DNA from: Methylobacterium sp. PvR107
GTDB lineage: Bacteria > Pseudomonadota > Alphaproteobacteria > Rhizobiales > Beijerinckiaceae
Direction: 5' to 3'
Length of the DNA stretch: 64,000 nucleotides
Assembly: GCF_017833295.1 (NCBI RefSeq)
Contig: NZ_JAFIBW010000001.1
Span: 3,300,001-3,364,000 of the forward strand
Within the stretch, counting starts at the first letter, position 1; each line of letters starts with the position of its first letter. Position numbers and translations under genes: made by a program. Positions 1-64,000 of the stretch are shown here, piece by piece. The notes beneath the pieces were generated by a model, which saw nothing but the letters and a program-made list of their open reading frames with translations, was not told the origin of the DNA and made no database searches.

Positions 1-964
1 GCTCGTCCCGGTAGGCCGGAACGTCGCGTCCCTCCGAGGTGCCGGCCGTGTACTGGCCGCGCACCGCATCCTCCGGTGGGATCGGCCGCACCGCCTCGGC
101 GAGCTTCGCCTTCTCGGTGCGCACGGCCTCGGCGTCGAAGGAGTTCGGCGGCTCCATGCCGACCATGCAGAGCAGCTGGAACATGTGGTTCGGCACCATG
201 TCGCGCAGCGCCCCGGTCGGCTCGTAGAAGCCACCGCGCTCCTCGACGCCGACCGTCTCGGCGGCGGTGATCTGGATGCTGTCGATGTATTCCCGCCGCC
301 AGACCGGCTCCAGCAGCCCGTTGGCGAACCGGAACGCCATGATCGACTGCACCGTCTCCTTTCCGAGGAAATGGTCGATCCGGAAGAACTGGCTCTCGTC
401 GCCCTGTTTGAGGATCCGGGCATTGAGGGCCCGGGCCGAGTCGAGATCGGAGCCGAACGGCTTCTCGATGACCACGCGGCGGAAGCTGTCGCCCTCTTGG
501 CGGAGCAGCCCGGCCTGCCCGAGCCCGTCCACGATCGTCCCGAAGAAGCGGGCCGCCACCGCGCAGTAGAACACCGCGTTGCCGGTGACCCGCTGCTTCA
601 CGGCGGCGTAGGTCTCGGGCTTCTCGAAATCACCCTTGAGGTAGTGCAGGCGCTCGCGGATGAAGCCCCAGCTCGTCGGGTCGATATGGTCGGCGTGAAA
701 CTCGGAGGTCGGGTCCTTGCTGAACGCCTCCAGCGTCTGGGTGAGGTTTTCGCGGAGGGATTCGTCGGTGCCGTCGTTGTGGTCGATGCCGAGGATCGAG
801 AAGCCCTCGGCCAGGAGCCCGGCGCCCGCGAGGTTGTAGAGCGAGGGCATCAGCAGGCGCTTGGTCAGGTCGCCGCCGGCCCCGAAGATCACCAGCGTGC
901 AGGGCGGCGCCGGCTCGGTGCCGCAGGCTGCCGTGTCCTTGAGGGCTGTCGTCGGCTCGGCCAT
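1..964 (-). CDS. zwf: Glucose-6-phosphate dehydrogenase, 3' part beyond the left edge
   Basis: This enzyme oxidises glucose 6-phosphate to 6-phosphogluconolactone with NADP or NAD, the entry to the pentose phosphate and Entner-Doudoroff routes in the cytoplasm. About 321 residues are visible; roughly the last third lies outside the window. The nucleotide-binding motif GAGGDLTKR is at residues 28-36 and the substrate-binding motif RIDHFLGKE near residue 194. The family usually has Ser where the second Gly of GAGGD stands here. The ATG at 964 is preceded by AGTCAGGG. It is divergent from the metal exporter, with 116 bp between the starts that should hold both promoters. Identity is secure; the gene is incomplete only because of the window edge. 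Confidence 0.95.
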   Translation of the reverse strand, partial: MAEPTTALKDTAACGTEPAPPCTLVIFGAGGDLTKRLLMPSLYNLAGAGLLAEGFSILGIDHNDGTDESLRENLTQTLEAFSKDPTSEFHADHIDPTSWGFIRERLHYLKGDFEKPETYAAVKQRVTGNAVFYCAVAARFFGTIVDGLGQAGLLRQEGDSFRRVVIEKPFGSDLDSARALNARILKQGDESQFFRIDHFLGKETVQSIMAFRFANGLLEPVWRREYIDSIQITAAETVGVEERGGFYEPTGALRDMVPNHMFQLLCMVGMEPPNSFDAEAVRTEKAKLAEAVRPIPPEDAVRGQYTAGTSEGRDVPAYRDE

Positions 965-1080
965 CCCTGACTCCCGTGTGGCTGCGGTGCAGCAAACCGG
1001 CCTGACAACCCGCCGCGGCGAGGGCCGTTCCGGTGCCCGTTGGGCTATGCTGCGCCGAGTCTAGGATCAAGGAACCCCGC

Positions 1081-2064
1081 ATGCATACCCATTCCCTCGA
1101 ACCCTGGGCTCACAGCCACGTCTTCCTGGGCAACCGGCACGAGCGGCACGCGCGCCGGACCTGGGCGGTGGTCGGGCTGACCGCCGCCACCATGGTCGCC
1201 GAGATCATCGGCGGCACGTGGTTCGGCTCGATGGCGCTGGTCGCCGACGGCTGGCACATGTCGACCCATGCGGCCGCGCTCGGCATCGCCGCCCTCGCCT
1301 ATCATTTCGCCCGACGGCACGCGGAGGATCCCCGCTTCAGCTTCGGCACAGGCAAGTTCGGGGATCTGGCGGCCTTCGCCAGCGCGATCATCCTCGGGCT
1401 CATCGCGCTGCTGATCGGCGCCGAGAGCCTCGACCGTCTGCTGCACCCGGTGGCGATCGGCTTCGGGCCGGCGATCCCGATCGCCATCCTGGGGCTCGCC
1501 GTGAACGTCGCCAGCGTCTGGCTGCTCCACGACGATCACGACGACGACGAGGGTCACGGAGACCACGCCCACGGGGGACACGCCCACGGGGGACACGCTC
1601 ACGGGGGACATGGCGGACACGGCGGGCACGACACCAACTTCCGGGCCGCCTACATCCATGTGCTCGCCGACGCGCTCACCTCGGTCCTGGCCATCGCGGC
1701 CCTGCTCGGCGGGCGCTATCTCGGCCTCGCCTGGCTCGATCCGGCCATGGGGCTGGTCGGCACGGCGGTGATCCTGGCATGGTCGTGGAGCCTGCTCCGC
1801 ACGGCCGGCCTCGTGCTTCTCGATGCCCGGCCCTCGCCCGCCGCCACCCGGGAGATCCGGGAGCGGCTGGAGATTGACGGCGACCGGATCAGCGACCTGC
1901 ATCTCTGGCAGGTCGGGCCGGGCCACCGCGCCGCCGTGATCGCCCTCGTCAGCGACGATCCCCGGCCGCCGGCCCACTACAAGGCCCGGCTCGCCGGGGT
2001 GAGGGGACTGAGCCACGTCACCGTGGAGGTCCAGCCCTGCCCGGGGCATGCGGCATTGGCCTGA
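1081..2064 (+). CDS. dmeF: CDF-family divalent metal exporter, DmeF-like
   Basis: A 327-residue cation diffusion facilitator, a proton antiporter that exports divalent metals such as Co, Zn, Cd or Ni across the inner membrane. The N-terminal MHTHSLEPWAHSHVF is typical of the DmeF branch. Paired metal-site motifs are visible: DGWHMSTH in the second membrane segment and HVLAD in the fifth. Between them lies a His/Gly/Asp-rich cytoplasmic loop (about residues 151-184). I chose the ATG at 1081 because AAGGAA precedes it; an upstream in-frame start at 1033 would add 16 unconserved-looking residues. No DmeR-type repressor gene is adjacent. The metal is inferred, not shown. Confidence 0.88.
   Translation: MHTHSLEPWAHSHVFLGNRHERHARRTWAVVGLTAATMVAEIIGGTWFGSMALVADGWHMSTHAAALGIAALAYHFARRHAEDPRFSFGTGKFGDLAAFASAIILGLIALLIGAESLDRLLHPVAIGFGPAIPIAILGLAVNVASVWLLHDDHDDDEGHGDHAHGGHAHGGHAHGGHGGHGGHDTNFRAAYIHVLADALTSVLAIAALLGGRYLGLAWLDPAMGLVGTAVILAWSWSLLRTAGLVLLDARPSPAATREIRERLEIDGDRISDLHLWQVGPGHRAAVIALVSDDPRPPAHYKARLAGVRGLSHVTVEVQPCPGHAALA
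1566..1612 (+). repeat. 15-bp tandem repeat in the dmeF His-rich loop
   Basis: Three near-identical copies of a 15-bp unit (gcccacgggggacac) encode AHGGH three times in the metal-binding loop of the exporter. The third copy differs by one base. Such in-frame units can change copy number by slippage and so alter loop length. Confidence 0.85.
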
Positions 2065-2091
2065 GAACCGTCCGCGCCGTCCCGGTCTGCC

Positions 2092-3831
2092 CTACTCGTC
2101 CGGGCGGACCGCCTGACCGCCCCGGTCGATCGGCAGGCTCGGGCCCTTCAGCTCGGAATCGCTCGGCAAGGCGCGCACGTCCCAGCCGCCGCCGAGCGCC
2201 CGGATCAGCGTCACCGCCGCGGTGAAGCGGCTCAGCCGCACCTGAAGGGCGTTGACCTCGTTGGTCACCAGCAGGTTCTGCGCGGTCACAACGGTGGTGA
2301 AGTTCTGGGTGCCGGCCCGGTACTCGTTGAGGGTGATCTCCACGGCCTTGCGCGACAGGTCCACGGCGGTGTCCTGCGCCCCCTGCTGCTGGCCGAGGAT
2401 GCGCAACGCCGCCATCTGGTTCTCGACCTCCGCGAAGGCGGCCAACACCACCTGCCGGTAATTGGCCACCGCGGCGTCGTAGCCGGCCTCGGCCGAGCGC
2501 AAGGCCGCCGTGCGGGCGCCGCCGTCGAACAGCACCTCGCTGCCGGAGGCCGCCACCGACCAGACCTGATTGGCCGCCGAGAGCAGGCCGTTGCGGGTCG
2601 CCCCCGAGATGCCGCCCTGGGCCGAGATCGTCACGGTCGGGAAGAAGGCCGCCACCGCCACGCCGATACGCTCGCTCTGCGCCTGGACGAGCCGCTCGGC
2701 CTGGGCCACGTCCGGCCGGCGCTCCAGGAGATCGCCCGGGATCCCGACCGGTACCCCGGGGGGATTGCGCCCGATGCCGGCCACCGGGATCGACACCTCG
2801 GAGGGGGGCCGCCCGATCAGGGTGGCGATGGCGTTGACGTATTGCACCCGGGTCAGCCGCACCGCGATGGCCTGGGCCTGGATGGTCTGGACCTGGGTCT
2901 GGGCGGTGATCACGTCGGAGCGGGCCGCCACGCCGGCGGCGTACTGGTTCTCGGTGATCGCCAGGGTCTTCTTGAAGTTCTCGACATTCTCGTCGAGCAC
3001 CTTCTGCAGGGCATCCGCGTAGCGCACCGTCAGGTAATCGGCCGCGATCTCGGCCTGGATGGACAGGCGGGTCAGCGCGATCGTGGCGGCGTCGGATTGC
3101 GCCAGCGCCGCCTCGCTCTCGATGTTGCGGCGGGTGCCGCCGAACAGGTCGAGTTCCCAGCTCGCCTGGCCGATCAGCGCCACGTTGGTCCGCGTCGTGG
3201 TGCCGCTGCCGGTCCGGGTGATGCTCGGCGCGCCGATCACCGTCGGATACAGGGCGGCCTGCGCGGAGGCGACCAGCGCCCGGGCCTGCCGGTAATTCGC
3301 CACCGCCTGCCGGAGCGACTGGTTGTCGACATCGACCAGCCGGATCAGCCGGTCGAGCGTCGGATCCCGGAACACCCGCCACCAGTCGCCGCGCTCGACC
3401 GCATCGCTCGGACGGGCCTCGCGCCAGCCCTTCTTGCGCGCCGCGACATAGGCCGGGCTGTCCTCCCGGACACCGCCCTGCTTGTAGGCGAACGGCGTCT
3501 CCACGGAGGGCCGGGCATAATCGGGCCCGACCACGCAGCCGGCGAGGAGCGGGGCAGCGAGGAGGAGGGATGCGAAGGTGCGCGACGCTTTCCAACCTCC
3601 CTCTGCGGGGGAGGCTACCCTGCGCGGCAGGGGGGGAGAGGGGCAGCGCGACGGGGCAGGTTTCGGCGCCTGTGGCGACCTTTGCGGCACCGTCGCTCCC
3701 CTCTTGCGGGACTGCATCCCGGCCCGACCCTCGCCGACGCGCGGGCCACCCTCCCACGCAAAGGGGGGAGGAGGGGTGAGCGCGCGCGCGCTCATCGCCG
3801 CCGCTGTTTCACGTGAAACCTTAACCATCAT
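2092..3831 (-). CDS. NodT-family outer-membrane efflux lipoprotein with a repeat-derived N-terminal extension
   Basis: This is the TolC-like channel of the MdtABC-type pump. The canonical part starts at the lipobox LLAGC (Cys at residue 99 from the ATG at 3831), followed by VVGPDY, the usual NodT mature N-terminus, and two outer-membrane efflux domains. From that Cys the protein is 481 residues, the family's normal size. The ATG at 3831 overlaps the mdtC stop (ATGA), which suggests translational coupling. No start codon lies directly before the signal peptide. Residues about 18-79 are encoded by a copy of the ~190-bp dispersed element, so the signal peptide sits ~80 residues inside the frame. 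Met39, inside the element, is an alternative start. Whether the lipoprotein is still exported is uncertain. Confidence 0.85.
   Translation of the reverse strand: MMVKVSRETAAAMSARALTPPPPFAWEGGPRVGEGRAGMQSRKRGATVPQRSPQAPKPAPSRCPSPPLPRRVASPAEGGWKASRTFASLLLAAPLLAGCVVGPDYARPSVETPFAYKQGGVREDSPAYVAARKKGWREARPSDAVERGDWWRVFRDPTLDRLIRLVDVDNQSLRQAVANYRQARALVASAQAALYPTVIGAPSITRTGSGTTTRTNVALIGQASWELDLFGGTRRNIESEAALAQSDAATIALTRLSIQAEIAADYLTVRYADALQKVLDENVENFKKTLAITENQYAAGVAARSDVITAQTQVQTIQAQAIAVRLTRVQYVNAIATLIGRPPSEVSIPVAGIGRNPPGVPVGIPGDLLERRPDVAQAERLVQAQSERIGVAVAAFFPTVTISAQGGISGATRNGLLSAANQVWSVAASGSEVLFDGGARTAALRSAEAGYDAAVANYRQVVLAAFAEVENQMAALRILGQQQGAQDTAVDLSRKAVEITLNEYRAGTQNFTTVVTAQNLLVTNEVNALQVRLSRFTAAVTLIRALGGGWDVRALPSDSELKGPSLPIDRGGQAVRPDE
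3596..3780 (+). repeat. ~190-bp dispersed element, copy A (inside the nodT-type gene)
   Basis: Same family as the copies at 10425-10623 and 14642-14829. The left end (cctccctctgcgggggagg) is nearly the reverse complement of the right end (accctcccacgcaaaggg), so the element has inverted-repeat termini. A central dyad (gcgggactgcatcccg) is shared with the other copies. Read on the minus strand it is open in the nodT frame and encodes SRKRGATVPQRS, matching SRKRGATLPERS from copy C. Confidence 0.85.
3805..3820. promoter_or_regulatory. parS-like ParB-binding palindrome
   Basis: The 14-bp perfect palindrome gtttcacgtgaaac lies at 3806-3819. On the minus strand the 16-mer is GGTTTCACGTGAAACA, which matches the bacterial parS consensus TGTTTCACGTGAAACA at 15 of 16 positions. 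It lies within the first codons of the nodT-type gene (encoding VSRET) between the mdtC stop and repeat copy A. parS sites commonly sit inside genes. Function is inferred from sequence match only; no parA or parB gene is in the window. Confidence 0.62.
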
Positions 3832-6800
3832 TCCCCGGCCGGCAGCGCCGCTTCTCCGCCCCGTCCGGCGCGCCTGCGACGGTTGAGCACCCTGTGCCGG
3901 AGGCGATCGAGGGTGAGGTAGACGACGGGGGTGGTGTAGAGGGTCAGGATCTGGCTCACAATCAGGCCGCCGACGATGGCGATGCCGAGCGGCCGGCGCA
4001 GCTCCGCGCCCTCGCCGTTGGCCAGGATCAGCGGCACGGCGCCGAGCATGGCCGCCAGCGTCGTCATCATGATCGGCCGGAAGCGCAGGAGACAGGCGTC
4101 CCGGATCGCGTCCACGGGATTCGCGCCCCGGGTCCGCTCGGCGTCGATCGCCACGTCGATCATCATGATCGCGTTCTTCTTCACGATGCCGATCAGCAGG
4201 AAGACGGCGATCAGCGCGATGATGGTGAAGTCGGTGCCGGTCACCAGCAGGGCGAGCACCGCGCCGACGCCGGCCGAGGGCAGGGTCGAGAGGATCGTCA
4301 GCGGGTGCACGAAGCTCTCGTACAGGATCCCCAGCACGGCGTAGACCGCCAGGATCGCCGCCAGGATCAGCAGCGGCTGCCGCGAGGCCGAGGCGACGTA
4401 GTTCTTGGCCGCGCCGGCATACTCGCCGTGGATCGTGGCCGGCAGATGCAGGGAGGCCATCGCCCGGTCGATGGCCTCGGTGGCGTCCGACAGGCTCTTG
4501 CCCGGCGCGAGGTTGAACGAGATCGTGGTCGCCACGAACAGGCCCTGGTGGCTGACCTGCACGGGGGCGTTCCCCGGCTCGATCCGCGCGAAGGCCGAGA
4601 GCGGCACCATCGTCTCCTTGGCGGCCGAGACCGGGGCGCTCGACGAGGCGCCGCCCTTGGAGGCCGCGATCGCGTTGGAGGAGGCATTGCGGGCCGAGTC
4701 GGAGGCGATGGCGGCGGCATTCGACGCCGTGTCGGCCGTGCTGGCCGAAGCCGCCGCGGCCGCCGCGCCGGTGCTGCCGGAGGCGGCGCCGACCGCGCCG
4801 GTGCCGGTGGCGGCGCCCGCACTGGTGGCGGACGACGCGCTACCCGGGCTGCTCGTGCCGGTTGCCGCGTTGGTGTTGACGCTGCCGCCCGCCGCGACCG
4901 TGCCGGCGACCGCGTTGGTGGTCGCCGAGCCGGCCGCGTTGCCGCCGGAGGTCGAGACGTAGATCTGCTTGAGCGTCTCCGGCGTCTCCAGGTAGCGCGG
5001 CGCGATCTCCATCACGACGTGGTACTGGTTCAGCGGGTTGTAGATCGTCGAGACCTGGCGCTGGCCGAAGGCGTCGTAGAGGGTGTTGTCGATCTTGTTG
5101 GGGGTGATGCCGTAGCGGAACGCGGTCGCCCGGTCGATCACCACCCGGCTCTCCAGCCCGCCCTCCTGCTGGTCGGAGGTCACGTCCGCGAAGGTCGGGT
5201 CCTTCTGCAGGGCGGCGAGCAGCTTCGGGGCGGCGGCGAACAACTCCTCGGCGGTGTCGCCCTGGAGGGTGTACTGGTACTGTGCGAAGCTCTGGCGGCC
5301 GCCCATCTGCAGGTCCTGGCGGGGGAAGACGTAGAGCCGCGCGCCCGCAACCTGGGCGAGCTTCGGCCGCAGCCGCGCCATCACGGTGGAGATCGGCGCC
5401 CGCTCGCCCAGCGGCTTCAGCCCGACGAACACGTTGGCCGAGTTGGTGCCGCGCCCGCCTGTGAAGCCGACGACGCTCTCGACCGCCGGATCGGCGCCGA
5501 CGATCGCGGTCGCCTGCTTGAGCTTCTTCTCCATCGACTGGAACGAGATGCGCTGGTCGGCCTGGACGCCGCCCATCATCTGGCCGGTATCCTGCTCGGG
5601 GAAGAAGCCCTTCGGGACGATCACGTAGAGGTAGACATTGAGGCCGACCGTGGCGAGCAGGCTCAGCAGCACGAGGCGCGGATGGGCCAGCGCCACCGCG
5701 AGGGTCCGCGCGTAGGCGCCGAGCAGCCGGTTGAAGCCGCCCTCCAGGATCCGGATCAGCCAGTTCGGCCGGCGCCCTGCGGCGGGGGCGCCGTCCGGAC
5801 CGTGACCTTCGGCCCGCAGCAGCCGGGCGCACATCATCGGCGTCGTGGTGAGCGACAGCACCAGCGAGATCAGGATCGACAGCGACAGGGTGACGGAGAA
5901 TTCCTGGAAGATCCGGCCGACGAGGCCGCCCATCAGCAGGATCGGCAGGAACACCGCGATGAGCGACAGGCTCATCGAGATCACCGTGAAGCCGACCTCC
6001 CGGGCGCCGATCAAAGCCGCCTGGAGCCGGGGCTTGCCCTCCTCGATGTGCCGCTGGACGTTCTCCAGCACCACGATGGCGTCGTCGACCACGAAGCCGG
6101 TGCCGATGATCAGCGCGGTCAGCGACAGGATGTTGAGCGAGTAGCCGAGCAGGTACATCGCCGAGAAGGTGCCGATGATCGAGATCGGCACGGCGACCGC
6201 CGGGATCAGCGTGGCCCGCCAGGAGCGCAGGAAGCCGAACACCACCAGGATCACGAGGCCGACCGCCACCAGCAGCGTCTCCTCGGTGGCCGAGAGCGAG
6301 GCGCGGATCGTGGCGCTGCGGTCGCCCGTGAGCTTGATGTCGATGCCGCCGGGGAGCGCCGCGGTGATCTGCGGCAGCGCCTCCTTCACGGCGTTGATGG
6401 TCTCGACCACGTTGGCGCCGGGCTGCTTGTAGACGAACAGCAGCACGCCCGGCTCGCCGTTGACGATGCCGAGGTTGCGCTTGTCCTCGACCCCGTCGAG
6501 CACCTGGCCGACATCGGTGAGCTTCACCGCCGCGCCGTTGCGGTAGGCCACGATGATGTCGCGGTAGTCGGCGGCCTTGCGGCCCTGGTCGTTGGCGTAG
6601 AGCTGGTAGCGCCGGTCGCCGACGTCGATCTCGCCCTTGGGCGAGTTGGCATTGGCGGAGGCCAGAGCCGCTCGGATGCCTTCGAGGCCGATGCCGTAGT
6701 TGAACAGCGCCGTGGGATCGAGCTCGACCCGCACCGCCGGCAGGGACGAGCCGCCGATATCGACATTGCCGACGCCGGGCAGCTGCGACAGCTTCTGCTG

Positions 6801-7286
6801 CACCACGGTGGCGGCGGAATCGTAGACCTGGCCGCGGGTCAGGGTCTGCGAGGTCATGCCGAGGATGATGATCGGCGTGTCGGCCGGGTTGAACTTCCGG
6901 TAGGTCGGGTTCTGCCGGAGCGCCGCCGGCAGGTCGGCGCGCGCCGCGTTGATCGCCGCCTGGACGTCGCGGGCCGCCCCGTCGATGTCGCGGTTGAGGC
7001 CGAACAGCAGCACGATCCGGGTGGAGCCCAGGGTGTTGGTCGACGTCATCTCGTTGACGTCCGCGATGGCGCCGAGCCGCCGCTCGAGGGGCGCCGCCAC
7101 GGTGGCCGCCATGGTGTCGGGCGAGGCGCCGGCCATCTGCGCCTGGACGAGGATGACGGGGAAGTCGATCTGCGGCAGCGGCGCCACCGGCAGCTTCAGG
7201 AACGCGAACAGGCCGGCGAGCAGCACGCCGATCGTGAGCAGCGTGGTCGCGACCGGCCGCCGGATGAACGGCTCGGAGATGTTCAC
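3828..7286 (-). CDS. mdtC: RND multidrug transporter subunit, MdtC-like
   Basis: A 1152-residue inner-membrane proton/drug antiporter, second RND subunit of the operon. It begins [17 protein letters not shown] at a GTG (7284-7286) overlapping the mdtB stop (GTGA), which decides the start. Typical RND features are the N-terminal membrane helix, [16 protein letters not shown] with the proton-relay Asp pair in TM4, and the repeated second half with [18 protein letters not shown]. It is about 110 residues longer than MdtC homologues because of an Ala/Ser/Thr/Gly-rich stretch at about residues 780-890 in the second periplasmic loop, just before [13 protein letters not shown]. Its stop overlaps the nodT-type start. 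A heteromeric MdtB2C pump is inferred from the E. coli family. Confidence 0.93.
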
Positions 7287-10200
7287 GGCAGCGCCTCGCC
7301 GGCCGCGAGGTCGGGCCCCCGCCGCCCGGAAATCCGCCGCTCCAGCCGGTCGAACGCCAGATAGATCACCGGCGTCGTGAACAGGGTCAGCACCTGGCTG
7401 ACGATCAGGCCGCCCGCGATGCAGATGCCGAGCGGCTGGCGCAATTCCGAGCCGACGCCGGTGCCGAGGATCAGCGGCACCGCGGCGAACAGGGCCGCCA
7501 GCGTCGTCATCAGGATCGGCCGGAAGCGCAGCAGGCAGGCCTGGAAGATCGCCTCGCGCGGCTCCAGCCCGTCCTCGCGCTCCGCCTGGAGCGCGAAGTC
7601 GATCATCATGATCGCGTTCTTCTTCACGATGCCGATCAAGAGCACGATGCCGATCACCGCGATGATGTCGAGCGACAGGCCGAACAGCATCAGGCCGAGC
7701 AGCGCCCCGATCCCCGCCGACGGCAGGGTCGAGAGGATCGTGATCGGGTGGATGAAGCTCTCGTAGAGCACGCCCAGAACGATGTAGACGGTCACGATCG
7801 CCGCCAGGACCAGGAACAGCTCGTTGCCGAGCGCCGATTGGAAGGCGAAGACCGAGCCCTGCGGCACCACCCGGAACGAGGGCGGCAGGCCGATCTCGGC
7901 CTTGACCTGGTCGATCGCCTCGACGCCCTGCCCGAGGGCGGCGCCCGGGGCGAGGTTGAACGACACCGTGGTGGCCGGGAACTGGCCGAGATGCGAGATC
8001 AGCAGCGGCGCCCGCCGCTCGCTGATCCGCGCCACCGCGGAGAGCGGCACCTGCCCGTTCGCCGCCGTGGAGGAGGGCAGGTAGATCGCCTCGAGGCTGC
8101 GCAGGGTCGTGTGCAGCTTCGGGTCGGCCTCCAGGATCACCCGGTACTGGTTCGACTGGGTGAAGATCGTCGAGATGATCCGCTGGCCGAAGGCGTCGTA
8201 GAGGGCGTTGTCGATGGTCGCCGGGGTGATGCCGTAGCGGCCGGCGGTGGGCCGGTCGATGGTCACGTAGGCGGCGAGCCCCTGGCCCTGGTGGTCGCTG
8301 GCCACGTCGGTGACCACGGGCGACTTCGCCAGCGCCTCGGTGAAGCGCGGCACCCAGGTCTCGAAATCGTCGATGTTCGGGCTCTCGAGGATCACCTGGT
8401 ACTGGGTCGCCGAGACCGCGGTGTCGATGGTCAGGTCCTGGACCGGCTGCATGTACAGCCGCATGCCGGGCTGGTTGGCGGCGGCTGCCGAGATCCGCCG
8501 GATGATCGCGCTGGCCGAGGCGGTGCGCTCCTCCCGGGGTTTCAGGTTGATCAGCATCCGGCCGGAATTGAGCGTGACGTTCTGGCCGTCGACCCCGATG
8601 AACGACGACAGGCTGGCGACGTCCGGATCCTTGAGGACGATCTCGGCCATGCGCTGCTGGCGCTCGGCCATCGCGGCGTAGGAGACCGACTGGTCGGCCT
8701 GCGTGATCCCCTGGATCACGCCCGTGTCCTGCACGGGGAAGAAGCCCTTGGGGATCACGACGAACAGGTAGGCGGTGAGCGCCAGCGTGCCCAGGGCCAC
8801 CAGGAGCGTCAGGCCCTGGTGGTCCAGCACCACCCGCAGCGAGCGGCCGTAGGAATCGATGGTGCCGTCGATGGCGCGGCGGCCGAGGCGGGCGATCGCG
8901 CCCTCCCGGCGGTGGCGGGGCTCGGCCTCGGGCACGTGCTTCAGGAGCCGCGCGCACAGCATCGGCACCAGGGTCAGCGACACCACCGCCGAGATGATGA
9001 TCGTGGCCGCCAGTGTGATGGCGAATTCGTGGAACAGCCGCCCGACCACGTCGCCCATGAACAGGAGCGGGATCAGCACGGCGATCAGCGAGACGGTGAG
9101 CGAGATGATGGTGAAGCCGATCTCGCGGGAGCCCTTGAGCGCCGCTTCGAGCGGCGAGTCGCCGGCCTCGACGTGGCGGGCGATGTTCTCGATCACCACG
9201 ATGGCGTCGTCGACCACGAAGCCGGTGGCGATGGTCAGCGCCATCAGCGACAGGTTGTCGAGGGAGAAGCCGTAGAGGTCCATCACCGACAGGGCGCCGA
9301 CCAGCGACAGCGGCACCGACAGGCTCGGGATCAGGGTCGCCGACAGGCTGCGCAGGAACAGGAAGATCACCAGCACCACGAGGGCGATGGCGAGGCCGAG
9401 CTCGAACTGCACGTCCTCCACGGAGGCGCGGATCGTGGTGGTCCGGTCGGTGAGCGGCGCCACCGCCACGGCGGCCGGCAGGCTCGCCTGCATCTGCGGC
9501 AGCAGCGACTTGATCTTGTCGACCGTGGCGATGACGTTGGCGCCCGGCTGGCGCTGGATGTTGAGGATCACCGCCGGCGTCGCGTCGGCCCAGGCGCCGA
9601 GCTTGGTGTTCTCCGGCCCCTCGACCACGTCGGCGACCTCCGAGAGCATCACCGGGGCGCCGTTGCGGTAGGCGATGATCGCCGAATCGTAGGCCTTCGG
9701 GTCGCGGATCTGGTCGTTGGCGTTGATCGCGTAGGATTGCTTGGGCCCGTCGATCGTGCCCTTGGGCGTGTTGACGTTGAGGTTGGTGATGGTCGTGCGC
9801 AGGTCGTCGATGTTCAGCCCGTAGGCGGCGAGCGCCCTTGCGTTGAACCGGACCCGCACGGACGGGCGCTGCCCCCCGGAGATGCTCACGAGGCCGACGC
9901 CCGCCACCTGGCTGATTTTCTGGGCGAGCCGCGACTCGGCGAGGTCGCGCACCTGGGTGAGCGGCAGGGTCTTGGAGGTCAGCGCCAGCGTCAGGACCGG
10001 CGCGTCGGCCGGGTTGACCTTGGCGTAGATCGGCGGCGCCGGCAGGTCGGAGGGCAGCAGGTTGCCGGCGGCGTTGATCGCCGCCTGGACCTGCTGCTCG
10101 GCGATGTCGAGGGACAGGTCCAGGCTGAACTGCAGGGTGATGACCGAGGCGCCCGCCGAGGATTGCGAGGTCATCTGGTTGAGGTTGGCGAGCTGACCGA

Positions 10201-10411
10201 ACTGCCGCTCCAGGGGGGCCGTGACCGAGGAGGTCATCACCTCGGGGCTCGCGCCCGGATAGAAGGTCTGGACCTGGATCGTCGGATAGTCGACCGCCGG
10301 CAGCGCCGAGACCGGCAGGTTCAGGTACGACACGCCGCCGACGATCAGGATCGCCAGCATCAGCAGCGTCGTGGCGACCGGGCGGAGGATGAAGAGGCGG
10401 GACGGGTTCAT
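7283..10411 (-). CDS. mdtB: RND multidrug transporter subunit, MdtB-like
   Basis: A 1042-residue RND antiporter of normal length. It starts [18 protein letters not shown] at the ATG 10409-10411, with GGAGAAGG about 12 bases upstream; the longer frame to 10594 only translates the repeat element. TM4 carries [15 protein letters not shown] and the second half [18 protein letters not shown]. It lies between the membrane-fusion gene and mdtC, and its stop overlaps the mdtC GTG start. In E. coli the MdtB subunits form the proton-coupled part of a heterotrimer with MdtC; the same is inferred here. Confidence 0.94.
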
Positions 10412-10424
10412 GACAGGCGCGCCT

Positions 10425-10623
10425 TCTCCCTCCCACCCCTGCGGGGGCGGGTACCCTGCGAAGCAGGGGAGGAGAGGGGCGCGCCGGTGCAGGAGAGGGT
10501 ACCGCCCTTCATGAGGGGCGCGCCCAGTTCGGAAGCGTCGCTCCCCCCTCGCGGGACTTCGTCCCGACCCGACCGCTGCTGACGCAGGGGCCACCCTCCC
10601 CCGCAGAGGGGGGAGGGAGTGAG
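10425..10623 (+). repeat. ~190-bp dispersed element, copy B (between mdtA and mdtB)
   Basis: This copy fills almost all of the 238-bp gap between the mdtA stop and the mdtB start. It shares with copies A and C the inverted-repeat ends (right end ccctcccccgcagagggggg), the gcgggtaccctgcg block after the left end and the central dyad gcgggacttcgtcccg. Its middle (about 10475-10535) diverges from the other two. In the mdt transcript it would form a long hairpin between two pump genes and could uncouple or tune their expression. Confidence 0.85.
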
Positions 10624-10649
10624 GCGGCTATCGCGCGCCAGAACCGCGC

Positions 10650-12041
10650 TCACTGCGCCTGACGGCGCCGGTGCCGACGACCGCCCTCCGCTGTCCCTTG
10701 GGAATCCGCCGCCGCGTCGGCCGGCGCGCCGGGCTTCACCTCACCCTTGCCGTCCGGCTTGGCCTCGGCGGCCTTGTCACCCCCGGCCGCCTGCGCGCCC
10801 TCGGTGATCCGCACCGGCGCGCCGTCCTTCAGCCGGTCGGTGCCGTCCGTGACCACTCGGTCGCCCGGGTTCAAACCGGAAGCCACCACCGTGCTGGTCC
10901 CGTCGGTCTCGCCGGTCTTGATCGGCCGGACCGTGACCTTGCTGTCCCCGTCCATCAGGTAGACGTAGGTGCCCGGCGTGCCCTGGAGCAGGCTGGAATT
11001 CGGCACCAGCGTCGCGCCCCGCACCGTGTCGACGGTCAGCTTGGCGTTGACGAACTGGTTCGGGAACAGCTCCTCGTCGGCATTGTCGAACAGCGCGCGC
11101 AGCTTCACCGTCCCGGTGGTCGTGTCGATCTGGTTGTCGACCGTGTCGAGCCGGCCGTTGGCGATCTCGTGGGCGTCGCCGCGGTCATAGGCCCGCACCG
11201 TCAGCTTGGCGCCCGCCCGCACCTGCCGCATCACCCGCGCCACGTCGTCCTCCGGCAGGGTGAACACCACCGAGATCGGGTGAAGCTGGGTCACCACCAC
11301 GATCGCCGTCGAGGCGGCCGAGATGTAGTTGCCCTGGTCGACCTGGCGCAGGCCGACCCGGCCCTCCACCGGCGACGTGATGTGCGTGTAGGCGATATTG
11401 AGCTTCTGCTGATCGACCAGCGCCTGGTCGGCCGCGACCGTACCCTCGTTCTGCTTCACGAGGGCGCCTTGCGTGTCGACGTTCTGCTTCGAGATCGAAT
11501 CCTGCCGGTTCAGGGTCTGGTAGCGCTGGAAGTCGAGCTTCGAGTTCTGCAGCAGCGCCTGGTCGCGGGCGAGCTGGCCCTGGTACTGGGCGAGCAGCGC
11601 CTCGTAGGGCCGCGAATCGATCTGCGCGAGCTCGTCGCCCGCCTTGACGGTCTGGCCCTCGCGGAACTTCACCTGCGTGAGATAGCCGCTGATCTGCGAC
11701 TTCACCGTCACGGTGGCGAGCGGCGTCACCGTGCCGAGGCCTTGGAGAATCACCGGCATGTCGCCGGTCGTGACATGCGCGATGCCCACCGCCTGCGGCA
11801 TCTCGGCGCCGCCATGCCGGCCGCCGCGGCCGCCGCCTTTGTGGGCCGTGGCGGGCTCCGCGCCCTTGTCGGTGCGGGCCTCGTACCAGCGATGGCCGAT
11901 CGCCCCGGCGCCGGCGACCAGCACCAGGATCACGAGCCAGCGGATCGGCCGGAACCGCCGCCTGCGGACGTCGCGCGCGGGCGCTTCGCCGGGCTGGTAG
12001 GCGCGGGCGGTGTCGGTCCGGATCGGTGAACTCTCGTTCAT
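10650..12041 (-). CDS. mdtA: RND periplasmic adaptor (membrane fusion protein), MdtA-like
   Basis: A 463-residue adaptor linking the MdtBC pump to the outer-membrane channel. It has a cytoplasmic N-tail, one membrane anchor at about residues 34-50 (WLVILVLVAGAGAIG), a barrel-sandwich/lipoyl part beginning VKSQISGYLTQVKFREGQ, an alpha-hairpin rich in Gln and Lys, the second lipoyl half (ITSPVEGRVG), a beta-barrel and a polar C-terminal tail. It is the first gene of the mdtA-mdtB-mdtC-nodT operon. No two-component or TetR regulator gene is adjacent, so control is unknown. Confidence 0.93.
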   Translation of the reverse strand: MNESSPIRTDTARAYQPGEAPARDVRRRRFRPIRWLVILVLVAGAGAIGHRWYEARTDKGAEPATAHKGGGRGGRHGGAEMPQAVGIAHVTTGDMPVILQGLGTVTPLATVTVKSQISGYLTQVKFREGQTVKAGDELAQIDSRPYEALLAQYQGQLARDQALLQNSKLDFQRYQTLNRQDSISKQNVDTQGALVKQNEGTVAADQALVDQQKLNIAYTHITSPVEGRVGLRQVDQGNYISAASTAIVVVTQLHPISVVFTLPEDDVARVMRQVRAGAKLTVRAYDRGDAHEIANGRLDTVDNQIDTTTGTVKLRALFDNADEELFPNQFVNAKLTVDTVRGATLVPNSSLLQGTPGTYVYLMDGDSKVTVRPIKTGETDGTSTVVASGLNPGDRVVTDGTDRLKDGAPVRITEGAQAAGGDKAAEAKPDGKGEVKPGAPADAAADSQGTAEGGRRHRRRQAQ

Positions 12042-12337
12042 GCCTGACTAGAGCACAGGACGGTCACGTGCGCGACCGATTGCACCCTATCCCTCACTGT
12101 CCAAACCCCCATGTCCGGTCTCCGCGGTGCCGCATGCTGCCGCGGCCCGAAGACCTCGCCGAAGCCCACCCTCCCGTCGGGACGGCGGCGGCGCCGATCC
12201 CGCAGGAGGAGCGTAAGCCCATAAAGCTGTCCGGGACCCGAACGGCTCCTTACCGCGGCGACATGGCCACCGGGCGGCCTCGATCGTGCGGGCTCCTCGG
12301 TGCCTGCCCAATGCGCCGTCACTAGGGCGGCGAGGTT
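12042..12337. other. Intergenic region upstream of mdtA
   Basis: About 300 bp between the mdtA start and the small membrane-protein gene. It must hold the mdt operon promoter, but I could not pick -35/-10 boxes with confidence. Reading frames here have arginine- and proline-rich translations typical of shadow frames in GC-rich DNA. Nothing else is recognised. Confidence 0.4.
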
Positions 12338-12508
12338 TCAATCGTGTTGCTGGGGGCCGCCGGCCGGCGCCGCGTAGGCGCTGAGCACCGCGCGGAACGC
12401 CGCATCCACGGGCGTGACCGGCAGGGCGCGGCGCAGGCCGAGCCCGGCACCGCCGAGCAGGACGGCCAGGATCAGGCAGCTGAGAACGTCGCGCGCCGTC
12501 ATCCGCAT
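12338..12508 (-). CDS. Small single-span membrane or secreted protein, unknown function
   Basis: A 56-residue frame starting MRMTARDVLSCLILAVLL. Residues 8-24 form a clear hydrophobic segment, followed by an amphipathic C-terminal part (PVDAAFRAVLSAYAAP). The hydrophobic pattern and the position downstream of a terminator-like hairpin and candidate RNA make it more credible than the shadow frames around it. No family is recognised. It could be an unprocessed anchor or a cleaved signal sequence. Confidence is moderate because it is short and no strong ribosome site is visible. Confidence 0.45.
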   Translation of the reverse strand: MRMTARDVLSCLILAVLLGGAGLGLRRALPVTPVDAAFRAVLSAYAAPAGGPQQHD

Positions 12509-12555
12509 GTCGGCTCCCGAATGCCGCTCCGGCGATCGGGACGGCCGGCTCCGGA

Positions 12556-12673
12556 CATGACGAAAGGGCCACCGACCCGCAAGTCGATGGCCCTTCGTGA
12601 GGACCGGAGCGGCACCCCGCTGACGGGGCGAGGGGGCGAAGCCCCGCCGGCGAGAGCGCCGCTCCGACCGTGT
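12556..12673 (-). ncRNA. Candidate structured small RNA or attenuator leader
   Basis: Read on the minus strand, a TTGACT box (12700-12705) and a TAGGTT box (12678-12683) are separated by 16 bp. About 5-10 bases later begins a strongly paired stretch. An outer stem GGAGCGGC/GCCGCTCC encloses two hairpins (GGGGC-ttc-GCCCC and CCCCG-tcag-CGGGG). It is followed by a 13-bp terminator-like hairpin (AAGGGCCATCGAC paired with GTCGGTGGCCCTT) ending in a short T run. The architecture fits a ~115-nt sRNA, or a leader attenuating the downstream small ORF. No known family is recognised. The prediction is from base pairing by eye. Confidence 0.4.
12558..12597 (-). terminator. Rho-independent-type hairpin ending the candidate RNA
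   Basis: A 13-bp stem with a 6-nt loop (ttgcgg) and one wobble pair, followed on the minus strand by a short T run that partly lies in the stem (CCCTTTCG). It is 50 bp upstream of the small membrane-protein start, so it ends an independent RNA or acts as an attenuator. Confidence 0.55.
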
Positions 12674-12873
12674 TCTCAACCTACGATACGAGTGATGAAA
12701 GTCAACATTCGTCAGCCGGTTGTTGGGCCCGCCGGATGGCGTCTGTGCGGATGCGCACGTTCCGCGCGTGACGGGCCCGGATTCCGTCCATCCTCCGTCG
12801 CATGCTACAGGCCGACGATGCCGAGATCCCTCGCGACATCTCCCGCCGCACTCGACCTGCCGTGCCGCGCCGC

Positions 12874-14028
12874 ATGAACCCGGTCTTCGACACCCTGCCC
12901 ACGACCGTGTTCGAGACCATGTCGCGGCTGGCACGGGTTCACGGCGCGATCAATCTCGGCCAGGGCTTTCCGGACGATCCCGGGCCGGAGGACGTGCGTG
13001 AACGGGGCGCGCGGGCGCTCCTGGACGGCTGGAACCAGTATCCGCCGATGATGGGGCTGCCGTCCCTGCGGGAGGCGGTCGCCGCCCATTACGCGCAGCA
13101 TCAGGGGCTCACGCTCGATCCCGAGACCGAGGTGATGGTGACCTCCGGCGCCACCGAGGCGCTCGCCGGCGCGCTGCTGGCCCTGATCGAGCCCGGCGAC
13201 GAGGTCGTGCTGTTCGCGCCCATGTACGACGCCTACCTGCCGCTGGTCCGGCGTGCCGGCGGCGTGCCGCGGATCGTCGCCCTGCAGCCCCCTGCCTTCC
13301 GCCTCGACGAGGCCGCCCTGGCGAACGCGTTCGGGGATCGTACCCGGGTCGTGGTGCTGAACAATCCGCTGAATCCGAGCGCCACCCTGTTCGTCCCGGA
13401 GGACCTCGACCTGCTCGCCCGCTACTGCCGGCGCTTCGACGTCACGGCGCTGTGCGACGAGGTCTGGGAGCACGTGGTGTTCGACGGCGCCCGCCACCGG
13501 CCGCTGATGGCGCTGCCCGGGATGCGCGAGCGGACGGTCAAGATCGGTTCGGCCGGCAAGATCTTCTCGCTCACCGGCTGGAAGGTCGGCTTCGTGATGG
13601 CCGATGCCCGGCTGATGCGCGGGCTCGCCAAGGCGCACCAGTTCCTCACCTTCACGACGCCGCCGAACCTCCAGGAGGCGGTGGCCTACGGCCTGGCCAA
13701 GCCGCCCGCGTGGTTCGACGCCATGCGGGCGGGCTATGCCGCCTCCCGCGACCGGCTGGCCGGCGGCCTGCGCGATCTCGGCTTCCGGGTGCTGCCGGCC
13801 GAGGCCACGTGGTTCCTCAACATCGACATCGCGGACCGCGGCTACGCCGACGACACGGCCTTCTGCGAGGCGCTGGTCACCCGCCACGGGGTGGCGGCGA
13901 TTCCGGTCAGCGCCTTCTACCCGGACGCCTCCGTGCGCAGCCTCGTGCGCCTGTGCTTCGCCAAGGCGGACGCGACCCTGGACGCGGCCCTCGACCGGCT
14001 GCGCGGCGTTCCCGGGAGGGCGGCGTGA
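12874..14028 (+). CDS. PLP-dependent aminotransferase, class I/II (YbdL-like)
   Basis: A 384-residue fold-type I aminotransferase. The start MNPVFDTLPTTVFETMSRLA and the INLGQGFPDDPGP stretch are those of the methionine/kynurenine aminotransferase subgroup. The PLP-binding region VTSGATEAL, the cofactor-anchoring NNPLNPS (normally NNPHNP), and SAGKIFSLTGWKVGF with the Schiff-base Lys near residue 228 are visible. Upstream starts back to 12802 only add low-complexity residues. It is followed 90 bp later by a DUF4112 gene on the same strand. Substrate (methionine, aromatic 2-oxo acids or glutamine) cannot be read from the sequence. Confidence 0.88.
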   Translation: MNPVFDTLPTTVFETMSRLARVHGAINLGQGFPDDPGPEDVRERGARALLDGWNQYPPMMGLPSLREAVAAHYAQHQGLTLDPETEVMVTSGATEALAGALLALIEPGDEVVLFAPMYDAYLPLVRRAGGVPRIVALQPPAFRLDEAALANAFGDRTRVVVLNNPLNPSATLFVPEDLDLLARYCRRFDVTALCDEVWEHVVFDGARHRPLMALPGMRERTVKIGSAGKIFSLTGWKVGFVMADARLMRGLAKAHQFLTFTTPPNLQEAVAYGLAKPPAWFDAMRAGYAASRDRLAGGLRDLGFRVLPAEATWFLNIDIADRGYADDTAFCEALVTRHGVAAIPVSAFYPDASVRSLVRLCFAKADATLDAALDRLRGVPGRAA

Positions 14029-14118
14029 CGCGGCGGTTCCTGACGGACGCGTTCCTTGCGGGGATCCGGTGCGGGGGCCACATCGTTGGGCAGGATGGCT
14101 TCCCGACGGACCCCGACC

Positions 14119-14613
14119 ATGGATTTCACCCAGGCTCCCCGGGCCGGGCACTTCACCCGGACCGAGACCTTTCCCGGCGGCAAGGCGCCCTCCGGCGCGC
14201 GGCCGCCCTTCCTGTCGGCCGATCTCAGCCAGGAGGCGAGCCTCGCCCGGCTCGAGACGCTGGCGCACCTGATGGACACGGCCTTCGTGATCCCGGGCAT
14301 CAACCGGCGGGTCGGGTTCGACGCGCTGATCGGCCTCGTGCCGGTGATCGGCGACGTGGCCGGCATGGTGATCTCGTCGTACATCGTCTACGAGGCCAAG
14401 CGCCTCGGGGCGCCGCGCTGGCTGCTGGCCCGGATGGGGCTGAATGTCGCGTTCGACGGGCTGATCGGCGCGGTGCCGGTTGCGGGCGACTTGTTCGATG
14501 CCGCCTTCAAGGCGAACCGACGCAACGTCCGTCTGCTGCGCCGCTGGCTGGAGCGCAGCGGCGGCGTGCGCCCGACCGAGATCGACGGCATCGCGACGCG
14601 GATCGACGGCTGA
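14119..14613 (+). CDS. DUF4112 membrane-associated protein
   Basis: About 164 residues from MDFTQAPRAGHF; an alternative ATG lies at 14095. The DUF4112 core is recognisable: LAHLMDTAFVIPG, then RVGFDALIGLVPVIGDVAGMVIS, and the repeated DGLIGAVPVAGDLFDAAFKANRRN. The two (L/V)(I/V)G.(V/I)P..GD motifs lie in short hydrophobic hairpins likely to enter the membrane. Function of the family is unknown. It ends just before repeat copy C. Confidence 0.8.
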   Translation: MDFTQAPRAGHFTRTETFPGGKAPSGARPPFLSADLSQEASLARLETLAHLMDTAFVIPGINRRVGFDALIGLVPVIGDVAGMVISSYIVYEAKRLGAPRWLLARMGLNVAFDGLIGAVPVAGDLFDAAFKANRRNVRLLRRWLERSGGVRPTEIDGIATRIDG

Positions 14614-14641
14614 GCATCTCAGGGCTCTCAGATCTCGGCAC

Positions 14642-14829
14642 CTGCCCTCTCCCCTTTGCGGGGGCGGGTACCCTGCGCAGCAGGGGGGGAGAGGGGCGGC
14701 GCGACGCTGCGGGTCTTGGCGCCCGCTGCGACCTCTCCGGCAACGTCGCTCCCCGCTTGCGGGACTTCGTCCCGGCCCGACCCGGCCTGACGGCCGGACC
14801 ACCCTCCCCGGCAGAGGGGGAAGGGCGGA
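14642..14829 (+). repeat. ~190-bp dispersed element, copy C (upstream of yejE)
   Basis: This copy has the same end blocks and the central dyad gcgggacttcgtcccg, identical to copy B. It ends about 30 bp before the yejE start codon, so it occupies the leader where a promoter would be expected. It translates on the minus strand to SRKRGATLPERS followed by [11 protein letters not shown], close to the peptide that copy A contributes to the NodT-like protein. Confidence 0.85.
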
Positions 14830-14860
14830 TGCGCTCTGCGAGGTTCGGGAGACCCCAGCG

Positions 14861-16072
14861 ATGAACGAAGTCGCCCGTCCCGGCGAGAGCGAGGTCGTGC
14901 CCGCGCCGATGCCCGGCGCCCAGCCGATCGTCCTGCGTCCGGATGAGGGCGTGTCCCCGCCGCCCGCCCCGGCCGGACGCCGCGGCCTGTCGCCGCTCAA
15001 CCGGCGGCGCCTCGACAATTTCCGCCGCAACCGCCTCGGCTATGGGTCGTTCCTGATCTTCGCCGCCCTGTTCATCCTCAGCCTGTTCGCCGAGTTCATC
15101 GCCAACGACCGGCCGATCCTGCTGTCCTACAAGGGCGAATGGCTCGTCCCGGTGCTGGTCGATTATCCGGAGGAGAAATTCGGCGGCTTCCTCGCGCAGA
15201 CCGATTACCGTTCCGCCGAGATCCGCAAGGAGATCGCCGAGAACGGCTGGGCGCTGTGGCCGCCGATCCGGTTCTCCTACGACACGATCAACGAGGACCT
15301 GCCGACGCCCTCGCCGTCGCCGCCGACCTGGATGCTTTCGGATGCGCAGTGCCGGCCGGTGGCGGAGAAGCTCGGCGGATCGAGCTGCGCCGACATCCCC
15401 TGGCACTGGCTCGGCACCGACAACACGACCCGGGACGTGCTGGCGCGGGTGATCTACGGGTTCCGCATCTCGGTGCTGTTCGGCCTGATCCTGGCGGCGA
15501 TCTCCTCGGCGATCGGCGTGGTGGCCGGCGCCGTGCAGGGCTATTTCGGCGGTTGGGTCGATCTCGCCTTCCAGCGCTTCATCGAGGTCTGGGGCGGCAT
15601 CCCCACGCTCTACCTGATCATCATCATCTCGGCCTTCATCGCCCCGGGCTTCTTCGTGCTGCTCGGGATCATGCTGCTGTTCTCCTGGGTGTCGCTGGTC
15701 AGCGTCGTGCGCGCCGAGTTCCTGCGCGCCCGGAACTTCGAATATGTCCGGGCCGCCCGGGCGCTGGGCCTGTCGAATATCCGGATCATGGCCGTCCACC
15801 TGCTGCCGAACGCCATGGTGGCGACGCTGACCTTCCTGCCGTTCATCCTGAACGGCTCGATCACCACGCTGACCTCGCTGGATTTCCTCGGCTTCGGCCT
15901 GCCGCCGGGCTCGCCTTCGCTCGGCGAACTCCTCGCCCAGGGCAAGGACAACCTGACGGCCCCCTGGCTGGGGCTGACCGGCTTTCTGGTCATCGCCGTG
16001 ATGCTGAGCCTGCTGGTCTTCGCCGGAGAGGCGGTGCGGGACGCGTTCGACCCACGCAAGACCTTCGCCTGA
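14861..16072 (+). CDS. yejE: Peptide ABC transporter permease YejE
   Basis: A 403-residue inner-membrane permease of the oligopeptide (microcin C-type) ABC importer. Similarity to YejE is plain: LNRRRLDNFRRNRLGYGSF, then LFAEFIANDRPIL, FGGFLAQTDYR, and the permease core with EFLRARNFEYVRAARALG, the loop contacting the ATPase. It ends GEAVRDAFDPRKTFA. A ~35-residue insertion before WHWLGTDNTTRDVLARV carries two Cys. The family normally sits in yejABEF; neither yejA, yejB nor the ATPase yejF is adjacent, so its partners must be encoded elsewhere or be lost. Confidence 0.92.
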   Translation: MNEVARPGESEVVPAPMPGAQPIVLRPDEGVSPPPAPAGRRGLSPLNRRRLDNFRRNRLGYGSFLIFAALFILSLFAEFIANDRPILLSYKGEWLVPVLVDYPEEKFGGFLAQTDYRSAEIRKEIAENGWALWPPIRFSYDTINEDLPTPSPSPPTWMLSDAQCRPVAEKLGGSSCADIPWHWLGTDNTTRDVLARVIYGFRISVLFGLILAAISSAIGVVAGAVQGYFGGWVDLAFQRFIEVWGGIPTLYLIIIISAFIAPGFFVLLGIMLLFSWVSLVSVVRAEFLRARNFEYVRAARALGLSNIRIMAVHLLPNAMVATLTFLPFILNGSITTLTSLDFLGFGLPPGSPSLGELLAQGKDNLTAPWLGLTGFLVIAVMLSLLVFAGEAVRDAFDPRKTFA

Positions 16073-16494
16073 CGGGAACCTGAAGTTTTCCGGGCCGCGC
16101 ATGCGGCGCGGGACCGGACGAAACGACGCGGGGTCCGGCGCTCCTCGCGAAATCTTGCGTGACGACTGCGCAGATCCTCGTTGAGACCGGGGAGCCGCGA
16201 TGAAGGACCAGCGAAAACACCCGCTGTGCTCGGGTGTAAAGGTCTCTGCCGTCAACGAAAACCCGCCCGCCGAACCGGCGCAGCATTCGCGCTTCCGGAC
16301 ACGCTAACGCAATCCGGAAGAGCCCTCGAAGTGCCGCGAATGCAACCTTACCCTGTATACAGAACGGGTCTATGCATACTTAGACTTTTGGTTGGTCACA
16401 GAGAATTAAAACGATCGCCTTGCTTTTTCCAGGCCACGTCTTAACTCGCGAAAAGAGGGGACCTCATCAGGCTTTGAAGCCAAGGAAAGAGAGA
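16073..16494. other. Intergenic region and leader of mucR
   Basis: This stretch holds a GC-rich hairpin just after yejE (ccgcgc-atgcg-gcgcgg) that could end its transcript, and a possible 35-codon frame at 16200-16307 preceded by GGGGAG. An AT-richer leader follows, with palindromes ctgtatacag (16353-16362) and tatgcata (16371-16378). MucR-type proteins bind AT-rich targets and repress their own genes, so these may be autoregulatory sites (inference). Confidence 0.4.
16200..16307 (+). CDS. Possible 35-residue leader ORF upstream of mucR
   Basis: The frame MKDQRKHPLCSGVKVSAVNE... has a GGGGAG ribosome-site-like sequence seven bases before its ATG and ends at a TAA. Its lower GC bias and charged, non-repetitive sequence are less shadow-like than the surrounding frames. 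There is no family match I can name. It may be a chance frame in the mucR leader. Confidence 0.22.
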   Translation: MKDQRKHPLCSGVKVSAVNENPPAEPAQHSRFRTR

Positions 16495-17043
16495 ATGTCT
16501 GACGCCGTGCCGACATACCAACAGGATTACATCGAACGGACCGTGGACGTCGTCGCGGCCTACGTCTCCAACAACTCGCTTCCCTCGGCCGAATTACCGG
16601 CGCTGATCGCCAGCATCCACGACGCGCTGAATTCGATCGGCGCCGGCCCCGCGGCGCCCGCTTCCGAGACTGTCGAGCGGCCGACACCGGCCCAGATCCG
16701 CAAGTCGATCCGCCCGGACGGCCTGATCAGCTTCATCGACGGCAAGTCGTACAAGACGCTGAAGCGCCACCTGACCAAGCACGGCCTGGATCCGCAGAGC
16801 TACCGCGAGCGCTACGGCCTGCCGACCGATTACCCGACCACCTCGGCGAATTACTCGGCGCAGCGCTCGGCGCTGGCCAAGAGCCTGGGCCTCGGCCAGC
16901 CCGGCCGCGCGCCGTCGATCGAGAACGAACCCGCGCCTGCGGTGGAGCCGGCCTCCTCCGGCCGGGCGCAGAGCCCGCGCAAGGGCGCGGCTGCCTCGGG
17001 CAAGAGCCGCAGCGGCGCCGGCCGCAAGGTCCAGGTCGCCTGA
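16495..17043 (+). CDS. mucR: Ros/MucR-family transcriptional regulator lacking all cysteines
   Basis: A 182-residue homologue of the alphaproteobacterial Ros/MucR regulators of exopolysaccharide, motility and symbiosis genes. The N-terminal oligomerisation half (YIERTVDVVAAYVSNNSLPSAELPALI) and the DNA-binding half (LKRHLTKHGLDPQSYRERYGL, about residues 87-107) are clear. The zinc-finger cysteines are missing: where the family has Cys before LEDGK, this protein reads LISFIDGK, and no Cys occurs anywhere. Zinc-independent Ros homologues are known from Mesorhizobium. AAGGAAAGAGAGA precedes the ATG. The C-terminal Ala/Ser/Lys-rich tail (after residue 130) is longer than usual. Confidence 0.9.
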   Translation: MSDAVPTYQQDYIERTVDVVAAYVSNNSLPSAELPALIASIHDALNSIGAGPAAPASETVERPTPAQIRKSIRPDGLISFIDGKSYKTLKRHLTKHGLDPQSYRERYGLPTDYPTTSANYSAQRSALAKSLGLGQPGRAPSIENEPAPAVEPASSGRAQSPRKGAAASGKSRSGAGRKVQVA

Positions 17044-17127
17044 CCGGGCCGGGTCAGGTCCGCCGGAATCGGGCTCTCGACCGCAGAGCTTCGGGAGTCT
17101 GCCCGATTCCGGGAAACGCGGCCGCGA

Positions 17128-18561
17128 TCAGGCCGCGAGCCGCCCGTCCAGCGGGAACACCTTGGCGGGGTTCAGCATCCAGTCCGGATCGAACACCGCC
17201 TTGACCCGCATCTGCTGCTCCAGATCGACCTGATCGTACTGGAAGCGCATCAGCTCGCGCTTCTCGATCCCGACGCCGTGCTCGCCGGTCAGGCAGCCGC
17301 CGACCTCGACGCAGAGCTTCAGGATCTCGTCGCCGGCGGCCTCGGCCTTCTGCAATTCGCCGGGCCGGTTGATGTCGAACAGGATCAGCGGGTGCAGGTT
17401 GCCGTCGCCCGCGTGGAACACGTTGGCGACGCGCAGGCCCTTCTCGGCGCAGATCGCCCCGATCCGCTCCAGCACCGGCCCGAGCTGGCCGGTCGGGATG
17501 GTGCCGTCCATGCAGATGTAGTCGGAGATCCGGCCGGTCGCCCCGAAGGCCGATTTGCGGCCCTTCCAGATCGCGGCCGATTCCGCCTCCGAGCGCGAGA
17601 CCCGCACGCTGGTCGGGCGGAAATCTTGCGCGATCCGCTCGATGCGCGCCAGCATCGCGTCGCACTCGGTGTCCGAGCCCTCGACTTCGATGATCAGCAT
17701 CGCCTCGGCGTCGCGGGGATAGCCGGCCTGGGCGAAGTCCTCGGTGATCAGGATCGCCTCGCGGTCCATGTATTCGATCGCCACCGGTATGATGCCGGCC
17801 GCGATGATCGCCGCGACGCAATCGCCCGCATCCTCGACCTTCGAGAAGCCGACCAGCACGGGCCGCGCCCCTTCGGCGGCGCGCAGGATGCGCACGGTGG
17901 CCTCGGTGACGATGCCGAGCTGGCCCTCCGAGCCGCAGACGAGGCCGAGCAGGTCGTAGCCGCCGCTGTCGAGGTGCTGGCCGCCGATCTCGACCACGGT
18001 GCCGTCGTTGAGCACCAGGGTGACGCCGAGGAGGTTGTTGGTGGTCACGCCGTATTTGAGGCAGTGCGCGCCGCCGGAATTCATCGCGATGTTGCCCGCG
18101 ATGGTGCAGGCGAGCTGGCTCGACGGGTCGGGGGCGTAGAAGAAGCCCTCGTGGCTGACCGCCCCCGAGATGGCGAGGTTGGTGATACCGCTCTGCACCC
18201 GGGCCGTGCGGTTGGCGAAGTCCATGTCGAGGACCTTGGTCATCTTGCCGACGCCGAGGATGATCGCGTCGGCCTGCGCGATGGCGCCGCCCGCCAGGGA
18301 TGTCCCGGCCCCGCGGGGCACGACCCGCACGCCGTGGGCGTGGCAATAGGCCATCACGGCGGCGACCTCCGCGGTGGTCGAGGGCAGCACCACCGCGAGC
18401 GGCATCTGCCGGTACGCGGTCAGCCCGTCGGTCTCGAAGGCCCGGCGCTCGTCCTCGCTGACCACCAGCGCCTCCGGCGCGACCAGGGGCGCGAGGCCGG
18501 CCAGGATCGCGTCGCGGCGGGCGAGGATCGCGGGATCGGGGTCGGGGAAGCGGATGGTCAT
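17128..18561 (-). CDS. glcD: FAD-linked glycolate/lactate oxidase subunit GlcD
   Basis: A 477-residue flavoprotein that oxidises glycolate or D-2-hydroxyacids. The PCMH-type FAD domain shows VVPRGAGTSLAGGAI and TIAGNIAMNSGGAHCLKYG. The C-terminal FAD-oxidase domain ends with VANVFHAGDGNLHPLI and LTGEHGVGIEKRELM, whose His residues lie at the active site. Glycolate oxidase normally needs GlcE and GlcF, but neither follows in the 86 bp before the next gene, so this may be a stand-alone paralogue or D-lactate-type enzyme. It is divergent from kdsD. Confidence 0.87.
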   Translation of the reverse strand: MTIRFPDPDPAILARRDAILAGLAPLVAPEALVVSEDERRAFETDGLTAYRQMPLAVVLPSTTAEVAAVMAYCHAHGVRVVPRGAGTSLAGGAIAQADAIILGVGKMTKVLDMDFANRTARVQSGITNLAISGAVSHEGFFYAPDPSSQLACTIAGNIAMNSGGAHCLKYGVTTNNLLGVTLVLNDGTVVEIGGQHLDSGGYDLLGLVCGSEGQLGIVTEATVRILRAAEGARPVLVGFSKVEDAGDCVAAIIAAGIIPVAIEYMDREAILITEDFAQAGYPRDAEAMLIIEVEGSDTECDAMLARIERIAQDFRPTSVRVSRSEAESAAIWKGRKSAFGATGRISDYICMDGTIPTGQLGPVLERIGAICAEKGLRVANVFHAGDGNLHPLILFDINRPGELQKAEAAGDEILKLCVEVGGCLTGEHGVGIEKRELMRFQYDQVDLEQQMRVKAVFDPDWMLNPAKVFPLDGRLAA

Positions 18562-18769
18562 GGGGCTTGTGCCCTCCTTGGGCCCGCGGCGCGGGATGGC
18601 GTGGGGCCAGCATGAACCGGGGCGGGGCCGCCTTCAACCGGCCTGCGGCGCTGCGTCGTCCCCGCGTCACATTTCAACCACGACGGCTGCCTAGCGTCGC
18701 CGCACACGCTTCGCATCGCCGGCCGCCTCGGGCCCGCGGACCCGGCCGGACGGGCCGAGAACGGACACG

Positions 18770-19795
18770 ATGAACGCTCCCGCCTCCAGCGCCCTGCGCG
18801 ACGACCGCTACGACGCCCCGTCCGCGCACCTCGCCACCACCCGCGACCTCGGCATGCGCAGCCTCCAGATGGGGATCGCGGCCCTGCAGGAGACGAGCGC
18901 GGCGTTCCAGGGCCGGCTCGGCGCGGCCTTCGAGGAGGCGGTCCAGACGATCCTGCAGAGCAAGGGCCGGGTGATCGTCAGCGGCATCGGCAAGAGCGGG
19001 CATATCGGCCGCAAGATCGCCGCCACGCTGGCCTCCACCGGCACCCACGCCTTCTTCGTCCATCCGACCGAGGCGAGCCACGGCGATCTCGGGATGATCG
19101 CCCACGACGACGTGATCATCGCCCTGTCGTGGTCGGGGGAGACCGCGGAACTGTCCGATCTCGTCGGCTTCAGCCGCCGGTTCTCGATCCCGCTTGTCGC
19201 CATCACCCGCAACGGCGAGAGCACGCTCGGCAAGGCCGCCGACGTGCTGCTGGAGCTGCCGCGGGTGCGCGAGGCCTGCCCGCACGACCTCGCGCCGACC
19301 TCCTCCAGCCTGATCCAGCTGGCGCTGGGCGACGCCCTGGCGGTGGCGCTGCTGGAGCGGCGCGGCTTCACCTCGGCGCGCTTCCACACCCTGCATCCCG
19401 GCGGGACGCTGGCGGCCCGCCTCAAGACCGTGCAGCAGGTGATGCACGGCCCCCAGGACATGCCGCTGGTCCACGAGAGCGCCCTGATGTCGGAGGTGCT
19501 GATCGAGATCGCGGCGCGCCGCTACGGCTGCGTCGGCGTCACCGACGGGGCCGGGCGCCTCGTCGGGATCGTCACGGACGGCGACCTGCGCCGCCACATG
19601 GGCCCGGCGATCCTCGACACGCCGGTCTCGGCGGTCATGACCCGCGATCCGATCACCGTCGAGCCGCACAAGCTCGCCCAGGCGGCCCTGGAATTGATGA
19701 ACCGCCGGCTGATCACCGCGGTGTTCGCGGTCGCCGACGGCCGGCCGGTCGGCATCGTGCACGTCCACGACCTGCTGCGCGACGGCATCGCCTGA
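18770..19795 (+). CDS. kdsD: D-arabinose 5-phosphate isomerase, KpsF/GutQ family
   Basis: A 341-residue cytoplasmic enzyme interconverting ribulose 5-phosphate and arabinose 5-phosphate, the first step to KDO of lipopolysaccharide. The SIS domain shows VSGIGKSGHIGRKIAATL, then HPTEASHGDLGMI, ALSWSGETAEL and DLAPTSSS. The C-terminal half is a CBS pair beginning around VMHGPQDMPLV and ending ITVEPHKLAQAALELM. No KDO synthase gene is adjacent. An ATG with weak upstream GGACACG is used; the N-terminal ~25 residues before LGMRSLQMG are variable in the family. Confidence 0.93.
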   Translation: MNAPASSALRDDRYDAPSAHLATTRDLGMRSLQMGIAALQETSAAFQGRLGAAFEEAVQTILQSKGRVIVSGIGKSGHIGRKIAATLASTGTHAFFVHPTEASHGDLGMIAHDDVIIALSWSGETAELSDLVGFSRRFSIPLVAITRNGESTLGKAADVLLELPRVREACPHDLAPTSSSLIQLALGDALAVALLERRGFTSARFHTLHPGGTLAARLKTVQQVMHGPQDMPLVHESALMSEVLIEIAARRYGCVGVTDGAGRLVGIVTDGDLRRHMGPAILDTPVSAVMTRDPITVEPHKLAQAALELMNRRLITAVFAVADGRPVGIVHVHDLLRDGIA

Positions 19796-19870
19796 GGCGG
19801 TCTGAAACCGGCAGGCCCGCTGCCGCCGGCACCGCAGGATGAGGACGGAGGGTCGGACGACCGGCGCCGC

Positions 19871-20647
19871 TCACAGCCGCGCCAGCAGCTCCGCCTTCGT
19901 GGTCGAGAATTCCTGATCGGTGAGGACGCCGCGCGCGTGCAGCTCGGCCAGCCGCGCGATGGTCGTGAGCACGTCGTCCGGCGCGCCGGCTGCGGCGGGA
20001 GCCTGGATCCCGGCCGGCTCCGCCGGGGGCGGATCCGCTTGGATCGGATCCGCTTGGCGGGGGGCGGCGACCTCCGCCTCGATCCGGCGCAGGCGGTCGA
20101 GCGCGACGGCGCCGACCGGCCCGGTGAGCCCGAGGCTGCCATTCGCCTGCGAGACGCCCGTGATGCGGTGCGCGCCGGTGTCGTAGAGGGCGACGCCCGA
20201 GCCCGATTCGACCGCGAGCCGCCGGTGCTCCGGGAAATAGGCGTAGCGCATTCCGTTCTGCGAGCCGGTGCTCGCGGGCGCGCCGAGGCCCGCCGGCCAC
20301 CACTCGCCGCCGCCGCGCCGCGCCGCGGGTCCCGCGTCCGAGAAGCCGCCGGCCGGCAGCGCACCGGCCAGCTCGGCGCAGAGCGCCCCGACCCGCACCT
20401 TCAGGGCGTCGTCGAACATCCGGCCGACCATGACCATGCCGCCGGCGAACCACTGGCCCATCCCGCCGAGATCGGGATGGTCGAACTGCGCCATCGTGCC
20501 GTGGCCGCGCTCCAGCGCCCGGACCAGGTGGCGCACGGCATCGAGGCTGACGCCGTGGCGCTCGGCCACGCTCCGCAGCCCCGACGCGCGGTCGGGCCGC
20601 CCGTCATCGAAGGACTCGTCAGGTGCGACGCTGTCGGACGGGTCCAT
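19871..20647 (-). CDS. SHOCT-domain protein of unknown function
   Basis: 258 residues from MDPSDSVAPDE, chosen because GGGAG stands just upstream; the longer frame to 20788 adds a Pro/Ala stretch. The C-terminal ~33 residues (IARLAELHARGVLTDQEFSTTKAELL) form a SHOCT motif, a short oligomerisation element. The N-terminal half has a helical part (VAERHGVSLDAVRHLVRALERG, then GHGTMAQFDHPDLGGMGQW), and the middle a beta-rich section with YFPEHRRLAVE. Similar middle sections occur in uncharacterised proteobacterial proteins. No function is assigned. It lies tail to tail with kdsD and 156 bp downstream of the nitroreductase. Confidence 0.75.
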   Translation of the reverse strand: MDPSDSVAPDESFDDGRPDRASGLRSVAERHGVSLDAVRHLVRALERGHGTMAQFDHPDLGGMGQWFAGGMVMVGRMFDDALKVRVGALCAELAGALPAGGFSDAGPAARRGGGEWWPAGLGAPASTGSQNGMRYAYFPEHRRLAVESGSGVALYDTGAHRITGVSQANGSLGLTGPVGAVALDRLRRIEAEVAAPRQADPIQADPPPAEPAGIQAPAAAGAPDDVLTTIARLAELHARGVLTDQEFSTTKAELLARL

Positions 20648-20803
20648 GAGCCAGCTCCCGATGCGGCGCAGGGCGGACAGGATCGGCACGGGACCGGCGA
20701 TCCGCTGCCCCGCGGCCGCAGCCTGCGGTGGCGGCGGCCAAGCCCGTGACGGGCTTTCGATGCGGGCACAATCCCGGGTCGCGGTCACCGGTTCCAGCCC
20801 GCC

Positions 20804-21403
20804 TCAGCCCGCCTGCTGCGGGAACGGGCCCGCGAGGATGAAATCCGTGATCGGACGGCGGCCGTTCGGCGTCTCGCGGGGCCGCTGCTCCTCGGTGAGG
20901 TCCGCCTCGGGGGTCTTGCGGCCGACCGCGAAGGCGGCCTCGATCCGGTGGTTCTCGGGCAGGCGCAGCACCTCGGGGGCGCGGACATGGTCGAACCCGA
21001 CCATGCCGTGGGCGTGCCAGCCCTGGTGGATCGCCTGGAGCTGGAAGGCGAGCGAGGCGGTGCCGGTATCGAAGGAATGGCTGTAGGACGGCTTCAGCTC
21101 GTCGCCGACCTTCATCAGCCCGTTCGAGACCAGGAACAGGATCGCGCCGGTGCCCGAGACCCATTTCTGATTGCCGGGCACCAGCAGGCCCAGGAACGTC
21201 TCCCAGTGGGCGTCGTCGCGGAGCGCGTAGAGGAAGCGCCAGGGCTGCGAGTTGTAGGCCGAGGGCGACCAGCGTGCCGCCTCGATCATCCGCATCAGCT
21301 CGGATTCGGGCACGGCCTCGCCCGTGAAGGCGCGGGGCGAGTGCCGCTTCACGAAGACCGGATCGATGGCGTGGTCGGCGCGGCGGGACGGGGGCAGGCT
21401 CAA
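20804..21403 (-). CDS. Nitroreductase family protein (FMN-dependent)
   Basis: A 199-residue flavoprotein of the nitroreductase fold, likely an NAD(P)H-dependent reductase of nitro-aromatic or quinone substrates. FKRHSPRAF-type binding appears as VFVKRHSPRAFTGEAV, then IEAARWSPSAYNSQPWRF, the FMN-contacting signature. The start is a TTG at 21403 preceded by AGGAGA at ideal spacing; the ATG-initiated frame to 21607 has no such site and encodes an uncharacteristic leader. The substrate is unknown. It borders an AT-richer stretch on its upstream side. Confidence 0.85.
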   Translation of the reverse strand: MSLPPSRRADHAIDPVFVKRHSPRAFTGEAVPESELMRMIEAARWSPSAYNSQPWRFLYALRDDAHWETFLGLLVPGNQKWVSGTGAILFLVSNGLMKVGDELKPSYSHSFDTGTASLAFQLQAIHQGWHAHGMVGFDHVRAPEVLRLPENHRIEAAFAVGRKTPEADLTEEQRPRETPNGRRPITDFILAGPFPQQAG

Positions 21404-22553
21404 GACAGGTTCTCCTGAGAGGGTCGGCAGACGGCAAGATCGATCGACACTGCCTGAAACACCGGCCTGGAGGCAACAGAGGTCCATGCCGGTAACCGCG
21501 TCCTGGAGAGGAAGCGACACATGGCTTTGTTCCCCTGATCGGCGACACGGTAAGGTGTTGTGCAGACCCGGTATGGTCTTTACCGTTTGGCAAATGTTAG
21601 ATCTCAATTGTCGCCTATCGTAATCAGGTAAGACTGTTGATAAAATCCTCGTTATAATGCTGTCAAAAAGCTATGGATTTCTACAAATCAATTCTTTTAC
21701 AGAAAATCGCGGACGGCCGCTTCACGCGATGGAGGACCGGAAGCAAAAACTGGATTGGCAGGTTTCCCTACGACATACTCGACGCTGCGGCAATTGCTGG
21801 ATCGCCCGCGATGCCCGGTATTATGGAGGATGGAGACTTCACGATCTACGAGCCTGGATGTTGCTGCGCAACCCCGTGAAGAAGTTGTCGACGCACAGCA
21901 CTTCGTGCCTATCGTCCAGGAGGCGCTGGCAGAGATGGGAGCCAAGAAACCCGGCCCCACCCGTCACGAGGACCCTTCTCGACCTATCGTAACGCACAGG
22001 CTTTCACTTCAGATCTGCGTCTGCGCAGTGCAAAACACAGGATGACCTGAGTTCTTCGTCTCTGCACGTCGAGCAGAGCGGTATCTGTCGACAGCCAAGC
22101 CACGATCCGCGCCCAGCGGAGACGTTTCTATCGTACATAATATGGCGCTGTCGACTGCCTGGACACTGATCTGGGCAGGTCGCTTGCAGTGCTAATGGAC
22201 TCCAATGTCCAAGTTAATATCTAAAATCTCGTAAATCATCGAATTTTATATCTAACAAGCAGGACGATAGATCATTAAGTGCTAGGTATTAAACAAAAAG
22301 AAGCAAAAATTATTGACGCCATTGGGCGATCCGGATTTGTCCGCTTCGCAGAAGGCGAGCTGGCGCGGTCGGCTCTACGATGCCTGTGCGATCGCGAACG
22401 CAAGCCGCTCGAGGAAGGCGCGTCGGGCCGCGGCCGCTTGAGCCCATCCGGATGACGAAGACCATTCGACCAGCCAGACGAGCAGCCTTGCGGACGCGGT
22501 ACGCGCAAGGCTGCTCGCGGGAGGGACGGGTTTCGCGTCAGGTCCTCGGGACC
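21404..22553. other. AT-richer stretch without a convincing gene
   Basis: 1150 bp with runs clearly poorer in GC than the rest of the window (around 21580-21720 and 22200-22320). Frames such as 21673-21879 (+) and 21697-21960 (-) give peptides with no recognisable family, and the codon usage is unlike that of neighbouring genes. The left ~200 bp should contain the nitroreductase promoter and the right ~80 bp the terminator of the GSCFA gene. Between them this looks like decayed or foreign DNA. No repeat ends or attachment site could be defined. Confidence 0.5.
22479..22517 (-). terminator. Long hairpin downstream of the GSCFA gene
   Basis: A perfect 14-bp inverted repeat (cgagcagccttgcg / cgcaaggctgctcg) with an 11-base loop lies 37 bp past the GSCFA stop. 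A smaller hairpin (aggtcc-tcg-ggacct) lies directly at the stop codon. There is no long T run, so termination efficiency is uncertain. Confidence 0.5.
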
Positions 22554-23621
22554 TCACGCCACGCTGCGCTCGATCTCCTCCTCGTCGCAGATCACGCCGG
22601 CATTGCCCTCGAACTCCGCCGCGAGGTCCACGGGGGCGTGGATCGGGGCCGCGTTCACCCGGTCGCGCGCGAAGGTCGCCAGGAACAGGCGCATGACGTG
22701 GCGCACGCCCGCGTCGTTGATGGTGCGCTGGTCCTCGTTGTAGTAGCGCCCCGCATTCACGTTGCTCGTGACGATGTCGTAGGCGGGGAAATACACCGCC
22801 CGCGGGTCGCCGCGGCCGACCACCTCGCCGGCCGCCACCCGCAGCACCGACTTGGAGTAGCTGTTCGACTCCATCACGTGCCGGTCCATGTAGGTGGCGA
22901 TCATCGGCACCGGCGAGACCGTGAAGATCACCCGCGCCTTCGGGTTCACGCTCCAGAGCCGGTCGAGGAAGCCGTTGAGGTCGCCGAGCACCTCGCCGGC
23001 CCCCGCGTTGACGCACTCGTAGAGGTCCGGATCGAAGGTGCCGCCCGCGACCCCGGGGGCGAGCGGCAGCGCCGCGCCGTCGGCCCGCCAGCGCCAGCCC
23101 TCGGTGAGGCCGAGCGTCAGCACGAACACGTCGAGCGTCTCGAACAGGCGGCGCACCTCGGCGAGATGCGCATCGCGCGCCGCGACCACCTCGGCCTCGC
23201 TCGCGAAACCCGCCGGCTCGACCGTGGGGCGGAACGGGTCGACGTAGCGGCCGTCGTCGCGCAGCCACGCCTTCAGCGCCGGATCGAAGTGTCCGTAGGC
23301 CCGGTCGAACAGCTGCACGAACTGGCGCGTGTAGTAGAGATTGCCGTACCGCGCCGAGAACGTGCCGAACTGGCGGGCATTGGCCTCCTCGGCGCTCATG
23401 CCGGGGGTCGGCGGCTCGGTCAGGTAATAGTTGAAGCCGGCGCCGCGCACCGCCTCGGCCACCCGCTGCGCGAAGCACGAGCCGCCGGTGGCGACCTTGT
23501 CGGTCGGCCCGATCACGAACGTGTCCTTCGGGTGCGGATTGACCGCGAAGGGCGGCACGTTGGTGACGACCTTGCGCCAGAATCGCTCGGCCGGTAGACC
23601 CGTATACGGATTCAACGCCAT
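22554..23621 (-). CDS. GSCFA-domain protein, putative SGNH-type esterase/acyltransferase
   Basis: 355 residues from MALNPYTGLPAERFW; GAGGG stands eight bases before the ATG. The family-naming motif occurs as VATGGSCFAQRVAEAV near residue 47, followed by EEANARQFGTFSARYGNLYYTRQ and the LTLGLTEGW and VSPVPMIATYMDRHVMESNSYSKSVLRVA blocks. GSCFA proteins resemble the GDSL/SGNH hydrolase superfamily and are often linked to cell-surface polysaccharide genes. It is divergent, 43 bp apart, from a WcbI-like gene, which suggests a shared promoter region and related roles, for example glycan acylation (inference). Confidence 0.85.
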   Translation of the reverse strand: MALNPYTGLPAERFWRKVVTNVPPFAVNPHPKDTFVIGPTDKVATGGSCFAQRVAEAVRGAGFNYYLTEPPTPGMSAEEANARQFGTFSARYGNLYYTRQFVQLFDRAYGHFDPALKAWLRDDGRYVDPFRPTVEPAGFASEAEVVAARDAHLAEVRRLFETLDVFVLTLGLTEGWRWRADGAALPLAPGVAGGTFDPDLYECVNAGAGEVLGDLNGFLDRLWSVNPKARVIFTVSPVPMIATYMDRHVMESNSYSKSVLRVAAGEVVGRGDPRAVYFPAYDIVTSNVNAGRYYNEDQRTINDAGVRHVMRLFLATFARDRVNAAPIHAPVDLAAEFEGNAGVICDEEEIERSVA

Positions 23622-23664
23622 CTTCGAACCCTCTTCTTCACGACGGCGACCGCCCTCGGGGGCG

Positions 23665-24744
23665 ATGACCCGTCCGCTGACACCGGCACGCGACGTGGCC
23701 CTGAACGACCTGCCCCGGCGCGCCCGCAGCGCGTTCACCTTCTCGGCGCCCAGTTGGGCGCCTACCCGTTGGGCCCCCACCTGGGCGACACCATGGCGGA
23801 ACCGCGCCCGCGCCGCCACCGGGCGTGACGGGCCGAGCATCGCGGTGCTGGGCAATTGCCAGGCGCGCGGGGTCGCGCAGGCGATGCGCCTGCTCGCGCC
23901 GAGGAGCCCGGTGCGTTACCTGCCCATGGGCTCGTTGAAGCGCGACCACGGTCATGTCGACGGCCTGATCCGGACGCTCCGCGCCCACGACCACGTCTTC
24001 TCGCAGAGTTTCCCGGCCGGGCTGATCCCGGGCGGCGACGCCGCCACTGTGCGGGCGGCCGACCCGCGGCTCAAGCTGTTCCCGGCGATCGTGTTCTCGG
24101 CCTTCCATCCCGACATGGTCTATGTCGGCCAGGCCTCGAACCTCGCCGCGCTGAAGCTGACCCCGTCGCCCACGGGGCAGTACCACTCGGCGATCGCGCT
24201 CACCGCCCACCGGCTCGGCCTCGACCCGAAGCGCACCGCATCCCTGTTCCGCGAGGACGTGTTCGCCCGCCTGGGCTATCTCGACCACTGGGATCCGGCG
24301 GTGCGCGAACTCGTCGGGTCGGCCGCCGCCCTCGGCTTCGGCCTGGAGCGCGAGGTGACCCGCTGGGCGCGCCGCGGCGCCTTCATGCACCTGATGAACC
24401 ACCCGAAGGCCCACGTGATCGGCGACATCGCCCGGCGGCTGCTGCAGGAGAACGGGCTCACGCCCGAGCCGGTGGAGATCGAGGATTACCTCGGCGACGA
24501 GCTGGTCGAGGACGTGATCTGGCCGATCTATCCGCCGGTGGCCGAGCATTTCGGGCTGACGGGCTCGTACCTGTTCAAGACCAAGGCGCGCGGCGACGAT
24601 TTCCCGACGCTCTACGACCTGCCGGGCTTCATCGCGGCGAGCTTTGCCATCTACGACGCGACGCCGCCGGGCGACCTCGCCTGCCCGCGGGTGGAGGCGT
24701 GGCTGTCCGCGCCGGACATCGTGGCGCTGTTCCGGGCCGGCTGA
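23665..24744 (+). CDS. WcbI-like polysaccharide biosynthesis protein, putative acyltransferase
   Basis: About 359 residues. The core begins IAVLGNCQARGVAQAMRLLAP near residue 60, the signature of the WcbI family of capsule biosynthesis proteins, whose fold resembles SGNH-like acyl-transfer enzymes. Later come FSQSFPAGLIPGG, FPAIVFSAFHPDMVYVG, GQYHSAIALTAHRLGLD and MHLMNHPKAHVIGDIA with conserved His residues. The first 55 residues are Arg/Ala/Trp-rich and poorly conserved-looking; the true start could be inside them, but the ATG at 23665 fits the divergent gap. The partner GSCFA gene shares the upstream region. Confidence 0.8.
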   Translation: MTRPLTPARDVALNDLPRRARSAFTFSAPSWAPTRWAPTWATPWRNRARAATGRDGPSIAVLGNCQARGVAQAMRLLAPRSPVRYLPMGSLKRDHGHVDGLIRTLRAHDHVFSQSFPAGLIPGGDAATVRAADPRLKLFPAIVFSAFHPDMVYVGQASNLAALKLTPSPTGQYHSAIALTAHRLGLDPKRTASLFREDVFARLGYLDHWDPAVRELVGSAAALGFGLEREVTRWARRGAFMHLMNHPKAHVIGDIARRLLQENGLTPEPVEIEDYLGDELVEDVIWPIYPPVAEHFGLTGSYLFKTKARGDDFPTLYDLPGFIAASFAIYDATPPGDLACPRVEAWLSAPDIVALFRAG

Positions 24745-24820
24745 GGCCGGGCCAACCGCAGGGCGTCCGGCCGGATCGTCGGCGTCGCGCGCGCGATGAC
24801 GCCTCGGATCGACCGGCGGC

Positions 24821-25225
24821 TCAGCCGGCCGCGCAGAGCGGCGCGTCCTGCGCCGTCCCGCCGAGGCCATCGACCATCATCCGGACCAGCCGGTTGACCT
24901 CCTGGACCTGGAACGGCTTGCGCAGGAACAGGCTGCCGGGCACGCCGCTGCGGCGGTTCGCGTCGGTGGAGGTGTAGACCACCGGCCGGTCGGGATGGAT
25001 CGACCGGAACGCATGGGCCACGCTCCAGCCGTCGATCAGCCCCGGCAGGTGGATGTCGGTGAACAGCCAGTCGATCTCGCCGCCGCGCGCGCGCATCAGC
25101 GTCAGCGCGGCCTCGCCGGTCGAGGCCTCGATCACCCGGATCCCGTGCGTCTCGCACAGGCTCGCGACGATCTCGAGGAGCAGGTAGCTGTCCTCGACGA
25201 TGAGGACGCACGGGGCGGGACGCAT
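24821..25225 (-). CDS. Stand-alone CheY-like receiver protein
   Basis: 134 residues consisting of one response-regulator receiver domain and no output domain. The acidic pocket is VLIVEDSYLLLEIV, the phospho-acceptor Asp is in WLFTDIHLPGL, the switch residue in YTSTDANRR, and the conserved Lys in LFLRKPFQVQEV. A GTG start at 25249 would add eight residues; neither start has a good ribosome site. No histidine kinase is adjacent. Single receivers of this type often work in phosphorelays or bind other proteins. Confidence 0.87.
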   Translation of the reverse strand: MRPAPCVLIVEDSYLLLEIVASLCETHGIRVIEASTGEAALTLMRARGGEIDWLFTDIHLPGLIDGWSVAHAFRSIHPDRPVVYTSTDANRRSGVPGSLFLRKPFQVQEVNRLVRMMVDGLGGTAQDAPLCAAG

Positions 25226-25602
25226 GGCGGATGTCCGGTCTTCGGCCACGCGATTTAAGAACCGGCAGGGTTGAGGATCCCTTAAATGCCGGCCGAGACG
25301 GTTACCGGGTCATACCCGGCTGAACCGCATCCGCTTCGGCGGAGCGGGCTCCCGGCTCCTGTTGCAGCGCCGCAACCGGTGCCGCCGAAATCACGCGCGC
25401 GCTCCTGACGCCCCGCCCTCGCCGCATTCCGGGTGCGACAGCGCACGACATCGAGCGCCCCCGGGCCGTCACCCCGTCCCGAGCCCGCTCGTCGGAACCG
25501 TCGCTTAACCATCCGCGCCTACCAACGGCATCCAGGACTACGCGGACCCGCCTCGAAGACCCGCAGCCGGCCTTCGGCACCGCTCGAGGAGTTTGTCAGA
25601 TC
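25226..25602. other. Divergent intergenic region between the receiver gene and pal
   Basis: 377 bp holding the two divergent promoters. A perfect 6-bp-stem dyad (ccgggt-cat-acccgg, 25305-25319) is the only structure noted. The frames within it look like shadows. Confidence 0.4.
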
Positions 25603-26097
25603 ATGCCCCAGCCTTTCCGCGCCGCCGCCCTCGGCCTTGTTCTCGTCGCCGGTCTCGGCCTCGGCGCCTGCAGCAACGACAAGGACCTCGCCGACGCCTC
25701 CGCCTTCGGGGCCGGCGCCGCGACCCCGGGCAGCGCGCAGGACTTCGTCGTCAATATCGGCGACCGGGTCTTCTTCGAATCGGATTCCACCGACCTGACG
25801 CCGACCGCGACCGCCACCCTCGACAAGCAGGCCGCGTGGCTGCAGCGCTACCCGCGCTACACCTTCATCATCGAGGGCCATGCCGACGAGCGCGGCACCC
25901 GCGAGTACAACTTCTCGCTGGGCGCCCGCCGGGCCCAGGCGGTCAACGACTATCTCGCCACCCGCGGCATCGCGGGCAACCGCATGCGCACGGTGTCGTA
26001 CGGCAAGGAGCGGCCGGTGGCGGTCTGCAACGACATCTCGTGCTGGTCGCAGAACCGCCGCGCGGTGATCGTCCTCGACCGCGGCGCCGGGGCGTAA
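25603..26097 (+). CDS. pal: Peptidoglycan-associated lipoprotein Pal
   Basis: 164 residues, the outer-membrane lipoprotein of the Tol-Pal system that constricts the envelope at division. The signal peptide ends in a lipobox LGAC (Cys near residue 24). The OmpA-like peptidoglycan-binding domain follows, with VFFESDSTDLTP, TFIIEGHADERGTREYNFSLGARRA and NRMRTVSYGKERP. A C-terminal pair of Cys (AVCNDISCW) is common in rhizobial Pal. tolB is not immediately upstream, unlike many relatives; cpoB follows on the same strand. Confidence 0.95.
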   Translation: MPQPFRAAALGLVLVAGLGLGACSNDKDLADASAFGAGAATPGSAQDFVVNIGDRVFFESDSTDLTPTATATLDKQAAWLQRYPRYTFIIEGHADERGTREYNFSLGARRAQAVNDYLATRGIAGNRMRTVSYGKERPVAVCNDISCWSQNRRAVIVLDRGAGA

Positions 26098-26332
26098 AGG
26101 CCTTCTCGGTCGGAGGCGTGGAGCGTCGCGAGGCGCGGCGTGCCGCGCAACCGCATCCGCACAGCGCGGGTGCCGATGCGGTGTCAGGATGATGCGCGGG
26201 GGCGGGCGGGTCCGCAGCGAACCGGGACTGCGCGTCCCGCCGAACGACCCGAAAGGTCGAACGCGCCGCAGTTTTGCCGCGGTGCGGCGCATCTGATAGG
26301 GCCTCGCGCCGCCACCGGATCGCAGCTGCATC

Positions 26333-27343
26333 ATGCCCGCCCGCCTTCGCACCCGACTCGCGCTCACCACGATCCTGGGAGCCCTGCTCCTCGGCCACCC
26401 GGCCGCCGCGCAGGACGCCTCCGAGCTGGTGGTGCGCCTCGGGCGCATCGAGAACCAGTCCCGGCTCATGGCTGGGCAGATCGAGACCCTCCAATACGAG
26501 AACCGCCAGCTCAAGGAGCAGCTGCGCAAGTTCCAGGAGGATATCGAGTTCCGCCTGAACGAGGGCAAAGGCGGCAAGCCCTCCGCAGCCCCGGCGCCGG
26601 CGGGCGCCGTCAACGGCGGCAATCCGGGCGCCGGCCGCCCCGGCAAGCGCGGCGACGCCTTCGACCCGTCCCAATCCCCCGGTGCCCCGGGCGCCCCGAT
26701 GCAGCTCGGCAGCACGCAACCCTCACCGCCCCTGCCGTCCCGGGACGCCGTCGAGGCGGCCGAGGCCGCACCTCGGCCGCAGCGCCTGCCGCAAGGGGCG
26801 ATCAATGGGGCGATCAATGGAGCGACCAACGGCGAGGACGAGGACGCGGATGCCGCGGCGCCCGGCTACGACGAGCCGGTGGACCTGCGCCCGCCGGCCC
26901 GGACGGGGGCGATCCCGGCGCGGCCCTCCGAGAGCGTGGCCGCCACCCAGACCGGCGATCCGGCCTCGGATTACGACTCCGCCGTGGAGCTGTACCGCGC
27001 CAAGCAGTACGAGCAGGCCGAGATGGGCCTGCGCCAGTTCATCCAGTCGCATCCGCGCGACAACCGCGTTGCCGGCGCGACCTACTGGCTCGGCGAGAGC
27101 TATCTGGCCCGCGGCCGCAACCGCGAGGCGGCCGAGCAGTTCCTGAAGGTCTCGACCGACTACGCCCGCTCGTCCCAGGCGCCCGACGCCATGCTGAAGC
27201 TCGGCGTCACGCTCAACGCGCTGGGGGCCCGCGAGCAGGCCTGCGCGACGCTGGCCGAGCTGGACCGGAAATTCCCGAATGCCGGCACCGGCGTCCGTCA
27301 GGGCGTCGCGCGCGAGCAGAAGCGCGCCCGCTGCGGCGCTTGA
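26333..27343 (+). CDS. cpoB: Division coordinator CpoB (YbgF)
   Basis: A 336-residue periplasmic protein linking Tol-Pal constriction to peptidoglycan synthesis by PBPs. The signal peptide ends at about AAAQD. A trimerising coiled coil follows (ELVVRLGRIENQSRLM through LKEQLRKFQEDIEFR), then a Pro/Ala-rich linker with a 12-bp repeat encoding AINGAINGATNG. Three C-terminal TPR units end the protein (YDSAVELYRAKQYEQAEMGL, ATYWLGESYLARGRN, DAMLKLGVTLNALG). It is between pal and tilS, and its TGA overlaps the tilS TTG start. Confidence 0.93.
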   Translation: MPARLRTRLALTTILGALLLGHPAAAQDASELVVRLGRIENQSRLMAGQIETLQYENRQLKEQLRKFQEDIEFRLNEGKGGKPSAAPAPAGAVNGGNPGAGRPGKRGDAFDPSQSPGAPGAPMQLGSTQPSPPLPSRDAVEAAEAAPRPQRLPQGAINGAINGATNGEDEDADAAAPGYDEPVDLRPPARTGAIPARPSESVAATQTGDPASDYDSAVELYRAKQYEQAEMGLRQFIQSHPRDNRVAGATYWLGESYLARGRNREAAEQFLKVSTDYARSSQAPDAMLKLGVTLNALGAREQACATLAELDRKFPNAGTGVRQGVAREQKRARCGA

Positions 27344-28497
27344 GCGGGCCGGGCGATCCGGTCCTCGACGCCCTGAGCCCCTGGCTCGGCCTCTCCGCGC
27401 CCGACCGGCCGGGCATTCTCCTCGCCGTCTCGGGCGGCCCCGATTCGACCGCCCTGATGCACGCCGCCGCGGCCTTGCGCGGCGCGACCGGCGTATCCGT
27501 GCAGGTCGCCACCGTGGATCACGGCCTGCGGGCGGGCTCCGACGCCGAGGCCGAAGCCGTTGGCCAAGCCGCCCGGACCCTCGGCCTGCCCCACGCGATC
27601 CTGCCCTGGTCGGGCCCGAAGCCCGGCACCGGCCTGCAGGACGCGGCCCGCAACGCCCGCTACGCCCTGCTCGCCGCCCATGCCGAGGCGGTCGGCGCCG
27701 GCCTCGTCCTCACCGCGCACACACAGGACGACCAGGCCGAGACGGTGCTGATGCGGCTCGCCGCCGGCAGCGGCCTCGCCGGGCTCGCCGGCATGCCCGC
27801 CGAACGGGGGCTCGCCCCCGGCCTGACGCTCGGCCGCCCGTTCCTGCACCTGCCGAAATCCGCCCTGCTGGCGTGGTGCGCGGCCCGCGGCATTCCGTAT
27901 CTGCACGATCCCGCCAACGCGAATCCCCGTTTCGCCCGGGCGCGGCTGCGCGCGTCCTGGCCGGCCCTGGAGCGCGAGGGCCTGACCCCGGCGCGCCTCG
28001 CCCGTCTGGCCGAGCGCGCCGCCCGCGACGAGGCCGCGCTCCGGAGCGCGGCGGAGCGGGCCTTCGACACCGCTCGGCGGCCCGGCGCGCCGGGGGGTGC
28101 GATCCTCTGCCTCGAGGGTGCCGCCCTGGCGGCGCTGCCGGACGCCGTGGCCCTGCGCTGCATCGATCTCGCCCTGAGCCGGGCCGGCGGAGCGCCGCGC
28201 CGGCTCGAACGCCTCGAGGCGCTGGTCCTCGAATCGCTGCTGCCGGCCCTGCGTCGCGGCGTGCCGGTCCGGCGCACCCTGGCGGGGCTTCTGGTCGCCG
28301 CGGAGGCCGACGGGACCGTGAGCCTCGCCCCCGCTCCGCCGCGCCGCCGCAGGGCGGCGGGTGCTGCCCTCGCCGCAGGGGTTCCCGAATTACTTGGCAA
28401 CGGAGACACCCCCGCCTACATTGGCGAGGTGTGCACGGATGGACCGGAACAGCCGCGTGGCATGTCCGTCTTGGGGGTCGCACACGCCAAGGATTGA
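27340..28497 (+). CDS. tilS: tRNA(Ile)-lysidine synthetase TilS
   Basis: A 385-residue ATP-dependent enzyme that converts C34 of tRNA-Ile(CAU) to lysidine, needed to read AUA codons. The PP-loop is AVSGGPDSTALMHAA near residues 30-44, followed by VATVDHGLRAGSDAEA and LTAHTQDDQAETVLMRLAAGSGLAGLAGM. The start is a TTG whose last bases form the cpoB stop (TTGA), suggesting translational coupling. The C-terminal part after the TilS domain is Arg/Ala-rich and ends (GVAHAKD) three bases before ftsH, so the ftsH promoter must lie inside tilS. Confidence 0.92.
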   Translation: MSGPGDPVLDALSPWLGLSAPDRPGILLAVSGGPDSTALMHAAAALRGATGVSVQVATVDHGLRAGSDAEAEAVGQAARTLGLPHAILPWSGPKPGTGLQDAARNARYALLAAHAEAVGAGLVLTAHTQDDQAETVLMRLAAGSGLAGLAGMPAERGLAPGLTLGRPFLHLPKSALLAWCAARGIPYLHDPANANPRFARARLRASWPALEREGLTPARLARLAERAARDEAALRSAAERAFDTARRPGAPGGAILCLEGAALAALPDAVALRCIDLALSRAGGAPRRLERLEALVLESLLPALRRGVPVRRTLAGLLVAAEADGTVSLAPAPPRRRRAAGAALAAGVPELLGNGDTPAYIGEVCTDGPEQPRGMSVLGVAHAKD

Positions 28498-28500
28498 TCG

Positions 28501-30423
<1,923 letters not shown>

Positions 30424-30446
30424 GCCCTCGGGACAGACCATCGGAA

Positions 30447-30469
30447 GGGCGCCGCGAGGCGCCCTTTTT
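30447..30469 (+). terminator. Rho-independent terminator after ftsH
   Basis: A perfect 7-bp GC stem (GGGCGCC-gcga-GGCGCCC) is followed by five T residues, 24 bp past the ftsH stop. It ends the pal/cpoB/tilS/ftsH transcription block. Confidence 0.9.
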
Positions 30470-30521
30470 CGTGGTCGGATATGCAGGGGTTTCGATAACA
30501 TTCGCAGAATTCGACGCGTCT

Positions 30522-30562
30522 CTCCCTCCCCCGCAGAGGGAGGAGGGCGCGTCGCGTTTCGC
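30522..30562. repeat. End fragment of the ~190-bp element family
   Basis: The sequence ctccctcccccgcagaggga matches the right end of copies B and C (ccctcccccgcagaggg), but the rest of the element does not follow. It may be a solo end or a remnant in the 250-bp ftsH-tauE gap. Confidence 0.45.
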
Positions 30563-30675
30563 GTGACAATCCGGATCCCCTGTCGGCGAAACGGGGCTGG
30601 CGGCTTGGCTGGAGGCTCGGCGTCCCCCCTCGAATCGGAAAGACAGGGCCCCTACGCAGCGCCGCAAAAGCCCCC

Positions 30676-31422
30676 ATGCCGGTCTCGACCTATCTCGTCG
30701 TCGCCCTCGGCGCCGGCGTCGCCGGCTTCGTGCAGGGCCTGTCGGGTTTCGCCTTCGGGCTGGTGGCGCTGTCGTTCTGGGCCTGGGTGATCGACCCGAA
30801 GCTCGCCGCCGTGCTGGCCGTCTCCGGCGGCCTGGCCGGGCAGGTGGTGGCCGCCGTCACGGTCCGGCGCGGGCTCGATCTCGGCCGCATCGCACCGTTC
30901 GTGCTCGGCGGCCTCGCCGGGATCCCGCTCGGGGTGCTGCTGCTGCCGCGCCTCGACGCGGATTGGTTCAAGGCGCTGCTGGGCCTCCTGCTGATGGTCT
31001 GGTGCCCGCTGATGCTGCTCGCCCGGGACCTGCCGCGGATCACGGCCGGGGGCCGGATCGCGGATGCCGCGGTCGGCCTCGCCGGCGGCATGATGGGCGG
31101 CCTGGGCGGCTTCACGGGCGTGCTCCCGACCCTGTGGTGCACCCTGCGCCGCTACGAGCGCGACGTGCAGCGCACGATCATCCAGAACTTCAATCTCGCG
31201 ATGCTGACCGTGACGATGATCTCCTACCTTGCCACCGGCCTGGTCACCCGGCCGATGCTTCCGATGCTGGCCGTGGTGCTGCCCGCCATGCTGGTGCCGA
31301 CGCTGCTCGGCACCCGGGCCTATGTCGGCATCAGCGAGGCCGGGTTCCGCAAGCTGGTCCTGACGCTCCTGACGGGCTCGGGCGTCATCCTCGTCGCCGC
31401 GTCATTGCCGAGGATCCTGTAG
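30676..31422 (+). CDS. TauE/SafE-family membrane transporter
   Basis: A 248-residue polytopic membrane protein, probably an exporter of sulfite, sulfonates or other small organic anions. It shows the two-fold repeat of the family: GAGVAGFVQGLSGFAFGLV in the first half, and AVGLAGGMMGGLGGFTGVLPTLWCTLRR with its Gly-rich turn in the second. About eight hydrophobic segments can be seen. It sits between ftsH and glmM, which in many Rhizobiales are direct neighbours. The substrate is not indicated by context. Confidence 0.88.
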   Translation: MPVSTYLVVALGAGVAGFVQGLSGFAFGLVALSFWAWVIDPKLAAVLAVSGGLAGQVVAAVTVRRGLDLGRIAPFVLGGLAGIPLGVLLLPRLDADWFKALLGLLLMVWCPLMLLARDLPRITAGGRIADAAVGLAGGMMGGLGGFTGVLPTLWCTLRRYERDVQRTIIQNFNLAMLTVTMISYLATGLVTRPMLPMLAVVLPAMLVPTLLGTRAYVGISEAGFRKLVLTLLTGSGVILVAASLPRIL

Positions 31423-31558
31423 CGCGGCATCGGCCCCCGCCGTATTTCGACCGCCTTTGTCGCGGAGCAACCGATTCACCACGGCACGGCGTCCGCCCCC
31501 GGACCCGGCCGCGATCTGCTAAGTCTGGTCCGGCCTTCGTCAGGGCCCCGGAGACGTC

Positions 31559-32902
31559 ATGGTGCGCAAGTATTTCGGAACCGACGGCATCCGGGGTCGG
31601 GCCAACGGGGTGATCACGCCCGAACTCGCCCTCAAGGTCGGGCAGGCCGCCGGCCTCGTGTTCCAGCGCGGCGACCATCGCCACCGGGTGGTGATCGGCA
31701 AGGACACCCGCCTCTCCGGCTACATGATCGAGACCGCGCTCGTGGCGGGCTTCACCTCGGTGGGCATGGACGTCCTGCTCCTCGGCCCCGTGCCGACGCC
31801 CGCCGTGGCGATGCTGACCCGCTCCATGCGGGCCGATCTCGGCGTGATGATCTCGGCCTCGCACAACCCGTTCGAGGACAACGGCATCAAGCTGTTCGGG
31901 CCCGACGGCTTCAAGCTCAACGACGCGATCGAGCGCGAGATCGAGGGGCTGATCGACGCCGACATGCACAAGCGCCTGTCCGGCTCCCAGGATCTCGGCC
32001 GGGCCAAGCGCATCGAGAGCGTGCATGCCCGCTACGTGGAATTCGCCAAGCGTACCCTGCCGCGGCAGGTGACCCTGGACGGCCTGCGCGTCGTGGTCGA
32101 TTGCGCCAACGGCGCCGCCTATCGGGTCGCCCCCGAGACCCTCTGGGAACTCGGCGCCGAGGTCATCGCGATCGGCACCGAGCCGGACGGGTTCAACATC
32201 AACCGCGATGTCGGCTCGACCGCGCCGGCGGCCCTCATCGACAAGGTGCGCGAGCGCCGGGCCGATATCGGCATCGCGCTCGATGGCGATGCCGACCGGG
32301 TGCTGATCGTCGACGAGAAGGGCCAGGTGGTCGACGGCGACCAGCTCATGGCCGTCGTGGCCCGCTCCTGGCAGGAGGACGAGCGCCTCACCCAGCCGGG
32401 CGTGGTCGCCACGATCATGTCCAATCTCGGCCTGGAGCGCTATCTCGGCGGCCTCGGCCTGACGCTCGCCCGCACCGCGGTGGGCGACCGCTACGTCCTC
32501 GAGCACATGCGCCAGCACGGCTACAATCTCGGCGGCGAGCAATCCGGCCACATCATCATGTCGGACTACACGACGACGGGCGACGGCTTGGTGGCGGCGC
32601 TCCAGCTCCTCAGCGTGGTGCAGCGGCAGAACCGGCCGGTGAGCGAGGTCTGCCACTGCTTCGACCCGCTGCCGCAGATCCTCAAGAACGTCCGCTACAA
32701 GGCCGGCGAGCCCCTGCGGCAGGACAGCGTGGTCAGCGCCATCGAGCACGCCCGCGAGCGGCTCGGCAATACCGGCCGCCTGGTCATCCGCCCCTCGGGC
32801 ACCGAGCCGGTGATCCGCGTGATGGCCGAGGGCGACGATCGTGGCCTCGTCAACGCGGTGGTCGACGAGGTGGTCGACGCCGTCACCCGGGCCGCGGCCT
32901 GA
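31559..32902 (+). CDS. glmM: Phosphoglucosamine mutase GlmM
   Basis: A 447-residue cytoplasmic enzyme that converts glucosamine 6-phosphate to glucosamine 1-phosphate for UDP-GlcNAc, peptidoglycan and LPS. It starts [15 protein letters not shown]. The phosphoserine loop is [15 protein letters not shown] (Ser near residue 101), the metal loop [14 protein letters not shown], the sugar loop [13 protein letters not shown] and the phosphate-binding loop [12 protein letters not shown]. Full length. The position downstream of ftsH, with tauE between, follows the usual ftsH-glmM order. Confidence 0.97.
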
Positions 32903-32906
32903 CCGG

Positions 32907-33245
32907 TCAGGCGCGGTCGTAGGCGGCGCGGAGTTCCGCCGGCGCCGTCATCCGCCACGCCGCCAGCAGGGCTGCCCGCAGGGTTTCCTCCGCGCAGAGG
33001 TCGAGATCGAGATTGGTCCAGCCGCGGCGGCCCCAGGCGCCGTCCAGCGGCGTGAACAGGTCCGGCTCGGCCGCGCACAGGGCTGCCTGATCGTCGGGCG
33101 ACAGCCGCACCACCAGCCGCGCCTCCTCGACCCACAGGGTCGCCAGCACCCGGCCGCCGACGCGGAAATCCGGGTTTCCGCTATGGGCACCCGCCACGGT
33201 CTCCGGCAGCATCAGCGCCAGGATGCGCACCTCCTCGGGGAGCAT
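32907..33245 (-). CDS. MmcQ/YjbR-family DNA-binding-like protein
   Basis: A 112-residue protein of the YjbR/CyaY-like fold. The pattern LPETVAGAHSGNPDFRVGGRVLATL, then RLVVRLSPDDQAALCAA, and GAWGRRGWTNLDLDLCAEETL is diagnostic. Some members bind DNA, but the biological role is unknown. The ATG at 33245 is preferred to the in-frame GTG at 33266. It is convergent with glmM, four bases apart. Confidence 0.87.
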   Translation of the reverse strand: MLPEEVRILALMLPETVAGAHSGNPDFRVGGRVLATLWVEEARLVVRLSPDDQAALCAAEPDLFTPLDGAWGRRGWTNLDLDLCAEETLRAALLAAWRMTAPAELRAAYDRA

Positions 33246-33541
33246 CGGCGCCTCAACCGGACGCACGTGGATGGTCGGCTGGCGGTCGCCACTCGACCGG
33301 GACGGCGTCGGCCGCGTCGCTCATGGCTGCTTCTCCGCGGCAGTTATCGGGCGCGTCCATGGCGAAGCATGGCCACGGAGACAAGTAGAATTTGAAGATC
33401 TGGGATCCCCGTGGCTGACGGGAATGCGCAAGCCTAACATTTAACGTTAAGCCAGATTTAAGACGTTGCTTTCATCCTTCACCCGTACCCCCGAGACCGC
33501 ACGCGGAGCGTCCGGCTCACGTGTCCAGTGAAGGAATTCCC
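33246..33541. other. Promoter region of the first porin gene
   Basis: About 300 bp that becomes AT-rich close to the porin. It contains the palindrome ttaacgttaa (33441-33450) within a low-GC stretch at 33430-33480, the likely promoter zone. No gene is seen. Confidence 0.4.
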
Positions 33542-34534
33542 ATGGCCCGCTCCAAGCTGAACGCTTTGGTGCGTAGCCTGACGCTCGTGGCGAGCGTCGG
33601 TGCGCCCTGCCTCGCCGCCGCCGCGGATCTACTGCCGCCGCCGCCCCCGCCACCGCCGCCCCCGCCGATCGAGGTCGGTGGCGGCTGGTACCTGCGCGGC
33701 GACGTGGGCGCGAGCATCTACACCCGTCCGAAGTACAGCGAGGCCTACGACTACACCGGCTATTCCGAATCCAACCGGTCCTTCGGCAACGAGGTCGGCA
33801 GCGGCGGTTTCGCGGGGGTCGGCGTCGGCTACCAGTTCACCCCGTTCTTCCGCGGCGACGTCACCGGTGAGTACCGCTACGCCACCGGCCTGCGCGGCAG
33901 CGAGTATTACCGCGGCCCCGATTTCGATGACGGCCTCGGGTCGCACGGCGTGAACAAGTCGAGCGGCCACTTCGACTCCGCGGTGGTGCTGGCCAACGCG
34001 TATTTCGATCTCGGCACGTGGTACGGCATCACGCCGTTCATCGGCGGCGGCGTCGGCTACGCTTTCAACCACGTCTCGTCCTACTCGACCAACCAGCAGT
34101 TCACCAGCCCGACCTACGGCTACGATTACGGCAACCCGATCTACGATTGCGGATGCGGACATCCCTCCTACAATTACGGGCCCGTCTACGACGCCAACGG
34201 CAACGCGGTCTACAACACCAACAGCAGCACCAAGTTCTACAAGGACAAGACCTCCGGCAGCTTCGCCTGGGCGCTCCATGCCGGTCTCGCCTACAACGTC
34301 ACAGACGCGTTCAAGATCGAGCTGGCCTACCGCTACCTGAACCTCGGCAAGGCGCAGACCGGCGCGGGCTTCGAGCCCTGCTGCACCGGCAGCCTGCAGG
34401 CGATCAAGGTGAAGGACATCGAGGCGCACGACGTGAAGATCGGCCTGCGCTACTACCTCGGCGGCGTCGTCGCGGCCCCGCTGCCGCCGCTGATGCCGGA
34501 GCCGATTCCCGGCCCGCTGGTGCGCAAGTACTGA
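33542..34534 (+). CDS. Outer-membrane beta-barrel protein with a poly-proline leader and paired cysteines
   Basis: 330 residues with a signal peptide ending about AAAAD, a run of 11 prolines directly after it, and then an Omp25/opacity-type barrel (GWYLRGDVGASIYT, FAGVGVGYQFTPFFRGDVTGEYR, TPFIGGGVGYAFNHV, AYRYLNLGKAQ, GLRYYLGG) ending with an aromatic residue (RKY). AAGGAA precedes the ATG. Two loops carry cysteines, IYDCGCGHPS and FEPCCTGS, unusual for outer-membrane barrels and possibly forming disulfides or a metal site. The poly-Pro run probably spans the periplasm or peptidoglycan. It is followed by a terminator. Confidence 0.87.
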   Translation: MARSKLNALVRSLTLVASVGAPCLAAAADLLPPPPPPPPPPPIEVGGGWYLRGDVGASIYTRPKYSEAYDYTGYSESNRSFGNEVGSGGFAGVGVGYQFTPFFRGDVTGEYRYATGLRGSEYYRGPDFDDGLGSHGVNKSSGHFDSAVVLANAYFDLGTWYGITPFIGGGVGYAFNHVSSYSTNQQFTSPTYGYDYGNPIYDCGCGHPSYNYGPVYDANGNAVYNTNSSTKFYKDKTSGSFAWALHAGLAYNVTDAFKIELAYRYLNLGKAQTGAGFEPCCTGSLQAIKVKDIEAHDVKIGLRYYLGGVVAAPLPPLMPEPIPGPLVRKY

Positions 34535-34572
34535 TCGCGCACCGAACCTGACCCATCTGGTGAGCCTGACGA

Positions 34573-34598
34573 CGGCGCGGAGATCCTCCGCGCCGTTT
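34573..34598 (+). terminator. Rho-independent terminator after the first porin gene
   Basis: A perfect 10-bp stem (cggcgcggag / ctccgcgccg) with a 3-base loop and a short T run (TTT). It lies 38 bp past the porin stop. Confidence 0.82.
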
Positions 34599-34704
34599 CG
34601 CGTTGCGGGCGCTGCCCGCCGGGCTTTCCGGCCTGTCGCGGGTGCCAAGTGCGCCGCCGTTGACACGCACCAAGACCAGAATGGTCGGATCGGGACTGGG
34701 GAAT

Positions 34705-35856
34705 CTAGTGGTTGAACTCTGACGGTTGAGTCCGTCCGGGGTTTCGTTTTGCGCTGTGCCCTGCGAGTCTGGCGGGATGCGTAGCGGCATCTCCTTCACG
34801 CTCTCTGCCTCGGATCGCCTTCAGCTCGACGCCCTCGTGGCGGACCGCAACACGCCGCAGAAGCATGTCTGGCGCGCCCGCATCGTGTTGCTGAGCGCCG
34901 ATGGCCTTGGCACTCACGCGATCATGCGCGCGGCGGGCGTGTCCAAGACCGCAGTCTGGCGCTGGCAGGAGCGCTTCGCACAGGAGGGCATTGGTGGGCT
35001 CCTTCGAGACAAGACACGGCCAGCGCGCATCCCACCGCTAGGCCCGGAGGTCGCAGCGCGCGTGGTGGCCCTGACGCAAGGAGAGCCACCCGGCGAGACC
35101 ACGCATTGGACAGCGGCTGCCATGGCCAAGGCCGCATCCGTCAGCGTCTCGTCCGTGCAGCGGATCTGGCGCGGGCACGGCCTGCAGCCGCACCGGGTAC
35201 GGCAGTTCAAGCTCTCCACCGACCCGGCCTTCGCCGCCAAATTGCGCGATGTGGTCGGGCTCTACGTCGATCCACCGGCCCATGCCGTGGTGCTCTCTGT
35301 CGACGAGAAGTCGCAGATCCAGGCACTCGCTCGCACGCAGGCCCCGCTGCCCATGAAGCCGGGTCAGCCGACGACGCACACCCATGACTACAAGCGCCAC
35401 GGCACGACGACCTTGTTTGCCGCTCTGGACGTCCTGGAGGGCAAGGTGATCGGCCGCTGCATGCAGCGTCACCGGCACCAGGAGTTCATCCGCTTTCTCA
35501 ACACAGTCGAGGCGGCGGTCCCGGCCGGAAAGGTCGTCCACGCGATCTTGGACAACTACGCCGTCCACAAGCACCCGAAGGTCCGCTCCTGGCTCGACCG
35601 ACACCCGCGCTGGACCTTCCATTTCACCCCCACCTCCGCCTCCTGGCTCAACGCCGTCGAGGGCTTCTTCGCCAAGCTCGCGAAGCGCCGGCTGCGACGG
35701 GGCATGTTCCGATCACTGGTCGAGGTCCAGGCCGCCATCAAACGCTTCATCGCCGAGAGCAATGGGGAACCGAAGCCCTTTGTCTGGACCGCAGACCCGG
35801 ATCGCATCATCCAGGCCGCCAAACGCGGGCACCAAGCGTTAGACTCGCACCACTAG
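34705..35856 (+). mobile_element. IS630-family insertion sequence, apparently intact
   Basis: About 1.15 kb. The ends are imperfect inverted repeats: the left begins ctagtggttgaactctgacg and the reverse complement of the right begins ctagtggtgcgagtctaacg (17 of 24 positions match by eye). CTAG occurs at both ends, consistent with the TA target duplication of IS630/Tc1-mariner elements. One complete transposase gene lies inside. It sits between two unrelated porin genes and does not break either. Confidence 0.88.
34777..35856 (+). CDS. IS630-family transposase
   Basis: A 359-residue single-frame transposase. The N-terminal helix-turn-helix is RAAGVSKTAVWRWQERFAQEG. The DDE catalytic residues are in VVLSVDEKSQIQAL, HAILDNYAVHKHP and SWLNAVEGFFAKLAKRRL. 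I start at the ATG encoding MRSGISFTLSASD; an upstream TTG at 34726 is possible. The TAG stop codon lies within the right-end CTAG, so the coding sequence reaches the element's very tip. No frameshift is seen, so it may be active. Confidence 0.93.
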   Translation: MRSGISFTLSASDRLQLDALVADRNTPQKHVWRARIVLLSADGLGTHAIMRAAGVSKTAVWRWQERFAQEGIGGLLRDKTRPARIPPLGPEVAARVVALTQGEPPGETTHWTAAAMAKAASVSVSSVQRIWRGHGLQPHRVRQFKLSTDPAFAAKLRDVVGLYVDPPAHAVVLSVDEKSQIQALARTQAPLPMKPGQPTTHTHDYKRHGTTTLFAALDVLEGKVIGRCMQRHRHQEFIRFLNTVEAAVPAGKVVHAILDNYAVHKHPKVRSWLDRHPRWTFHFTPTSASWLNAVEGFFAKLAKRRLRRGMFRSLVEVQAAIKRFIAESNGEPKPFVWTADPDRIIQAAKRGHQALDSHH

Positions 35857-35943
35857 GTTAGCAACGGACAATTAAGGTTACTCATCTACCAATCAATCGA
35901 GGCTCGATCCGCCGTCCATCTCTTCAGTCCCAGGACGATCCCG

Positions 35944-36864
35944 ATGCGTACCGTCACCTTTCCGCTGCTGGCGGTTCTCGGTCTCTGCGGCGTGACCACC
36001 GCCCGAGCCGCCGATCTGGATTACGATTACCTGCGCGGCGCCGAGTACGACCCGGTCGCGGCGCCGGTCCCGGTGATCGACTGGAGCGGCTTCTATGTCG
36101 GCGGCCACGGCGGCTTCACCTCGACCAGCCTGGGCTTCGGAAACACCGCCCAGCCCATCGTCGCCAACGATCTGCGCCAGACCACGGTCGAGAGCCAGTT
36201 CCGTGTCTCCACCCTGCTGTCGTCGAACGCCAGCCAGCGGGTGAACGGAACCAGCTTCGGCGCCCTGGCCGGCTACAACATGCAGTTCGATGAGATCGTC
36301 CTCGGGATCGAGGCCGACTACACGCATTTCGGCTCGGGCGGAGCGGTCCGCGACAGCATCGGCCGGCAGATGGTGACCAGCGACGGATTCGTGAACTACG
36401 TTCACCTCGCGAGCACCTCCAGCACCAAGCTCGACGATTACGCCACGCTGCGCGCCCGGGCGGGATACGCGTTCGGCAACTTCCTTCCCTTCGTGACGGG
36501 CGGGTTCGCGATCGGCTCGGCGCAGATTACCGACCGCGTGTCCGTGCAGGTGGCCGGCTACGACCAGGCGACCTACAAGGCGAACCAGGCGATCGCGGAC
36601 GGTTCTAAGCCGGCCTATGTCGGACGTTACGGCTACAGCGCGTTCGACCCGAACAACCCGGAAGTCGGGCTCCTCGCTCCGGACGTGTTCAACCGCACCA
36701 AGACGAAGGTCGTCGGCGGTTTCTCGGCCGGCACCGGTATCGAGTACGCCATTACGCCGAATATTTTGCTGCGCGCCGAGTATCAGTACGTGATCTTCAA
36801 TGCCTTCGACGGGCACAAGGTCAACCTGAACACCGTCCGCGGCGGCGCGGCGGTCAAGTTCTGA
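35944..36864 (+). CDS. Omp25/RopB-type outer-membrane beta-barrel protein
   Basis: 306 residues. The signal peptide MRTVTFPLLAVLGLCGVTTARA precedes a barrel of the rhizobial Omp25/opacity type: WSGFYVGGHGGFTSTSLGFG, FGALAGYNMQFDEIVLGIEADYTHFG, YATLRARAGYAFGNFLPFVTGGFAIG, and the closing GGFSAGTGIEYAITPNILLRAEYQYVIF ending AVKF with a C-terminal Phe. The IS630 element lies 87 bp upstream of its ATG and may have replaced or displaced its native promoter. It overlaps the start region of a small secreted-protein gene. Confidence 0.88.
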   Translation: MRTVTFPLLAVLGLCGVTTARAADLDYDYLRGAEYDPVAAPVPVIDWSGFYVGGHGGFTSTSLGFGNTAQPIVANDLRQTTVESQFRVSTLLSSNASQRVNGTSFGALAGYNMQFDEIVLGIEADYTHFGSGGAVRDSIGRQMVTSDGFVNYVHLASTSSTKLDDYATLRARAGYAFGNFLPFVTGGFAIGSAQITDRVSVQVAGYDQATYKANQAIADGSKPAYVGRYGYSAFDPNNPEVGLLAPDVFNRTKTKVVGGFSAGTGIEYAITPNILLRAEYQYVIFNAFDGHKVNLNTVRGGAAVKF

Positions 36865-36890
36865 TGCCGTGCTTCGGCGGGAGCCTGCCC

Positions 36891-37130
36891 ATGCCAATCT
36901 CACGCGCCGCCTGCATCGCCGCCCTGCTGCTCGTCGCCGGCCCGCTCCTCGAGCCCGCCGGCGCGGCGGATTGGCCTCGAGACCGGCGCGGGCCGCGCCC
37001 GGTCCGCTTCCGCAGCACGGTCCGGGTCGTTCCCGTGGTCCCGCCGCCCGTGCTGGTGCGGGGCTACCTGCCGCGCAACCACAACATCCCGATGTACAAC
37101 GAGCCGCCCCGCCGGGGGCCGGCTTGGTGA
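36891..37130 (+). CDS. Small secreted proline/arginine-rich protein
   Basis: 79 residues from MPISRAACIAALLLVAGPLL, a clear signal peptide ending near AGAAD, then a basic, Pro-rich mature part (VRVVPVVPPPVLVRGYLPRNHNIP). The alternative ATG at 36864 overlaps the stop of the upstream porin (TGATG) and would add nine residues. The NYNEPP-like end MYNEPPRR is typical of small periplasmic proteins in Rhizobiales. No function is known; likely co-transcribed with the porin. Confidence 0.7.
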   Translation: MPISRAACIAALLLVAGPLLEPAGAADWPRDRRGPRPVRFRSTVRVVPVVPPPVLVRGYLPRNHNIPMYNEPPRRGPAW

Positions 37131-37163
37131 GACTGGCTTGGTGAGTGCCGCGGCGGCCCCGCC

Positions 37164-37709
37164 TCAGCTCTCCAGCTCGCTGTCCCAGTACAGGTAGTCG
37201 AGCCAGGTGTGGTGATACTGGCGGTGGTCGAACTCGGGCTGCCGGTGGTGCAGCTCGTAGCGCGTCGGCCGCCGCGGCTCGGTCATCAGCGGCATGTCGG
37301 CCTCGTGCGGCGTGCGGTTCGCCTTGCGCAGGTTGCAGGGCGAGCAGGCCGCCACGACGTTCTCCCAGCTCGACAGGCCGCCCCGGGAGCGCGGCACCAC
37401 GTGGTCGAAGGTCAGGCCGCCCGAGGGCAGCCGCAGGCCGCAATACTGGCAGCTGAATCCGTCGCGCAGGTAGATGTTGTAGCGGGTGAAGGCCGGGCTG
37501 CGGGCCAAGGCCACGTAGTTCTTGAGCGCCACCACGCTCGGCACCCGCAAGGAGCGCGAGGGCGAGCGGGCCTCGACGTCGTAGCTCGCCACCAGGGTCA
37601 CGCGGTCGAGGAACAGGGCCGTGAACGCGTCCTTCCACGACCAGAGGGAGAGCGGATTATACGAGAGCGGCCGATAATCCGCGTTGAGGACGAGGGTTTG
37701 GAGATCCAT
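37164..37709 (-). CDS. HNH endonuclease family protein
   Basis: 181 residues (an ATG three bases earlier is also possible). The HNH module has CQYCG and CSPCN zinc-binding Cys pairs flanking LTFDHVVPRSRGGLSSWENVVAACSPCNLRKANR, with the catalytic DH and N. The N-terminal part (LQTLVLNADYRPLSYNPLSLWSWKDAFTALF) is shared by a widespread stand-alone group of HNH proteins not tied to introns or phages. Its cellular substrate is unknown. Confidence 0.9.
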   Translation of the reverse strand: MDLQTLVLNADYRPLSYNPLSLWSWKDAFTALFLDRVTLVASYDVEARSPSRSLRVPSVVALKNYVALARSPAFTRYNIYLRDGFSCQYCGLRLPSGGLTFDHVVPRSRGGLSSWENVVAACSPCNLRKANRTPHEADMPLMTEPRRPTRYELHHRQPEFDHRQYHHTWLDYLYWDSELES

Positions 37710-37712
37710 CAT

Positions 37713-38235
37713 CGGCGCGACTCTTCGGACTATCTCTGACGCGGATAACGCGCGGGACCACGCCGCCGCCTCACCGGCCCGTCCGAACCGGCCCGGGGCC
37801 GATGCAGGACGGGCCGGCGCGCGACGCGTCGGCTTTGCGGGAGAGGCGGAGGGAGCAACAGGGCTGCGGGCCGGCGCGCAGGGGCGCCAGTCGGGGCGGT
37901 CACATCCGGAACGCGGCCGGGCCGGGCCGGCGCTGTCACCGGCCGTGCCCTTTCGCGTAATGACGAAAAGGCCCTGTCCATCAGGTGTTCATCTAATCCC
38001 AGCGTGACACCCTTGTGAAGCTTTTCCGGGCGGGCCCAGGGACGCACCCACAGGACGCACCCAGGGCCAGGCCGGCGGCCGTCGAATCCGGCCCGAACCG
38101 TGCAGGAGCAATGTTTCGCCCCATTGCTCGCCCAGAGCACCCGGCCGCCAGGAGGCCCGCCCGGTCCCCTATCGCCGCTGATTCGCCGATGCCGGACCAG
38201 CCCGCGCGTCCGGCGCACCCGACGAGAGGTTGCCC
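37713..38235. other. Intergenic region upstream of the MscS-type gene
   Basis: About 520 bp between divergent genes. Noted are an imperfect dyad (cctttcgcgtaatgacgaaaagg, near 37948) and a direct repeat of gacgcaccca at about 38041 and 38055. Frames here are shadow-like. Promoters of both neighbours should be inside, but none could be placed. Confidence 0.35.
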
Positions 38236-40941
38236 ATGCCCCGTACGCCAGCGCGTGCCCGGACGCCGCGGAACGGCGCACGCCCGTCCCGCACGCTCGC
38301 CCTACTCGCCGCTCTGGTGCTCGGGATTCCTGTGCTCGGGATTCCTGCGGGCGCCTCGCGGCCAGCCCTCGCGCAGGCGGCCGCGCCGGCCGCGCCGGAG
38401 ACCAAGGCTGCCGCCGGCCCCACGACGCCCGGCAAGGCGCCCAACACGGCGCCCAACACGGCGCCCAACGCGAAGCCGGAGGGCAACACCGCTGCCGCCC
38501 CGCACGCGTCCGCCCCGGCCGAGGTTCCCGAGCAATTCAAGATCGTGCGCGCCAAGCTCGAGGCCGCCAAGGCCGAGCTCGATGCCCGCGAGAAGCAGCT
38601 GGGGCATACCGACCTGACGGTGGCCGACCTCACGGCCATCCGCGACAGCGCCGCCACGGTCACCGACGAGATCCGCGGCCTGGTCACGCGGCTCGACGCG
38701 CCGCTCGAGGCCGCGCGCGAGCGGCTGGCCCAGCTCGGGCCGAAGCCGAAGGACACCCAGGAGAGCGCCGACGTCGCCGAGCAGCGCGTCGAGCGCGAGG
38801 CCGCGGTCACGCGCATCGACGAGACCCAGCGCCTCGCCCGCTCCCTGGTGGTGCAGGGGGACCAGATCGTCGACCGGGTCTCGAACCGCCGCCGCGAATC
38901 CTTCACCCGCGACCTGTTCCAGCGCTCCCAGCCCCTGGCCGGCCCCGGCCTCTGGGCCAAGGTGATGGCCGACGTGCCGCGGGACACGCGCGCGCTCCAG
39001 AGCGCGGTCTCCGACATCGGCCTGCTGTTCTCCCGCAACGGCAGCCTCGCCAACCTGCTGTTCCTGGGGCTCGCCTTCGGGATCTCGGTCGCGCTGTATT
39101 TCGGCCGGCGCAACATCGCCCCCAAGGGCGCCCGCCGGGACGCCGGCAAGGCCGATCCGTCGCGGCGCGCCGTGATGCTGGCCGCCTGGCGGGTGATCCT
39201 GCTCGGCACCGTGCCGGCGGTGGCCGGATCCTACGCGGTCTACTACGCCCTCGACGCCACCAACCTGCTGCCGTCGCGGCTGCTCCCGGTCGCCGCCGCG
39301 ATCCTCGGCGGCCTCGCCTTCATCGCCTTCGTGGAGGCCCTGTGCGACGGGCTGCTCAGCCCCGAGAAGCCGGCCTGGCGCCCCGCCCCGGTGGGCGACG
39401 CGGCGGCCACGCGCCTGACCCGGCTCGCGGTCGGCATCGCCACGGTGATCACCGTGGTGAAGTCCGTGGAGGCGTTGAATTCCGGGATCTCGGCGGCCCT
39501 GCCGATCTCCATCGCCACGCGGGGCCTCGGGGCGGTCGCCACGGCGCTGATCCTCGCAGTCGGCCTCCACCGCTTCGCCGATACCGAGCAGGAGGAGGAG
39601 GCCTGCTTCGGCCCCTACGTGCCGACCAAGACCACCACGGGCATCGGCGGGCCGGCGCGGCTCCTGGGCTGGGCCGCGGTGGCGCTGATCGGGCTCGGCG
39701 CGCTGGTCGGCTACGTCGCCTTCGCGGCCTTCCTGATCGACCAGCTGATCTGGGACGCGGCCGTCCTCGTGCTGCTCTACCTGCTGGTCCAGAGCGTCGA
39801 CATCTTCGTCGGCCGCGCGCTCAGCGACGAGACCCGGCTCGCCACTACGCTCCAGGCCAATACCGGCCTGCGCAAGCGCTCGCTCAACCAGATCTCGGTC
39901 CTGGCGACCGGCGCGACCCGGCTCGTCCTGTTCCTGGCGGCGGCGGTCCTGGTTCTGGCGCCCTGGGGACTCGACTCCACCGACATCCTCTCCTCGGTCC
40001 GGCAGGCCTTCTTCGGCTTCAAGGTCGGCGACGTCACGATCTCGCTCTCGAGCATCGCCCTCGGGATCGGCATCCTGGTGCTCGGCGTGTTCATCACCCG
40101 CGGCGTGCAGCGCTGGCTGGAGAACACCTACCTGCCGGCCACCGATCTCGACGCCGGCCTGCGCAACTCGATCACCACGGTGGCGGGCTATTGCGGCTTC
40201 CTGATCGCGCTGGCGCTCGCCTTCTCGTATCTGGGCCTGAGCCTGGAGAAGCTCACCATCGTGGCCGGCGCCCTGTCGGTGGGTATCGGTTTCGGCCTCC
40301 AATCGATCGTCAACAACTTCGTCTCCGGCCTGCTGCTCCTGTGGGAGCGCCCGATCCGGGTCGGCGACCAGGTGGTGATCGGCGATTCCGAGGGCATCGT
40401 GAAGCGGATCTCGGTCCGGTCCACCGAGATCCAGACCTTCGACCGCTCGGCCGTGATCGTGCCGAACTCGAACCTGATCTCCGGGGTGGTCAAGAACCGG
40501 GTGCGGGGCGACCGCTCGGGGCGGGTGAGCATCACGGTCAGCGTCCTGCGCAACCAGGATCCGGTACGCGCCGCCGAGATGATCACGGCCTGCGCGCAAG
40601 CGCATGCCGACGTGCTCAAGGATCCCGCGCCCCGGGTGGTGTTCAAGAAGATCGGCGACCCCTTCCTGGAATTCGAGCTGCTGGTCTGGATCACCGACGT
40701 CAGCCTCGGCCAGAAGGTGCTGACCGACCTGAACTTCGCGGTGTTCGCGACCCTGTCGGGGGCGGGCTTCATCCCGCCGCTCGGGCCCGGCTCCAGCATC
40801 GTCACCGTGCAGGGTCTCGACACGATGCAGAGCGCCATGGGCGAGATCGCCAGCCGCTTCGGGATTGCGGCGCCGGCCTCCGAGGGCGGCGACTCAGCCC
40901 GGCCCCAGCGCGACCGCGGCCTCCGCACCGCCGGCGCCTGA
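38236..40941 (+). CDS. Large MscS-family mechanosensitive channel with DUF3772-type periplasmic domain
   Basis: 901 residues. A signal peptide (residues about 20-45, including a 15-bp duplicated stretch encoding VLGIPVLGIP) is followed by an Ala/Pro linker, a coiled periplasmic domain (FKIVRAKLEAAKAELDAREKQLGHTDL) and about ten membrane segments. The MscS core near the end contains TTVAGYCGFLIALALAFSYLGLSLEKL, then the pore-helix region GALSVGIGFGLQSIVNNFVSGLLLLWERPIRVGDQVV and the beta domain. It protects against osmotic downshock. GAGAGG precedes the ATG; a TTG six bases earlier is possible. The 3' end overlaps the convergent GGDEF gene by 48 bp. Confidence 0.9.
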   Translation: MPRTPARARTPRNGARPSRTLALLAALVLGIPVLGIPAGASRPALAQAAAPAAPETKAAAGPTTPGKAPNTAPNTAPNAKPEGNTAAAPHASAPAEVPEQFKIVRAKLEAAKAELDAREKQLGHTDLTVADLTAIRDSAATVTDEIRGLVTRLDAPLEAARERLAQLGPKPKDTQESADVAEQRVEREAAVTRIDETQRLARSLVVQGDQIVDRVSNRRRESFTRDLFQRSQPLAGPGLWAKVMADVPRDTRALQSAVSDIGLLFSRNGSLANLLFLGLAFGISVALYFGRRNIAPKGARRDAGKADPSRRAVMLAAWRVILLGTVPAVAGSYAVYYALDATNLLPSRLLPVAAAILGGLAFIAFVEALCDGLLSPEKPAWRPAPVGDAAATRLTRLAVGIATVITVVKSVEALNSGISAALPISIATRGLGAVATALILAVGLHRFADTEQEEEACFGPYVPTKTTTGIGGPARLLGWAAVALIGLGALVGYVAFAAFLIDQLIWDAAVLVLLYLLVQSVDIFVGRALSDETRLATTLQANTGLRKRSLNQISVLATGATRLVLFLAAAVLVLAPWGLDSTDILSSVRQAFFGFKVGDVTISLSSIALGIGILVLGVFITRGVQRWLENTYLPATDLDAGLRNSITTVAGYCGFLIALALAFSYLGLSLEKLTIVAGALSVGIGFGLQSIVNNFVSGLLLLWERPIRVGDQVVIGDSEGIVKRISVRSTEIQTFDRSAVIVPNSNLISGVVKNRVRGDRSGRVSITVSVLRNQDPVRAAEMITACAQAHADVLKDPAPRVVFKKIGDPFLEFELLVWITDVSLGQKVLTDLNFAVFATLSGAGFIPPLGPGSSIVTVQGLDTMQSAMGEIASRFGIAAPASEGGDSARPQRDRGLRTAGA

Positions 40942-41967
40942 CCGGCCGCCGAGGGCGACCCGGACGGTGTTCCCGCCCGCATCCTTGGCGGCGTAGAGCG
41001 CCGCGTCCGCCCGGCCGAACAGCTGGGCGCGGCCGCCGCACCCCGTGGAGATCCCGACGGCGATCCCCACGGAGGCGCCGATCAGCAGCCCCTGGCCGCG
41101 ATACGGGATCGGCCGGCTCAGGGCGGCGACGATGCGCCGACCGCACGCGACCAACGCGGACGGGGCGACGGGCGCCCGCAGGAGCACGGCGAACTCGTCG
41201 CCGCCGATGCGGGCCACGAGCGCTGCGTCCCGGCAAACGGCGGCCAGCCGCGCGGCCGAGCGCCGGAGGCACAGGTCGCCGGCCGCGTGGCCGTGGACGT
41301 CGTTGACCGGCTTGAACCTGTCGAGGTCGATCAGCAGCAGGGCGCCGAGGGGATCCGGACCGGAGCCGGCCGTCCCGGCCTCGAACAGGGCCTCGAAGCC
41401 GCGGCGGTTCGCCAGCCCGGTGAGCGGGTCGCGCTCGGCGCGCCGGCTCAGCTCGGCCAGCCGGGCGATCTCCTCGGTGATGTCCTGCTTGGTTCCGAAG
41501 AGGCGGGTGGGGCGCCCGTCCGTGGTCTCGACCGAGGCGCGGATCCGGATCCAGCGTTGCCGGCCTCCGGCATGGATCTCGGCATCGAGCACGAAGGCGC
41601 CGCTCCGGGCGATCGCCCGGTGCCGGATCGTGTCCAGCAGGCGCCGCGAGGCCGGCTCGTAGAGGTCCAGGATCCGGGGCCGGTGCAGCGCCGCGCCTCG
41701 GGCGACGCCGAACAGGTCGTGGACGCCTCCGGACCAGTCGAGGGCGCCGTCGTGCAGGCGGCAGGACCACAGGCCCATTCCGGCGGCCGCCAGGGCGCGC
41801 TCGTGACGCGCCAGCAGGCCGGACTGCTGGCGGATGATCGTCCGCCGCAGGGCACACGCGGCCGCGGCTTCGGCGGCCGCTTCGGCTGCGGCCGAGAAGT
41901 CGGCGCGCCCGCCGACGGATCGGTCGCGTGGGGAGTCCACCAGGGCCAAGGAATGCTCGGTCGTCAT
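40894..41967 (-). CDS. PAS-GGDEF diguanylate cyclase
   Basis: A 357-residue soluble protein. An Ala-rich N-terminal helix is followed by a PAS-like sensor (LAAAGMGLWSCRLHDGALDWSGGVHDLFG through GTKQDITEE, with a PAC motif) and a GGDEF domain beginning DPLTGLANRRGFEALF. The active site is VARIGGDEFAVLL, intact. An RxxD product-inhibition site is not obvious. It makes c-di-GMP from GTP. It has no membrane segment. Its last 48 bp are antisense to the MscS-type gene. Confidence 0.9.
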   Translation of the reverse strand: MTTEHSLALVDSPRDRSVGGRADFSAAAEAAAEAAAACALRRTIIRQQSGLLARHERALAAAGMGLWSCRLHDGALDWSGGVHDLFGVARGAALHRPRILDLYEPASRRLLDTIRHRAIARSGAFVLDAEIHAGGRQRWIRIRASVETTDGRPTRLFGTKQDITEEIARLAELSRRAERDPLTGLANRRGFEALFEAGTAGSGPDPLGALLLIDLDRFKPVNDVHGHAAGDLCLRRSAARLAAVCRDAALVARIGGDEFAVLLRAPVAPSALVACGRRIVAALSRPIPYRGQGLLIGASVGIAVGISTGCGGRAQLFGRADAALYAAKDAGGNTVRVALGGRSGAGGAEAAVALGPG

Positions 41968-42141
41968 CGGGGTGCCATTTTAGACGGAAGGCCTTTGAGG
42001 AAGCCCTAACCGTCCGATGTACGGCCGCGCGGCAGCCCCTATATGCCGCCGGGGCGGCAGGGCCGTCGCAGGGATGGGTCAGTCGTGACGAGACGCGATC
42101 GGGACGGTCGGCATGCGGGGCGCGGGCTCGGCCGGATCAGG

Positions 42142-42639
42142 ATGGGAATCAGGTTCCGGATGGGCGGCCCGGCCACGCTGGCGGCGGCGCTGCTCGGCGG
42201 CTGTGCCGCCCAGCCGCCGAGCAGCACGGCGCTGCCGAGTATCTACCTGCCGCTCGCGAACAACAGCGCCCATATCGATGTCGATGCGGCCCGCGACATG
42301 ATCTCGTCCTACCGCCGCAACCGCGGCGCGCCGCCGCTGGTGGTGGATCCCGAATTGCAGCGGCTGGCGGAGGCCGAGGCGGCCGCCATGGCGCTGGCCG
42401 ACCGGCCGAGCCGGGCGCAGACCGTGAAGGGCGCGGTGGAGCGGCTCGGCTATTCGGACGTGAACGCCAACCTCTCGGCCGGCTACCAGACCCTGGCCGA
42501 GGCGTTCTCCGGCTGGCGGGAGAGCCCGCCGCACGATGCCACCATGCTGGCGCCCCGGGCGAGCAAAATGGGCATCGCCACCGCCTACGCGCCGGGCTCG
42601 AAGTACAAGGTGTACTGGGCGCTGCTCACCGCCCGGTAG
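42142..42639 (+). CDS. CAP/SCP-domain lipoprotein
   Basis: 165 residues from MGIRFRMGGPATLAAALLGGC, a lipoprotein signal with lipobox LGGC (Cys near residue 21). The mature part is a CAP (cysteine-rich secretory/antigen 5/PR-1) domain: DAARDMISSYRRNRGAPPLVVDPELQRLAEAEAAAMA, then AFSGWRESPPHDATMLAPRASKMGIATAY. Bacterial CAP proteins are extracytoplasmic and poorly characterised. An upstream GTG at 42085 is possible but would bury the signal peptide. It is convergent with the motB remnant. Confidence 0.85.
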   Translation: MGIRFRMGGPATLAAALLGGCAAQPPSSTALPSIYLPLANNSAHIDVDAARDMISSYRRNRGAPPLVVDPELQRLAEAEAAAMALADRPSRAQTVKGAVERLGYSDVNANLSAGYQTLAEAFSGWRESPPHDATMLAPRASKMGIATAYAPGSKYKVYWALLTAR

Positions 42640-42652
42640 GCGAGGAGCGCCG

Positions 42653-43357
42653 TCACGGCAGCCCCCTGACGTTCGGGACCGGCGGGGCCTCCTTGAGCAG
42701 GGTCACGGTCACGCGCCGGTTGGCCGGCCTGGAGGGGGTGTCGGGGAACATCGGCTCGGTGTCGGCCTTGCCGGCCACCGGGGCGAACCGGTCGTCCGGA
42801 ACGCCCGAGCCGGCCAGGATGTCCCGGACGCTGACCGCGCGGCCCGCCGACAGCTCCCAGGGCGGGGCCGCCGGTCGCTGCGCCGGCCGGTCGGTCGCGG
42901 TGCAGCCCGTGACGGCGATGCGGTTCGGCATCTGGCGGAGCGCCGGGCCGAGCGTCTCCAGCAGGCGCCGTGTGTGCGCGTTGCGGCGGCTCGAGCCCTC
43001 CGGGAACATCGAGCGCCCGTCCTGATCGACGCTCGACACGGCGAGGCCCTGCTCGGTCCGGGCCATCACGACGTTCTTCGACAATTCGGCGAAATCCGGC
43101 AGGCTCTGCAGCGCCTGCCGCAGGGAAGCGGCCGCGAGGCCGAAATTCTCCGGCGCGCCGGTGTCGGGCAGGCCGAACGCGCTGCTCGTGTCGAATTTCG
43201 GCGGCGCCGTCCGGTCGGTGGCCTGCTCCGGGGGGATGTCGCGCAGGTGCTTGACGTGGTCGGCGGCCGGCAGGCCCTCGGACTCGATGATGCCGGCCAA
43301 TTTCGAGTCCGTGTTGACGCCGAAGGCGTCGCGCATCGAGCCCGCCACCATCTGCAT
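42653..43357 (-). pseudogene. motB: 5'-truncated motB (flagellar motor stator), OmpA domain only
   Basis: What remains is the MotB linker (MQMVAGSMRDAFGVNTDSKLAG) and the C-terminal OmpA-like peptidoglycan-binding domain (LSAGRAVSVRDILAGSGVPDDRFAPVAGKADTEPM). The N-terminal cytoplasmic tail and single membrane helix with its proton-carrying Asp are absent. In this frame a stop lies upstream (about 43450), and only 209 bp separate the 43387 TTG from ndvA, so there is no room for the missing part. No motA or other flagellar gene is near. It could be expressed as a soluble fragment, but a deletion remnant is more likely. Confidence 0.7.
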
Positions 43358-43498
43358 CTTCGGCGCAGATCGGCCGGTTGCCGACAAGGTCAGGAAAGCT
43401 TTCTGAACGAACCGTAAAGGAGACTGTTTCGAGCCTGTACCGGCCCGTCATCGCCCGTTCAGGCGGGCGCTGGCATAGCCCTGTCGTACGAGGGGTTT

Positions 43499-43562
43499 GA
43501 CCCGGGTCCGGCGCTGGTGTCGCCCGGGCAGATTTCCTCGGTGAAGGCGTGAGACCCGGGTC
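43499..43562. promoter_or_regulatory. Twin gacccgggtc palindromes upstream of ndvA
   Basis: Two exact copies of a 10-bp palindrome at 43499-43508 and 43553-43562, with centres 54 bp apart (about five helix turns). The second is 34 bp before the ndvA start. The spacing would suit a regulator bound on one face of the DNA. No regulator is known to me for this motif. Confidence 0.35.
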
Positions 43563-43596
43563 ACACGGGCCGCGCCAGGGGTGGCGGAGCGGTACG

Positions 43597-45372
43597 ATGG
43601 TTCGTCTGTACGGGCGGGTCCTGGGATTTCTGACGGCGGAGCGGCGGCTGGCCATAGGGCTCGCCGCCACCAACGTCGTGTTGGCGGTGGCGGCCTTCGC
43701 CGAGCCCCTGCTGATGGGCCGGATCATCGACCAGCTGACCCACCTCAAGCGCGGCGGCGACGCCATGGGCACGATGCTGCCCCTGCTCGCCGCCTGGGTG
43801 GCGTTCGGCTTCTTCACCATCGCGGCGGGCGTGTTCATCGCGCTCCACGCCGACCGGCTCGCGCACCGCAACCGCCTGTCCTCCATGGCAAGCTACTTCG
43901 AGCACGTCCTCGACCTGCCGCTCGCCTTCCACTCGGCCAACCATTCCGGCCGCGTCTTGAAGGCGATGCTGGAGGGCACCAACGGGATGGCGTGGCTGTG
44001 GCTCGGCTTCTTCCGCGACCACCTCGTCGCCCTGGTCTCGCTCGGCGTGCTCCTGCCGATGACCCTGTTCATCAACTGGCAGCTCGGCTCGATCCTGGTG
44101 GTGCTGGTTCTCGCCTTCACGGCGCTCACCACCTTCGTGATGCGCCGGACCGAGACGCTCCAGGGACAGGTCGAGGAATTCAATTCGGGGCTCGCCGCCC
44201 ACGCCTCGGACGCGCTCGGCAACGTCGCGGTGATCCAGTCCTTCACCCGCGCCAAGGCCGAGAAGGACGCGATGCGCGGCATCATCACCAACCTGCTGGC
44301 CGCCCAGATCCCGGTCCTGTCCTGGTGGGCGCTCGCCAACGTGGCGACGCGCGCCTCCGCGACCATCACCATGACGGCGATCTTCGTCACCGGCATCTGG
44401 CTCTACCAGGCCGGCACCACCACGGTGGGCGAGGTCGTGGCCTTCATGAGCCTCGCCACCGCCTTCGTGGCCCGGCTCGACCACGTGGTCGGCTTCGTCA
44501 ACGGCCTGTTCCAGCAGGCCCCGAAGATCGCCGAGTTCTTCGAGATCTACGACACCGTCCCGGCCGTGGCCGACCGGCCGCACGCCCGGCAGGTAGCGCG
44601 GTTCGAGGGTGCGGTCACCTTCGACGACGTCGCCTTCTCGTACGACGGCCGGCGTCAGGCGCTCGACGGCGTCTCGTTCACGGCGCGTCCCGGCGAGACG
44701 ATCGCCCTGGTCGGCACCACCGGCTCCGGCAAGTCGACGACGCTCGGCCTCCTGCACCGCAGCTTCGATCCGGCCTCCGGTTCGATCCGGATCGACGGGA
44801 TGGACATCCGCGACGTCGGCCTCGCGTCCCTGCGCCACAACATCGGCGTGGTGTTCCAGGAGCCGATGTTGTTCGCCCGCTCGATCCGCGAGAACCTGCA
44901 GGTCGGCTGCCCCGACGCCACCGACGCCGAGATGCTCGACGCGCTGGAGCGGGCGCAGGCCAGCGCGTTCCTGGCGCGCCAGGCCAACGGGCTCGACACG
45001 GTGATCGGCGAGCGCGGCCGGTCGCTCTCGGGCGGCGAGCGTCAGCGGCTCTCGATCGCCCGGGCGCTCCTGAAGAACCCGCCGATCCTGATCCTCGACG
45101 AGGCGACCTCGGCGCTCGACGCCGCCACCGAGCGCAAGCTCCAGGGCGCGCTGGAGACCGTGATGGCGGGGCGGACCACGTTTGTGATCGCCCACCGCCT
45201 CGCCACGATCCGCGACGCCGACCGCATCCTGGTGTTCCACGAGGGCCGGATCGTCGAGGCCGGGACCTTCGACCAGCTGGTGGCCGAGGGGGGCCGCTTC
45301 GCCGAACTCGCCCGGGCGCAGTTCATGGCCGCCCAGGCGGAGGAGGACGAAGGGCTGGCGCTGGCGGCGTGA
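43597..45372 (+). CDS. ndvA: Cyclic beta-1,2-glucan ABC exporter, NdvA/ChvA type
   Basis: A 591-residue half-transporter with an N-terminal six-helix membrane domain and a C-terminal ATPase, the architecture and length of NdvA/ChvA. The ATPase has the Walker A motif [11 protein letters not shown]-loop [16 protein letters not shown], signature [18 protein letters not shown], Walker [15 protein letters not shown] and the H-loop VIAHRLATI. NdvA exports cyclic glucans to the periplasm for osmotic adaptation and host interaction. GGAGC lies upstream of the ATG. The glucan synthase ndvB is not in the window. A terminator follows. Confidence 0.9.
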
Positions 45373-45444
45373 GGACCCTTCCCGCGTTCCGACCCGCCGG
45401 ATGCCGCGGGTCGGGACGGCCTGTCTCCTGAGACCAATATCAGA

Positions 45445-45476
45445 CGCGCGCCGCGGCGAAGCTCCGGCGCGCGTTT
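45445..45476 (+). terminator. Terminator-like hairpin after ndvA
   Basis: A 9-bp perfect stem (cgcgcgccg / cggcgcgcg) with an 11-base loop is followed by TTT, about 70 bp past the ndvA stop. Confidence 0.7.
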
Positions 45477-45904
45477 GCATTTGGCGTGCTGAACGACAGG
45501 CGTGTCGGGCGCCGAGTCCCGGGCCACTGCCTCGCGGCAGGTTCGGTCCCGCAACCGGACGGGCGGCAATCCCGGGATCCACGGGGACAGCGGCACGGCG
45601 GCTCCTCTGCGCCGGCAACCCCAACCGCCTTCGCGATCGGCGGCGGAGACCGCGACCACAGAGCGGTGACGAGCGCGGGCGACGGACCGGAAAACCCTCC
45701 TGCGTCCAGCTCGCCCGCCCGTGCGACCCGCGACTTAGGCCCGGAGACTCCGGACTGGCTCCGAACCGGTCGTGACCGCAAGCCCGGCTCGATCGCGAGG
45801 CCGCCGGAAGTCGGCGGGGGCTCGTCGCCGAGCAGGGACGCGCCCTCAGCCGGCCTCGCACGGCCTCCGATGGGAACGCTTCGGGTGCGATAGCCCCGCC
45901 GTCG

Positions 45905-45996
45905 TCACGAGCGGAGCGAAGGGACCCCGGTCAGCGCGCGCTTTGTCCGCGAGGCGCCAGCTGGATCGCTTCGCTCCGCGCGCGAGGACGGCGAGG
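45905..45996. repeat. Palindromic REP-like intergenic repeat
   Basis: The left arm gtcacgagcggagcgaaggg and the reverse complement of the right arm (cctcgcgcgcggagcgaagc) share the core gcggagcgaag. The arms are separated by about 40 bp. This gcgagcgaagcgatcc-type REP is common between genes in Rhizobiales. Only one copy is seen in the window. Confidence 0.55.
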
Positions 45997-46111
45997 TCGA
46001 GCGCGTCGACCGGAAACGGTCTTACGCGCCACGGCCCGACATGTCGGGCGATCCGAGTCCCCATGGGAGGGGACCGGCGCGCGATCCCGAACCCGCGCCG
46101 CCGGACCGCCC

Positions 46112-48541
<2,430 letters not shown>

Positions 48542-48714
48542 CCGGTATTCCGCTCGTCGCTGGCCCCCGGCCGCATGCCGGGATCGGCTTAACCCGGCGC
48601 GTTACGTCCGCTCTCGATGCGGTCGGCCCCCGGATGGTCCCGTCAGGCCCCCTCGGAATGCCGGTTCAGCGGCGGTGCGACGGGGCGTTCGGATGCCCCG
48701 TATCGACACTCACT

Positions 48715-49974
48715 CTATGGTAAAACTGGGGCGACGGCGGCCGAGCGGCGCGTCCCCGTCGGTCGGCCCAGCGTGGCGCGGTTGGTGAAGAACAGGTCGA
48801 TCGCCTTGGCCATGGAGCCGGTGACGCCGGCCCGCCAATCCGGCGATTGCAGCATCTCCAGGTCGCGCTTGCTGGAGAGATAACCCAGCTCCACCAGCAC
48901 GCTCGGCACGTCGGGCGAGCGCAGAACCACGAAGCGCGCCTCGCGGTGGGGCTTGGCGCTCATCTCCATCACCGGGCCGAGCTGGCCCATCAGCGTGCGG
49001 GCGAAGCCCGACGAGAAGCCGCGGGTCTCGCGCAGGGTCAGCTCCTGCAGGATGTCGACGATATCGGGCGGCGCCTCGGCGGAATCGGCGCCGGCGGCGG
49101 CGTCGGCCCGGTTCTCGCGCTCGGCAAGCTTGGCGGATTCGGCGTCCGTGGCCTTCTCGGAATTGGTGTAGATCGTGGCGCCACGCACCTGCGGCGCCGC
49201 CGAGATCGAATCGGCGTGGATCGACACGAACAGGTCGGCCTTGGCCTCGCGGGCGAGGCGCACGCGCTCGGCCAGCGGCACGAACACGTCCCGGTCGCGG
49301 GTCATCCGGACCCGGTAGCGGCCGCCGGCCTGCAGCTTCTCGACCAGCGCCTGGGCGAAGCCGAACACGATGTCCTTCTCGAACACGCCGCCCACCGCGA
49401 TCGCGCCGGGATCGGTGCCGCCATGGCCGGCATCGACCATGATCAGCGGGCGCTGATCGGTGGGTTCGGGCGCGGCGGTCCGGGCCTGGGCGGGGGCGGG
49501 ATCGGCGGCGGCGGCCGCCTTGCGGAACGCGTCGCGGTCGGCGCGCTGCAGCGGGATCGTGAGCAGCACGGCGCCGTCCCGGGGACGGGTCGCCGTCTCG
49601 ATCTTGCCGACCGTGGCGGGCGAGGCGAGATCGATGACGATGCGGGAGCGCCCGGGGGCGAACAGGCCGTAGCGGAAGGATTGCACGAGGCCGTCGCGGC
49701 GGCTCCCGGTGCCGGATTCGAGCTGGAAGTTGACCTCCGGCAGGTCGATCACCGCCCGGTCGGGCCGCTCCATCACGAAGCCGCGGGCCTCGACCGCGCG
49801 CGAGAGGGTCAGGGTCAGGCGCGTGGTGCCGGCCTGAGTCGCGAGGTCGGCTCCGATGGCCACGGCCGGCTTGTCGCCGTTCTGCGCGACGACCGGCGCG
49901 CCCGCCGACGCCGCGGACAGCGCGACGGCGAGGCTGAGACAGGCGGAACGGATCAGGCGCGCACAGCTCGGCAT
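48715..49974 (-). CDS. amiC: N-acetylmuramoyl-L-alanine amidase with AMIN domain
   Basis: A 419-residue periplasmic zinc amidase that splits peptide stems from glycan during daughter-cell separation. The signal peptide ends near VVAQN. The AMIN domain (TRLTLTLSRAVEARGFVMERPDRAVIDLPEV) targets the septum. The Amidase_3 domain binds zinc through His in IMVDAGHGGTDPGA, Glu in VFEKDIVFGFA and His in FVSIHADSI, with the catalytic Glu in VLVELGYLSSKRD. The autoinhibitory helix region (PDIVDILQELTLRET) is present. It is transcribed toward mrcA, 173 bp away. Confidence 0.95.
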   Translation of the reverse strand: MPSCARLIRSACLSLAVALSAASAGAPVVAQNGDKPAVAIGADLATQAGTTRLTLTLSRAVEARGFVMERPDRAVIDLPEVNFQLESGTGSRRDGLVQSFRYGLFAPGRSRIVIDLASPATVGKIETATRPRDGAVLLTIPLQRADRDAFRKAAAAADPAPAQARTAAPEPTDQRPLIMVDAGHGGTDPGAIAVGGVFEKDIVFGFAQALVEKLQAGGRYRVRMTRDRDVFVPLAERVRLAREAKADLFVSIHADSISAAPQVRGATIYTNSEKATDAESAKLAERENRADAAAGADSAEAPPDIVDILQELTLRETRGFSSGFARTLMGQLGPVMEMSAKPHREARFVVLRSPDVPSVLVELGYLSSKRDLEMLQSPDWRAGVTGSMAKAIDLFFTNRATLGRPTGTRRSAAVAPVLP

Positions 49975-50113
49975 CGGTCCGGCATCATTTCCCGTACCCT
50001 CCGTTACGGCATGGGACGGACCTGGTTAACGGACTCTTGCCGCGGCCGGTTCGATCCGGCCGCCTTTGTTGCGGGGATGCGACAATCGCCGACGCCGCCC
50101 TCGGCGCGCCGGA

Positions 50114-50707
50114 TCAACGGAACGCGACGACGCGGCTCGCCTTGCCGACCACCGTGACCCAGCAGGTCAGGGAGGCGTCGGCGGCGCGCTGGACCTCACC
50201 GACCTGCAGGCGGATCAGGTCGGCGGGCGTGCGGGCGCCCGAGAGGGCGCGCAGATGCGCGAGGGCAGCCTCGCCCTCGCCCCGCATGTAGCGGGCGATG
50301 GTCGAGCCGATCTCGACGACGTCGAGCCGGTCGGGGGAAAAGGCGATTCGGTTCGGCTCCGCGACGCCGGAGGCCTCCGGTGCCGCGGCCGGGGCGCGGA
50401 CGATCACCGCCGCGGCCTCGCCGGCGGGCGTGACCTCCGGGATCGCCGCTGCGGTCGCCGCGAGCATTTCCAAAGCTGGCCCGACGGCTGGCCCGACCTG
50501 CGGTTCGGCCGCCTCCGGGATAAGCGCGGTCGCCGGAAGGGGGTCTAGGGCCGCTGCCGGCGTGCCGCCCGCGACGGCGGGAACAGCGGCCGTCTCGATC
50601 GCGGAATCCTCAGCGTGGTTCTCGGCCGGGGCCGGCGCGTCCGCCTCCTGAGGCGGCTTCGGCTCCCAGGTGGAACGGCTTGCTCTCGGTCGACGCGGTT
50701 TTCCCAT
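50114..50707 (-). CDS. Phasin-related protein with a long Ala/Pro-rich N-terminus
   Basis: 197 residues. The first ~115 are Ala/Pro/Glu-rich and disordered. The C-terminal ~75 (VVEIGSTIARYMRGEGEAALAHLRALSGARTPADLIRLQVGEVQRAADA) follow the phasin helix pattern, with a central GxxAxxH-type helix and Q..EVQRA motif. It probably attaches to polyhydroxyalkanoate granules or is a phasin-like regulator. It is on the same strand as the short phasin 200 bp upstream, so the two could be related in function. The assignment rests on pattern only. Confidence 0.6.
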   Translation of the reverse strand: MGKPRRPRASRSTWEPKPPQEADAPAPAENHAEDSAIETAAVPAVAGGTPAAALDPLPATALIPEAAEPQVGPAVGPALEMLAATAAAIPEVTPAGEAAAVIVRAPAAAPEASGVAEPNRIAFSPDRLDVVEIGSTIARYMRGEGEAALAHLRALSGARTPADLIRLQVGEVQRAADASLTCWVTVVGKASRVVAFR

Positions 50708-50908
50708 CGCGCGATCTCCTCCTGTCGGCTTCAGCCATCCTGACGGAGCGGCGGCCGGAGATTCGTGCGCGGCCGGCCCGCCCGCCGTGTCGGCGCCGGA
50801 CCCGTGATGCCCGGGTGTCGGATCAGTGGGAACCGGCCGGCCCCGATCGGCCGCCCGGATCCCGGAATGCGTCCCCGACCGCCAGGATCGGGGACCGGAA
50901 GGCCGGCC

Positions 50909-51265
50909 TCAGCGGGCGACGGCGTTCTGGGCGAGGGCGCCGTAATCCTTGGCCTGGGCCTGGAGCGCGGCGAACTGGCTGCGGACGAACTCGGACTGCA
51001 GCTCGAACGCCTCGCGGAGGTCCTTCGTGCGCACGAGCTTCTGGGCGAAGTCGAAGGTCGCGTTGGCGTTGGTCTGGGCGTGATCGAAGCCCTTCACGAC
51101 CGCGGCGCTGAGGGTCGACTGGAAGGTCTGGCCCGAAGCCTGGACCTGCTCGGCCGCCTTGACGGCGTTGGCCATCATGGTGCCGACGGCGTTCCGGGCC
51201 TGATCGACACTCTTCTCGGCGAAGTCGCGCATTTCGGTCGGGATCTCGAAGTTCGGGGTCTGCAT
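50909..51265 (-). CDS. Phasin (polyhydroxyalkanoate granule protein)
   Basis: 118 residues from MQTPNFEIPTEMRDFAEKSVDQARNA, with GGAGA before the ATG. The whole protein is amphipathic helix of the phasin_2 type, ending RTKDLREAFELQSEFVRSQFAALQAQAKDYGALAQNAVAR. Phasins coat PHB granules and control their number and size. The promoter upstream contains a perfect palindrome between its -35 and -10 boxes (see the site at 51324-51353), pointing to repression by a PhaR-like granule-sensing regulator. The longer frame to 51322 has no ribosome site. Confidence 0.92.
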   Translation of the reverse strand: MQTPNFEIPTEMRDFAEKSVDQARNAVGTMMANAVKAAEQVQASGQTFQSTLSAAVVKGFDHAQTNANATFDFAQKLVRTKDLREAFELQSEFVRSQFAALQAQAKDYGALAQNAVAR

Positions 51266-51323
51266 CGATGTCTCCAGCAGGATTTTTGGAGCGGGACGCC
51301 GGATGCGTCCGCGTTGACGCACC

Positions 51324-51353
51324 TCTATATGTTGCAGTGCAACAAGAAGTCAA
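51324..51353 (-). promoter_or_regulatory. Phasin promoter with an operator between -35 and -10
   Basis: On the minus strand TTGACT (51348-51353) and TATAGA (51324-51329) are separated by 18 bp. That spacer holds the perfect 15-bp palindrome TGTTGCA-c-TGCAACA (51330-51344). A protein bound there would block RNA polymerase. PhaR repressors of phasin genes recognise TGCA-rich dyads in related bacteria, so a PhaR operator is the best guess. Confidence 0.65.
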
Positions 51354-51594
51354 GTGCATGCCCGGGGGCGGCCGGCACGCGAGGACCGATAAAATGCCGA
51401 ATCGATGATCTCGGGCAGTCATCGGACCAGGGATCCGACGCCACAGCAGCAAGGAATCAAAATCTGCCGTCTCAGCGAGGCGTTTTCGATAGCTGATTCT
51501 GGTGGCGAGCCGGTTTACAAAAATCTCTCACTTTGTCTAGAGGGTCGCGAAGGGATTGGGAAGACTTCTGGCATGCCAGTAATCCTGCTCCGCT
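51354..51594. other. Non-coding stretch between the phasin promoter and a glycosyltransferase
   Basis: About 240 bp of somewhat lower GC (near 51500-51560). No supported gene. A possible frame at 51405-51782 overlaps the glycosyltransferase antisense and is not believed. Confidence 0.4.
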
Positions 51595-52854
51595 TCAGGA
51601 CCGGGATGCGACCGCCAGCCGATCCCGATGTTGCATTGCACCAGCCGGCGCGGCCGGCAGCACTGCATAGAGCGCCCGGAGTGCCCTCGCGTGGGCTTCC
51701 AGATCCATCGGCGCGTCGCGGGACACGCTGTGGGCCTCCGCGCCGAGGGCGGCGGCCAGGGCATCGTCGCGCAGGGCCGTGAAGGCCGCCGCCAATGGCC
51801 CGACCTCCGGGGCGACCACGAAGCCGGTCCGACCGTGCCGGACCTTCTCGGCGGCGCCCGACCGGTCGGAGGCGACCACCGGGATCCCGGCCGCCAGCGC
51901 CTCGTAGACGGTGAGCGGCCCGGTCTCGTACCAGCGCGACGGCGCAGCCAGCGCCCGGGCGCGGGACCGCAGGATCTGCCAGACCCGCTCGGGGCTCTGC
52001 CACCCGACCACCGTGACCCCGTCCCGGGCGCGCAGCTCCGCCTCCAGGGGGCCCGCACCGATGAACAGGGCGGGCAGGCCGGCGGCCCGGGCGGCGTCGG
52101 CCACGAGGTCGGCGCCCTTCTCCCGCGTCAGGCGGCCGACATACGCGATGGCGTCGCCGCGCCCCGGCTCGGCCGGCGGCCCGTCCGCGATCCGGACGGG
52201 ATTGTCGATTCGGTGGTGGGTGACGGCGTAGCCGGCGAGCAGGTCGCCGAGCCGCCGCTGGCTGGCGTCGCAGACATGGACGACATGGAGCGGGCGCCGC
52301 CGGGTCACCTGCCGCAGCACCGCGGCGCGGGCGACGCGCACGAGCTTGTGGGCGCGGCTGCGCGGGTCACAGGGGGCCGCGAGGCAGGCGGCCGACAGGG
52401 GCGCGAGGCCGCAGGGCTCCCCCCGGTCGAACCGGTAGTAGACGCCGTTCGGGCAGGCCAGGGCGTAGTCGTGCAGGGTGACGACCAGCGGCACGCCGGC
52501 ACCGGACAGGACCGGGAAGATCGCGGGCGACAGGGTGCGGGTCCATTGATGCAGGTGGATGCAGTCCGGCCGCATCGGGAGGCCGTCGAGCGCCGCGGCG
52601 AGCCGGCGCGCCGCGTCCGCGTGCCAGATCCCCGCGGCCGCCGCCCGGAGGCCGCCGAGGGACCAGATATCCGGCAGGCCGAGGACGATCCGCCGGATGG
52701 CGGGGTGGTCGAGGAGCGGATCCACCGGTCCCGCGATGGCCTGGATGAAGCTGACCGCGAGACCGGCCTCGGCGAGCCCGCGGGCCGATTCCAGCGCGAC
52801 CTTCTCGGCCCCGCCACTGGCGGCCGCGAATTCGGCCAGGATCACGACATGCAT
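51595..52854 (-). CDS. GT4-family glycosyltransferase
   Basis: A 419-residue GT-B fold enzyme beginning MHVVILAEFAAASGGAEKVALESARGL, a typical GT4 start with the donor-loop Gly pair. The acceptor half has HLHQWTRTLSPAIFPVL and VTLHDYALACPNGVYYRF. The nucleotide-sugar half has YVGRLTREKGADLV, FIGAGPLEAELR and YETGPLTVYEALAAGIPVVASDRSGAAEKVRHG with the ExxxxxxxE-type motif. A CAP-type Cys cluster (PCGLAPLSAACLAAPCDP) lies in between. It probably adds a sugar to a surface polysaccharide. It is divergent from a second GT4 gene. Confidence 0.9.
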   Translation of the reverse strand: MHVVILAEFAAASGGAEKVALESARGLAEAGLAVSFIQAIAGPVDPLLDHPAIRRIVLGLPDIWSLGGLRAAAAGIWHADAARRLAAALDGLPMRPDCIHLHQWTRTLSPAIFPVLSGAGVPLVVTLHDYALACPNGVYYRFDRGEPCGLAPLSAACLAAPCDPRSRAHKLVRVARAAVLRQVTRRRPLHVVHVCDASQRRLGDLLAGYAVTHHRIDNPVRIADGPPAEPGRGDAIAYVGRLTREKGADLVADAARAAGLPALFIGAGPLEAELRARDGVTVVGWQSPERVWQILRSRARALAAPSRWYETGPLTVYEALAAGIPVVASDRSGAAEKVRHGRTGFVVAPEVGPLAAAFTALRDDALAAALGAEAHSVSRDAPMDLEAHARALRALYAVLPAAPAGAMQHRDRLAVASRS

Positions 52855-52966
52855 GGAGATCGTCCCGACATCAGCGGCCGAGACCATGGCGGAAACCGGT
52901 TTACGGGCGATCAACCGCGGTGGGTTACAGATTTCGACCCCGGATCGGAGCGGCGGAGTTCCTGAC

Positions 52967-54229
52967 GTGCACGTCGTCCTCGTCGCAGACCACGCCGCGA
53001 TCAATGGCGGCCAGGCCAAGGTGGCGATCGAATCCGCCCTGGGGCTCGCCGCCCGCGGCATACGGGTCAGCCTGTTCGCGGCCGTCGGCCCGGTGGATCC
53101 GCGTCTGGAGCCCGCCGGCATCCGGGTGGTCTGCCTGGAGCAGGACGACGTCACCACGGCGCGCAGCAAGCTGGCCTTCGCGGCCCAGGCGATCTGGAAC
53201 GGCGCCGCGAGCCGCGCGCTGGCCCGGGAACTCGCCGCCTGCGATCCCCGCGACACCGTGGTGCACGTCCACGCCTTCGCCAAGGCGCTGTCGCCGTCGA
53301 TCGGCACGGCGCTGCGGGCCTCGGGCCTGCCCTGCCTCTACACGATGCACGAATTCTTCCTGGTCTGCCCCACCGGCGGCTTCTACGCTTATCCGGAGCA
53401 GCGGATCTGCCACCGGACCCCGATGTCGGCCGCCTGCATCGGGGCGAATTGCGACGCGCGCAGCTATCCGCGCAAGGTCGCCCGGATGATCCGCCATGTC
53501 GGGCTCAGCCATGTGGCCCGGCTGCCGGAGCTGTTCTCCCACGTCATCACCATCAGCGACCTCCAGGAGAGCGTCGTCCGGCCGCTGATGCCCGCCGGCA
53601 CCGTGTTCCACCGGGTCGACAACCCGGTCGCGGTGGCGCGGGCGCCGGTGCCTGAGGACGCGCCGGGCGATTTCCTGTTCGTGGGGCGGATCTCCACCGA
53701 GAAGGGCGCGCCGATCTTCGCCGAGGCGGCCCGGCGGGCGGGGGTGCGGGCGGTGTTCGTGGGCGACGGTCCGGAGCGGGCCGACCTCGCTGCGCGCTAT
53801 CCCGAGGCAGAGATGCGCGGCTGGCGCGACGCGGCCGGCGTGCAGGCGCTGATGCGGCAGGCCCGGGCCCTGGTCTTCCCGAGCGTCTGGTACGAGGGCC
53901 AGCCGCTCACCGTCTACGAGGCCCTGGCCTGCGGCACGCCGGTGATCGTGAGCGACGCCTGCGCGGGCCGCGAGGCGGTCACCGACGGCGAGACCGGGTT
54001 CTGGTTCCGCTCGGGCGATCCGGACGCCCTGGCCGCCCATCTGCGGCGCCTGTCGGACGATGATCTTGCCGCCCGCATGGGCCGGGCCGCCTACGATCGC
54101 TACTGGGCGGCGCCGCTGAGCCTCGACGCGCATCTCGACCGTCTCGGAAACGTCTACGAGACGGTGCGGCGCGGGGCCGCCCGCGGGGCGATCGGCAGCC
54201 CGGTCGAGCGGCCGCTCGCGACCGCCTGA
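52967..54229 (+). CDS. GT4-family glycosyltransferase, divergent paralogue
   Basis: 420 residues from a GTG with GGAG at good spacing, starting VHVVLVADHAAINGGQAKVAIESALGLA. It mirrors its divergent neighbour: HVHAFAKALSPSIG, YTMHEFFLVCPTGGFYAY, a Cys cluster (CHRTPMSAACIGANCDA), FVGRISTEKGAPIFAEAA, and WYEGQPLTVYEALACGTPVIVSDACAGREAVTDG. The pair seems to be an old duplication followed by inversion. The likely role is surface glycan assembly. No flippase or polymerase gene is adjacent. Alternative upstream starts lie in the other gene's region and lack ribosome sites. Confidence 0.9.
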   Translation: MHVVLVADHAAINGGQAKVAIESALGLAARGIRVSLFAAVGPVDPRLEPAGIRVVCLEQDDVTTARSKLAFAAQAIWNGAASRALARELAACDPRDTVVHVHAFAKALSPSIGTALRASGLPCLYTMHEFFLVCPTGGFYAYPEQRICHRTPMSAACIGANCDARSYPRKVARMIRHVGLSHVARLPELFSHVITISDLQESVVRPLMPAGTVFHRVDNPVAVARAPVPEDAPGDFLFVGRISTEKGAPIFAEAARRAGVRAVFVGDGPERADLAARYPEAEMRGWRDAAGVQALMRQARALVFPSVWYEGQPLTVYEALACGTPVIVSDACAGREAVTDGETGFWFRSGDPDALAAHLRRLSDDDLAARMGRAAYDRYWAAPLSLDAHLDRLGNVYETVRRGAARGAIGSPVERPLATA

Positions 54230-54583
54230 ACCGTCCGGGCCGGACAATCGCCCTCCGAGCCGGGACCGACGCCGGTTGACAGCCATCCCGTCATCCCGGG
54301 GCCGCGCAGCGGAGCCTGGGATCCGCACCCGCCGGCGCGTCAAGGGCTGGCACAACCTGCGCGTCTGGATTCCGGGCTCGCCTGCGGCGCCCCGGACTGG
54401 CGGCGCGCGCGCGGCCGGCATTCCGTCGAGGATCATGGGCAGCCGCGCAATCCGCGGCGATGCCCATCCGACGCGGTCGGCCGGATTGACGCGCCGGCCC
54501 GGAAAGATCGGAAACACCCGCCGTCGCTCGCGTTGATGCGCACCGGCACCCGTGCGTGCCCCCGTCACCGATGAGCGACCGAC
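54230..54583. other. Intergenic region with a REP-like palindrome
   Basis: 354 bp between the GT4 gene and a small-protein gene. Most of the left half is a palindromic repeat (54286-54402). The rest, including the last ~90 bp, should carry the small gene's promoter; none could be placed. Confidence 0.4.
54286..54402. repeat. REP-like palindromic repeat of the cgtcatcccggggc type
   Basis: The left arm gtcatcccggggccgcgcag(cggagc)ctgggatcc and the reverse complement of the right arm (agtccggggcgccgcaggcgagcccggaatcc) can pair over most of their length, with ~45 bp between. This is a familiar dispersed intergenic type in Methylobacterium and Bradyrhizobium. One copy in the window. Confidence 0.6.
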
Positions 54584-54760
54584 ATGGCCGAGGACCACAA
54601 GCCGAACGACACCAAGCCGGGCTTCCAGCAGGGCAGCGCCAAGCCGGGCGACGCGAAGAATCCCGACAACCGGCAGGAGAAGCTGGACGAGCGCCTGGAC
54701 GACGCCCTGGAAGAGACCTTCCCGTCGAGCGACCCGGTCTCGGTGAAGATCACCAAGTAG
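54584..54760 (+). CDS. Small acidic protein with a DALEETFPSSDPVSV motif
   Basis: 58 residues, MAEDHKPNDTKPGFQQGSAK... with the C-terminal LDERLDDALEETFPSSDPVSVKI. The DALEETFPSSDP motif recurs in many small uncharacterised alphaproteobacterial proteins and is therefore a real coding signal. It is hydrophilic, with no membrane segment. It stands alone between a repeat region and the EAL-domain gene and is convergent with the latter. Function unknown. Confidence 0.75.
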   Translation: MAEDHKPNDTKPGFQQGSAKPGDAKNPDNRQEKLDERLDDALEETFPSSDPVSVKITK

Positions 54761-54799
54761 GCGCTCCGCAGGCGCCGCCCGCACGCCCGCCGGGTGGCG

Positions 54800-57274
54800 T
54801 CAGGCCGCCCGGCTGCCGAAGGAACCGTCCGCGGCCTGCTCGATCAGCAGCCGCGCCGCGGGCGCCGGGACCGGACGGCTGAACAGGAAGCCCTGGACCT
54901 CGTCGTAGCCCTCGGCGCGCAGCATCGCGAGCTGCTCGGCGGTCTCGACGCCCTCGGCCGTCGTGGCGATGCCCAGGCTGGTGCCGAGGCTCGCCACCGC
55001 CCGCACGATCGCCGTGCAATGGGTGTTCTCGCCGACCTGGCTGACGAAGGACCGGTCGAGCTTGATCTTGTCGAACGGGAAGCTGCGCAGGTAGCCGAGG
55101 CTCGAATAGCCGGTCCCGAAATCGTCCATGGCGATGCGGATTCCCATCGCCCGCAGCGCGTGCAGGGTCGCGAGATTGGCGGCGCTGTCGGCCAGGAGGA
55201 CCGATTCGGTGATCTCGAGCTCGAGGCGCCGCGGGTCGAGCCCCGAGGCCGCGAGGGCATCGCGCACGGTCTCGACCAAGCTGCGGTTGCGGAACTGGAC
55301 CGAGGAGAGGTTGACCGCGAGCCGGATCGCGTCCGGCCAGGCGGCCGCCTCGGCGAAGGCGGTCTGCATCACCCAGGCCCCGATCGGGACGATCAGGCCC
55401 GTCTCCTCGGCGAGCGGCACGAACTCGGCCGGCGAGACCGGACCGTGCTCGGGGTGGTGCCAGCGCAGCAGCGCCTCGAAGGCGAGGATCCGGTCGGCCT
55501 GCGCGCTCATCAGCGGCTGGTAGACCAGCGAGAACTGCTCCCGGGCGAGCGCCTCGCGCAGCTCGTTCTCGCGCCGCCGCCGTGCCTGGACCCAGGCATC
55601 CATCTCCGGCTCGAAGCACCGGAAGGTGCCCCCGCCCTCCGCCTTCGCCCGGTACAGGGCGAGGTCGGCGTTCTTCATGAGCGTCTCGGGATCGGTCCCG
55701 TCGCGCGGCAGGCAGGCCACGCCGATGCTGGTGCCGATATGGCAATCCTGGCCGTCCAGGCGGAACGGACGGGCGAGCTCGGCGATCACGCGCGCGATCA
55801 GCCCGTCGGCGAGCACCGGCAGGGCGATCCCGCGCACGAGGATCGCGAACTCGTCGCCGCCGAGCCGGGCGACCAGGTCGTCCGGGTTCAGGCACCCGGC
55901 GATCCGCTCGGCGGCCTCACGCAGCAGCGCGTCGCCGACCGGATGGCCCAGCGTGTCGTTCACGATCTTGAACTTGTCGAGGTCGAGGCAGAGCAGCACC
56001 GATTCCTCGCCGTTCCGGGCGTGGCGCGCGATCGCCTCGCCGAGGCGGTCCCGGAACAGCACCCGGTTCGGCAGGCCGGTGAGCGCGTCGTGGTGGGCCA
56101 TGTGGGCGATGCGCGCCTCGGCCAGGCGGCGCTCGGTCATGTCGATCGCGGCCTCGAGGACGGCCTGCTGGCCGCCGAACGGCAGGGCCCGCTCGAACAG
56201 GGAGACCTCGATGGCCGAGCCGTCGGCGCGGCGGTGCAGCGCGCCGGTGGCGGGCAGGCCGAGGCCCGAGGCGTGTTCGGGGGCGATGACCAGATCGGCG
56301 GGCGCGCGGGCCAGGAACTGATCGCGGCTGTAGCCGTAATGGGCGATCGCCGCGTCGTTGACCGCCAGGAACCGGTCGCGCGCCTCGGCGACGACCCACA
56401 TCGGCACCGGGTTGTTCTCGAACAGGAGCCGGAACGAGGCCTCCCGGGCCTTGATGTCGCCGACATCCGTCATGGTGATCGAGAGGAGGTCGCCGACGCA
56501 GCCCGCCTCGACCTTGAGGTACAGGGTCCCTCCGTCCGACCGGGGCCGGCTCAGCTCGAAGGACTCGCGGCCGCCCCGCTCGACCATGGCGGCGAGCGTG
56601 GCGATCGTCCGCGCGGTGATCGTCCCCGGGAACAGGTGACCCACGCGCTGCCATTGCAGGACGGACGCGGGACGCTCCAGAAGGCGCTCGGCCCCTTCGT
56701 TGAGGGCGACGATCTTGAAATCCACCGGGCGCCCGTCCCCGTCCCGGACGGTGCTCAGCGCCAGGATGCCCTGGTCGGTGGCGGTGAACATCGCCTGGAC
56801 GAGCTCGGTCCGGACGCTCGCGGCGTCGAGCCCGAGGAGCACGAAGGGCTCGCCCCAGCGGTTGCCCAGGGGCAGGCCGACCAGGCTGGTCGAGGTGACG
56901 ACGCCGGCAGAAAGGCGGTCGCACCGGCCGTGGGCCGGCTCGCCGGTGGCGAGCGCGGCCGCCACGACCTCGTCGATGGGCTGACGGACATCGACCGGGA
57001 AGGCGTGAACCGGGACGGACTCGACCGGGAAAGGTCCGACGGGGCGGCCCGCCGGATCCTGCGCCAGCCAGGCGCCGAAATCCTGGCCGGCCCAGAGGAT
57101 CCCGGTGGCCTGGCCGCCGCGGGTCGTCACAAGGGCGGCCCGGTCGGCGAGCCGCCCGAGTCTGCCCAGGACGACAGCCTCGTAGGACGGCAGGGGGTCT
57201 CCCGGCGGTCGACACGCCTGCCAGTGGTGCAGCAGGCTCTTCCCGGTCTGCAGGTGTGCGTGCTGCGCGCTCAC
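54800..57274 (-). CDS. PAS-GGDEF-EAL cyclic-di-GMP signalling protein
   Basis: About 824 residues from the GTG at 57274, before which GGGGCGG stands; a TTG at 57307 would add 11 residues but lies beyond a hairpin. Order: an N-terminal region with a PAS-like sensor (FTATDQGILALSTVRDGDGRPVDFKIVALN), a second PAS (FRLLFENNPVPMWVVAEARDRFLAVNDAA), GGDEF (HHDALTGLPNRVLFRDRL, active site RLGGDEFAIL) and EAL (FEALLRWHHPEHG, FGTGYSSLGYLRSFPFDKIKLDRSFV). Both catalytic signatures look intact, so it may be bifunctional. It is soluble. It lies downstream of mcd on the same strand. Confidence 0.92.
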   Translation of the reverse strand: MSAQHAHLQTGKSLLHHWQACRPPGDPLPSYEAVVLGRLGRLADRAALVTTRGGQATGILWAGQDFGAWLAQDPAGRPVGPFPVESVPVHAFPVDVRQPIDEVVAAALATGEPAHGRCDRLSAGVVTSTSLVGLPLGNRWGEPFVLLGLDAASVRTELVQAMFTATDQGILALSTVRDGDGRPVDFKIVALNEGAERLLERPASVLQWQRVGHLFPGTITARTIATLAAMVERGGRESFELSRPRSDGGTLYLKVEAGCVGDLLSITMTDVGDIKAREASFRLLFENNPVPMWVVAEARDRFLAVNDAAIAHYGYSRDQFLARAPADLVIAPEHASGLGLPATGALHRRADGSAIEVSLFERALPFGGQQAVLEAAIDMTERRLAEARIAHMAHHDALTGLPNRVLFRDRLGEAIARHARNGEESVLLCLDLDKFKIVNDTLGHPVGDALLREAAERIAGCLNPDDLVARLGGDEFAILVRGIALPVLADGLIARVIAELARPFRLDGQDCHIGTSIGVACLPRDGTDPETLMKNADLALYRAKAEGGGTFRCFEPEMDAWVQARRRRENELREALAREQFSLVYQPLMSAQADRILAFEALLRWHHPEHGPVSPAEFVPLAEETGLIVPIGAWVMQTAFAEAAAWPDAIRLAVNLSSVQFRNRSLVETVRDALAASGLDPRRLELEITESVLLADSAANLATLHALRAMGIRIAMDDFGTGYSSLGYLRSFPFDKIKLDRSFVSQVGENTHCTAIVRAVASLGTSLGIATTAEGVETAEQLAMLRAEGYDEVQGFLFSRPVPAPAARLLIEQAADGSFGSRAA

Positions 57275-57280
57275 TGAGCC

Positions 57281-57301
57281 GCCCCAGTCGTTGACTGGGG
57301 C
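57281..57301 (-). promoter_or_regulatory. Perfect hairpin directly upstream of the GGDEF-EAL start
   Basis: The minus strand reads GCCCCAGTC-aac-GACTGGGGC: an 8-9-bp stem with a 3-base loop ending about seven bases before the GTG start. It could terminate transcription arriving from mcd (though no T run follows) or cover the ribosome site. Confidence 0.4.
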
Positions 57302-57389
57302 CAGCAAGCGGGGGATTTCGTTTAAGCGAGGTTCATGCGCTGGCTTATAATCCCATGAACGACGCTATTCCCCAGATTTATACTGGTAT

Positions 57390-59072
57390 TCAGGCTGCTT
57401 CCAACAGCCGGCGGGCGATGACCTGCGCCTGGATCTCGGCCGCGCCCTCGAAGATCGAGAGGATGCGGGCGTCGCACAGGATCCGGCTCACCGGGTATTC
57501 CAGCGCGAAACCGTTGCCGCCATGGATCTGCAGGGCGTTGTCGGCCGCCGCCCAGGCGACGCGGGCGCCGAGCAGCTTGGCCATCCCGGCCTCCAGGTCG
57601 CAGCGCTTGCCCTCGTCCTTCTCGCGGGCCGAGAAATAGGTGAGCTGGCGGGCGATGTTGATCTCCACCGCCATCATGGCGAGCTTGTCGGCCACCCGCG
57701 GGAAGCTGACCAGCGGCTTGCCGAACTGGACCCGCTCCTCGGCGTAGCGCAGGCCGACATCGAGGGCCGACTGGGCGACGCCGATGGCTCGCGCCGCGGT
57801 CTGGATGCGCGCCGATTCGAAGGTCTGCATCAGCTGGGCGAAGCCCTTGCCCTCGACCTCGCCGAGCAGGTTCGCGGCCGGCACCTCGAAGCCCTCGAAA
57901 GCCAGCTCGTACTCCTTCATGCCGCGGTAGCCGAGCACCTCGATCTCGCCGCCCGACAGGCCCTGGACCGGGAACGGCTCCGCGTCGGTGCCGCGCGGCT
58001 TCTCGGCGATCAGCATGGAGAGGCCCCGGTGGCCCTTCTCCTCGGGCTTGGTGCGGACCAGCACCGTCATGATGTCGGCGCGCACCGGATGGGTGATCCA
58101 GGTCTTGTTGCCGGTGATCTTCCACGTGTCGCCGTCCTTGACGGCCTTGGTGCGCAGGCTGGCCAGATCCGAGCCCGTGTTCGGCTCGGTGAAGACCGCG
58201 GTCGGCAGGATGTCGCCGCTGGCGATCTTCGGCAGGAAGCGCTGCTTCTGCTCCTCGGTGCCGCCGCACAGGATCAGCTCGGCGGCGATCTCCGAGCGGG
58301 TGCCCAGGGATCCGACGCCGATATAGGCCCGGGACAGCTCCTCCGAGACCACGCACATGGCGGTCTTGGGCAGGCCCATGCCGCCGTATTCCTCGGGGAT
58401 CGTCAGGCCGAAGACGCCGAGCTCGGCCATCTTGGTCACGATCTCCATCGGGATGTAGGCGTTCTTCAGGTGCCACTCGTGCGCCTGATCGACCACCTCG
58501 GCCTTGCCGAAGCGGCGCATCTCGGAGCGGATCGCCTCCATGTCCTCGTCGAGGCCCGAGGCGCCGACGGTCGCCGAGCCGCTGCCGTCGCGCATCTGGG
58601 CGACCAGGGCGGCGCGGTTCTCGGGCGTGTTGCCCTCGGCGATCAGGGTCTCGATCGCGTCGGTGCGGTATTGTGCCACTTCCTTGGCGGAGAGGCCGAG
58701 CGAGCCGGTCAGGCGGACCATCTCGCCCTGGCTCATCGGGATGCCGGAGAACAGCTGGTCGAGATACTCGCCGGCGCCGATCCGGACGAGCAGCGCCTCG
58801 GTCTCGCCGAACCGTCCCTCGGCCTGGAGGCGCTCGGCATAGCCGCCGAGCTCGGCGACGGCCTCCGCGTAGGTCGCGAGCCAGGCGAGCCCGTGAGCGG
58901 CGTGCTGCTGGCTCTCGAGCTTGGCCGCGTCGATCCGCCCGTCCGTCCCGAGGATCCGCGTGCGGACCCGGCGCGTGGCCTCGGCGGCCAGCGCCTTGGC
59001 GCTCGCGCCGGCGGACTTGATCAGGGACACGAGGTCCTGCGGCTCGGACTGGATGGCGGGGGATGCGGACAT
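57390..59072 (-). CDS. mcd: (2S)-methylsuccinyl-CoA dehydrogenase, acyl-CoA dehydrogenase family
   Basis: A 560-residue flavoprotein, much longer than ordinary acyl-CoA dehydrogenases (~380). The extra ~160-residue N-terminal part (LVSLIKSAGASAKALAAEATRRVRTRILGTDGRIDAAKLESQQHAAHGLAWLATYAEAV) is the hallmark of methylsuccinyl-CoA dehydrogenase. The core has FGLTIPEEYGGMGLPKT, FTEPNTGSDLASLRTKA, ITGNKTWITHPVRAD and the catalytic-base region ILSIFEGAAEIQ. Mcd oxidises methylsuccinyl-CoA to mesaconyl-CoA in the ethylmalonyl-CoA pathway, which regenerates glyoxylate for the serine cycle of methylotrophs. The ribosome site is weak. Substrate is inferred from family features. Confidence 0.85.
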   Translation of the reverse strand: MSASPAIQSEPQDLVSLIKSAGASAKALAAEATRRVRTRILGTDGRIDAAKLESQQHAAHGLAWLATYAEAVAELGGYAERLQAEGRFGETEALLVRIGAGEYLDQLFSGIPMSQGEMVRLTGSLGLSAKEVAQYRTDAIETLIAEGNTPENRAALVAQMRDGSGSATVGASGLDEDMEAIRSEMRRFGKAEVVDQAHEWHLKNAYIPMEIVTKMAELGVFGLTIPEEYGGMGLPKTAMCVVSEELSRAYIGVGSLGTRSEIAAELILCGGTEEQKQRFLPKIASGDILPTAVFTEPNTGSDLASLRTKAVKDGDTWKITGNKTWITHPVRADIMTVLVRTKPEEKGHRGLSMLIAEKPRGTDAEPFPVQGLSGGEIEVLGYRGMKEYELAFEGFEVPAANLLGEVEGKGFAQLMQTFESARIQTAARAIGVAQSALDVGLRYAEERVQFGKPLVSFPRVADKLAMMAVEINIARQLTYFSAREKDEGKRCDLEAGMAKLLGARVAWAAADNALQIHGGNGFALEYPVSRILCDARILSIFEGAAEIQAQVIARRLLEAA

Positions 59073-59372
59073 GGTTTTTTGCTCGCGTGGCGTCTTCTTG
59101 GATCGGGTCTTTTAACCTGTTCGGATCCCGGGCCGAAGCAGATTTCGTTTGCGGCGTCTTGAACTCAAGTTGAAGACGGAACGACTTCCCGGGCGACCCG
59201 GCAAGACGCGCCTCGACTTGGGGGCTCCTACCCGCAGCCTCATCGTGAGATGCCTGGGTCAGCGGGCCTCGAAGGAGCCTTCCAGCCGGCCGCACGACCT
59301 CCGGACGCCGCCTGCGCGGCGGCTTTGCCGCATCTCAGGATCCGGTTGTGACAGGGAGATCCGGCGACGGGA
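59073..59372. other. mcd upstream region with a REP-like repeat
   Basis: 300 bp upstream of mcd. It must include the mcd promoter (AT-rich at 59080-59120) and, toward the right, a palindromic repeat at 59235-59345. No gene is seen. Confidence 0.4.
59235..59345. repeat. REP-like palindromic repeat of the tgagatgcc type
   Basis: The left arm begins catcgtgagatgcctgggtc and the reverse complement of the right arm begins gatcctgagatgcggcaaag, sharing tgagatgc. The interior holds the cctcgaaggagcc block often found in these intergenic repeats of Methylobacterium. Confidence 0.5.
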
Positions 59373-59579
59373 TCAGCGTTTCTGCTCGCACCGCGTCTTC
59401 ACGTAGGCCCCGTCCTCGCCCTTGAAGCCGGCATTGGCCGCCAGCACCGGTCCCTGGACCAAGCATTCCTGAAGCGTGTGGGCCGGGCCGGTGATCACGT
59501 CGATGGCGGTGTCGCGCGAGCAGTCCGGTGCCTGGACCGAGGCGGCACAGATCAGGGCGACGACGATAATTGAATTCAT
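59373..59579 (-). CDS. Small secreted cysteine-containing protein, conserved in Rhizobiales
   Basis: 68 residues. The start MNSIIVVALICAASVQAPDC is a signal peptide, followed by SRDTAIDVITGPAHTLQECLVQGPVLAA and ending YVKTRCEQKR. Three Cys remain after the signal cleavage region. GGGAGG stands five bases before the ATG, a strong ribosome site. Short periplasmic proteins with the same Cys and length pattern occur widely in Rhizobiales; their function is unknown. Confidence 0.8.
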   Translation of the reverse strand: MNSIIVVALICAASVQAPDCSRDTAIDVITGPAHTLQECLVQGPVLAANAGFKGEDGAYVKTRCEQKR

Positions 59580-59765
59580 GATGCCTCCCAGAGGCCCGGC
59601 TTGTCGGACGGCGGGCGGCGTCTACCCAAAGAAGGATTCGTCAGGCCTGGTTCCACCGGACCGGATGCCCCGCCCTTGCGGGCGGCGCAAAGCAACGCAG
59701 TGTCGCGCCCCCTCCCAGCGTGGCGCGTTTCTGGGCCGCTTCGCCACGCGCGATGACGGCACGCG

Positions 59766-61316
59766 TCACACCAGCGCCGGAAGATCGGCGCCGGCCTCGA
59801 TCGTCTCCGGGCTCGGCACCCGGTTCTCGCCCAGCAGGTGCAGGAACGCCGTGAAGGCCGGGTTGCGGCCGATGCTGCAGGCCGCGACGGCGCGTCCCGC
59901 GCGGACGTAGTAGGCGATGAAGTCGAGCGCATCCGGATCGCCCTGCAGGATGATGCTGTCGAAATCCGGCGCGTAGCCGCCGTAATCCAGCCGCTTGTCC
60001 CCCTGGTTGCTCCAGAAGAACGGCGCACCGGAGAACGCGTCGGTCGCGCCCAGGATCGCCCGGGCCGCGTGGGTTCCATGCTGCTGCGCCAGGCGCCAGT
60101 GCTCGATCCGGGCGGTGACCCCGCTGCCGCGCTCCGGGAAGGCCGCGATGTCGCCGGCGACCCAGACCCCGTCGGCGAGCCTCAGGTCTGCGCCGACCGG
60201 CAGGCCGCCGTGCTCATCGGGCTCCACCCCGGCGACGATCCCGGTCTCCGGCGCGGCGCCGGCGCCGATCAGCACGATGTCGGCCGGGAGCCGCATCCCG
60301 GCCCCGGTCTCGACCGCCTCGACGGAGCCGGTGCCGGCGATACGCGCGACGCTGCCGGTGACGAAGGTCACGCCGTTGCCGGCATGGTAGCGCTTCAGGG
60401 CCGCGCCGACGGCCTCGCCGAAGCGCTTGGCGAAGGGGATCTCCTCCCGGGACAGGATCGTCACGGACAGGCCGCGCTTGGTCAGGAAGGCGGCGGCCTC
60501 CAGGCCGATGAAGCCCGCCCCGATCACCACCACGCGCCGGGCGTGCTCGGCCGCCGCGCTGAGCCGCACGGCGTCGTCGAGGCTGCGCAGGGTCATCACG
60601 CCGTCGAGATCCCGGCCGGCGAAATCCGGCACGACGGCGCGGCTGCCGGTGGCGATCAGCAGGGCGCCGCCGGTGAGCGCCCGCCCGTCCGCCAGGGTGA
60701 CGCTGCGGGCGGCGGGATCGATCCGGGTCGCCTCGGCCTCGATCCGCTCGACCCGGTGGGCGGCAGCGAAATCCGGCTCCAGCAGGGTCTTCTCGGCGGG
60801 CGTGGGCTTGGCCAGGAACTGCTTGGACAGCTTGGTCCGGTCGTAGGGCGGATGGGCCTCGCGGCCGACCATCGTGATCGTGCCGGCATAGCCCTCCCGG
60901 CGCAGGGTCGTGACGCAGGCGACCGCCGCCGCGCCGGTGCCGACGATCAGGACATGGGAGACGGGCGTCTCGGCGCGCGTGGCCGGGCTCGGCTCCGGGC
61001 TGAGCGTCGCCACGGCCTCGTTGCCCTCGATCCGGACCGGATAACGGGTGAGCGCCTCCAGCGCCGGCGGCTCCTCCAGGCTCCCGTCGGCGACCGCGAA
61101 GGCGGCCTTGTGCCACGGGCAGTAGAGCCGGCCGCCGCAGATCTCGCCCTTGGCGAGCGGTGCGCCGAGATGCGGGCATTTGGCCTGGAAGGCGCGCACC
61201 CCGTCGGCGTCGCGCACGAACAGCACCGCATCGTCCCCCGCCTTGCCCTCGGCTTTGCCGCCGAGGGGGATCGCGTCGAGGGCGAGACGGATCTCGCGGG
61301 GCTTGTCCTGATCCAT
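59766..61316 (-). CDS. Rieske-domain NAD(P)H/FAD oxidoreductase
   Basis: 516 residues. An N-terminal Rieske [2Fe-2S] domain has CPHLGAPLAKGEICGGRLYCPWH (the C-x-H ... C-x2-H ligands). After a linker comes a pyridine nucleotide-disulfide oxidoreductase module with two Rossmann motifs (LIVGTGAAAVAC and VVIGAGFIGLEAAAFLTKRG) and a FAD-binding GVWVAGDIAAFP, then a reductase C-terminal domain. The combination resembles AIF-like/AIFM3 and bacterial ferredoxin reductases, probably transferring electrons to an unknown acceptor. The ATG gives MDQDKPREIRL. It is not part of a visible dioxygenase cluster. Confidence 0.9.
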   Translation of the reverse strand: MDQDKPREIRLALDAIPLGGKAEGKAGDDAVLFVRDADGVRAFQAKCPHLGAPLAKGEICGGRLYCPWHKAAFAVADGSLEEPPALEALTRYPVRIEGNEAVATLSPEPSPATRAETPVSHVLIVGTGAAAVACVTTLRREGYAGTITMVGREAHPPYDRTKLSKQFLAKPTPAEKTLLEPDFAAAHRVERIEAEATRIDPAARSVTLADGRALTGGALLIATGSRAVVPDFAGRDLDGVMTLRSLDDAVRLSAAAEHARRVVVIGAGFIGLEAAAFLTKRGLSVTILSREEIPFAKRFGEAVGAALKRYHAGNGVTFVTGSVARIAGTGSVEAVETGAGMRLPADIVLIGAGAAPETGIVAGVEPDEHGGLPVGADLRLADGVWVAGDIAAFPERGSGVTARIEHWRLAQQHGTHAARAILGATDAFSGAPFFWSNQGDKRLDYGGYAPDFDSIILQGDPDALDFIAYYVRAGRAVAACSIGRNPAFTAFLHLLGENRVPSPETIEAGADLPALV

Positions 61317-61414
61317 CCGCGCCTCGCTCGGTGCCGGCCCGGGCCGTCGTGACCCGCGCACCAAACCGCGAGACCGCGAAGGGTTTCCGGGCCTTCCGTC
61401 GCAGGCCCGGCCCC

Positions 61415-62305
61415 TCAGCCGCGGCTGGCGACCGCGACGCCCAGGGCGGCGAGCGCCATCCCGGCGCCCTGCACGGGGGTCAGCACCTCGCCGAACAACA
61501 GGTACCCGAGCACGGCCGCGACCGGCGGCACGAGGAAGAACAGGGCGGCGACGCCCGCCACCGCGCCGCGCCGGATCAGCGCCAGCAGCAGCAGGATCCC
61601 CGCCACCGAGTTGATCAGGACCGCCCAGGCGAGGCCGAGCCACAGGGTCGGGACGGGATCGATCACCGGGCTGCCGAAGGCCAGCGCCAGCGGGATCGCG
61701 CAGGCCATGCCGCCGACGAACTGGAGCGTCGCGCCGGCGAGCAGCTCGCCCCGGCCGCCGGTTCGCTTCTGCCAGAGGGTACCGAAGGTCAGGGCCAGCA
61801 CCGCCAGGAAGCTGACCGCCAGCGCCCGCGGTGGGATCCCGGACGGATCCGTGGCGCCGAGCTTCGGGGCGAGCACGAGGCCGGCGCCGGCAAAGCCCAT
61901 CAGGATGCCCAGCGCCCGGCGGCCGCTGACGCGCTCGCCGAGCAGCGGCTGCGCCAGGAGGGCGGTGAGCAGCGGCTGCAGGCTGCCGACGAGCGCCGCG
62001 ATCCCGGCCGGCAGCCCGTGGCTCACCGCCCAGAAGGTGCTCGACAGGTAGACGCCCTGCATCAGGAAGCCCGCGATCACCGGATCGCGCCAGCCGGCGC
62101 GGTCGGCCGGCCACCGGACCCGGGACGCCGCCGCGATCCCGGCCAGGATCAGCGCGACGGCGGTGAAGCGGACAGCGGTGAACGCGAAGGGGTCGGCGTG
62201 CGGCACCACGGCCCGCGCCGAGATGAAGCCGGTCGCCCAGATCGGGACGAACAGGGCCGGGAGGGCGCCGGCCGCGAGGCGCGACGGTCGTGGGCGAGTC
62301 AGCAT
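61415..62305 (-). CDS. EamA/DMT-family transporter
   Basis: A 296-residue membrane protein with ten hydrophobic segments in two EamA repeats (PIWATGFISARAVVPHADPFAFTAVRF starts the first; LAVLALTFGTLWQKRTGG the second; it ends with LFFLVPPVAAVLGYLLFGEVLTPVQGAG). Members export metabolites, amino acids or drugs. The substrate is unknown. It lies upstream of the Rieske gene on the same strand with 98 bp between, so co-transcription is possible. Confidence 0.9.
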   Translation of the reverse strand: MLTRPRPSRLAAGALPALFVPIWATGFISARAVVPHADPFAFTAVRFTAVALILAGIAAASRVRWPADRAGWRDPVIAGFLMQGVYLSSTFWAVSHGLPAGIAALVGSLQPLLTALLAQPLLGERVSGRRALGILMGFAGAGLVLAPKLGATDPSGIPPRALAVSFLAVLALTFGTLWQKRTGGRGELLAGATLQFVGGMACAIPLALAFGSPVIDPVPTLWLGLAWAVLINSVAGILLLLALIRRGAVAGVAALFFLVPPVAAVLGYLLFGEVLTPVQGAGMALAALGVAVASRG

Positions 62306-62537
62306 GGCGCGATCTAAGGGGCATCCGGCCGGTGAATCGCAACGCCGATTCGGCGGTCCGGCCCCCGCGCCGCGCCCGCGCGCGTCCGGCGTGGCGCGGG
62401 CGCGTCACCGGACGGCGTTCGGGACCGGATCGGTCCGGCGGCGTTGACGGGCGGGCTTCGGCGCCGTTCATCGGCGGGCCGCTCCGCCCAAGGATTGTGC
62501 GCTTGCGTATCGTGCGCCTGAGGATCGTTGAACGCCC

Positions 62538-63440
62538 GTGAACCCTCTCCGCTCTGGATCCCAGGTCGCGGGCCTCGCCGCGCAGCGCTTCGTCGCCCAC
62601 GACGGCTGGGCGATCGCGAGCCACATCGCCCTCTCGACCCTGACCTCGCTGTTCCCGTTCCTGATCCTGCTCGCGGCGCTCGCCGGCCTGTTCGGCACGC
62701 AGTCGCTCGCCGACGAGGCCGGGGTGCTGATCTTCGACGCGTGGCCCCGGGAAATCGCCAAGCCGATCGTCGGCGAGGTGCACCGGGTGCTCACCGAGCA
62801 GCGCAGCGGCGTGCTGACCCTCGGCGCGCTGTTCGCCCTGTACTTCTCGTCCTCGGGGGTCGAGAGCCTGCGGGTCGGGCTGAACCGCGCCTACGGCTTG
62901 CGGGAGAGCCGGCCCTGGTGGCTGACCCGGCTCGAATCGATCGGCTACGTGATCTGCGGCGCCTTCGCCATGCTGGCCTTCGCGCTGCTCGTGGTGCTGG
63001 GGCCGCTGATCTGGCGCAACGTGATCCTGGTTGCGCCGGGGCTCGAACCCCTGAGCCTGACGGTGGCGATCGGGCGGATCGCCGTCACGGCACTGCTCCT
63101 CGCGGTGGTCCTGGTGATCGCCCACAAATTCGTCGCGGCCGGGCGGCGCTCGATCCTGTCGGTGCTGCCGGGGATCGGGGTGACGCTGGTCCTGTGGTTC
63201 TTCGCCGGCCTCGGCTTCGGCTACTACCTCGACCGGTTCTCCAACGCCTACGCGTCGACCTATGGGGGCCTGGCCACCGCGATGGTGTTCCTGGTGTTCC
63301 TCTACTGGCTCGCCGCCATGTTCCTGTTCGGCGGCGAGATCAACGGCACGGTGATCGCCGCCCGCCGCAGCCGCCTGCAGGCGAAGATGCTGGCGCGCCG
63401 GGCCGAGATGGAGGGACGATGGACCGCCTCCGGCACCTGA
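62538..63440 (+). CDS. YihY/BrkB-family inner-membrane protein
   Basis: 300 residues starting at a GTG (VNPLRSGSQVAGLAAQRFVAHDGWAIASHIALSTLTSLFPFL). The YihY/BrkB fold has six membrane helices; LFALYFSSSGVESLRVGLNRAYGLRESR and FLYWLAAMFLFGGEINGTV are the conserved blocks. It was formerly misnamed ribonuclease BN. Its function is unsettled; relatives are linked to serum resistance. The divergent gap to the EamA gene is 232 bp and includes degenerate repeats near 62490-62530. Confidence 0.88.
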   Translation: MNPLRSGSQVAGLAAQRFVAHDGWAIASHIALSTLTSLFPFLILLAALAGLFGTQSLADEAGVLIFDAWPREIAKPIVGEVHRVLTEQRSGVLTLGALFALYFSSSGVESLRVGLNRAYGLRESRPWWLTRLESIGYVICGAFAMLAFALLVVLGPLIWRNVILVAPGLEPLSLTVAIGRIAVTALLLAVVLVIAHKFVAAGRRSILSVLPGIGVTLVLWFFAGLGFGYYLDRFSNAYASTYGGLATAMVFLVFLYWLAAMFLFGGEINGTVIAARRSRLQAKMLARRAEMEGRWTASGT

Positions 63441-63477
63441 GGTTGCCTCGCGAGCCGGTTGGCGACGCGCGACACAG

Positions 63478-63505
63478 AAAAAAGCCGCCCCGGACGGAGC
63501 GGCTT
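63478..63505 (-). terminator. Rho-independent terminator for purQ
   Basis: On the minus strand AAGCCGC/GCGGCTT form a stem with further pairing (ccg/cgg) inside, and a run of six T follows. It is 128 bp past the purQ stop and lies between the convergent purQ and YihY genes. Confidence 0.85.
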
Positions 63506-63632
63506 GGAGGAGTCGTCAGGGAGGCATCAAACAGAGCGGACGAGAAGTCCAACTCGACATCCAGATCTCTGGATGCCTCTTCATGTCTCGAAAGCCTTAA
63601 TGTTCGGTTAATAGCGGTTTTCGCCGGCGCCT

Positions 63633-64000
63633 CTACGCGGCCAAGCTGTCGAACAGGCCGCGCCCATCCGTCCCGCCGATCAGGCCTTCGACGAAGTTCT
63701 CCGGATGCGGCATCATGCCGAGGACGTTGCGGTTCTCGGACAGCACGCCGGCGATCGCGTTGAGCGAGCCGTTGCGGTTCGCCTCCACGGTGATGGTCCC
63801 GGACGCGTCGCAGTACCGGAACGCCACATGGCCCTCGCCCTCGATCCGCGCCAGCGTCTCGGGATCGGCGAAGTAGTTGCCTTCGCCGTGGGCGACGCAG
63901 ACGTCGATGACCTGACCCTGGCTGTAGGCGCTGGTGAAGCGGGTGTCGGCGCGCTCGACCCGGAGCGTCTGCCGGTGGCAGATGAAGCGCCGGTTGACGT
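63633..64000 (-). CDS. purQ: Phosphoribosylformylglycinamidine synthase, glutaminase subunit, 5' part beyond the right edge
   Basis: The C-terminal ~122 residues of PurQ, the glutamine amidotransferase that feeds ammonia to PurL in purine biosynthesis. It shows NRRFICHRQTLRVERADTRFTSAY, VCVAHGEGNYFADPE, then NRNGSLNAIAGVLSENRNVLGMMPHPENFVEGLIGG. MPHPEN holds the His and Glu of the catalytic triad; the Cys lies off the edge. The gene is full at its 3' end (TAG). PurS and PurL would be expected upstream, outside the window. Confidence 0.95.
   Translation of the reverse strand, partial: VNRRFICHRQTLRVERADTRFTSAYSQGQVIDVCVAHGEGNYFADPETLARIEGEGHVAFRYCDASGTITVEANRNGSLNAIAGVLSENRNVLGMMPHPENFVEGLIGGTDGRGLFDSLAA

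Follow-up and report, generated by a model that had tools for sequence, protein, structure and literature searches.

The window (the whole 64,000-nucleotide stretch of DNA that was analysed) is part of a 6.36-Mb single contig of Methylobacterium sp. PvR107. Three copies of a palindromic element, referred to here as A, B, and C and assigned to a family termed F1, lie at or near the ends of transport genes (Table 1). The ATGATG of the OEP gene overlaps the stop of the RND gene. At B, an open reading frame opens on a GTG that overlaps the adaptor stop (GTGA) and closes on a TGA that overlaps the RND start (ATGA). The corresponding frame at C, which would start at CTG, spans the interval between the CTGA of the DUF4112 stop and a TGA that overlaps the permease start (ATGA).

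Several other features were observed in the window. The adjacent RND genes (3828-10411) share stretches of 72-86% identity and perhaps arose by tandem duplication. At the start of the OEP gene lies TGTTTCACGTGAAAC (3805-3819), which is kept in whole or in part at site A in many relatives and resembles the ParB site parS. A short tandem repeat with a 15-bp unit is located at 1551-1617.

Table 1. Palindromic copies, frames, and neighbouring genes in the window.
Feature	Position	Strand	Remarks
OEP outer-membrane efflux gene, with element-bearing N-terminal extension	2092..3831	-	PF02321
Copy A, palindromic element in the N-terminal extension of the OEP gene	3592..3772	-	OEP frame open in relatives
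RND transporter gene (AcrB family)	3828..7286	-	PF00873
RND transporter gene (AcrB family)	7283..10411	-	PF00873
Putative relay ORF at B, 82 codons with stop	10408..10653	-	frame stop-free in 21/21 genomes; presumably translated
Copy B, palindromic element at the junction of the HlyD-like adaptor gene and the first RND gene	10428..10617	-
HlyD-like periplasmic adaptor gene	10650..12041	-	PF16576
DUF4112 gene upstream of C	14119..14613	+	PF13430
Putative relay frame at C, 85 codons with stop	14610..14864	+	stop-free in 16/19 anchored genomes
Copy C, palindromic element at the junction of the DUF4112 gene and the ABC permease gene	14645..14825	+
ABC transporter permease gene downstream of C	14861..16072	+	PF00528

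The F1 palindrome family

A search with the 22-nt arm (at most 3 mismatches) returned 73 matches in the own genome (37 forward, 36 reverse) and 0 for the reversed control; the three copies pointed out in an earlier note on this DNA are genuine members of a dispersed repeat family. The positions and common orientation given in that note also hold, as its coordinates lie near those of the core arms in Table 1. Identity to B across the common right-hand 98 nt is 80% for A and 81% for C. A strict two-arm pattern is found in 23/59 same-genus genomes, including the own genome (control 0), and 141 distinct F1 copies with paired arms were gathered. Among at least 80 record titles listed, holders of an exact arm match are almost throughout Methylobacterium, the others being Methylorubrum, Microvirga arvi, and a Methylobacteriaceae MAG. 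No match was obtained in Rfam for the window at gathering scores or in the plasmid collection searched. One further F1 arm lies in the window at 30526-30547 on the plus strand, with no listed partner.

F1 is an imperfect, modular palindrome of ~190 bases made up of two complementary arms with sub-hairpins, whose stems are variable in sequence yet self-complementary. Terminal inverted repeats, as expected of a miniature inverted-repeat transposable element (MITE), are present, and the size and many dispersed copies agree with those of the Rickettsia palindromic elements (RPEs; palindromes of ~100-200 bp). The order of modules is an outer hairpin (CCCTCCCCC-CTCTGC-GGGGGAGGG), a second hairpin with a variable stem (H2), a GAGAGGGG segment, a variable middle, and then the mirror image; an 18-nt hairpin of the GGGACGAAGTCCC type is optional. 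Two motifs singled out in the earlier note find a place in this scheme by eye. The TACCCTGCG block is present and corresponds to the second hairpin of one arm. The GCGGGACTTCGTCCCG dyad is likewise present, as an optional 18-nt hairpin that is missing from many copies, but it lies beside one arm and is not central as had been described.

The H2 stem has at least 4 bp in 173/204 parsed arms (78/282 arms were unparsed), with 102 distinct H2 sequences that include CCCTGC/GCAGGG, CCGGCC/GGCCGG, and CCCTCGC/GCGAGGG. In the 84 copies with both arms parsed, the H2 pairing is long with short in 59, short with short in 18, long with long in 1, and of another length in 6; most F1 pairings thus join a long-loop arm (GTCA) to a short-loop arm (GAA/GGA). 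The spacing of the arms is quantised, being 139, 148, 157, or 166 in 74/111 copies. A symmetric pairing count on the 172-nt copies (own pairing 0.63, cross-copy 0.69) failed because the arms are unequal in length, and was replaced by the inner-hairpin count. A lone outer hairpin is seen by eye where relatives keep the whole element, namely at B (G037, G049), A (G043), C (G020), and in Lhr (G025), which points to collapse between the arms.

Copies inside protein genes

A crude codon-usage gene finder placed 10/111 copies within ORFs. Pfam-supported hosts are DNA ligase, penicillin amidase, a BchM-like methyltransferase, CobN, an ImuB-like protein, and an Lhr helicase; of the remaining in-ORF copies, L169 is without a Pfam match and L075 is the site-A case. 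Inserts within genes carry motifs of F1 and of other palindrome families, F2 (CCCTCTCCCGCACGGGAGAGGG-type), F3 (CTCCCCCTTGTGGGGAGGAG-type), F4 (CTCTCCCCGCGCGCGGGGAGAGG-type), and F6 (CATTGCGAGCGAAAGCGAAGCAATCCAG-type). F1 and F2 motifs occur together in the in-gene inserts L210 and L270, and L196 looks nested by eye.

Three host genes were compared among orthologues using 30 loci per gene, reference included (the best of the genomes matched). In Lhr, 29/29 anchored loci are equal in length mod 3 and stop-free, with a palindrome motif in 22; ligase is in frame and stop-free in 28/28 (motif in 18), and the acylase in 21/22 (motif in 5). Pooled, 78/79 anchored loci, and 44/45 of those that carry a palindrome motif, keep the frame without a stop. 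This rate is far above one in three and bears out, for these genes, the RPE-like insertion in frame that the earlier note had suggested, here in unrelated conserved protein genes. In Lhr, the insert (aa 184-247) separates the DEAD domain from the Helicase_C domain and immediately follows the first aligned block of the solved Lhr-like helicase 5v9x. In the penicillin acylase of one genome (L225, G025), an F1 insert is off phase and adds a stop, a natural broken copy whose phase loss was confirmed by the frames of the conserved blocks.

The peptide encoded by these inserts was probed in seven ligase orthologues, in which pairwise differences within the element number 241, 243, and 275 at codon positions 1, 2, and 3, against 0/0/93 and 30/30/183 in the flanks. 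The conservation at peptide level claimed in the earlier note is therefore not borne out in this one gene, as the codon positions vary about equally, and the bias to synonymous sites that the note had proposed to look for is hardly visible at the third position in the seven copies. A conserved encoded peptide, as in the RPEs, was accordingly not found in these seven copies of one gene. A and C do yield related peptides on the minus strand, but the similarity stems from the palindrome; the minus strand is sense to the OEP gene for A and antisense to the flanking genes for C. It could be argued from this similarity, and from the recurrence of LPPPSAGEG...PPSPAEGGG across several host proteins, that selection maintains a peptide encoded by the element, either a conserved RPE-like peptide or a functional small protein, whose usefulness lets the element spread. 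This view is highly improbable given the even variation in ligase, the use of different frames at different sites (PPPSAGEG in Lhr; SPLCGGG or LPPLRGR at ileS-lspA), and the swapping of unrelated families at one site.

A coding design intrinsic to the element was also considered and rejected, as convergent and divergent copies are no more open than shuffled sequence and the arm spacing is 1 mod 3 in only 108/141 copies and 33/57 further copies.

Reading frames at gene junctions

The spacers at sites A, B, and C were read in 20 fetched relatives as well as the window. At site A, the spacer length is 2 mod 3 and the OEP frame is stop-free in 21/21. The nearest in-frame ATG, GTG, or TTG in the window lies inside the element, 52 codons upstream of the valine that comes after the lipobox cysteine; barring the use of a different start codon, the A element is N-terminal coding sequence. 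The corresponding start in L068 lies 99 codons before, besides one that is 4 codons away. At site B, the GTGA-to-ATGA frame is open throughout (Table 1), the remaining frames carry stops in most long spacers, and the spacer length is 1 mod 3 in 18/21, with an upstream anchor that is approximate in the most distant genomes. The 3 exceptions among the 19 genomes anchored at site C (L076 and L080 being left out) use a different downstream start, so that the anchor falls within the gene. The element was described as non-genic in the earlier note, which does not fit A, B, and C, as each sits in a frame that is kept open across relatives and is presumably translated.

Three further sites of the own genome were compared in the genus, each in its 27-30 best loci among matched genomes. 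Two of them, S1 and S2, are the tandem copies that come first by coordinate (chosen with partial results known beforehand), and the third, S3, is a divergent copy. S1 lies between ileS (PF00133, PF08264) and lspA (PF01252). These genes overlap at GTGA in 6/30 loci, and F1, F2, F3, F4, or F5 motifs are found in 18/30. The frame ending at the TGA that overlaps the lspA start is open in 16/17 spacers of at least 150 nt and begins at the ileS-stop GTGA in 14/17; open spacers reach 430 nt, with F1 and F3 motifs together. The exceptions are L433 (805 nt), which is not open, L420, which is off phase beside a G-run, and L427, which has no in-frame GTGA. No phase is kept at S2, where residues 0/1/2 occur in 10/7/4 of 21 anchored loci (27 loci) and, among 15 longer spacers, the frames are open in 3, 7, and 5; the downstream gene has a conserved GAGAAGG, resembling a ribosome-binding site, ahead of its start. 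Similarly, no frame is kept at the divergent S3 (residues 8/15/7 of 30; open 15/1/5 of 30), where only some spacers contain a palindrome. S2 and S3 serve as negative controls for the frame rule.

When A, B, C, and S1 are pooled, the site frame is open in 52/53 spacers of at least 150 nt, compared with 21/106 for the other sense frames (counted across sites, Fisher test); this tally pools species of shared descent, so the p-value is illustrative. Some copies that would be called intergenic thus appear to follow the same frame rule as those in genes, by an N-terminal extension at A and elsewhere mostly by a stop-to-start relay. F2-F6 were observed to alternate with F1 at A, B, C, Lhr, ligase, and ileS-lspA (L061-L080, L194-L433), sometimes with two per spacer. 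Comparison of relatives shows that unrelated families replace each other at fixed sites. It is the site and not the element that sets the frame, given that convergent and divergent copies are open at shuffle level.

The simplest alternative is that F1 is an ordinary intergenic MITE or REP-like repeat, in which open frames simply follow from a G+C-rich palindrome with few stops. Consistent with this, 101/111 copies are outside called genes, and the antisense of tandem spacers is often open too (65/91, vs. 78/91 for sense). Such a repeat would not be expected to behave as observed at A, B, C, ileS-lspA, and the three genes, however: the coupled sites tested keep one frame in nearly all genomes and across unrelated families, the other sense frames of long spacers hold stops in 85/106, and convergent or divergent copies, as well as their shuffles, are 52-61% open per frame. 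This explanation is consequently considered improbable.

The generality of the rule was assessed in clusters, defined as sites common to at least 2 copies (A, B, C, and S1 included). With ungapped anchors, length differences are all 0 mod 3 in 15/19 co-directional clusters outside genes and in 0/3 convergent or divergent ones. Because lengths are nearly equal in several pairs and gapped anchors are noisier, the length test serves as supporting evidence only. Ungapped anchors give mixed residues at site A (11/28 zero) and Lhr (54/66 zero) and wrongly score L225 as in phase. Gapped anchors give non-zero differences for L085/L160 and L111/L185 and zero for the divergent L106/L126, and ungapped anchors give the reverse.

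An approximately independent set of 129 copies, filtered for orthologues only among the first 141 copies, contains 13 copies in called genes, 85 in co-directional, 24 in convergent, and 5 in divergent positions, and 2 at locus edges. Of these co-directional spacers, 28/85 have both the D+0 and the D+1 frame closed. In this set, spacers are relay-open in 32/55 cases with a start overlapping the upstream stop vs. 10/30 without (p=0.041), and a Shine-Dalgarno-like motif is found in 18/42 relay-open spacers vs. 30/43 others (p=0.016). An open frame is associated with a downstream start overlapping TGA in the set containing orthologues (p=3e-4); no such association is found in 57 further copies (p=0.59) or in the independent 129 (p=0.24). 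The same association is seen in spacers with other palindrome motifs (p=4e-5, orthologues included) and is not significant in palindrome-free control spacers (p=0.07). A start overlapping the upstream stop occurs in 67/89 F1 spacers vs. 26/67 control spacers (orthologues included) and in 18/34 further copies. As some co-directional junctions are not open and others are relay-open, the junction rule fits a large subset of the junction copies and not all of them.

Mobility, related repeats, and interpretation

Direct repeats of at least 7 nt flank 24/141 copies, compared with 14.0 +/- 2.9 in shuffled pairings; for repeats of at least 8 nt, the count is 6/141 against 4.6 +/- 1.7. No match to the Y1 transposase (PF01797, RAYT) is found in the own genome, and PF01797 matches occur in 5/59 genus genomes, with none in 54/59. 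F1 could be a MITE that is mobilised by a transposase with an 8-10 bp target duplication and whose autonomous partner is lost or elsewhere. The complementary arms fit such an element, as do the direct repeats flanking L173, L022, and L028 (two of 10 bp, one of 9 bp). On the other hand, the overall excess of direct repeats of at least 8 nt is weak and their offsets vary, and the transposase is missing from the own genome and unmatched in most of the genus. This account of mobility is plausible but falls somewhat short of probable, and is compatible with the explanation preferred below.

Likening the element to the RPEs, as in the earlier note, is right in kind, in that it is a palindromic repeat with in-frame insertion. 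RPEs are described as palindromes of ~100-150 bp that form several families and interrupt unrelated conserved genes without loss of frame (PMC10969869, PMC2229807), and by that description F1 appears analogous. In contrast to RPEs, the host of F1 is the free-living, G+C-rich Methylobacterium, the peptide in ligase has no sign of conservation, and copies also occupy stop/start junctions as putative relay ORFs. GTAG/CGTC REPs are reported as inverted dimers and heterodimers, between co-directional genes and inside ORFs, in several species; CGTC REPs are said there to prevail in alphaproteobacteria, apparently without a dedicated transposase, and many NH2-terminal REP copies are treated as probably extragenic (PMC3733652). 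By eye, F1 arms are longer and, in the copies and the consensus, have no terminal GTAG/CGTC tag; a CGTC is present in the long F1 arm, within its inner loop. Unlike the NH2-terminal REPs, site A in the window has no ATG, GTG, or TTG between the element and the lipobox. Since the same source reports REPs in ORFs outside Rickettsia, in-frame insertion alone is not new.

Other small repeats differ further. Correia/ERIC-type MITEs are described as small mobile repeats whose ORFs are fused to genes (PMC2229807), whereas F1 is without a clear target duplication. MiniMdi3 of Methylobacterium extorquens shares the genus but is set apart by its description as a MITE of ~400 bp, related to ISMdi3 and present in few copies (PMC2680597). 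The Br-REP1 and Br-REP2 repeats of Bradyrhizobium, described as multi-hairpin intergenic repeats from 3' UTRs and intergenic regions (PMC5082802), resemble F1 in being multi-hairpin and alphaproteobacterial, and the Br-REP1 consensus is a different sequence. Gene pairs that overlap at ATGA or TGATG have also been described, along with their coupling (PMC6728339). Among literature titles and abstracts, mostly of papers outside subscription journals, neither a palindromic family of Methylobacterium that has copies in frame nor relay ORFs at junctions invaded by repeats were found, nor was any exchange of unrelated families under a single frame rule; PMC12306157 does not name Methylobacterium.

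Taken with the frame data, the likely explanation is that F1 is a selfish, frame-constrained palindrome family that acts as a translation relay at coupled junctions and as a linker inside proteins. F1 of Methylobacterium and close kin would be a non-autonomous, probably selfish element, presumably mobile by non-autonomous means, that decays, judging from relatives, by collapse to a single hairpin. Where ribosomes must pass, copies would persist only if one frame stays open, as is seen at seven sites. Copies within proteins would yield an unconserved linker peptide, and some junction copies would yield either an N-terminal extension or a relay ORF that opens on the upstream stop and closes on the downstream start. 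Translation of the relay ORF would maintain termination-reinitiation coupling and may shield the hairpin-rich RNA from Rho-dependent polarity; because the relay would do both, selection would act on the continuity of translation and not on the peptide. A more specific reading, towards which the balance tips slightly, is that selfish palindromes in coupled junctions, including ileS-lspA, are kept as putative ribosome relays, that is, as junk ORFs without a selected peptide, with at least 5 families interchanged. According to this relay reading, unrelated families can be interchanged at junctions because only uninterrupted translation matters.

These findings extend in-frame palindromic DNA to a large free-living genus. 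They also provide a natural replicated experiment on the survival of insertions in coupled operons, in which one junction has accepted many unrelated inserts and retained an open frame, and the value of translational continuity between genes thereby becomes directly testable. Furthermore, genomes of this kind may contain misannotated gene starts and "intergenic" spacers.
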